Part shown: positions 1 to 30,195 of the stretch, piece after piece
How positions within the stretch are numbered: the first letter of the stretch is position 1
Layout of the letters: every line of letters begins with the position of its first letter
IMG/VR virus record: IMGVR_UViG_3300023179_000364
Location: 1-30,195 of that record
Source: a virus
Length of the DNA stretch: 30,195 nucleotides
Direction: 5' to 3' (one strand)
Made by a program: the position numbers and the translations under genes
The notes under the pieces: model-generated
What the model saw: the letters and a program-made list of their open reading frames with translations, nothing else
Told to the model about the DNA's origin: nothing
Databases searched by the model: none

Positions 1-234
1 GAGCATATGAAGCAATATCACTATGCGTGGGACAACGATAAGAAAGTTCTCAGTAAAAAGCCGGTACACGACAAACATTCGCATTTTGCCGATGCTGCAG
101 AAATAATTGGACAGGTATGGAAAATGCCGGTACAATCAGAAATTGAAAAAAAGCCGCGTTTTTTAGCAGATTTGACCGCAAAAGAGTTATTTTGGCCGCA
201 ATTTGAGAAAAAACCGCAAGAACCACGTTTTTAA
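1..234 (+). CDS. Terminase large subunit, C-terminal end (partial)
   Basis: The reading frame is open to the left edge (Glu-His precede the first Met at base 7), so this is the 3' end of a longer gene, not a 75-residue protein. The final ~77 residues carry a pattern typical of the end of terminase large subunits: a basic segment with a spaced Lys-Pro-x-His-Asp, then SHFADA, where the nuclease domain's last acidic residue normally lies (family pattern H-D-x-x-S-H-x-A-D-A). The terminase packages DNA through the portal, and the portal gene lies 0.55 kb downstream. The tail is Lys/Pro rich. The ATPase motifs lie outside the window, so the assignment rests on this signature and on the gene order. 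Confidence 0.75.
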   Translation, partial: EHMKQYHYAWDNDKKVLSKKPVHDKHSHFADAAEIIGQVWKMPVQSEIEKKPRFLADLTAKELFWPQFEKKPQEPRF

Positions 235-254
235 CCCCTTTAGTGGATAGAAAA

Positions 255-530
255 ATGACCGTCAGCAATAACTTTGGTATGTATAAGCAGATAAGCGCCT
301 CCGGTAACGTAAATCCGGCATCTGGCGTTCTGGTGGGTATTTTTGTATCCGCAGCAAGTGCTACCCCAACTATCACCATCTATGATAGCGCGACTACTAC
401 TACTACGGCGCCTATTGTAGCCGTATTCACGCCGGTAGCAGCTACTTATTACCCGATTCCTGCAACATATGCGAATGGGTTGTATGTAGTTATCAGCGGT
501 ACAGTCCAAGCTACGGTTATTTACGCATGA
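255..530 (+). CDS. Small head-associated structural protein (hypothetical)
   Basis: A 91-residue protein, Ser/Thr/Ala/Val rich, with alternating beta-type composition and no signal peptide. ATG 255 is preferred over the in-frame GTG at 243 because GGATAG lies just upstream of the ATG. It sits between terminase and portal. Composition (VGIFVSAASATPTITIYDSA, then a Thr run) resembles small capsid or head-fibre decoration proteins of podovirus-like phages. The stop overlaps the next ATG by four bases (ATGA), implying co-translation. Function is inferred only from location and composition. Confidence 0.65.
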   Translation: MTVSNNFGMYKQISASGNVNPASGVLVGIFVSAASATPTITIYDSATTTTTAPIVAVFTPVAATYYPIPATYANGLYVVISGTVQATVIYA

Positions 531-790
531 GCGCCAGCTGGTTTTTTAAGCGCCCACCTCAAGCTCCTGCGGCTCAGAGTGTTTCTGGCTCGCCCTATTC
601 TTATACTAATACTTCAAAAGATAAGCAGATTTGCCAGGTATCGGGCGGCACGGTAAGCCTTATTGAAATAAACAAGGGTTCTGGGTTTGCAACGCAGGTT
701 GGCACTTCTGGCAATTACACGCTTTTCCCAAACGAGATTATACGCATTACGTACAGCGTCGCTCCAACACATAATATGGTGCAGCACTAA
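527..790 (+). CDS. Small hypothetical head-region protein
   Basis: An 87-residue protein beginning MSASWFFKRPPQ, with a Pro/Ala-rich start then a beta-rich body (ICQVSGGTVSLIEINKGSGF) ending in Tyr/Thr-rich sequence. No catalytic motif or membrane segment is visible. It is coupled upstream by ATGA (527-530) and downstream by TAATG (788-792) to the portal gene, so it belongs to the head operon. It is probably a minor virion component; I do not recognise the family. Confidence 0.65.
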   Translation: MSASWFFKRPPQAPAAQSVSGSPYSYTNTSKDKQICQVSGGTVSLIEINKGSGFATQVGTSGNYTLFPNEIIRITYSVAPTHNMVQH

Positions 791-3039
791 TGGAAAACGA
801 AGCAGAAGATACCGTTTTAGACGAACACGCCCGCTGGGTTCAGGAGATTCAGAACTATGACGCAGAGGCACAGAAATGGGTTGACCGCAGCAAGCGGATA
901 ATGAAGCGTTACAAAGATGAGCGCTCAACCCGTGAAACTACCGATGGGGTTCGCCGGTATAATATCCTTTACAGCAACGTGCAGACGCTTTTGCCTGCGT
1001 ATTTTAGTCGTACACCAAAAGCTGACATTGAGCGCCGTTTTAAGGATAAAGACGATGTAGGCCGTATTGCTGCCGAGGTCTGGGAGCGCAGCGTTGAGTA
1101 TTATATTTCCTCTGGTTCGTTCCATCATATTGTAAAACAAGCTGTCGTTGACCGGCTTTTATGTGGTCGCGGCATGGTCTGGGTACGTTACGTTCCCCAT
1201 ATGGGAGATATGGAGATTTCTGACGAAGGTGTCCAGATTACTGATGACGTTGATGAGCAGGAAAAACCGCAAGAGATTAAATATGAAGAAACCGTATGCG
1301 ATTACGTATATTGGGAAGATTTTGGCCATACCGTAGCTCGCACATGGGAAGAAGTACGTGCTTGCTGGCGCAAGGTATATCTTGACCGCACAGAACTTGT
1401 TGAGCGTTTTGGTAAAGAACTTGGTAGCGAAATACCATTGGATTATAGCCCCAAAAAGCTTAACGACGAGAAAATTCACGATGCGCTAAAGAAAGCAATT
1501 ATTTACGAGATTTGGGATAAGACCTCCCGTAAGGCCATCTGGCTGCATAAGGATTTCCCTAAAATATTGGATGAGCGCGATGACCCCCTTGGACTTGATG
1601 AGTTTTTCCCCTGCCCTCGCCCTCTGTTCCCTACCATGCTTAGTGACTCGCTTATCCCAATACCGGATTATGCGCAGTATCAAGACCAAGCAAAAGAATT
1701 AGATGAGCTTACTGGCCGTATCGCAGCGCTTACCAAGGCCGTAAAGGTGGCGGGTGTGTACGATGCATCTGCGCAAGGTATAGAGCGGTTACTCGCTGAA
1801 GGTATTGAAAATAAACTTCTACCTATCGAACAATGGGCTGTTTTGGGTGATAAAGGCGGTCTTAAGGGCGTAATGGACTTGCTACCAATGCAGGACATTA
1901 TTAAGACGCTTCTTTCGCTTTATGACGCCCGTGAACGCGTAAAGAATGACCTGTATGAAATTACAGGTATTTCAGATATTATCCGTGGCGCATCAAAAGC
2001 CAGCGAGACGGCTACCGCGCAGAACATCAAGGGCAAATATGCCGCTCTACGCCTCGATGAAGGCCAAATGGCGGTACAGCGATTCTGCCGCGACCTTGTA
2101 CGTATTATAGCGCAGATTATTGCAAATCACTTCCAGCCAGAAACTATCAAGGCTATTTCAGGCATCCACCTACTGACCAATCAAGAAAAGCAGATGGTTG
2201 TGATGCAGCAACAAATGACGGGGCAGCCACCACAGCCTCTTTCTGAAGAACAGCAGGAAATGCTGGCAAATCCATCATGGGAGGATGTTTTCGCGCTTCT
2301 GAAGGATAATGCCACCCGCTGTTTCCGTATCGACATCGAAACAGATAGCACGGTACGAGGCGACCAGGATGAAGAAAAACAAGCCCGTATGGAGTTTTTG
2401 ACTGCTGCAGGTCAATATATTTCTCAGGCGGCAACGGTGGCGCGCGATACTCCAGAACTTACCCCACTGCTTATGCAGCTGCTTATGTTTGGTGTTCGTG
2501 GGTTCCCTGTAGGCAAACAGCTTGAAACTACGTTCCAGCTTACGCTTAATAAACTTGAGAAGAAACAACAGCAAGCAGAGAGCGCACCACCACAGCCTAA
2601 CCCAGAGATGCAGAAGATTCAGGCGCAAATGCAGCTTGAACAGGCTAAATTGCAAGCAGCGCAGCAGGAAACTCAAGCTGATATACAACTTCGTCAAGCT
2701 GAAGCTCAGGCTGACATGCAAACCGAACAACAGCGTATGCAGCTTGATGCTCAGAAAATGCAGGCTGAGTTGCAGCTAAGGCAGGCTGAGATAGCGGCTA
2801 AAGTTAAGGTAGAGCAGGATAAACTGGCTGCCGATATGCAAATGCAGCGTGAAAAGCTGGCCGCCGAAATCCAGATGAAAAAAGAAATTGAAATGATGAA
2901 GCTGGCAATGCAGCAGCCAGATACCGAACCTGGTGCCGCTGAGATACTGGCACCGATGCAGGAGATGATTAAGGCAATGACTGCTCCGAAGAAGATTACA
3001 CTGGATAATGGACGTGAGGCTACTGTTGAGGTTGCATAA
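790..3039 (+). CDS. Portal protein
   Basis: A 749-residue protein, close to the size of P22-type portals (~725 aa). The N-terminus has the family look: charged helix, then DGVRRYNILYSNVQTLLPAYF, TPKADIERRFKD, and AVVDRLLCGRGMVWVRY. Portals form the dodecameric ring at the capsid vertex through which DNA is packaged and ejected. From about residue 600 the protein becomes a very Gln/Ala/Met-rich heptad-like coiled coil (repeats of QAEAQADMQ type) of ~110 residues, comparable to the long barrel helix of P22-type portals. It overlaps the preceding gene by one base (TAATG) and the next gene the same way at 3037-3041. Position after the terminase and before the scaffold and capsid genes supports the call. 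Confidence 0.93.
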   Translation: MENEAEDTVLDEHARWVQEIQNYDAEAQKWVDRSKRIMKRYKDERSTRETTDGVRRYNILYSNVQTLLPAYFSRTPKADIERRFKDKDDVGRIAAEVWERSVEYYISSGSFHHIVKQAVVDRLLCGRGMVWVRYVPHMGDMEISDEGVQITDDVDEQEKPQEIKYEETVCDYVYWEDFGHTVARTWEEVRACWRKVYLDRTELVERFGKELGSEIPLDYSPKKLNDEKIHDALKKAIIYEIWDKTSRKAIWLHKDFPKILDERDDPLGLDEFFPCPRPLFPTMLSDSLIPIPDYAQYQDQAKELDELTGRIAALTKAVKVAGVYDASAQGIERLLAEGIENKLLPIEQWAVLGDKGGLKGVMDLLPMQDIIKTLLSLYDARERVKNDLYEITGISDIIRGASKASETATAQNIKGKYAALRLDEGQMAVQRFCRDLVRIIAQIIANHFQPETIKAISGIHLLTNQEKQMVVMQQQMTGQPPQPLSEEQQEMLANPSWEDVFALLKDNATRCFRIDIETDSTVRGDQDEEKQARMEFLTAAGQYISQAATVARDTPELTPLLMQLLMFGVRGFPVGKQLETTFQLTLNKLEKKQQQAESAPPQPNPEMQKIQAQMQLEQAKLQAAQQETQADIQLRQAEAQADMQTEQQRMQLDAQKMQAELQLRQAEIAAKVKVEQDKLAADMQMQREKLAAEIQMKKEIEMMKLAMQQPDTEPGAAEILAPMQEMIKAMTAPKKITLDNGREATVEVA

Positions 3040-3425
3040 TGACCACAGCTTTTCAGTCAAACGCATACCAAAACAATGCTTTTCAAATCGACGTTTCTAC
3101 TGGCGATACTCACGACGGTGTAGATGAGCACGTAAAGCGGTTCTATGCCAGCAAACGTGCGGCAAGTATTAAGAAAATATACGAGAATCTTCCGAAGAAT
3201 GACCGAAAAGTTATTGCAGCGGTTGATGCTTACCTTCCACTTACAACCCCTGAACGAGTGGAATTACGTCAGCAGGCAAAGTACGTTGTCAATGAGTTGC
3301 CGTCATTTGACGAGATAAACCTTTATTATATCATGCAAAACTATTTAGCTCAACAACGGTTTTTAGCCGCTATTGGGTACAATCTGGATGATGAGTTATT
3401 ATTTCTTCTTGCAAGCATTGCGTGA
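3039..3425 (+). CDS. Hypothetical protein, head operon
   Basis: A 128-residue protein starting with an Asn/Gln-rich segment that nearly repeats itself (AFQSNAYQNNAFQ), a leader also seen on other small phage structural proteins, followed by a charged alpha-helical domain (VKRFYASKRAASIKKIYENLP). No enzyme motif. The start overlaps the portal stop by one base, so it is translationally coupled. It may be a minor head or portal-associated protein; the function is unknown. Confidence 0.75.
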   Translation: MTTAFQSNAYQNNAFQIDVSTGDTHDGVDEHVKRFYASKRAASIKKIYENLPKNDRKVIAAVDAYLPLTTPERVELRQQAKYVVNELPSFDEINLYYIMQNYLAQQRFLAAIGYNLDDELLFLLASIA

Positions 3426-3430
3426 ATAGT

Positions 3431-3448
3431 CTATACCTTGTGGTATGG
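3431..3448 (+). promoter_or_regulatory. Hairpin enclosing the start codon of the 3445 gene
   Basis: CTATACC (3431-3437), loop TTGT (3438-3441) and GGTATGG (3442-3448) can form a 7-bp stem with one G-U pair. The ATG (3445-3447) is inside the 3' arm and there is no good Shine-Dalgarno sequence upstream. This could make translation dependent on ribosomes finishing the upstream gene 20 bases earlier. Pairing is seen; the regulatory role is inference. Confidence 0.35.
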
Positions 3449-3828
3449 GCAAAAAATTTACACTAAATAAAGATGAACTTGCGTTACTTGAAACGCCATT
3501 AGCACAGCTCCCAAAAGAGTTGCGTCTCCTTGCCTTTGCTGTGCAGGACAAAATACATAATCACAATTATGAGTTGAATAAAGAATTTGTTTCTTCGGCG
3601 AAACTGCGCCCAAGCATTATTTCAGACTATATGCCTGGAGGGGCTATGTCGGCGGTTCAAAGTCAGGCCGATGGTAAGATGTATGACAGCAAATCTGCCT
3701 ACCGCAAAGCCCTTAAGGCAGGCGGGTATATTGAAGTAGGCAATGAGAAGCAGGAAGCCCCTAAAGACCGTGGGGACTACAATGTTAGGGACGCGCTTAA
3801 ACAATCAATTCAACAACATTTGGGGTAA
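3445..3828 (+). CDS. Conserved phage hypothetical protein
   Basis: A 127-residue protein. The second half has the pattern ISDYMPGGAMSAVQSQADGK, then MYDSKSAYRKALKAGGYIEVGN, which I recognise as a recurrent motif (ADGK.Y.SKS.YR...K..G..EVGN) in short phage proteins encoded near scaffold genes; the function is unknown to me. The N-terminal half is helical and charged. ATG 3445 lacks a clear ribosome binding site and lies in a hairpin. The gene ends two bases before the scaffold start. Confidence 0.75.
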   Translation: MGKKFTLNKDELALLETPLAQLPKELRLLAFAVQDKIHNHNYELNKEFVSSAKLRPSIISDYMPGGAMSAVQSQADGKMYDSKSAYRKALKAGGYIEVGNEKQEAPKDRGDYNVRDALKQSIQQHLG

Positions 3829-3830
3829 TT

Positions 3831-4817
3831 ATGACTGACGAAATCGAACTGCCACAGGATGAAACTCCCACACCGGATGAGTCCATTAGCCTGCGCGAAG
3901 AACTTGAAAATGCTTTTAAAGATGTGCGGGAAAAGCCTACTGAAGAAGAAGCCAAACCCGCCGCCGAGCCAACCGGCGCCCCTCCGGTTGTGCCGGAGCA
4001 GCCGCAATCTTCAGTTGAGAAGGTCTCTCCCCCGAACTCCTGGACTGCGGCTGCAAAGGCAAAATGGGAAACTATTGACCCTGAACTGCGCTCTGAGATT
4101 CTTAAACGCGAATCCGCGGTAGAAAAGGGATTTAGCAAGTTTGATGAAGAACGCTCTGTAGGGAAAACTTTTAAAGAGGTTATCAGTCCCTATATGCCTA
4201 TCATTCAGGCTGAAGGCGGCACTCCTATCACAGCTATTCAATCGCTTCTTAATACAGCCTACCAGCTTCGCACGGCCACGCCGCAAGCTAAAGGCCAACT
4301 TCTTATGCAATTGGCGCAACAGTATGGCGCCGATATGTCACAAGTTTCTCAAAGCCAGCCCGCTATTGACCCACAGTTGCAAGCCATCCATCAGGAACTT
4401 GCACAACTGAAAAATGCGCGTCAACAGGAGCTGACAATGAGAGAACAGCAAGAACAGGCTGCCGTACAAAGCACCATTAGTTCCTTCGCTGCAGACCCTA
4501 AAAACGTCCACTTTGAATCAGTACGAGCCGAAATGGCTGCCTTACTGCAAGCTGGCCGCGCTAAGGATTTGCAGGAGGCTTACGACATGGCCGTATGGGC
4601 AAAACCTGACATTCGTTCCACGCTACTTCAGCAACAGATTGCTGAACAGGAGGCGAAGCGAGTGGCTGATGCCAAGGCTAAAGCTGCGGCGGCACGTAAA
4701 GCATCTGGCTCGGTTACAGGCTCACCCGGCGCTACAGCTCCGAAAGTCTCTGCTAACCAAGAAAGAAGTTTGCGTGAAGAACTGGAGGCGCAATTTGCTG
4801 CCGCCAGAAACAGCTAA
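3831..4817 (+). CDS. Capsid scaffolding protein
   Basis: A 328-residue, strongly charged, Gln/Ala/Glu-rich helical protein directly upstream of the major capsid gene, the usual place for a scaffold. Recognisable family blocks: an acidic, Pro-rich N-terminus; PPNSWTAAAKAKWETIDPEL near residue 70; and IIQAEGGTPITAIQSLLNTA near residue 125, then LAQQYG. The central ~70 residues are predicted coiled coil. The segment SLREELENAF near the N-terminus is echoed by SLREELEAQFAA at the very C-terminus, a possible repeated docking motif. Scaffolds assemble with capsid protein into the procapsid and then leave. Start is ATG 3831, two bases after the previous stop. Confidence 0.85.
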   Translation: MTDEIELPQDETPTPDESISLREELENAFKDVREKPTEEEAKPAAEPTGAPPVVPEQPQSSVEKVSPPNSWTAAAKAKWETIDPELRSEILKRESAVEKGFSKFDEERSVGKTFKEVISPYMPIIQAEGGTPITAIQSLLNTAYQLRTATPQAKGQLLMQLAQQYGADMSQVSQSQPAIDPQLQAIHQELAQLKNARQQELTMREQQEQAAVQSTISSFAADPKNVHFESVRAEMAALLQAGRAKDLQEAYDMAVWAKPDIRSTLLQQQIAEQEAKRVADAKAKAAAARKASGSVTGSPGATAPKVSANQERSLREELEAQFAAARNS

Positions 4818-4842
4818 CTCACAAACAACAAAGGATTAAGTT

Positions 4843-5838
4843 ATGGCTATACCATCTAGCACCATGACGGAAATCGTGACAACGACCCTGCGCAATCGCA
4901 CAGGCAAGTTGGCAGATAACGTCACGAAAAACAATGCCCTTCTGAATCGTCTGAAGAAGAAAGGCAAAGTTAAAACTGTCTCCGGTGGCCGCACCATCGT
5001 ACAGGAACTTGAATATGCGGAAAACGGCACGTACAAGCGCTATAGCGGTTACGAAGCACTGAACATCTCCCCTTCGGATGTGTTCACCGGTGCTGAGTTC
5101 AACTATGCACAGGCTGCTGTAGCAGTATCTATCTCTGGTCTGGAACTGATTCAGAACAGCGGTGATGCAGCTATCATTGACCTGCTTGAAAGCCGCATCA
5201 GCAACGCTATGCGTACCCTGACCAACAACATCGCTGTTGACATCTATTCGGATGGCACGGCTGATGGTGGCCGTCAGATTGGCGGTTTGCAGCTTCTCGT
5301 AAGCGGCACCCCATCTACTGGCACTGTTGGCGGCATCGACGCTTCTACCACGATTGGCTCGTTCTGGCGCAATATTGCGTTCAGCTCGGCTACTGATGGT
5401 GGCGCTGCTGCAACCTCCGCAAACATTCAGTCTTACATGAACCGCACCGCGCTCCAGATTGTTCGCGGTACGGATTCTGCTGACCTGATTGTTGCTGACA
5501 ACAACTACTATCGCCTCTATCTGGAAAGCCTCCAGGCTATCCAGCGCATCCAGTCGGAAGATATGGCTGCTAGCGGCTTTAGCTCCCTCATGTACTACGG
5601 TGCTGGCAAAGCAGCTGACGTTGTACTCGATGGTGGTGTCGGTGGCGGTACTCCAACCAATACCATGTACTTCCTGAATACGGATTATATCTTCTTCCGT
5701 CCTCACGTTGACCGTTTCTTCACCCCGCTTGGTGATGACCGTTTTGCGGTGAATCAGGATGCAATGGTTAAGCTTGTTGGCTTCGCTGGGAACATGACTG
5801 TTTCCAACCGTAAGCTTCAGGCCGTACTCAAAGCATAA
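4843..5838 (+). CDS. Major capsid protein
   Basis: A 331-residue protein preceded by a good ribosome site (AAAGGA) and following the scaffold. Blocks typical of this major capsid family are visible: an N-terminal TTTLRNRTGKLADNV segment, GGRTIVQELEYAENGTYKRY, an Asp/Ser rich 'NISPSDVFTGAEF', a long helix DLLESRISNAMRTLTNNIA, SDGT with GGRQIGGLQLLVS, and a C-terminal FFRPHVDRFF. This is consistent with an HK97-fold shell protein. Codon use shifts to C/G-ending codons compared with flanking genes, as expected for a highly expressed gene. Confidence 0.93.
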   Translation: MAIPSSTMTEIVTTTLRNRTGKLADNVTKNNALLNRLKKKGKVKTVSGGRTIVQELEYAENGTYKRYSGYEALNISPSDVFTGAEFNYAQAAVAVSISGLELIQNSGDAAIIDLLESRISNAMRTLTNNIAVDIYSDGTADGGRQIGGLQLLVSGTPSTGTVGGIDASTTIGSFWRNIAFSSATDGGAAATSANIQSYMNRTALQIVRGTDSADLIVADNNYYRLYLESLQAIQRIQSEDMAASGFSSLMYYGAGKAADVVLDGGVGGGTPTNTMYFLNTDYIFFRPHVDRFFTPLGDDRFAVNQDAMVKLVGFAGNMTVSNRKLQAVLKA

Positions 5839-5850
5839 GGAGCAAAAACT

Positions 5851-6405
5851 ATGACTTATACATTCGCTTCTAACACCATTGGTGCAATTGACGTAACCAC
5901 GACAACCACCATTGCTCCAGGTGTATCAAACCTGCCATCTACCGTACTTGAAGCCCAGCTTGGCGAAATTCGCACGGCTTGGGACCCAACTTACGGTTAT
6001 GGTGAGTTCATCTACCTGAAAATCCCAGCTTCCACTGCAATCACCGCAAATTTGGTTTATCAGTGGACTGCCGGTTATGCGGTTGCTGCACTGCCTGTTC
6101 TTGCTACTTCCAAGAACACAGGCCATCAGGTTGCAGTTGCTCCGGCGGCGGTGGCTTCGAGCACCTCAGTTCAGTATGGCTGGTTCCAGATTCAGGGTCA
6201 GACCCCTGTTCTGAAAACCGCTGTAACTGTGTCCCCTGATTCGGTTGTGTATGCCTCTGGCACCGCAGGCCGTATTAAGGTTCTCACTTCAGCAGGTGGT
6301 CAGATTACCGGTATGCGTACTGCTAACGCAGCAACGGTAACATCGACGACTTCGACTGTACTTTGCTATCTGAATCGCCCAGCAATGCAGGGTCAGATTA
6401 CCTAG
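5851..6405 (+). CDS. Probable head decoration / capsid-associated protein
   Basis: A 184-residue beta-rich protein with high Ala/Thr/Val content, beginning 12 bases after the capsid stop behind AAGGAGC. It has Tyr/Trp-containing strands (GEFIYLKIPASTAITANLVY) and an Ala/Thr C-terminus. It shares the capsid gene's codon style, suggesting a high-copy virion component. A hairpin terminator follows, so capsid and this gene appear to end a transcription unit. The decoration role is inferred from position and composition. Confidence 0.75.
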   Translation: MTYTFASNTIGAIDVTTTTTIAPGVSNLPSTVLEAQLGEIRTAWDPTYGYGEFIYLKIPASTAITANLVYQWTAGYAVAALPVLATSKNTGHQVAVAPAAVASSTSVQYGWFQIQGQTPVLKTAVTVSPDSVVYASGTAGRIKVLTSAGGQITGMRTANAATVTSTTSTVLCYLNRPAMQGQIT

Positions 6406-6416
6406 TACCAACTACG

Positions 6417-6449
6417 GGGGTGGGCTTAAAACGTCCACCCCTACTTTTA
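6417..6449 (+). terminator. Rho-independent terminator after the capsid genes
   Basis: GGGGTGGGC (6417-6425), loop TTAAAAC (6426-6432) and GTCCACCCC (6433-6441) form a 9-bp stem with one G-U pair, followed by TACTTTTA. The T tract is short, so termination may be partial and let some transcription reach the downstream enzyme gene. Confidence 0.6.
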
Positions 6450-6461
6450 TGGGGGCTAAAA

Positions 6462-8495
6462 GTGCTAAATTTTGTTTGCGTGAATGCGGGTGATTATTTG
6501 GGGAGAGGTGCGGAATATGTAAATATTCTGGCCGACATGGTGGGGAGAAACCTACCAGAAAAAACAGCCTATAAATTCATTTGTTTTACAGACACTCCTG
6601 ATGGCATAGATTCTGCCGTTGATATACGCCCATTACCAGCCGAAGGACTGAAGGGTTGGTGGAACAAGGTGGCTTTATTTAAGAAAGGCCTATTCCCAGA
6701 AAATGACCGGATTATCTATCTCGATTTAGATACTTGCATTGTAGGTGCTCTCGACGGGATTATAACGTATGATGGCGAGTTCGCCTTAACCCGTGACTTC
6801 TTTCGTCCAGATACCTTCCAAAGCGGAGTTATGATGTGGCGTTCAGGATTTGGTGCCCATCTGTGGGATAATTATGTTGCTGCCGGATGCCCAGATATTG
6901 ATGGCGGCGACCAAGTATGGATACGCAATAATTCCAAACCAGACTGCCTGCAGTCAATTTTCCCGCTGTCTTTTGTGAGCTACAAGGTTCATTGCCAGAG
7001 AATGTTCCCCAAATCTGCAAAGGCCGTTTGTTTCCACGGTCTCCCACGACCCCATGAATTCCCTTCCGAATGGGTTAAGTATGTTTGGAAGATAGGCGGC
7101 GGCACAGCTTTAGAGTTGCAATGCGTTGGCAATATGGCTGAGACTGACCTAATAGAAAATATCCAGAACGCTTGCAAATTGCCCTACGAGCGTGTGAAGA
7201 TAGAAACACCGCATGATGGCCATGCCGTTATAGTTGGCGGTGCTCCAAGCCTTCTTAAAGCAATGCCGGAAATAAAAATGAGGGCTGACCATGGTCAAAC
7301 AATCTTCGCCACCAACAACACCGTTTCTAGCTTACTACTAGATGGCATTGTGCCAGATTATCAGGTAATACTTGATGGCCGAAAAGAAAATGCAGCGTTT
7401 GTTGGTAATGTGCCGTGTATGTTGGCTTCACAGTGTCATCCTGCTGTATTTGAAGCTGCAAAGGAAAATCCAATAACTATTTGGCATTCATTTGCCGATG
7501 GACTTCAGGAAATTGTCAATGATGATAGCGCTTTTATTGGCGCTGGGTTATCATCAGTAGGATTAAAAGCTATAGCTCTTGCCTTTACTATGGGGTACCG
7601 TAAAATCCATATTTACGGTATGGATAGCTCATATACCGATGGCAAGCACCACGCTTACCCGCAATCACTTAATGATGGCGAACGTGTGATTGACGTTGAA
7701 TGTAACGGGAAAAAATATACTTGCGCACCATGGATGGCCGTACAAGTAGAAGAATTTAAGAGTCTGGCAGCACTTTTAGTCGCAGAAGGTGTTATTCTGA
7801 CTGTAAATGGTGAAGGTCTATTACCAGACGTTACGCGCCTTTTAGGCAAAGCCCCACCAGAATATGGAGAAATAGAACAGCGAGACGGGCTGTGGTGGCC
7901 AGCAAATGATTATATTTGCCATCAGGCTATGCAAACTGCGGATGAAGATATTAACCTTATCTTGCCGTTTTGTAAAGAGAAAAAAGTTGCAATACAGGCT
8001 GGCGGCAATGTTGGTGTGTGGCCAAAGCGTTTAGCAAAAGAATTTGAGGCGGTTTATACGTTTGAGCCGGACCCAGTAAATTATGAATGCTTAAAACGCA
8101 ATGTTCCAGAAGATAACGTGGTGATGTTTAACGGCGGGTTGGGGGATACGACCGGCTATGTCGGCATGAAACTTGGCACAAACAACTGCGGAGCGCACCG
8201 AATTGAAGGCGAAGGAGAGGTTTGCATATTCCGCATAGATGCCTTTTATCTCAAACAATGCGACCTTATACAGCTTGATATTGAAGGATATGAACTTCAG
8301 GCTCTTAAAGGGGCAATAGAAACCATCCAGAAATTCAAGCCAGTAATTGTTATTGAGGAGAATGGCTTATGTGAAAATTATGGGGTTAAATCGGGTGATA
8401 CAGAAAAATGGCTAATTGAGCAGGGCTACCAAGTCGCAGCCCGAAATAAACGCGACATAATTTTTATTTGTAATAACCAACCTAAAGGAGTATAA
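6462..8495 (+). CDS. Three-domain glycosyltransferase - DUF115-like - FkbM methyltransferase
   Basis: A 677-residue fusion. Residues 1-210: GT-A-like glycosyltransferase, opening VLNFVCVN.GDYLGRG.EYV, with metal-binding DxD (YLDLDT, D88/D90), FQSGVMMW at 119-126 and a His-Gly (FHGLPRPH) near 192. Residues ~250-460: DUF115 (MptE/Maf-like) domain with AVIVGGAPSL, FATNNTVSSLLLDGIVPDYQ and HIYGMDSSYTDGKHHAY. Residues ~505-670: FkbM-type SAM methyltransferase with QAGGNVGVW (motif I), FEPDP and LDIEGYELQALKG. GTG 6462 is chosen as start: GGGGG lies 6 bases upstream, and the longer frame from TTG 6363 would run back through the terminator into the previous gene. All three domain types act on sugars or glycoconjugates, so glycan assembly on a virion protein is the leading inference. 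Confidence 0.85.
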   Translation: MLNFVCVNAGDYLGRGAEYVNILADMVGRNLPEKTAYKFICFTDTPDGIDSAVDIRPLPAEGLKGWWNKVALFKKGLFPENDRIIYLDLDTCIVGALDGIITYDGEFALTRDFFRPDTFQSGVMMWRSGFGAHLWDNYVAAGCPDIDGGDQVWIRNNSKPDCLQSIFPLSFVSYKVHCQRMFPKSAKAVCFHGLPRPHEFPSEWVKYVWKIGGGTALELQCVGNMAETDLIENIQNACKLPYERVKIETPHDGHAVIVGGAPSLLKAMPEIKMRADHGQTIFATNNTVSSLLLDGIVPDYQVILDGRKENAAFVGNVPCMLASQCHPAVFEAAKENPITIWHSFADGLQEIVNDDSAFIGAGLSSVGLKAIALAFTMGYRKIHIYGMDSSYTDGKHHAYPQSLNDGERVIDVECNGKKYTCAPWMAVQVEEFKSLAALLVAEGVILTVNGEGLLPDVTRLLGKAPPEYGEIEQRDGLWWPANDYICHQAMQTADEDINLILPFCKEKKVAIQAGGNVGVWPKRLAKEFEAVYTFEPDPVNYECLKRNVPEDNVVMFNGGLGDTTGYVGMKLGTNNCGAHRIEGEGEVCIFRIDAFYLKQCDLIQLDIEGYELQALKGAIETIQKFKPVIVIEENGLCENYGVKSGDTEKWLIEQGYQVAARNKRDIIFICNNQPKGV

Positions 8496-8498
8496 TTC

Positions 8499-9062
8499 AT
8501 GTTTAGTACGCCACAAGTAAAACAAAGCGGCACTTCGCTCCATGTTGAACACGGCAATGATAGTAACCTATACGTTGAGTTCACAATGGAAGCAATCCAT
8601 CAGACGTTTGAAAGCGAAAAGGAAGGACGCCCCATTTTCAAGGATGTCCCCCATGTTCGCATTATGTTTGCTGGGGATAAAACCAAAGTAGTTTTTCGCC
8701 CCGTTGAGGAACAAGATAAACGTCGGTTTGCGGCACAGTGGGCTGCTTTCGAGCGTCAGGAGGAGCAGGTGCAGGCTGGGACTCCGGTTACGGAATGGTC
8801 GCCGCTTACAAAATCCGAGGCGATGGAACTAAAAGCAATGAATATTCATACTGTTGAATCTCTAGCAGCTTTGCCAGATACGGCAATAAACTGGCTGGGC
8901 GGGAGAGAAATGAGAAATAAAGCGCAAAAATATCTGGATGCGTCTAAAGACGTGGCGGTTCTTACAAAGATGGCTGCCGAAAACTCTAAACTGCAGGCAG
9001 ATATTGAAGCCCTTAAAGAGCAAATTAAACAACTCGGAAAACCCAACAAAAAGGAATCTTAA
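8499..9062 (+). CDS. Conserved phage structural-region protein with helix-hairpin segment
   Basis: A 187-residue protein starting three bases after the enzyme gene, with AAAGGAG upstream of ATG 8499. N-terminal beta part (GNDSNLYVEFTMEAIHQTF), then VVFRPV.EQDKRRFAAQWAAFE, then a helical segment LTKSEAMELKAMNIHTVESLAALPD resembling helix-hairpin-helix-like motifs, and a C-terminal coiled coil (residues ~150-180). The 'FRPV..DK.RF..QW.AF' and 'LK..N.HTVE.LA.LPD' patterns recur in podovirus-like phages beside head genes. The exact role is unknown; a head or DNA-binding virion protein is plausible. Confidence 0.75.
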   Translation: MFSTPQVKQSGTSLHVEHGNDSNLYVEFTMEAIHQTFESEKEGRPIFKDVPHVRIMFAGDKTKVVFRPVEEQDKRRFAAQWAAFERQEEQVQAGTPVTEWSPLTKSEAMELKAMNIHTVESLAALPDTAINWLGGREMRNKAQKYLDASKDVAVLTKMAAENSKLQADIEALKEQIKQLGKPNKKES

Positions 9063-9064
9063 CT

Positions 9065-9430
9065 ATGCCTATCGTACAACGCATTATGGGGTCTGGTATC
9101 CCGGCACAGGCTGCACAGAACATCAACGGTGATTGGTCTGGCGCCCTGACGGCAACCGGTAGCTCACAAGCAACCGCCCTTTTGCTTGGTAGTGTCGTAA
9201 ACTCTGTGACGACCACTGCTGCATCTACCGGCGTCCAGCTCCCAGCTACCAGCCCTGGTGATTGGGTTTATGTTCATAACTCTGGTGCAAATACCCTGTC
9301 TGTTTACGGACAGACGGGAGACGCAATCCAGAGTGGTGCCGCAAACGCTGCATTTTCTGTTGCCGCCAATAAAGGCGCATTGTTCTTCCGCGTTAGCACG
9401 ACCCTTTGGGGCGCAATTCTGACCGCATAA
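9065..9430 (+). CDS. Small beta-rich virion protein
   Basis: A 121-residue protein, Ala/Gly/Ser/Thr rich, with GDWVYVHNSGANTLSVYGQTGD and a terminal FFRVSTTLWGAILTA strand. Pattern 'G..V.V.N.g...l.VyP..G..I.sga.n.a..l......a.f......W' is common in phage capsid decoration or fibre-base proteins. It starts two bases after the previous stop and its TAA overlaps the next ATG (TAATG). Confidence 0.7.
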   Translation: MPIVQRIMGSGIPAQAAQNINGDWSGALTATGSSQATALLLGSVVNSVTTTAASTGVQLPATSPGDWVYVHNSGANTLSVYGQTGDAIQSGAANAAFSVAANKGALFFRVSTTLWGAILTA

Positions 9431-10389
9431 TGGTAACGGCACCCCCAATTGTCCAAGCGAATAAGCTAACCCTCCTTGGCCTGATTAACCAGGCCACGGG
9501 GGAGCTTGGGCTGCCTCAATATACTCAAATTGTGAATAATACCGATTCACAGGCCGTTCAGCTTCTTGCTCTTGCTAAACGCGAGGGTAAGGAGTTTTTT
9601 AATATGGCCAATCGTATTGGTGGCTGGGAAGAATTGCGAAAACAATATATTTTCCAGACATCTGCTATTACTGGCTTGACTGGAAATACCACTGTAGGCT
9701 CGGCAGTTGTGACAAATATTAGTTCTACAGCTGGCATCGTTGCTGGCCGATGGGCGGTATCTGGCACAACGCTTGCATATGGCACCCGCGTTTTATCGGT
9801 TGATAGTTCTACTCAGATTACAATGGATAGCGTAGCAGTTGAAACAGGAACCGCTGTTGACCTGTCCTTTGGGCAAGATGCCTATACTATCCCGTCGGAT
9901 TTTGCCTATTTTATTCAGCAGACTTATTGGGATAGAAACTTCCGTTGGCAGCTCCTTGGCCCCTTGTCAGCGCAAGAATGGCAGGTTATTAAGTCTGGCA
10001 TCTCTCCTACTGGCCCACGCCGCCGATTTCGCGTGATGGGAGGCTATTTCTGGATTGACCCAACACCTACAGATTCTACATCAAACGAAGTATTCGAGTA
10101 TTACAGCAATTCATGGTGCCAGTCCTCTACCGGCACTGCTCAAAGCACATGGGCAGCTGACGGCGACTATTACACGCTTGATGATGACGCGTTTATCCTT
10201 GGCCTGAAATGGCGCATTCTGGCTGCTAAAAAGCTCGATTACGGTCAGGAAAAGCAGGATTATGACATGCTCTGCCAGCGCCTTGTATCGCGTAATGGTG
10301 GGAATCGTGATATTCCTATTAATGCACAGGCAAGCGGTATGCATCTAATAAACAACGCAAATATCCCAGATACAGGCTTTGGCTCATGA
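9430..10389 (+). CDS. Head-tail adaptor / connector protein
   Basis: A 319-residue protein from ATG 9430 (TAATG coupling); the in-frame TTG 9406 would overlap the previous gene by 25 bases. The start TLLGLINQATGELGLPQY is the classic opening of podoviral adaptor proteins attached below the portal, followed by AVQLLALAKREGKEFF. The middle contains a beta insertion (VTNISSTAGIVAGRWAVSG) and the end has the 'WRFRVMGG.FWIDPTP' type segment and FILGLKWRILAAKKLDY. It is placed between head genes and the tail hub, as expected. Confidence 0.8.
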   Translation: MVTAPPIVQANKLTLLGLINQATGELGLPQYTQIVNNTDSQAVQLLALAKREGKEFFNMANRIGGWEELRKQYIFQTSAITGLTGNTTVGSAVVTNISSTAGIVAGRWAVSGTTLAYGTRVLSVDSSTQITMDSVAVETGTAVDLSFGQDAYTIPSDFAYFIQQTYWDRNFRWQLLGPLSAQEWQVIKSGISPTGPRRRFRVMGGYFWIDPTPTDSTSNEVFEYYSNSWCQSSTGTAQSTWAADGDYYTLDDDAFILGLKWRILAAKKLDYGQEKQDYDMLCQRLVSRNGGNRDIPINAQASGMHLINNANIPDTGFGS

Positions 10390-11960
10390 TATTACAGCGT
10401 AAAAAAAAAGTAAATACCGGCTTTAAGATAAAGAATATATCGATACCAGCACCGGTAGGCGGCCTGAATGCGCGTGATTCTATCGCCAACATGCCAGCCT
10501 CTGATGCCCTAATTCTTGATAACGTATTCCCCCGCCCAACTGACGTTGTAACGCGTAACGGCTATGCTCTACAAAACTCCAACCCTACAGGTTGGGTTGA
10601 GACGTTGATGGCATATAATGGCGTCACGGCCAATAAATTGTTCGCTGTTGATACTGGCGGTAATATTCGTGACGTAACATCATCGTCGACTGGCGCATCA
10701 GCCGCTGTAACCGGGCTCACAAACGCCCGTTTCCAGTATGTAAATTTTGGTACTTCTGGCGGCCACTTCCTAATGGCAGTCAATGGCGCCGATAAATTAC
10801 GCGGGTTCGATGGGACAAGTTGGTGGAGAGATGGAGATGGTACACATGATATTACGGGTGTGGATACTACCAATATTATTCACATCAACATTTTCAAAAG
10901 CCGCGTATGGATGGTACAAAAAAACTCTACGCTAGCTTGGTACTTACCAATTAACTCAATAGCCGGTGCTGCTGTATCGTTCGATTTTGGTTCGCTATTC
11001 CGCCTCGGCGGTTATTTGATGGGTATTACTACATGGTCTATTACAAATAGCATGGGTACCGATGAATATTTGGTAGCAGTATCCTCTGAAGGTGAGGTGT
11101 TGATTTATAAGGGATATGACCCCGCATATGCGTCAACTTTTGCCCTTGCCGCACACTTCCGAATTGGCCGACCACAAGGAAGGCGCTTTTTCTGTAAATA
11201 CGGGCCAGATGTCGTGATGATTACGGCTGACGGCGCAATTATGCTCTCAGCATCTTTGATGACTGACCGTGCTGCACCCCAACAGGCTATTAGTAATAAA
11301 ATAACTAACCTTATAACAAGCGATGTTCAAGCATACCCCAGTAATTTTGGGTGGCAAGTCATCTTATACCCTATTGGCAATAAGCTAATTATTAATGTTC
11401 CTGTTTACGAAAATGTGCAACAATACCAATATGTCATGAACACTATTACAGATTCATGGTGTAGTTATGGCAAACAAAACACATCATCTGCCTATCTAGC
11501 CGCGTGTTTTGAGATATTTAACGACAATATCTATTTTGGTAGTTCAAATGCCGTTTATCAGGCAGATACCGGAACTACTGACAACGGTGCCAACATTTTC
11601 TCGACTATAAAACCTGCATTTAACTATTTTGGTGCACGTGGTATCCAAAAGATATTTACGATGATTAAGCCGTATTTTCAGTCAAACGCTAGAACCTCGG
11701 TATTTATAGGTATTAACCTCGATTTCCAAGATTCCAATCCAACATCAACTATTCCGGTAGTTCCATCATCCAGTACGTCGCCGTGGGATACTTCGCCGTG
11801 GGATACTTCTTATTGGTCTGCCGACACATTTATCACTAAAGATTGGCAGTCAGTTACGGGTATCGGTAACGCCGCAACCAGCAAAATCATCATTGATGGG
11901 AAGTCTCAGGTATCTTTGCAAGCGATAGATTATGTATTCTCTACAGGTGGGACATTATGA
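10386..11960 (+). CDS. Tail hub / nozzle-type stabilisation protein
   Basis: A 524-residue, beta-propeller-like protein. Signature near residue 22: PAPVGGLNARDSIANMPASDA, then LDNVFPRPTDVVTRNGY, matching the conserved N-terminus of podovirus tail hub or stabilisation proteins (P22 gp10-like role). Repeated aromatic strands such as GGHFLMAVNG and FFCKYGPDVVMITADG fit propeller blades. A short duplication (SPWDTSPWDTSYW, near residue 465) is present. The start overlaps the adaptor gene (ATGA, 10386-10389). A run of nine A residues follows the first few codons and could promote slippage. Confidence 0.8.
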   Translation: MILQRKKKVNTGFKIKNISIPAPVGGLNARDSIANMPASDALILDNVFPRPTDVVTRNGYALQNSNPTGWVETLMAYNGVTANKLFAVDTGGNIRDVTSSSTGASAAVTGLTNARFQYVNFGTSGGHFLMAVNGADKLRGFDGTSWWRDGDGTHDITGVDTTNIIHINIFKSRVWMVQKNSTLAWYLPINSIAGAAVSFDFGSLFRLGGYLMGITTWSITNSMGTDEYLVAVSSEGEVLIYKGYDPAYASTFALAAHFRIGRPQGRRFFCKYGPDVVMITADGAIMLSASLMTDRAAPQQAISNKITNLITSDVQAYPSNFGWQVILYPIGNKLIINVPVYENVQQYQYVMNTITDSWCSYGKQNTSSAYLAACFEIFNDNIYFGSSNAVYQADTGTTDNGANIFSTIKPAFNYFGARGIQKIFTMIKPYFQSNARTSVFIGINLDFQDSNPTSTIPVVPSSSTSPWDTSPWDTSYWSADTFITKDWQSVTGIGNAATSKIIIDGKSQVSLQAIDYVFSTGGTL

Positions 11961-12379
11961 TTGTTGACTACCAGAATCAGGAATATATAAAAAAGTGGGC
12001 GGGAGCTATAATTGGGGTAGCTGATTTTGGCTTAAGCACGGCAATAGGAATAATGGAAGGCAATAAGCTCATTTGCGCTGTTATTTACAACAATTTTATG
12101 ATGTCTCCTGAAGGCAATCCAGTATCTATAGAAATGAGTGTAGCAAGTGTTGACAAACGCTGGTGCAACAGGCATAATTTAGGTGTCTTTTTTAGATACC
12201 CATTTGTCCAGCTTGGTGTCCGTCGGGTACAAGCAACAATTGCAAAGAAAAATAAACCTGTACGCAAGTTTTGCCAAAAGCTCGGTTTTAAATACGAGGG
12301 AACTGGTAGAAAAGCATGGCCATTAGGTGGTGATGCGTGTGTATATTCGATGTTAAAACCTGAATGTAAATGGATATAA
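11957..12379 (+). CDS. GNAT-family N-acetyltransferase-like protein
   Basis: A 140-residue protein. The C-terminal half shows the GNAT pattern: LGVRRVQATIAKKNKPVRKF (strand then helix) followed by CQKLGFKYEGTGRKAWP, the usual 'N..v.kf..klGF..eG' signature where acetyl-CoA sits. GNAT enzymes transfer acetyl groups to amines. It overlaps the tail hub stop by four bases (ATGA). Genes of this sort recur inside podovirus tail clusters and their target is generally unknown; acetylation of a virion or host protein would be inference. Confidence 0.75.
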   Translation: MIVDYQNQEYIKKWAGAIIGVADFGLSTAIGIMEGNKLICAVIYNNFMMSPEGNPVSIEMSVASVDKRWCNRHNLGVFFRYPFVQLGVRRVQATIAKKNKPVRKFCQKLGFKYEGTGRKAWPLGGDACVYSMLKPECKWI

Positions 12380-12383
12380 AATA

Positions 12384-13622
12384 ATGGGAAAATCGACACC
12401 TTCACAACCAGCAGCACCAGACCCAAATACAACGGCTAAAGCGCAAACGCAGTCTAACAAGGAAACAGCGCTTTACAATTTTGGGTTAAATAACCCCAAT
12501 GTTATTAGCCCGCTTGGAAGCTCTACATTCGTACAAAGCAATACTACGCCAACCTATAACATGGATGCGTACAATTCTGCGCTAAATGCGTGGAAGGCTG
12601 CAGGGAGCAAAACCGGAGCACCAATTGAGGATTACCGTACATGGCAAAATCATCAGCGCGGTACTGCAAACTCGACTAGGGAGAAATATGACGCCTATGT
12701 TGCGGCTAATCAGGGTAATGCTGGTTCAATGCCTACCCTTGAACAGTTCAAAACAGGCGAAGGTGGACAGCCCCAGGTCAGCCAAACTATCAAGCTGTCG
12801 CCAGAACAACAGCAGCTTTATGATTTGCAGACAAGTCAAAGCATTGACCTTGGCAAACTGGCAACCGCACTCCAGAGCCGAGTCGGGCAAGCACTTAACA
12901 CACCAAATGTAAACCCAGAAGATATTAACGCTCTGTCAAAACAGGCGCAGGATTCTTATTATAAGCAGCAGACGCAGTATCTCGACCCACAGTGGGAAAA
13001 CTCGCAGAAACAACAGAACGCTTCATTAGCCAATCAGGGAATCACGATGGGTTCTGAGGCATGGCAACATGCACAGGATGACCTTGCCCGCCAGAAACAG
13101 ATGGCATACTCCAACGCGCAGATGAACGCGATTGCACAAGGACCACAGAATGCCCAGCAGTTGTTCTCACTGAACAGCGCAGAACGCAACCAGCCGCTTA
13201 ACGAGTTCAACGCGCTTCGTTCGCAGTCTCAAGTGTCGATGCCGCAGTTTGGGGGCGTTAATCAAACAAATATGGCTGGTACGAATACGGCACAGATTGC
13301 CCAGAATGCGTATCAGAACCAGCTTAATAGCTATAATCAACAGGTGGCGTCTAATAACAATATGACTAGCGGCCTGTTTAGTTTGGGTGGAAGCCTTGGC
13401 TCGGCTGCGCTGATGAACCCGGCACTGTTCGCTGGGTCTGACCGTCGCCTAAAAACGCGTATTGAGCGTATCGGTGAAACTAAGGGAGGTATTCCAGTTT
13501 ATCGCTATAAATACAAGGGTGCAGATGACCTGCATATTGGCGTTATGGCGCAGGATGTTCCTCATGCCCGCGTGATGATGCCAAGTGGTTACTATTTCGT
13601 TGATTACAGCAAGGTATCGTAA
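12384..13622 (+). CDS. Internal virion protein with C-terminal S74-like (intramolecular chaperone) segment
   Basis: A 412-residue, Gln/Asn/Ala-rich, mainly helical protein with no signal peptide. The last 61 residues match the start of the peptidase S74 / chaperone-of-endosialidase domain: SDRRLKTRIERIG (residues 352-364), then GIPVYRYKYKG and HIGVMAQDV, ending at YYFVDYSKVS. In S74 proteins the Ser and Lys of SDxRxK form the self-cleaving dyad; both are present (S352, K357). The preceding body looks like an ejected internal virion protein (LANQGITMGSEAW, long Gln-rich helices) rather than a beta-helical fibre, so cleavage is uncertain. Confidence 0.75.
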   Translation: MGKSTPSQPAAPDPNTTAKAQTQSNKETALYNFGLNNPNVISPLGSSTFVQSNTTPTYNMDAYNSALNAWKAAGSKTGAPIEDYRTWQNHQRGTANSTREKYDAYVAANQGNAGSMPTLEQFKTGEGGQPQVSQTIKLSPEQQQLYDLQTSQSIDLGKLATALQSRVGQALNTPNVNPEDINALSKQAQDSYYKQQTQYLDPQWENSQKQQNASLANQGITMGSEAWQHAQDDLARQKQMAYSNAQMNAIAQGPQNAQQLFSLNSAERNQPLNEFNALRSQSQVSMPQFGGVNQTNMAGTNTAQIAQNAYQNQLNSYNQQVASNNNMTSGLFSLGGSLGSAALMNPALFAGSDRRLKTRIERIGETKGGIPVYRYKYKGADDLHIGVMAQDVPHARVMMPSGYYFVDYSKVS

Positions 13623-13972
13623 TGGCCGGATATATTAATCCAGTATCGTTTACAACACCTAGCCAAGCCAGCCCGCAAGCGCTCGCTCAGGGGTTAATGC
13701 CGCTGTCTGAAGTAGCCAACCAGCCTGGGCAATTTAGTGCAGTACAATCCCCGTCTATAAGTCCTGAAGCGTTGCTAAAAATGGCAGAAATGAGCCAGCC
13801 TAAAGCAACATCGGTTCAGCCGGGAAGCGGGTTAAAGCAAGATTTTGCGCAGGGTATTATGAACCCGAACTCGTCCACAGCGACGGGGGCTGGGTTATCT
13901 AACGAGTTCAAAAACGCTTTATATGGGGTATCCCCAACGTCACTATTTGCCAAAGGATTTTTCAATGGCTGA
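13622..13972 (+). CDS. Hypothetical internal virion-region protein
   Basis: A 116-residue protein, Pro/Ser/Gln rich and probably largely disordered (PVSFTTPSQASPQALAQGLM), with a short helical C-terminus. It overlaps the upstream gene by one base (TAATG) and the next gene by eight bases. It lies among internal virion genes and may be a small ejection or tail-associated protein. The family is not recognised. Confidence 0.65.
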   Translation: MAGYINPVSFTTPSQASPQALAQGLMPLSEVANQPGQFSAVQSPSISPEALLKMAEMSQPKATSVQPGSGLKQDFAQGIMNPNSSTATGAGLSNEFKNALYGVSPTSLFAKGFFNG

Positions 13973-15407
13973 GACACCATCTAACCAAATGGCTAATATT
14001 ATCCCAATTCTAGCCGCCACAGGCCACGGCGATGTTGCGGCTAAATTGCAGTCTGCGCAGATGCAGCAGCTGATGGCACAGCAATTGATGGCGGAGGGGG
14101 GTGCCCCAGAGGATATTAACAAGCTTGCCAATCCTGGTGGCCTTGTCGTTCCTTATAGCCCATTCCAGGGTCTTGCTAAGGCTGGCGATAAGATAGCTGG
14201 GGCTTATATGGCTAAAAATGCTCTTGCCGACCAACTGGCGGCGTATGGTGGTAGCTCTAACGCAACCCCTGGGCAGGCAGCCCTTGCAGGGGGATTAACT
14301 GGGAGCGATTCTAATATGCCGACAATGGCGCAAATGATGGTTCCCGGTGAGCTTGGGAAAGCATGGTATGAGCAGTCACATCTGCCAGAAAATACTTTCA
14401 TGAAGGCAGCAGCAACACCATACACAGATGCTAATGGCGTGACAAATTGGGCTGCTAATAACCCAAGCTTTAAGGGCGCGGCTAGTCAGTATTTACCAAG
14501 CTCACCGACACTACAGGGTGCTGTCGCTCCCCCACCTCCTATCCAGCAGCAGGATTTACCACCCGCTGCACCTGTAGCCCCTCCAGCCGATGTGCTTACC
14601 GATAAGAACAAGCAGGATTTAAATACCCTTTACGGCACCGATGAGCCAGCAAAACCAGTAGAATTGAGTAGCGATAAAGCGCAAGAAGACAAATTCTCAT
14701 GGCTGCCCAAAGGTGGCGGTGATGATATCGGCGCTCCGACTAAAGCCAATGTTGAGCAGGCTGGGAAGCTTTCTGAAAGCGGAATTAAATACCAAGAGGA
14801 GATAACCAAAGAAGCAAATGATGCGACTAAGGGCAAGCGCATAGTTGAGCAGATGAAAATTCTCACTGATGGGATTACTCCCGGCAAGCTTACACAGGCA
14901 AAGTCTGACCTAGCCGCCTATGGCGAGGCTCTGGGGGTGAATAAGGATTGGCTGGAAGGCCAACTAGGCAAGGTAGATAATGTGCAGGCGTTCAATAAGC
15001 TTACTGCACAGCTTGCTGTAGAGAATGTTAAGAATATGACATCCCGTGGTACGCAGATGGAGTTCGCTACCTTTATTAAAAATAACCCGAATCCAGACCT
15101 CAATCCTGGCGCATTAAAGCAGCTTATCGAATTTACTGGGAAATCTTTTGATATCCCACTTGAGAAGCAGCAGGCATGGGATACGTGGCTTAATAAGCGT
15201 GGCGGCTCTATCGGGCAATATTCAAAATTTGATTCGGCGTGGAATAAGCATCTAAGTGATAATATGGGTGAAAAACTGGCTCCCAACCCCATACAAACTC
15301 GCACCATTACTATGGATGATATAAACGCAGCAGCTAAAGCTCATGGGAAGACACCAGAACAGGTTATGAAGGACGCACAAGCGAAAGGCTTTACAATTGC
15401 CAAATAA
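13965..15407 (+). CDS. Putative internal virion / DNA-ejection protein
   Basis: A 480-residue protein. ATG 13965 is preferred over the in-frame ATG 13923 because AAAGGA ends seven bases upstream. The first ~120 residues are hydrophobic and helical (ANIIPILAATGHGDVAAKLQ; GGLVVPYSPFQGLAKAGDKI), a pattern of podoviral internal proteins. Residues ~180-220 form a Pro-rich linker (GAVAPPPPIQQQDLPPAAPV). The C-terminal half is helical and charged and ends with MDDINAAAKAHGKTPEQVMK. No lytic transglycosylase motif is visible. It probably travels in the capsid and enters the host with DNA. Confidence 0.65.
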   Translation: MAETPSNQMANIIPILAATGHGDVAAKLQSAQMQQLMAQQLMAEGGAPEDINKLANPGGLVVPYSPFQGLAKAGDKIAGAYMAKNALADQLAAYGGSSNATPGQAALAGGLTGSDSNMPTMAQMMVPGELGKAWYEQSHLPENTFMKAAATPYTDANGVTNWAANNPSFKGAASQYLPSSPTLQGAVAPPPPIQQQDLPPAAPVAPPADVLTDKNKQDLNTLYGTDEPAKPVELSSDKAQEDKFSWLPKGGGDDIGAPTKANVEQAGKLSESGIKYQEEITKEANDATKGKRIVEQMKILTDGITPGKLTQAKSDLAAYGEALGVNKDWLEGQLGKVDNVQAFNKLTAQLAVENVKNMTSRGTQMEFATFIKNNPNPDLNPGALKQLIEFTGKSFDIPLEKQQAWDTWLNKRGGSIGQYSKFDSAWNKHLSDNMGEKLAPNPIQTRTITMDDINAAAKAHGKTPEQVMKDAQAKGFTIAK

Positions 15408-16791
15408 TTTTGATTTAGGCACAGAATTATATGGGGCACCTCCAGCAAAATTTGACTTGGGGACGGAGTTGTATGGCCAAGCAACACCGTCTTGGGGGGA
15501 TAATCTTAATACATCTCTAAACGATATAATAATGAACAAACTTGCCCCCGCTGCGGCTAATTATAGCCAAGGCAAAGAGGGTGCAGGCATGTTGACTGGT
15601 GACATTGCTGGCAGCGTCGGGCAAGCTATTATGGCTATTCCTGGCTCTGGTGTGCAAACACTATATCAAAGCGCTCCAGAGGCCATTCAAAAACCAATAG
15701 CGGCGGTTGGAGATTATATAGCAAATAGCGCTCCAGTAAAATATGCGGGAGAGGTCGCAGCAGCTCATCCCGATGCGGCTCAAATACTTGGTAACATTGC
15801 TAGTGTCCAAGGCGGTGGGGCGGTGTTATCGGGCGCTCTTAATGCTGGTGCAAATTTGGCGGCTGACTCTACCGGGATGGGGCATGCAATGCCTGGGGTT
15901 CCCCCAAAGTATTCACCTGCCGACTACCAAGCTGCAATCAATAATACCTATGAGAAATCATTGCAAGCACGCAAGTCATTTTATGATTTTATGGATAATG
16001 CTGCAGCAGGACAAACAGTCAATGTTACCCCTATTGTTAATGATGCTAAAAATGCAATTGCTGAGATAGAAGCAAACCAATTCCATGAAGCAAGGTCGAC
16101 ATTGCCACGTTTACGCTCATTTGTGGCCAATTACGGAGAGTCTCCGCAAATGCCTTTAGCCGATGCCGTGGCTATGAAGCAGGATATTAACTCTGTATTT
16201 AACCCATCAAAATTTACGCAGAACTCGAAATCACCAATTTTTAATATTGGGTCGTATTTGGGTGATGCAATCGATAAAGCGTCTGCCAATAACCCGCTTT
16301 TTGCCAAAGCAAAAGCGCTTGCCGATACGAATCATGTCGAGAATATGGCAAATGCTTTCCAGAATAATGACCTTTTGGCGAAAAGTTGGACTCCAAAAGA
16401 TTATAATGCGCAAAAAACCATAGACCGTGGGTTATCGAGCTATTTGCCGGATGAAACCATGCTGCGCCAAAGGCAAATAATATCTAATATCAAAACCCCA
16501 GAACAATTAAATGCCGTAACAAGGGTGCTGCCGCCAGATATGGCTCAGGAATTTCGCAATCAATTGGCGAAACAATTGACTGCCGGTTCTGGCGCATATC
16601 GTGTTGGTGAATTGGGTAATGCCGTCGGAGATATTACTCGCTCCCCAAAACACATATGGAATGCGATTGTTGGTGAGAAATTGTCGCCCGATAAAGCCGC
16701 GCTATTGGCGGCTACAAAAGCCGCATCTCCTCAATTAACTACCGAAAAATTGGCTCAGCAACTAATGTTACTTAAAGGCTTTGGAGATTAG
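15397..16791 (+). CDS. Putative internal virion protein with duplicated FDLGTELYG motif
   Basis: A 464-residue protein starting at TTG 15397, supported by AAAGG nine bases upstream and by conserved sequence beginning right away; it overlaps the previous gene by 11 bases. Residues 5-13 and 19-27 are the identical nonapeptide FDLGTELYG. A Gly/Ala-rich, membrane-active-looking segment follows (DIAGSVGQAIMAIPGSGVQT; residues ~70-160), then a mostly helical soluble region. Composition and position, last of the internal protein genes before the fibres, suggest a DNA-ejection protein. No enzymatic motif is recognised. Confidence 0.65.
   Translation: MPNNFDLGTELYGAPPAKFDLGTELYGQATPSWGDNLNTSLNDIIMNKLAPAAANYSQGKEGAGMLTGDIAGSVGQAIMAIPGSGVQTLYQSAPEAIQKPIAAVGDYIANSAPVKYAGEVAAAHPDAAQILGNIASVQGGGAVLSGALNAGANLAADSTGMGHAMPGVPPKYSPADYQAAINNTYEKSLQARKSFYDFMDNAAAGQTVNVTPIVNDAKNAIAEIEANQFHEARSTLPRLRSFVANYGESPQMPLADAVAMKQDINSVFNPSKFTQNSKSPIFNIGSYLGDAIDKASANNPLFAKAKALADTNHVENMANAFQNNDLLAKSWTPKDYNAQKTIDRGLSSYLPDETMLRQRQIISNIKTPEQLNAVTRVLPPDMAQEFRNQLAKQLTAGSGAYRVGELGNAVGDITRSPKHIWNAIVGEKLSPDKAALLAATKAASPQLTTEKLAQQLMLLKGFGD
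15409..15477 (+). repeat. Duplicated nonapeptide coding motif
   Basis: Two copies (15409-15435 and 15451-15477) encode the same nine residues, FDLGTELYG, separated by five codons. Seven of the nine codons differ synonymously, so the repeat is conserved at protein level and not recent at DNA level. Confidence 0.85.
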
Positions 16792-16870
16792 ATTTATGGT
16801 AATAGCAACCGGAAGCGCAAACGCGGCCAAAGTAACGCAAAATGCTATATATTCAAATATGAAAAACATA

Positions 16871-16898
16871 ATGAAACCCCTTAAATATATGCTATTAT
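16871..16898 (+). promoter_or_regulatory. Putative sigma70-like promoter for tail fibre genes
   Basis: ATGAAA (16871-16876), 16-base spacer, extended -10 TGcTATTAT (TG at 16890-16891, hexamer 16893-16898). It lies in the largest gap of the window (16792-16928) and is followed by AGGAG before ATG 16929. The -35 is weak; the extended -10 is the main support. Confidence 0.4.
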
Positions 16899-16928
16899 AC
16901 GCCATAATCTCTCAGGAGTCAAATAACC

Positions 16929-18404
16929 ATGCCATTTAACGGTTCAGGCACTTTTACCCGCGTGTATAATTGGACTAATGACGCAGCAAGCGCCATTCCC
17001 ATTACCGCATCTCGCGTAGATACGGAAGATACGGGCTTTGCAACGGGGCTGTCTAATACGATTTGCCGTGATGGCCAAAGCACGATTACAGCCAATATAC
17101 CATTTAATAATAATAAAATCACCGGCCTTGCTACGGGAACAGCGGCAACTGATGCTGCTACTGTAGGTCAGGTGCAGGCTGGTACGTCTAACTGGGTCGC
17201 AGCAGGGGGTACTGTAGATGCTATCACCGCTACCTATTCCCCTGCTGTTACAAGCCTTACAGACGGCCTAGAGCTAAAATTTCGCTCGTCTGGCGCAAAC
17301 GCTACTACGACCCCGACATTTTCACCCAACGGTCTGACAGCAAGGACAATAACTCGTATTGGTGGTCAAACGCTTCTTCCTGGCGATATAGGCGCAGTTG
17401 GTTATGAGGCTAGTGTTCGTTATAACCTTGCGAATACGCGGTGGGAGCTTGAAAATCCTGCGGGATGCCTTTCCGCGCAGTTTACTAATAGCGCCAGTGC
17501 AGTAAACTACTTTATCCTGAACGGGTCTGCAACAGGTGCTGCACTTACTATGACCGCTGCAGGTACTGACAGCAATATTGCCCTTCGCGCCCAGCCTAAA
17601 GGGACTGGCGGGTTTGATGTCTATACTGCTGCAGGTGCGGATAGGCAATTTAATGTTACAGCTGTAGCAAGTGCGGTAAATTACTGGTCATTTAGTGGAG
17701 CAACCGCCGGTAACCCTATCGTATTTACTGCTGCAGGTAATGATACAGATGTGGGTATAAAATACGGCTCAAAGGGCATAGGCCAGCATCTGTTCTACGG
17801 TGCGCAGGGGAGTACACTGTGCTTTGGCGCTGTTCCTGTTGCAAGCGCAGTAAATTATGTGCAAGTAACTGGTGCTGCGACCGGTGTTGGAGCAAGTATC
17901 TCAGCGGCAGGTGAAACTAACGTACCCCTGCTGGTGTCAGGCAAAGGAACCGGCGGCGTTCAAGTTACCGACCTACAGCCAACGACATGGAAGCGTTCAA
18001 CCGCACAACTAGATATGACGTCTAATACTACACCTGCTACCATTACAGGTCTTTCTGTTACTGTTACCGCAGGCGCAACCTACGTCTTCGACGGATATGT
18101 AACGGGCACTGCTAACGCTTCAGGCGGAGCCAAAGTGGCTATTGGCGGGTCTGCCACTGCAACAACCTTTAACATGAATGCCGAGAACTTTAACGGCACA
18201 ACGACAAATGCAAGAAGCTCGACAACTACGTTGGGAACTTCAGTAGGCGGCGCTACGGCTGTGTTCACCGATATTAAAGTATCTGGGACGATTGTTGTAA
18301 ACGCTGGCGGTACACTTACACTTACATTTGCCCAGAACGCCTCTTTTGGTACTGCTTCAAGCGCTTATGTTGGTTCATGGTTGAGAGTAACGAGGGTAGC
18401 ATAA
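16929..18404 (+). CDS. Tail fibre protein with 58-residue repeats
   Basis: A 491-residue protein preceded by AGGAGTC. The N-terminus (MPFNGSGTFTRVYNWTNDAA, DGQSTITANIPFNNNKITGL, ATDAATVGQVQ) is a widespread virion-attachment module of phage tail fibres. Residues 189-345 contain three tandem repeats, each opening ASAVNY at residues 189, 247 and 305 (exact 58-residue spacing) with A.TG....TAAG.D and KGTGG blocks. The C-terminus is a Thr/Gly/Ala-rich beta domain (ATYVFDGYVTGTANASGGAK) likely to form the trimeric tip that contacts the receptor. Its stop overlaps the next small gene (TAATG). Confidence 0.85.
   Translation: MPFNGSGTFTRVYNWTNDAASAIPITASRVDTEDTGFATGLSNTICRDGQSTITANIPFNNNKITGLATGTAATDAATVGQVQAGTSNWVAAGGTVDAITATYSPAVTSLTDGLELKFRSSGANATTTPTFSPNGLTARTITRIGGQTLLPGDIGAVGYEASVRYNLANTRWELENPAGCLSAQFTNSASAVNYFILNGSATGAALTMTAAGTDSNIALRAQPKGTGGFDVYTAAGADRQFNVTAVASAVNYWSFSGATAGNPIVFTAAGNDTDVGIKYGSKGIGQHLFYGAQGSTLCFGAVPVASAVNYVQVTGAATGVGASISAAGETNVPLLVSGKGTGGVQVTDLQPTTWKRSTAQLDMTSNTTPATITGLSVTVTAGATYVFDGYVTGTANASGGAKVAIGGSATATTFNMNAENFNGTTTNARSSTTTLGTSVGGATAVFTDIKVSGTIVVNAGGTLTLTFAQNASFGTASSAYVGSWLRVTRVA
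17493..17963 (+). repeat. Three 58-residue coding repeats in the tail fibre
   Basis: Repeats start at fibre residues 189, 247 and 305 with ASAVNY; the third is cut after ~41 residues at KGTGGVQV. Divergence at DNA level is considerable, so these are old structural repeats (likely beta-prism or beta-helix turns). Confidence 0.75.
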
Positions 18405-18550
18405 TGAAACAAATTGCAGGTATTATTACTGAGTTTAGTGTCGAACCGGTCGAACCTATACCAGATGATGCGATTCGCGTTGACTATAACGGAGAAACGA
18501 ATATATTTACCGTATATCAAATAGGGGACGATTTGCCAAATGCCTGTTAG
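18404..18550 (+). CDS. Small hypothetical protein between fibre genes (48 aa)
   Basis: A 48-residue ORF beginning MKQIAGIITEFSVEPVEPIP and ending GDDLPNAC. Its ATG overlaps the fibre stop (TAATG) and its end overlaps the next gene by 11 bases, so it fills an otherwise empty 135-base interval and is probably translated. Acidic and Pro-rich; there is no recognised domain. It may be a small fibre-associated or chaperone-like factor. Confidence 0.6.
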   Translation: MKQIAGIITEFSVEPVEPIPDDAIRVDYNGETNIFTVYQIGDDLPNAC

Positions 18551-18725
18551 TCACGCGTTTACAAATACCAAGGCTGACGGTAATGATGCCACAGTGACAC
18601 GCCCCTCGGATTGGAATGCTGGCCACGTTGTTATTGTAGATTTAGCCACTGAAGTTACTGGGATATTGCCAGCTGCGAACATGCAGTTTAACCCATATAC
18701 CACCACTTACGCAGGAGCAGTTTAA
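18540..18725 (+). CDS. Short tail-associated protein
   Basis: A 61-residue protein with HAFTNTKADGNDATVTRPSD and WNAGH, a motif common at the N-terminus of phage tail fibre or baseplate-attached proteins ('f...k.dg.d.t.v.PsdWN..H'). Here it exists as a stand-alone short protein, perhaps an adaptor module separated from a longer fibre. It overlaps both neighbours (11 bases upstream, one base downstream). Confidence 0.7.
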   Translation: MPVSHAFTNTKADGNDATVTRPSDWNAGHVVIVDLATEVTGILPAANMQFNPYTTTYAGAV

Positions 18726-19147
18726 TGGCCGTAACAGCTTCTCCGATATTCCCGCAGGCAATTAAGAATCACCAGACGCAGATTGCAACTGCAGACGCAA
18801 GCAATCTTAAAACCCTTATAACTGGCGGTACAAATGGTACAAAGATTGAGGCACTAGTTGCAACTAGCACGGATACATCTGCACGTGATTTACAATTTGT
18901 ATTAACTATAAGCGCTGTTGACTACATTTTAGATACCATTTCTTGCCCCGCTAATTCTGGTAATACTAACTCTATAGCGACCCTAAATATATTAAGTAAC
19001 GCAACGCGGTTTTTATGGGCACCTTATGACGCTGCAGGCAACCGCTATCTTTATATAGCATCGGGGACGGCTTTAAAGGTACGCTCTCTTACCACCTTGA
19101 CTTCGGCTAAGGTTATCTCAGTGATGGCAATGGGAGCCGACTTCTAA
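18725..19147 (+). CDS. Tail-region structural protein (hypothetical)
   Basis: A 140-residue beta-rich protein: QIATADASNLKTLITGGTNG, TKIEALVATSTDTSARDLQF, then LYIASGTALKVRSL. The pattern resembles a family of small phage virion proteins encoded beside tail fibres; the exact role is unknown to me. It is coupled at both ends by TAATG overlaps. Confidence 0.7.
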   Translation: MAVTASPIFPQAIKNHQTQIATADASNLKTLITGGTNGTKIEALVATSTDTSARDLQFVLTISAVDYILDTISCPANSGNTNSIATLNILSNATRFLWAPYDAAGNRYLYIASGTALKVRSLTTLTSAKVISVMAMGADF

Positions 19148-20307
19148 TGCCGATGGATGGGGGTATATCTCCTAAACTCCCTACGGTTTTGACGGGGAGG
19201 CAGCCTTTCCGCGACTCTGCTGCACAGACGGCTTTTCAGTCAAAGCTCGGTCTTGGCACGATGGCAACCCAGAATGCCAACAACGTAAGCATCAGCGGCG
19301 GCTCACTAAGCGGGATAAGCTCTGTAAATAGCGGCTACTACTACGGCTCTTATAGCTATATCAGTTATTTGTATCCTAGCGTCTGCCAAGGTAATTATTT
19401 ATACGCCACGACGCTGCTTGACGTACAGGCGGCTATGCAGCTTAAACCCGTACTGCATACTAGCAATGGGTATATCAGCGATAGCGAAACAGTAGTTCTT
19501 TGTGATGCAAGCAGTGCGGCTACTTGCACAGGCACACCCTCCACACCTTCCTGCTCATCTTATTCGACGCAGGGTGGATGCGAATCTAATACCAGCCACG
19601 GCTCCCAATGCTCATGGAACAGCGTCTATTGCCCTAGTTACAATGGCGACCAGACCACTTGCGAGTATTACCACTGCACTTGGGAAACCACTTCTTGCTC
19701 TCCATATAACTCTGACCAGATGACCTGCGAGAGTCATAGTGGTTGCACATGGAATACCAACTACGGGAATTGCTCTGACTTTAACGGAAGCGAAAGCACT
19801 TGCAACAGCACTTCTGGTTGCACTTGGAACTATAGCGACTGCCATGTGAATGATAACACAGACCAAGCAACCTGCGAAGCTAACTCTGGATGCTCTTGGG
19901 ATTCCATGGGGAATCTCTGCAACGGTCAATACAACACCTCTTGCTCTGGCTCGTATGTTAGCGGTTACACTTGCGACGGCACAACCCCTACAGGGAATTG
20001 TGTAAGTTCTGGCTCTGAAGGGTATTGCTCCGGCACTGTCACCTGCGGCTCTATAGTAGATAGCGGCATTTGTAGTGGAGAGTCCGGCTGCTCATGGGTA
20101 ACAGGCATTGCCTTGATTATGCCGCCCGGTAACGACGGTAGAACAGTTCGCATTCAAAAGGTGGATTCATCCGGTGGCGTTGTCACCCTTACCCCCTATT
20201 ACCCAAGCAACCCGCAGTATATCCGCGCTGCATCAAGCTACACCCTTACGTCACAGTGGCAGGACGTATGGTTGACTTACTACGCCTCAACACAGACATG
20301 GAGCTAA
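19147..20307 (+). CDS. Cysteine-rich tail fibre / receptor-binding protein
   Basis: A 386-residue protein. N-terminal ~115 residues: phage tail type, with FRDSAAQTAFQSKLGLGTMA, NNVSISGGSLSGI and LLDVQAAMQLKPVL. Residues 119-315 hold 25 of 26 cysteines in six repeats of the form C-x(8-10)-C-x(4-9)-C-[ST]-W (CSW or CTW at 155, 177, 200, 225, 249 and 315). The C-terminal part GIALIMPPG..GRTVRIQKVDSSGGVVTLTP continues the beta-domain pattern broken off at ETVVLCDASSA, so the Cys-rich module appears inserted in a loop of a standard fibre domain. It is likely a disulfide-stabilised receptor-binding tip. A thioredoxin-like gene begins two bases after its stop. Confidence 0.8.
   Translation: MPMDGGISPKLPTVLTGRQPFRDSAAQTAFQSKLGLGTMATQNANNVSISGGSLSGISSVNSGYYYGSYSYISYLYPSVCQGNYLYATTLLDVQAAMQLKPVLHTSNGYISDSETVVLCDASSAATCTGTPSTPSCSSYSTQGGCESNTSHGSQCSWNSVYCPSYNGDQTTCEYYHCTWETTSCSPYNSDQMTCESHSGCTWNTNYGNCSDFNGSESTCNSTSGCTWNYSDCHVNDNTDQATCEANSGCSWDSMGNLCNGQYNTSCSGSYVSGYTCDGTTPTGNCVSSGSEGYCSGTVTCGSIVDSGICSGESGCSWVTGIALIMPPGNDGRTVRIQKVDSSGGVVTLTPYYPSNPQYIRAASSYTLTSQWQDVWLTYYASTQTWS
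19501..20094 (+). repeat. Six-copy Cys-rich repeat module (coding)
   Basis: Encodes the 25-cysteine segment. Repeats centre on an S-G-C-[ST]-W core, with an Asp/Asn-Gln-x-T-C-E segment before it. Copies differ in spacing and in the residues between cysteines, pointing to old duplication and diversification. Confidence 0.75.
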
Positions 20308-20308
20308 A

Positions 20309-20848
20309 ATGCAGGATATTACTTTTGCACAGTTTGAAGCCGCAATCGCAACGGGGACTGTTATTATTGACGTATGGAAGGACGATTGTCCCTACTGCGT
20401 ACAATACGCTCCTATCTTTGAAGCTGCTGAGGCAGAGAACCCCGACATTACGTTCCTGAAGTTCAACCTCGCCATTAAGGACGTAACCCCGACGTGGATA
20501 TCCACCTACTTCGGTAACGGCAAGCTAGATGCTCCTGCTACGCTGCTGCTAGAAAACGGCAAGCTCATCAATCGCAAGTTTGGCTTTATGAATGCAGAGC
20601 AGCTTGCATCATTCCTACGCCTGCGCTCCCTGAATGCCCTGTATCTCGAAAAGGGCAAGCTCATCACAGCGATTAACGTAGCTCATCAGTCTATGCGAGC
20701 TATCGAAGCCAAAGACCAGACTAAGCTCACGGATGAGGATTATCTGGAAAGGGGTAGGGCAGCGACCGAGATGGAAGTTGCACAGGCCACTATCACGCAA
20801 AAACTCAACCCTCAAATCGAAAACCTCTTAGCTCTAGGAGTCGCATAA
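20309..20848 (+). CDS. Thioredoxin-like protein with CPYC active site and helical tail
   Basis: A 179-residue protein. Residues 1-105 are a thioredoxin fold: VIIDVWKDDCPYCVQYAPIF (C27-P-Y-C30), strand TFLKFNL, cis-Pro segment DAPATLLLENGK (P76), C-terminal helix. The CPYC dipeptide is that of glutaredoxins, which favours disulfide exchange over strong reduction compared with the CGPC of thioredoxin. Residues ~106-179 are an extra charged helical extension not found in standard thioredoxins. No signal peptide, so it acts in the cytoplasm. It directly follows the 26-cysteine tail protein, making that protein its probable client. Confidence 0.85.
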   Translation: MQDITFAQFEAAIATGTVIIDVWKDDCPYCVQYAPIFEAAEAENPDITFLKFNLAIKDVTPTWISTYFGNGKLDAPATLLLENGKLINRKFGFMNAEQLASFLRLRSLNALYLEKGKLITAINVAHQSMRAIEAKDQTKLTDEDYLERGRAATEMEVAQATITQKLNPQIENLLALGVA

Positions 20849-20988
20849 TGTCTTGCAATGAATGCGGATGGGATACCGCTGTAAAACCTAAATCGTGGTG
20901 GAAAACAGATTGCAAGTTGTGTTTAAGACTACGCTATAGTATTATAGCCATATGTTCTGGCATCTTACTATGGTGGGTCTATGGCTGA
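20848..20988 (+). CDS. Tiny double-CxxC membrane protein (46 aa)
   Basis: A 46-residue ORF starting MSCNECGWDT with C3-x2-C6 and C22-x2-C25, which could form a zinc ribbon or a redox pair, then a hydrophobic C-terminal helix (SIIAICSGILLWWVYG, residues 31-46). ATG overlaps the thioredoxin-like stop (TAATG) and it overlaps the next gene by eight bases, with GGAG upstream of the start. The tight coupling argues that it is real. Function unknown; it may be an accessory to the redox gene or a small holin-type lysis factor. Confidence 0.6.
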   Translation: MSCNECGWDTAVKPKSWWKTDCKLCLRLRYSIIAICSGILLWWVYG

Positions 20989-21193
20989 AGAAAAACGAAA
21001 TCTCACTGATGAAGATGTCAAGGCTATTGCATCTGCTATACGCAACGAGATGATACATGAGTTCTATCAAGACCTTGGACATGGTTTCCTCGGTTTTGTT
21101 AAGAAAGGTCTGATGTACGGCCTGATGATGATAGCCGCATACGGGGCTATGCGTGGCTTTCATTCGATAGGGATTGACGATGGTGGACGTTAG
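20981..21193 (+). CDS. Small membrane protein, possible holin-like
   Basis: A 70-residue protein: charged N-terminus (LTDEDVKAIASAIRNEMI), amphipathic DLGHGFLGFVKKG, one hydrophobic segment (residues ~41-58, LMYGLMMIAAYGAMRGF) and a short polar tail. This layout recurs in phage lysis regions. It precedes a DUF5675 gene and the 3TM holin. It could be a holin, antiholin or pinholin-type protein; the sequence alone does not decide. Confidence 0.65.
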   Translation: MAEEKRNLTDEDVKAIASAIRNEMIHEFYQDLGHGFLGFVKKGLMYGLMMIAAYGAMRGFHSIGIDDGGR

Positions 21194-21578
21194 GCTAGTT
21201 CGCATAAAGGCTACTGACACTGGAACTCTTGGCACCCTTACGCTTAACGGCAAGGAATTGTGCAAGACGTTAGAGCTACCATGGAAAGACAACGCTGATA
21301 TGATTAGCTGCATTCCCGTTGGCACTTACGAGTGCAAGCCTTGGGATAGCGCAAAGTTTCCGAATGTCTGGGAGATTACCAACGTGCCGAATAGAGAAGC
21401 GATTCTCATACACTCGGGGAACACGATGAAAGACACCCATGGCTGCGTCCTTGTAGGACAGGGCTACGGAAGCTTCAACGGCATGTCTGGGGTTGTCAAT
21501 AGCCGCAAAGCATTAGAGAACCTCCGTGGCACTTTGCCGCATAACTTCACACTTACGGTATCACAAGCATGGACATAA
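21180..21578 (+). CDS. DUF5675-family protein, lysis-module associated
   Basis: A 132-residue protein with the family pattern: TLELPWKDN, SCIPVGTYEC, ILIHSGNTMKDTHGCVLVG. The conserved His, Asp and Cys of IHSGN..DTHGC suggest an enzyme; the family is common in phage lysis cassettes and resembles small peptidoglycan-acting proteins, but its activity is not settled to my knowledge. ATG 21180 is chosen over TTG 21174 because AGGGA is six bases upstream. It overlaps both neighbours. With the nearby GH24 relative catalytically stripped, this is the best candidate for the actual wall-degrading enzyme. Confidence 0.75.
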   Translation: MVDVRLVRIKATDTGTLGTLTLNGKELCKTLELPWKDNADMISCIPVGTYECKPWDSAKFPNVWEITNVPNREAILIHSGNTMKDTHGCVLVGQGYGSFNGMSGVVNSRKALENLRGTLPHNFTLTVSQAWT

Positions 21579-22003
21579 CTGGACTGGGTTCACTCTTTGA
21601 TTTTGGCAGTAAGGTTCTGGAACGCATATTCCCAGACCCCAAAGACAGGCTTGAAGCTCAGACAAAACTGGAGCAGATGCGCCAAACAGGTGAGCTTGCC
21701 CAGTTGGCGGCTGGTACAGACCTCGCCAAAGGCCAGCTAGAGATTAATAAGATTGAGGCGAGTAATGCCAACCTTTTTGTAAGCGGTGCAAGGCCGTTTA
21801 TCATGTGGGTATGCGGTATTGCATTTGCCTATACCTTAATTTTGCAGCCATTCATGATATTTGCTTGTGCCGTATATGGTAAGGTAATACCCCCTCTACC
21901 AAATATAGACACCAACCTTCTCGGTTGGGCGCTAGGTGGCATACTTGGACTGGGCACGATGAGAACCACTGAGAAAATTAAAGGTGTTGCAAATATCCGG
22001 TAA
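21569..22003 (+). CDS. 3TM holin (gene-transfer-agent holin family)
   Basis: A 144-residue protein. Amphipathic N-terminal helix (GSLFDFGSKVLERIFPDPKD), charged helix to residue 65, then ARPFIMWVCGIAFAY (residues 74-88), hydrophobic ILQPFMIFACAVYG and LLGWALGGILGLGTMRTTEK near the end. The 'RPf.mWvc......y...l.pl.....LG.gglRt.EK..gv' pattern is that of the GTA_holin_3TM family, which permeabilises the inner membrane. It overlaps the DUF5675 gene by ten bases. Confidence 0.85.
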   Translation: MDITGLGSLFDFGSKVLERIFPDPKDRLEAQTKLEQMRQTGELAQLAAGTDLAKGQLEINKIEASNANLFVSGARPFIMWVCGIAFAYTLILQPFMIFACAVYGKVIPPLPNIDTNLLGWALGGILGLGTMRTTEKIKGVANIR

Positions 22004-22014
22004 TATCCTATAAT
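21987..22014 (+). promoter_or_regulatory. Promoter upstream of the homing-endonuclease-like gene
   Basis: TTGCAA (21987-21992), 16-base spacer, perfect TATAAT (22009-22014), 26 bases before ATG 22041 with AGGAGTCC in between. The -35 is inside the holin's last codons. TATAATCG here is repeated exactly at 22576-22583 on the other side of the gene. Confidence 0.6.
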
Positions 22015-22040
22015 CGGGTGGATTAATAATAGGAGTCCAC

Positions 22041-22553
22041 ATGATAGATATATCCGGTAATGTTTACGGAAGATTAACTGTTATCCATAAGGTTAAGGCT
22101 AAAAGCACAGCAAGCTCCTACTGGCTGTGCCGTTGCATTTGCGGTAAAGAGAAAACAGTATCTAGTGCCAAGCTAAGGAATGGTTTAACCCTATCATGTG
22201 GATGCTATAGGGCTTCGCTGAAAAACAACCTAATACACGGGATGGCTAATAAAACTCCCACTTACAGAACGTGGAAAGAAATGAGGCAACGCTGCCTGAA
22301 CCCAAGAAGCGATAAGGCTAGGTGGTATTCAGGGCGCGGTATAAAAATCTGCGATAGATGGCTCCAGTCTTTCGAGGCGTTTCTTGAGGATATGGGTGAG
22401 AGGCCAGTAGGTAAGACCCTAGATAGGAAAGATGTAAACGGTAACTACGAGCCATCTAATTGTCGGTGGGCTACTCCACGGCAGCAGGCCGAAAGTAATC
22501 GTGGGTGCTTTCGGCGGGGTAATGCCCCTCATAACAAGGGTACGTCTAAATAG
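22041..22553 (+). CDS. HNH-like homing endonuclease
   Basis: A 170-residue protein. An N-terminal Cys-rich finger (WLCRCICGKEK, then SCGC; C30, C32, C34, C53, C55) precedes a central YSGRGIKICDRWLQSFEAF block and a compact nuclease-like motif TLDRKDVNGNYEPSNCRWAT (residues 126-145). The usual DH is DR here, a variant found in this free-standing family. The C-terminus (GNAPHNKGTSK) resembles a DNA-binding tail, and KGTSK is also how the AP2 domain of the 29573 gene begins, so it may be truncated. It sits alone behind its own promoter inside the lysis module, typical of an intron-less mobile gene. Confidence 0.8.
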   Translation: MIDISGNVYGRLTVIHKVKAKSTASSYWLCRCICGKEKTVSSAKLRNGLTLSCGCYRASLKNNLIHGMANKTPTYRTWKEMRQRCLNPRSDKARWYSGRGIKICDRWLQSFEAFLEDMGERPVGKTLDRKDVNGNYEPSNCRWATPRQQAESNRGCFRRGNAPHNKGTSK

Positions 22554-22581
22554 TTGCCTAATCCACATCTTGTGGTATAAT
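22554..22581 (+). promoter_or_regulatory. Promoter for distal lysis genes, with overlapping dyad
   Basis: TTGCCT (22554-22559), 16-base spacer, perfect TATAAT (22576-22581) with extended TGg (22573-22575). The perfect dyad CCACA-TCT-TGTGG (22563-22575) fills most of the spacer, a plausible operator. The promoter would restart transcription of the lipoprotein and downstream genes beyond the mobile gene. Confidence 0.6.
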
Positions 22582-22615
22582 CGCGGCGTAACCCCATCAT
22601 GTATGGGAAAAGCCA

Positions 22616-22801
22616 ATGATAGACGTAATCTGGCATACAACTCCAAAACCAAAGCCGCCATACTTGCGGTTGCTTTTTATGCTTGCCGTTATTGTAGCAG
22701 CAGCGTTTCTGCACGGGTGTACTAAACCTGCACCGTGGGATGGCATGGCATTCCCAACAGCCCCCTATTCAAAGATGGGGATGATAGGTAGCGGCTTATG
22801 A
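22616..22801 (+). CDS. Small lipoprotein, possible Rz1-like outer-membrane spanin
   Basis: A 61-residue protein with a positively charged, Pro-rich start, a hydrophobic helix (LRLLFMLAVIVAAAFLHG) and a lipobox-like LHGC at residues 32-35. The mature part would be only 27 residues and begins CTKPAPW, with several prolines, like Rz1-type o-spanins. No Rz partner is evident next to it. GGGA lies upstream of ATG 22616. Overlaps the next gene by four bases (ATGA). Confidence 0.6.
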   Translation: MIDVIWHTTPKPKPPYLRLLFMLAVIVAAAFLHGCTKPAPWDGMAFPTAPYSKMGMIGSGL

Positions 22802-23172
22802 CTCCGGAGGCCAAGCACCTTATAACGAAGTATAAGGGTGCTGGCAGGAAGCTCGGCATAGAAGAAGCAGCCATTATCGTAAACAACTATGTCACACGGC
22901 ATGAACTCACGGAGTATCAGTATGGCGCTCTTGTATCTTTTGTGGATAACCGTGGCGCTCAGGCTTTCTACCAAAGCAAGCTCCTTAAAATAATCAACGA
23001 GGATTTCTACCCTGATTGGGAGCTACGGGCGTCTAAAGAGTTCGACAAGCCGTGCTGGTGTGTATGGCTTGGCAAGTATAATAAGAGCATGGCGATACGC
23101 AGAGCAAAGGAAAAGCGGCTATTCCTCACGCCGTTGCTGGTGGTGCATAACGTACCGGAGACGAAGCGATGA
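22798..23172 (+). CDS. GH24 lysozyme-like protein lacking the catalytic centre
   Basis: A 124-residue protein. The C-terminal ~80 residues match the helical lobe of T4-type (GH24) lysozymes: ELTEYQYGALVSFVDNRGAQ, AFYQSKLLKIINEDFY and a final RRAKEKRLFL. The family start 'LI..fEG......G..T.GyGht' is altered: here LITKYKGAGRKLG is followed at once by IEEAA, so the catalytic Glu position is Lys and the ~25-residue hairpin with the Asp and Thr is absent. It lies within the lysis module, coupled by ATGA at both ends. Muralytic activity is unlikely; a binding, structural or regulatory role is possible, or a decaying endolysin. Confidence 0.65.
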   Translation: MTPEAKHLITKYKGAGRKLGIEEAAIIVNNYVTRHELTEYQYGALVSFVDNRGAQAFYQSKLLKIINEDFYPDWELRASKEFDKPCWCVWLGKYNKSMAIRRAKEKRLFLTPLLVVHNVPETKR

Positions 23173-24128
23173 CCCGCCTGTACCGTATGCCATATACCCA
23201 AGAGGAAAAAGATGCGTTCATCAAACGGGTGCTTGCGGGTGAGAGTATGCGCCAGCTACAGCGCGAGACGGGTATATCACGCGACACGTTACAAAAATGG
23301 ATGGGAGCGTATCTTACAAAACACGGCATCAGGCACCCACGTCATCAACCCCCTCAGCATGAGCGTGAAAAAATAAATATCTACACCAAGAAGTCATTGA
23401 AAATCCTCATTTTCGACCTTGAATTATTGCCCAACTCTGGCTTCTTCTATGACCGCTTCTCCGATTTTGGGATACCACAACAGTTCATCCGTAAGCCAAA
23501 AGCATTGTGTGCAATAGGCTACAAGTGGTTTGGGGATGCTGATGTAACCGTACTGGCGACAAAGAAGCCATATGAAGATAGGGATATACTCAAACAGTTT
23601 GCACCAGTTTGGGAGCAGGCTGACTATGTGGTGGCTCACAATGGGGATGCCTTCGACATCAAGGCGCTGGGTGCTAGATATAAATACCACAACCTTCCAT
23701 CCCTTCCTCCGGTAGCGTCAATAGACACCCTTCGCCTAGCCCGCCAGAAATGGGGGCAGTTTCTAAACGGCAATGGCCTTGACCACTTGGCAGAAATGGC
23801 GGGTTTAGGCAGGAAGCTCAAGATTGATGCTTCGCTATGGGTGCGCTGCGCCGAGGGTGACAAAGAAGCCATGGCAGAGATGATAGAGTATAACCGGCAA
23901 GACGTAAACCTACTGGAACTGGTGTTTGCGGATATGCTGTCAACCGTAAAACATAAGATAAACCATAACCTGTTTATTGATTCTCCGGTGAAAGTATGCA
24001 AGACTTGTGGACATGACGACTTGGAGCATAAGGGATATGAACTTACTGCGGCGACTTACCGCCATCGTTACAGGTGTAAAGCCTGTAATAGCTGGAGTAC
24101 GCAGCCCAAAGGCAAAGGACGCTTATGA
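23169..24128 (+). CDS. HTH - DEDDy 3'-5' exonuclease - zinc ribbon protein
   Basis: A 319-residue protein. Residues 8-50: a transposase-type helix-turn-helix (YTQEEKDAFIKRVLAGESMR, QRETGISRDTLQKWM). Residues 78-260: RNase H-like exonuclease with ILIFDLEL (D83, E85), VAHNGDAFDIKAL (D160/D163), SIDTLRL and YNRQD (Y241, D245), the DEDDy set of predicted 3'-5' exonucleases (YprB/RNase_H_2 type). Residues 277-306: C277-x2-C280 and C303-x2-C306 zinc ribbon. It overlaps the lysozyme-like gene by four bases. The role is unclear: DNA degradation or repair, or superinfection control. Confidence 0.8.
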   Translation: MTRLYRMPYTQEEKDAFIKRVLAGESMRQLQRETGISRDTLQKWMGAYLTKHGIRHPRHQPPQHEREKINIYTKKSLKILIFDLELLPNSGFFYDRFSDFGIPQQFIRKPKALCAIGYKWFGDADVTVLATKKPYEDRDILKQFAPVWEQADYVVAHNGDAFDIKALGARYKYHNLPSLPPVASIDTLRLARQKWGQFLNGNGLDHLAEMAGLGRKLKIDASLWVRCAEGDKEAMAEMIEYNRQDVNLLELVFADMLSTVKHKINHNLFIDSPVKVCKTCGHDDLEHKGYELTAATYRHRYRCKACNSWSTQPKGKGRL

Positions 24129-24129
24129 G

Positions 24130-24414
24130 ATGCACCCGCTTGTCGCCCTTGCCTATACCACAATCGTAAACACGCTGGAAAAGGGCGAGGCTAAGGGGCA
24201 TGAGAAAGACGGCTGGAGAACCACACCAAAGGAAGTACAGCTTTTAAAGGCTATTCGCCACGCGATAACCTCAATAGGGCTTGCCAACTATCCTGAGTAT
24301 TTCAAGGACGATGAAACGGATATTGAGCATGGGGAGCAGGCTCTTGTTCGCTTCGACATGTATCTTCGGAACTTGTTAGACGAACGCAAACGGTCTGAAC
24401 AGTCCCGCAAATAG
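24130..24414 (+). CDS. Hypothetical protein at the end of the rightward block
   Basis: A 94-residue protein starting at ATG 24130, one base after the exonuclease stop; an upstream in-frame ATG (24007) would overlap that gene by 122 bases and is disfavoured. Sequence RTTPKEVQLLKAIRHAITSI, then DDETDIEHGEQALVRFDMYL, has spaced His and acidic residues faintly reminiscent of phage nucleotide pyrophosphohydrolase or HD-like small proteins ('aalRH......d.etg..H..ha....'), but the match is too weak to assign. Its last 113 bases overlap a convergent gene. Confidence 0.65.
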   Translation: MHPLVALAYTTIVNTLEKGEAKGHEKDGWRTTPKEVQLLKAIRHAITSIGLANYPEYFKDDETDIEHGEQALVRFDMYLRNLLDERKRSEQSRK

Positions 24415-24502
24415 GGCACTTAGGTTTATACAGGCCAACCTCGTTAGGTATATCATATATACGCGATACAGCGCATGATGTGCAGGCGAGGTCTAGTTTC
24501 AT
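24302..24502 (-). CDS. Small zinc-ribbon protein
   Basis: A 66-residue protein with C7-x2-C10 and C29-x2-C32 (CTSC and CPIC), a typical zinc ribbon framed by IYDIPNEVGLYKPK. It is coupled to the upstream gene by ATGA (24499-24502). From about residue 30 the frame runs antisense to the end of the rightward gene, and the tail (EQEPAPHAQYPFHRP) looks like an accidental extension. It is the last gene of the leftward operon. Function unknown. Confidence 0.65.
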   Translation of the reverse strand: MKLDLACTSCAVSRIYDIPNEVGLYKPKCPICGTVQTVCVRLTSSEDTCRSEQEPAPHAQYPFHRP

Positions 24503-24726
24503 TTCGGCAGCTTACTTTCCTTGAGGACGGGGTGGCGGTGAGCATCGTTCGCCATCATCAGCAGTTGTGACATAATATCGCAGCGGTTATCGCCGCTAAT
24601 CTCAACGGGGCTGGCGGTGTAATTCTCAATCTTGCCCTTTTCATTATAGTACACCTCATGCAGTTCGTACCATGGTTTATCTGGCGATTTTATATCCATA
24701 TGGATTATGCGGTAGTTCCAAGTCAT
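24499..24726 (-). CDS. Conserved short phage protein
   Basis: A 75-residue protein starting MTWNYRIIH, with WYELHEVYYNEKGKIENYT and SQLLMMANDAHRHPVL. I recognise this pattern ('WNYRv......wy.ihEVYYde.G.i..yt..P') as common in accessory regions of proteobacterial phages, without known function. ATG 24726 is chosen over upstream starts: AGGAG lies seven bases before it, and it overlaps the preceding stop (ATGA). Confidence 0.8.
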   Translation of the reverse strand: MTWNYRIIHMDIKSPDKPWYELHEVYYNEKGKIENYTASPVEISGDNRCDIMSQLLMMANDAHRHPVLKESKLPK

Positions 24727-25208
24727 ACCCCAACTCCTATAATCAGCCCAATAATACCATCGACAATCCGCACGGTCTTGCTCTTGCCACCAAGCGTAGC
24801 CACAACGAACAGAAACAGCCCGTGGAGCAGAAGAAGCCATAATACCGGATGTCCGAGCCATAGTATAGCTGGAATCGCTAGACAGCCCTTTATAACGCCA
24901 TAGACGATACCGAGGTCATAGAACGCCCATTTGTGAGGTAATATACGGGTTATCTTAAAAGCCAAATCCTGCATCCATTGATATGCTCCGTCCTCACGCT
25001 GCGGCCATGTACCGCTAATAGCCGAAAACAGGACGTTAGCAGGCATAATGGTCATAACGAATACAACCCACATTCCGGCAAGCGTATCAGCTAGAGATAG
25101 GGTTTGCGCGTTGATGAGGATGAACGCCAAAATTAACCACTGCCAATGGCCAATTTTGCCCTCCCCTCTGGCCATGTTAAAAAGTGCGAGCAGGGCGGGT
25201 ATTAGCAT
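24723..25208 (-). CDS. Multi-pass membrane protein
   Basis: A 161-residue hydrophobic protein with four to five predicted membrane helices (near residues 20-40, 45-63, 100-118, 121-140 and 149-161), including WLILAFILINAQTL, WVVFVMTIMPANVLF and PVLWLLLLHGLFLFVV. ATG 25208 has GGAGG four bases upstream and overlaps the previous gene by seven bases. No family recognised. A membrane protein in an accessory operon could serve superinfection exclusion. Confidence 0.75.
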   Translation of the reverse strand: MLIPALLALFNMARGEGKIGHWQWLILAFILINAQTLSLADTLAGMWVVFVMTIMPANVLFSAISGTWPQREDGAYQWMQDLAFKITRILPHKWAFYDLGIVYGVIKGCLAIPAILWLGHPVLWLLLLHGLFLFVVATLGGKSKTVRIVDGIIGLIIGVGV

Positions 25209-25849
25209 TTGTCCTCCGTTGGTTTGGTGCATTTCGTACAGTAATACGGGCTAGGCGGGTCGCACCTATCATGCCCATTATCAGCAACGCCACCGCAATT
25301 AGGGCATCTGCTAAGGGAATACTCCACCCTCTCTCTAACCCGTCCAGCGGCGGAATCTTCTAGGCCGCGTAATACAGCGGGGGGTATTCTCATAGCTTTG
25401 ATGGCGGCGGTGGCTTGCTGTTGATATAGCGCCTTATATATACTGCTATTGTTCAACTCATCATAATTATCGGCCTCGGCACTATTGCATATCGCCCTAG
25501 CCACCCTTTCCACTTCCTCTGGGGTGGGGTGGTATTTCCATGCGGCTTGAAATCCCTTATAAAGCTCGCCTTCGTTATATACAAAATGATAACCAGACAT
25601 AGCAAAAAACTTCCTCTCTTGCTTAATCCATTTATCAAATGCATTACGACACCAATTAGAAGGGGTGGGGGATGACGAAGCCGTGTCCTCATTGCCGCAA
25701 ACAGCATTACTGCTGACTGCATCCCCCCGCTCTCCCTCGCTCTTGGCTGCTTCGTAGGCTTCAAGCCACTCAAACATAAGCATCGTTAATTTCTGATTTG
25801 GTACTTTCTCATGGGCAATTGCAGCCGCCTTCTCATCCACCTTACTCAT
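25202..25849 (-). CDS. Accessory phage protein with C-terminal zinc ribbon
   Basis: A 215-residue mosaic-looking protein from ATG 25849 (GGAGG upstream, ATGA overlap). N-terminal helical part (MSKVDEKAAAIAHEK), a Ser-rich linker near residue 55, a motif HPTPEEVERVARAIC near residue 107, and a C-terminal ribbon RCPNCGG...YYCTKC (C182, C185, C204, C207) resembling that of Lar-like restriction-alleviation proteins. The Lar resemblance is limited to the Cys pattern. Mosaic structure of this type is typical of fast-evolving phage early genes. Confidence 0.7.
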   Translation of the reverse strand: MSKVDEKAAAIAHEKVPNQKLTMLMFEWLEAYEAAKSEGERGDAVSSNAVCGNEDTASSSPTPSNWCRNAFDKWIKQERKFFAMSGYHFVYNEGELYKGFQAAWKYHPTPEEVERVARAICNSAEADNYDELNNSSIYKALYQQQATAAIKAMRIPPAVLRGLEDSAAGRVRERVEYSLSRCPNCGGVADNGHDRCDPPSPYYCTKCTKPTEDKC

Positions 25850-25956
25850 AGTTCCTCCCCTATCCATCCAATAAATTTTATCCAGAGATAACAACCAATG
25901 CCGGAAACGGTTAGGATGCCAACAGCGGCTAACAAGGCGAAAACATTATTACTCAT
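25846..25956 (-). CDS. 36-aa single-pass membrane peptide
   Basis: A 36-residue ORF, MSNNVFALLAAVGILTVSGI, then GCYLWIKFIGWIGEEL. One membrane helix covers residues ~5-27. It starts at ATG 25956 with AGGTGG just upstream, overlaps the previous gene by eight bases and the next by ATGA. It fills the only gap between those genes, so translation is likely. Confidence 0.6.
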   Translation of the reverse strand: MSNNVFALLAAVGILTVSGIGCYLWIKFIGWIGEEL

Positions 25957-26275
25957 ATTCCACCTCCACCCCTTGCTGTTTGAGAGAGTCGAGGACGGCT
26001 TTGGCAATTTCTCCCGCGTTGTCATCTATGAAGCAAAAATGCTCCCCTGTCGGTTGGCACTCGTACCACGCCCATGACGCGAGCGCTTTCTTGCACTTCT
26101 CCAGAGATACCTTTACGGCCTGCTGCTTGCGGAGGATGGCTGCCAGTTTAGTCAGATTAACGGGATGGGTTGTGTACCATAAATAATCACCATCAGCATT
26201 GGTTAGGGCGTGTCCACCTGAATGTTCTCTTATGCTATCTCGCAGCGCCTCAACCTCTTTTATAACATCAGTCAT
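25949..26275 (-). CDS. Hypothetical accessory protein
   Basis: A 108-residue protein from ATG 26275 (AAAGG upstream); the longer in-frame version back to 26488 would cover two separate small genes and is rejected. Sequence ALTNADGDYLWYTTHPVNLT, then QQAVKVSLEKCKKALASWAW and AGEIAKAVLDSLKQQGVEVE. Helical, acidic, no known motif. Overlaps the upstream gene by eight bases. Confidence 0.7.
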   Translation of the reverse strand: MTDVIKEVEALRDSIREHSGGHALTNADGDYLWYTTHPVNLTKLAAILRKQQAVKVSLEKCKKALASWAWYECQPTGEHFCFIDDNAGEIAKAVLDSLKQQGVEVEYE

Positions 26276-26429
26276 TTTGCGGCCTTTCTTTTGTTTGAAG
26301 CTCGTAAAACTTGTTTGCCTCTTGTTCAGTATCAAATATGTATTCCTCGACACACCGTGATTCTGGATAGCCAACATATTCCACTGAATATTTTCCATCT
26401 TCTTCTTGTGGCGGACACCAATATCCCAT
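26268..26429 (-). CDS. 53-aa hypothetical protein
   Basis: A short ORF, MGYWCPPQEEDGKYSVEYVG, then CVEEYIFDTEQEANKFYELQ. ATG 26429 has GGAG seven bases upstream and lies four bases after the previous stop. The Tyr/Glu-rich sequence with 'FDTE.EAN.FYE' looks like a genuine small soluble domain. Its stop overlaps the next gene by eight bases. Confidence 0.65.
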   Translation of the reverse strand: MGYWCPPQEEDGKYSVEYVGYPESRCVEEYIFDTEQEANKFYELQTKERPQND

Positions 26430-26433
26430 CTCC

Positions 26434-26568
26434 CTACTCCTTCAAGTTGCGCTCGCAGATGGCGAGGGCTTGTTTGGCTACAGAACATGTCAACGGATTG
26501 CTATACTCTGCCAGATACTCCAAAGCATCCCTCACCTTCTGCCAGTCGTTGCGTTGTTCGGGGGTCAT
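26434..26568 (-). CDS. 44-aa hypothetical protein
   Basis: A short ORF, MTPEQRNDWQKVRDALEYLA, then a helical end (AKQALAICERNLKE). It has an excellent ribosome site, AGGAGGT, eight bases before ATG 26568, and an ATGA overlap with the upstream gene. It is predicted to be two helices. Function unknown. Confidence 0.65.
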   Translation of the reverse strand: MTPEQRNDWQKVRDALEYLAEYSNPLTCSVAKQALAICERNLKE

Positions 26569-26804
26569 ATACGTTCACCTCCTGCCGCGGCTACAAAGGC
26601 ATCAACATATATCTTTACCCTATGCAGCGCCTCTTTTGCGGTTTTACCTGATGGCCTGAATTTTCCATATTGAAAGCGCCCTTCGCTGTCTTTTACGGAG
26701 CAGTCGACCTCGCAAATTATTTCTGAATCAGGCAAATTAGGATTGTGGCGTGTTAAGGTTATGGAAGTGCAGTGTTTTAACAGTTCATCTAATATATCGG
26801 TCAT
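26565..26804 (-). CDS. Hypothetical protein
   Basis: A 79-residue protein from ATG 26804, with AAAGGA upstream. Sequence MTDILDELLKHCTSITLTRH, CEVDCSVKDSEGRFQYGKFR, then TAKEALHRVKIYVDAFVAAA. A beta-then-helix layout with 'S.tA.eAl..v' at the end, recurrent among short phage proteins. Coupled by ATGA on both sides. Confidence 0.7.
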   Translation of the reverse strand: MTDILDELLKHCTSITLTRHNPNLPDSEIICEVDCSVKDSEGRFQYGKFRPSGKTAKEALHRVKIYVDAFVAAAGGERI

Positions 26805-26992
26805 TGGTCGGTGTCCTTTCTTGTAAATAGCTGATTGAGATAATTGCTTTCTGCCGATGGCGTTGAGCACATGAGTATTCTCTTTGGCAAACGGTTAAGC
26901 CCAAATATGTCTGGGGCATTACGCAGTTCATTTTCGCAAAGGTCGATGAAATGTTGAGTTATTTCTCGACCATCTGTCCATTTATCCCCCAT
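26801..26992 (-). CDS. Hypothetical protein
   Basis: A 63-residue protein from ATG 26992, with a G-rich ribosome site (GGGGGAAG) and TGATG overlap with the upstream gene. Polar sequence GREITQHFIDLCENELRNAP, then LNRLPKRILMCSTP. No recognised motif. The longer frame to 27034 would enter the previous gene. Confidence 0.6.
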   Translation of the reverse strand: MGDKWTDGREITQHFIDLCENELRNAPDIFGLNRLPKRILMCSTPSAESNYLNQLFTRKDTDQ

Positions 26993-27450
26993 CACTTCCC
27001 CCTGCTGCTGTCGAGGAGGGCGCTTGCCTCCCATAGTGTTTTGTCCGTTGTCGGGTGTTTATCCACGCGAGGGCGGCTAGGGCATGACCATGAACGGCCT
27101 TTTACTTCGCCTATCATGCGCCAGCCTGCCGCGCTCAAGGTTTTGCCGTTCTCTGCCGCGAGGATATACGTTCCAATGCGCTTATAGCCCAAGGCAAAAG
27201 CAGCCCGCGCAGCTGCGCCGTACAGGAAAGAGCAAGCATTGCGCGTGCCATCGGTGCAAAGGCGTGTTACCTCCAGCGTCAAGCCATCATCACGGCTTCG
27301 TGCCACTGGTCGCCCGACTATGACAACGCCCACAATTTTATCGTCTTTCACCGCGCCTATGCTGAATTTGTGACCGACAACCTTCGGGTGATGCCTGTGG
27401 TGCTGCTCCACAAAAGCATTGGCTTCGGCTAGTGTTACGGGACAGGCCAT
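26992..27450 (-). CDS. XF1762-family GNAT-like protein
   Basis: A 152-residue protein. Its pattern is that of the XF1762 family found in many phages and prophages: LAEANAFVEQHHRHHPKVVG, HKFSIGA, GVVIVGRPVARSRDDGLTLE, VTRLCTDGTRNACSFLYGAA and AGWRMIGEVKGRSW...SRPRVDKHP. The fold is GNAT-like and the R..DGT.NA.S segment lies where acetyl-CoA binds in relatives; the substrate is unknown. ATG 27450 overlaps the preceding stop (TGATG). Confidence 0.85.
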   Translation of the reverse strand: MACPVTLAEANAFVEQHHRHHPKVVGHKFSIGAVKDDKIVGVVIVGRPVARSRDDGLTLEVTRLCTDGTRNACSFLYGAAARAAFALGYKRIGTYILAAENGKTLSAAGWRMIGEVKGRSWSCPSRPRVDKHPTTDKTLWEASALLDSSRGK

Positions 27451-27767
27451 CACTCCCCCCTCTCCATCTCATCGCGTGAGGGGGTGAGGTAGGGGCGCTC
27501 GCTCAGAAAGCGCTCCAGCCAAACTAATCCAATAACCCTAGCTTCTGGCAGATAATCGGCAGGCCATTTAGCGTTTCTTCTAATTATATCTAGCACCTCA
27601 TCCACCTCACTTTGTGGGGCGGGGCGGTGGTTCCATCCACGCTCGAAATGTTCAAAAGCCGCTTTTACGCTTGGAAGATTTCTATCCCCCGGAGCAATTT
27701 TATATTCACGCTCAAAAGCCTCCCTGCACTCATCAGAACTGGCTGGCATGTAAATGTCTTTGGTCAT
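27450..27767 (-). CDS. Hypothetical accessory protein
   Basis: A 105-residue protein with SSDECREAFEREYK and FEHFERGWNHR near the N-terminus, a pattern ('F..w...k......a...F..gW..r') common in phage early-region mosaic proteins and partly shared with the 25202-25849 product (GFQAAWKYHPTPEEVE versus FERGWNHRPAPQSEVD). It may be a protein-interaction module. ATGA overlap upstream, TGATG downstream. Confidence 0.7.
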   Translation of the reverse strand: MTKDIYMPASSDECREAFEREYKIAPGDRNLPSVKAAFEHFERGWNHRPAPQSEVDEVLDIIRRNAKWPADYLPEARVIGLVWLERFLSERPYLTPSRDEMERGE

Positions 27768-29023
27768 TTCATTTTCTCCACAAACTTATCCGCGCCGTAT
27801 TGCCCTTTAATCAGCGTGGCGATTTGCTTTGCTGTGTAGGTGTCATCCAGACTCTTGCCAGTGCTTTCGACAAAGTTCTTCACACCCGCTGCACAAGCTC
27901 CAGTGAGGGCGCGATATATGCCAACCCACTCGGCACCTGTTGCCTTCTTGGGGAGTTCGCCATCAAACTTAGCAATTGCCTTATAAACCAAGTCTGCGCG
28001 GGCTTCTTTGATTGTCGCGCCATGAGCCGAGTTGCCTTTGTCATCGCTAACAACAAACAGGATTTTGCCTCTTTCGGTCTTGACCTTCTTAACGCCTGAT
28101 TTATTCGAGATGACGCGGGAGAATACATTATCCGTAAAGTCAACCTCAACCCATTCGCCGCTCTCGACGATATACCAGCTATTAGCCTTGATTTTCTTGC
28201 CGTCCACTATGTCAGCTTTACCGCCAACGGGGATATAATTACCGTCCTTAAAGATATACTCGGAGGCCATCAGAAGATTGCCTTTGTCACCCTTAACGGC
28301 AGCGCGATAACCAAGGGCAGAACATGCGGCGTGTTCTCCGCTGCTTTCTGCCTTGCTGTGGTCGCCAGACGATGCTGCCGTGCTGGAGTGGCCAGACGAC
28401 GCTGCCGTGCTGGAGTGGCCAGACGATGCTGCCTTGCTGTGGTCGCCAGACGATGCTGCCGTGCTGGAGTGGCCAGACGACGCTGCCGTGCTGTAGTCGC
28501 CAGACGACGCTGCCGTGCTGTAGTTGCCAGACGACGCTGCCGTGCTGCAGTCGCCAGACGACGCTGCCGTGCTGTGGTCGCCAGACGATGCTGCCGTGCT
28601 GTAGTTGCCAGACGACGCTGCCGTGCTGCAGTCGCCAGACGACGCTGCCGTGCTGTAGTTGCCAGACGACGCTGCCGTGCTGTAGTTGCCAGACGACGCT
28701 GCCTTGCTGTAGTCGCCAGACGACGCTGCCGTGCTGTAGTTGCCAGACGACGCTGCCGTGCTGCAGTCGCCAGACGACGCTGCCGTGCTGGAGTGGCCAG
28801 ACGACGCTGCCGTGCTGTAGTTGCCAGACGACGCTGCCTTGCTGTAGTTGCCAGACGACGCTGCCTTGCTGTAGTCGCCAGACGACGCTGCCGTGCTGGA
28901 GTGGCCAGACGCAACATTCTGGCCAGCGGTTTTTTTGAACTCATCAAAGCCTGTGGTAGCGATACCAAAAACCTCATTCAGAGATTCTATGATAAGTTCG
29001 GCCTCTGATTTTTGTTTGGTCAT
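27764..29023 (-). CDS. DUF7666-like protein with 21 nonapeptide repeats
   Basis: A 419-residue protein. Residues 1-38: charged helical start. Residues 39-227: 21 tandem repeats of S-G-[DNH]-[YSCH]-S-[TK]-A-A-S, with only the third, fourth and sixth positions varying; predicted to stack as a beta-roll or beta-helix. Residues ~228-290: CSALGYRAAVKGDKGNLLMA, SEYIF, then VDGKKIKANSWYIVESGEWV, the signature I associate with DUF7666 proteins. The C-terminal ~90 residues are helical (GIYRALTGACAAGVKNFVES). Overlaps both neighbours by ATGA. Role unknown; the repeats may bind ligands or be copy-number variable. Confidence 0.8.
   Translation of the reverse strand: MTKQKSEAELIIESLNEVFGIATTGFDEFKKTAGQNVASGHSSTAASSGDYSKAASSGNYSKAASSGNYSTAASSGHSSTAASSGDCSTAASSGNYSTAASSGDYSKAASSGNYSTAASSGNYSTAASSGDCSTAASSGNYSTAASSGDHSTAASSGDCSTAASSGNYSTAASSGDYSTAASSGHSSTAASSGDHSKAASSGHSSTAASSGHSSTAASSGDHSKAESSGEHAACSALGYRAAVKGDKGNLLMASEYIFKDGNYIPVGGKADIVDGKKIKANSWYIVESGEWVEVDFTDNVFSRVISNKSGVKKVKTERGKILFVVSDDKGNSAHGATIKEARADLVYKAIAKFDGELPKKATGAEWVGIYRALTGACAAGVKNFVESTGKSLDDTYTAKQIATLIKGQYGADKFVEKMK
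28343..28909 (-). repeat. 21 x 27-bp in-frame tandem repeat
   Basis: Contiguous 27-bp units differing at a few bases. On the plus strand each reads AGACGACGCTGCCGTGCTG plus an eight-base variable end such as TAGTTGCC, GAGTGGCC or CAGTCGCC. Near identity suggests recent expansion or homogenisation by slippage or unequal crossing over. There are no spacers, so it is not a CRISPR. Confidence 0.95.
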
Positions 29024-29580
29024 GGTATTACCTTTTCAGCAATCTGTTTAAACACCGCCATCTCAGGCTTAATCTTCGCCTGTGACTCTTTCGGCAGCGC
29101 CTTGAACCACGCTTCTAACTCACCCATTCCTTTAGAGGCAGCAACACCAGCGTTACGTTTCAGAAGTTCTAACGTCTTATCCTCCTGCACAACCAATGGC
29201 TGCACGGTGAAGGGCTTACGGTTTGTACGTGATGCAGTAAGCGCCATCGTCAGCGGCTCATTGATGTGGCTCATATGACTGATACGCAACCCACCGACAG
29301 CCACACCCCCGAACACCACCTTATCGTCACGATAAAGGGTCATAGAGCGGCCAATGTAGTTTGACGTATCCGCGCCCCATGCGTTGATGATTACGCGTCT
29401 CATACTTTTACCGGGCTTATAAGGTTTTCCCCCATCGCCTTCGTAATGAATAGATACGGGTTGGTCGCCCATCGCTATCGTTACGTTGGTGATTTTGATG
29501 GTGCGCGACTGGCCGCCGATAAGGTCATCGGCGTTGAGCTGCTGGCTATTCGGTATTACCGTATCTAACATACTAGACAT
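29020..29580 (-). CDS. Conserved phage early protein, possible ssDNA-binding type
   Basis: A 186-residue protein from ATG 29580 (GGGAG seven bases upstream). Conserved blocks: NSQQLNADDLIGG, TIKITNVTIAMG.QPVSIHYE, PYKPGKSMRRVIINAWG, IGRSMTLYRDDKVVFGG and LRISHMSHINEPLTMALTAS. This family is frequent in phage replication or recombination operons; a beta-barrel (OB-like) single-strand-binding role is plausible but not proven by the sequence. C-terminal ~50 residues are helical. Overlaps the HNH gene upstream by eight bases. Confidence 0.7.
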   Translation of the reverse strand: MSSMLDTVIPNSQQLNADDLIGGQSRTIKITNVTIAMGDQPVSIHYEGDGGKPYKPGKSMRRVIINAWGADTSNYIGRSMTLYRDDKVVFGGVAVGGLRISHMSHINEPLTMALTASRTNRKPFTVQPLVVQEDKTLELLKRNAGVAASKGMGELEAWFKALPKESQAKIKPEMAVFKQIAEKVIP

Positions 29581-30064
29581 ATTTAATCTCCCTATTAAAC
29601 TCCCCAAATTTTTCTTTAGCTGCTTTTTCATATGCTTTAGCGGCTAAATCCTCATCGGTAAATAACCCAAGGAAAATAGATTTTTTATTTACCTGAATTT
29701 GGGCGTACCATTTACAATGCTGTTTATGCCAAAAGACGCCCTTATATTTTGATGTGCCCTTTTTGTTTGGCCTTCTGTTTTGGCCATTCTGAACCGGAGT
29801 AACCGTTCTAAGATTGCTTTTGCGATTATCTAAGCCATTGCCATTTATATGGTCGGTTCTAAACCCATCTGGCGTTTTATTTATAATTCTATGCATCATA
29901 ATATGGGTGCGTTTTCCGTTAATTGGCGGTGAGTTTCTCATTGCATAAACATTCCCACTCGGACTAATGCATGCATGCCATTTCCATTGAGCAAGAAAGT
30001 CATAATCCTCCTCATCAACCAAAACATAATATCCTTTAGTAAGTGGTAGAATGCGGCCGTTCAT
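29573..30064 (-). CDS. HNH-AP2 homing endonuclease
   Basis: A 163-residue protein. N-terminal domain with DYDFLAQWKWHACIS, then the HNH core: MMHRII (H58), DHINGNGLDNRKSNLR (D71-H72, N80, N84). Residues ~104-160 form an AP2 DNA-binding domain (SKYKGVFWHKQHCKWYAQIQ, SIFLGLFTDEDLAAKAYEKA). This layout is the standard free-standing phage homing endonuclease, which cuts cognate genomes to spread its own gene. Overlaps the upstream gene by one base (TAATG) and the next by eight, unusually neat integration for a mobile gene. Confidence 0.9.
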   Translation of the reverse strand: MNGRILPLTKGYYVLVDEEDYDFLAQWKWHACISPSGNVYAMRNSPPINGKRTHIMMHRIINKTPDGFRTDHINGNGLDNRKSNLRTVTPVQNGQNRRPNKKGTSKYKGVFWHKQHCKWYAQIQVNKKSIFLGLFTDEDLAAKAYEKAAKEKFGEFNREIKYV

Positions 30065-30195
30065 TAAAACATCTCCTCTAGTATCTTACGTTCAGTTTTC
30101 GGCAACCCCACCGAGTTCTCATTATACGCTAGCAGTCTCTCCAATAGCGTTAATTCAAAGTTCTTCGCCGCCTCTATGATAGCTGCTTGCATAGC
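30064..30195 (-). CDS. Hypothetical protein, start of leftward genes in window (possibly partial)
   Basis: The visible frame gives 42 residues from ATG 30192 (MQAAIIEAAKNFELTLLERL, then LAYNENSVGLPKTERKILEE), and it remains open to the window edge, so the real start may lie outside. Helical, no recognised motif. Its stop overlaps the HNH start (TAATG). Confidence 0.55.
   Translation of the reverse strand, partial: AMQAAIIEAAKNFELTLLERLLAYNENSVGLPKTERKILEEMF

Follow-up and report, generated by a model that had tools for sequence, protein, structure and literature searches.

Cysteine-rich fibre genes of tailed phages are coupled to a gene for a small thioredoxin-fold enzyme, and this coupling is real. 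A relative of the enzyme is encoded downstream of the fibre on the same strand, either directly or with one gene between, in 16 of the 17 informative viral records, a small sample of partial records in which eight enzyme-positive haplotypes belong to one group, while the same enzyme profile matches none of 80 records with similar cysteine-poor fibres (Fisher P 2e-17). The genetic association is well supported, and the mechanism offered for it is a proposal based on sequences and models. Fibre and enzyme quite probably form a substrate-enzyme pair, in which the enzyme acts as a dedicated cytoplasmic thiol-disulfide oxidoreductase (oxidase or isomerase). A sequence-only reading had proposed such a dedicated disulfide enzyme for the fibre; the gene coupling supports it in part, whereas disulfides in the fibre, the fibre as substrate, and the role of oxidase or isomerase are what we infer.

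The window, the whole stretch of DNA analysed, is a 30,195-base virus record of the Mx8-like podovirus type. It carries Mx8-like markers, a portal (phrog_12082) and a major head protein (phrog_9953), and the closest cultured portals belong to Bradyrhizobium, Stenotrophomonas, and Myxococcus phages (31-37% identity). The genes discussed here lie on the plus strand. A small virion-type protein of 140 aa, an optional partner (18725..19147), shares its last base with the start of the fibre open reading frame (ORF) (19147..20307), which encodes 386 aa with exactly 26 Cys and has relatives in viral contigs. After a single base comes the 179-aa enzyme (20309..20848), whose stop overlaps by one base a 46-aa membrane-like ORF with two CxxC motifs (20848..20988). 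All three of these ORFs had been described from the letters alone and are confirmed. The 46-aa ORF is followed by DUF5675, a holin, and, past an HNH-like gene, a lysozyme. Elsewhere in the window (6363-8495), between head and tail genes, a 710-aa protein with 21 Cys combines a glycosyltransferase PHROG, an MptE-like domain, and an FkbM-type methyltransferase; a role in virion glycan modification is possible.

Cysteine accounts for 6.7% of the fibre residues but for 1.0% of those encoded by 19 other predicted genes in the window (binomial P about 7e-14). Twenty-four of the cysteines are confined to residues 127-315 (19525..20091), where they are spaced by 5-11 residues and follow the repeat C-x(8-10)-C-x(3-5)-C-[ST]-W-x(4-9)-C. 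This repeat corresponds to no Pfam family and to no solved structure in the PDB. A match of the fibre to PF20910 (TDP-43_C) is under the cut-off and compositional. The absence of CxxC from the window fibre counts against zinc binding. The cysteines presumably pair into disulfides, and their number is odd in some fibres (33).

The C-terminal 298 residues of the fibre are modeled with moderate confidence as a beta-sandwich resembling the T4 gp9/gp10-type, CBA120 TSP4, and Pa223 capsid spike domains (VIA Z 9.6-11.4). Aligned residues number 82-90 and are distributed across model positions 8..298 on either side of the cysteine-rich stretch, so that this stretch is predicted to be a loop insertion between a first part of the sandwich (roughly 19438-19524) and a second part (20092..20304) that is likewise similar to T4 gp9/gp10 and CBA120 TSP4. 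A second cysteine-rich insertion is found in a later loop in L083, L086, L096, and the L090/L101 group. The C-terminal tip thus has a fibre-type fold (Z up to 11.4), and matches in BFVD include tail fibre proteins. The cysteine-rich insertion is probably the host-contacting tip of the fibre. Collagen-like GPP/GPQ repeats precede the cysteine-rich tip in four relatives (L096:7433-10705, L098:3014-4570, L105:6620-9619, and L106:2628-6161), where they provide a modular fibre shaft.

The Cys repeat is also present in DPANN archaea, Patescibacteria, and Myxococcota, within cellular proteins. Those with a visible start carry an export or membrane-anchor sequence, as judged by reading, which fits the expectation for disulfide domains. 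In proteins from Woesearchaeota, Pacearchaeota, Aenigmatarchaeota, Nanoarchaeia, and Patescibacteria (L118, L122, L125, L126, L132, L134, and L137) the repeat reaches 40 or more copies, and among those scanned it lies outside every Pfam family.

Sequence profile and predicted structure place the enzyme in the thioredoxin family, with a CPYC site of glutaredoxin/DsbG type. It scores 24.9 bits against PF00085 (Pfam cut-off 23.5); among its relatives, L086 scores 35.2 and the others fall just under the cut-off at 20.2-22.8. The AlphaFold2 model, built from 13 relatives, shows a confident thioredoxin topology over residues 1-110 (pLDDT mostly 83-95 over residues 1-100) and a helical C-terminal tail at low confidence. 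Its strands and helices follow the thioredoxin order, with the CxxC opening helix 2 and the cis-Pro opposite, and structurally it matches bacterial thioredoxins best (C. crescentus Trx1, 6esx: Z 15.4 over 106 residues). The only two cysteines, C27 and C30 of the motif VWKDDCPYC (active site at 20387..20398), and Pro76 at the cis-Pro loop position of thioredoxins (20534..20536) are invariant across the 13 relatives from six lineages. Profiles A3 and A6 add to the evidence for the identity of the enzyme. The dipeptide between the two cysteines is PY, PK, PH, or SF, and GP in none. All relatives extend past the thioredoxin fold by about 50-70 aa, a region predicted to be helical in the window protein.

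The enzyme is set apart from TrxA/TrxC by CPYC in place of CGPC and by a TIGR01068 score of 35.5 bits against a cut-off of 96.8. The glutaredoxin-type motif noted in the sequence-only reading is present, but the protein is not a glutaredoxin: the motif alone is shared and no glutaredoxin family appears among the Pfam/NCBIfam matches. Nor does the protein belong with DsbA, DsbC, or DsbG: no Dsb family scores above cut-off and an export signal is lacking, its N-terminus, MQDITFAQFEAAIATGTVIIDVWKDDCPYC, reading as one without a signal peptide.

The evidence for coupling was gathered without reference to the enzyme, as 2.9 million viral contigs were scanned by the Cys repeat alone. Records counted as informative, the window included, contain DNA beyond the fibre gene; L099 and L108 end inside it and were left out. 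Pattern matches in L089, L092, L093, L100, and L110 contain no multi-repeat cysteine-rich ORF and were set aside as chance. Where fibre and enzyme genes are adjacent, they are separated by -4 to 12 bases (start codons chosen by reading), and one gene intervenes in L083 and L096. Counted by deep lineage, six of seven with a cysteine-rich fibre have the enzyme. The 80 cysteine-poor records were retrieved by the N-terminal half of the fibre. Pfam PF00085, used as an independent model, gives 12/13 against 1/22 (Fisher P 2e-7), where the lone match is to a thioredoxin at another place in a genome of 94 kb; per deep lineage, the comparison for any PF00085 is 6/7 against 1/22 (P 1e-4). No thioredoxin is present in eight cultured Mx8-like phages whose portals are related. 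The enzyme gene is thus tied to the gene of a putative cysteine-rich substrate across lineages, which supports the proposed functional class, a dedicated disulfide oxidoreductase of a virion fibre. The sequence-only reading had suggested searching for co-occurrence of the Cys repeat and the CPYC gene, which is what these records display, and had named frequent occurrence of the enzyme gene beside cysteine-poor fibres as a counter-case, of which the 80 records hold no instance.

Divergence of enzyme and fibre is uncorrelated across the six deep lineages (r 0.14), so sequence co-evolution is not demonstrated. Scans starting from the enzyme (A1 and A5) yielded no pair beyond those already identified and have little power for an enzyme without a cysteine-rich fibre. 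A single scan of genomes by the Cys repeat gave cellular repeat proteins and no prophage pair. Among 50,697 phage records there is no relative of the fibres from the window, L101, L094, or L096, nor of the L101 or L083 enzymes, and the window enzyme has seven weak matches, all of them thioredoxins by annotation or of standard appearance, two on contigs that look bacterial. Two phage-labelled entries, L146 and L147 (MT835663 and MT835528), have the look of bacterial fragments, encoding transketolase, HslUV, tRNA-synthetase, and further genes of housekeeping type.

The settings of the pair are podo-, sipho-, and myovirus-like. L083 has a contractile tail and a baseplate wedge protein. Of the siphovirus-type phages, L086 encodes an HK97-type head protein beside the pair and L098 a major tail protein and a tape-measure protein, while L096 is a podovirus that encodes an internal virion protein. 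Portal and head families are common to the window and the L090/L101 group, which differ in the location of the pair: it follows the tail genes in the former and lies between the portal and major head protein genes in the latter. Occurrence in unrelated contexts and at differing genome positions indicates that the pair moves or is kept together. With the pair lying among head genes in one group, the earlier label of a 'tail' gene is tentative, and the fibre may belong to the tail or to the head. Identity is 50% between the 140-aa gene that precedes the window fibre and the gene directly upstream of the L083 fibre, which points to a block of 140-aa gene, fibre, and enzyme common to a podovirus and a myovirus. 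The shared block excludes the 46-aa ORF, and no relative of the 140-aa gene was found upstream of the other fibres.

The exception among the 17 records is L094, an Mx8-like phage that has a cysteine-rich fibre and no enzyme gene. Its portal and head families resemble those of the window, and its fibre gene is placed as in the L090 group. The L094 fibre begins with MVLRLLTLLFISSVAIAQ, a Sec-type signal peptide by reading, whereas the enzyme-linked fibres whose starts were read, that of the window among them, have no signal peptide. Host periplasmic enzymes could therefore serve the L094 fibre, and this single case agrees with the prediction of the folding hypothesis. The gene after the L094 fibre also encodes a signal peptide, together with 6 Cys. 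Sec-type signal peptides are present on structural-type proteins of L094 (7429-9012, minus strand) and L083 (3642-5207, plus strand), with 38 and 18 Cys, respectively. These signal-peptide proteins suggest export, possibly with decoration of the particle at lysis.

The reducing cytoplasm is where tailed phages have their proteins synthesized, and these do not reach the Dsb system by export, which would be why the phage supplies its own catalyst. In the proposed mechanism, the gp9/gp10-like beta-sandwich of the fibre carries a large insertion of cystine-type repeats, and this cystine-rich tip, beyond the reach of DsbA, would be unable to mature unaided. The fibre would be the substrate of the small CPYC-type enzyme, which would act on the insertion through thiol-disulfide exchange, most likely introducing and shuffling the tip disulfides late in infection, as the oxidant supply rises or at lysis. 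The helical tail may hold the enzyme to the fibre. The reaction would be oxidation or isomerization. A search for Erv1/ALR-like sulfhydryl oxidases found none in 15 incomplete records, with no match in any control genome either. CPYC and CPHC are substitutions that have been introduced into E. coli thioredoxin to assist oxidative folding in the cytoplasm, a compartment in which oxidized thioredoxins can oxidize substrates (PMC3526497). On a broader scale, the balance tilts slightly towards tailed phages having evolved their own cytoplasmic oxidative folding, with about ten disulfides in the tip and a co-encoded oxidizing-type thioredoxin, the alternative route being signal-peptide export to Dsb as in L094.

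A cytoplasmic thioredoxin in the reduced state would, as a counterpoint, reduce disulfides rather than form them. The enzyme could accordingly be a thiol protector or reductase that keeps the fibre cysteines reduced and unscrambled until disulfides form spontaneously after lysis. A thioredoxin-fold protein without a signal peptide is normally reduced in the reducing cytoplasm, and such a role predicts the same genomic association; yet the dipeptides are of the oxidase/isomerase type rather than CGPC, and reduction is already supplied by the host thioredoxin, which leaves this role unlikely. Direct coupling with the fibre gene, and a C-terminal extension in every relative, would also suit a virion component or fibre assembly chaperone that uses its helical tail, with a redox site acting at the host surface, for instance on receptor disulfides. 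This seems improbable, since the association is specific to the cysteine-rich insertion and disappears with otherwise similar fibres. Standard-type phage thioredoxins do exist, and the enzyme might be an ordinary auxiliary thioredoxin (a ribonucleotide reductase donor or polymerase factor) that lies beside the fibre by chance. That reading is barely credible, as adjacency to the cysteine-rich fibre recurs in six lineages and at several genome positions, and ribonucleotide reductase is encoded in 0 of 15 records in a search that detected its positive controls. The link might also reflect a shared mobile module rather than an enzyme and its substrate.

The 46-aa ORF had been grouped with the fibre and enzyme into a three-gene redox cassette, in which the membrane peptide could be a redox partner, such as a membrane electron acceptor. 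It does overlap the enzyme gene and has 5 Cys, two CxxC motifs, and a hydrophobic C-terminus, and in L086 an 83-aa protein with 8 Cys follows the enzyme. Only the first two genes recur together, however: no relative of the 46-aa ORF accompanies another copy of the pair in any fetched locus or is found in the 50,697 phage records, and the gene after the enzyme in other lineages differs and is unrelated to it. A cassette of three is therefore very improbable, and the ORF is probably the start of the following block of small membrane proteins and lysis genes. The reading preferred here remains that of a cysteine-rich fibre and its dedicated oxidoreductase.

Virions of tailed phages, assembled in a reducing compartment, are thought to be largely devoid of disulfide-rich proteins for that reason. 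A dedicated catalyst encoded by the phage would, if true, explain how some phages escape from that limit and come to use cystine-rich binding domains. Such a catalyst would also have its natural counterpart in the CPYC/CPHC thioredoxins engineered for making disulfide proteins in the E. coli cytoplasm, and hence be a possible tool. In virus evolution, the fibre-enzyme pair allows the co-inheritance of enzyme and substrate to be tested cleanly. The sequence-only reading was aware of no phage tail protein with a co-encoded disulfide enzyme, and our search of the literature, which was not exhaustive, likewise turned up no earlier account of such a dedicated pair in phages.

Among the known systems close to the enzyme is the thioredoxin family (PF00085; TrxA/TrxC), with which it shares the fold, a CxxC whose first Cys has a Trp four positions ahead of it, and the cis-Pro loop. 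Unlike TrxA/TrxC, the phage enzymes have CPYC, CPKC, CPHC, or CSFC instead of CGPC and a C-terminal extension, and they are far under the equivalog cut-offs and genetically tied to one structural gene. DsbG has a CPYC active site. The dipeptides also recall Grx1 (CPYC) and DsbA (CPHC) (PMC3526497), but in contrast to Grx1, DsbG, and DsbA the phage domain is thioredoxin-type and has no signal peptide, and neither a DsbC/DsbG dimerization domain nor a DsbA helical insert is recognized. The fibre in turn resembles T4 gp9/gp10-type and tailspike beta-sandwiches in its C-terminal domain, from which it differs by one or two long cysteine-rich loop insertions.

The arrangement of a small thioredoxin-fold enzyme in the operon of its cysteine-containing substrate is reminiscent of TrbB in F-type conjugation and PedC/BrcD in bacteriocin operons. 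The enzyme matches TrbB/PedC-type isomerase profiles weakly, with scores far below the cut-off. TrbB and PedC/BrcD act outside the cytoplasm on exported substrates. The poxvirus E10R-A2.5L-G4L pathway includes a cytoplasmic thioredoxin/glutaredoxin-like protein that is needed for virion protein disulfides (PMC11980589). It is similar in being virus-encoded and cytoplasmic, and it differs in belonging to a eukaryotic virus with its own sulfhydryl oxidase; no homology is claimed. Co-encoded isomerases for exported substrates (TrbB, PedC) and a cytoplasmic pathway in poxviruses are thus known, and what would be new, by the literature searched here, is a phage fibre with its own enzyme.
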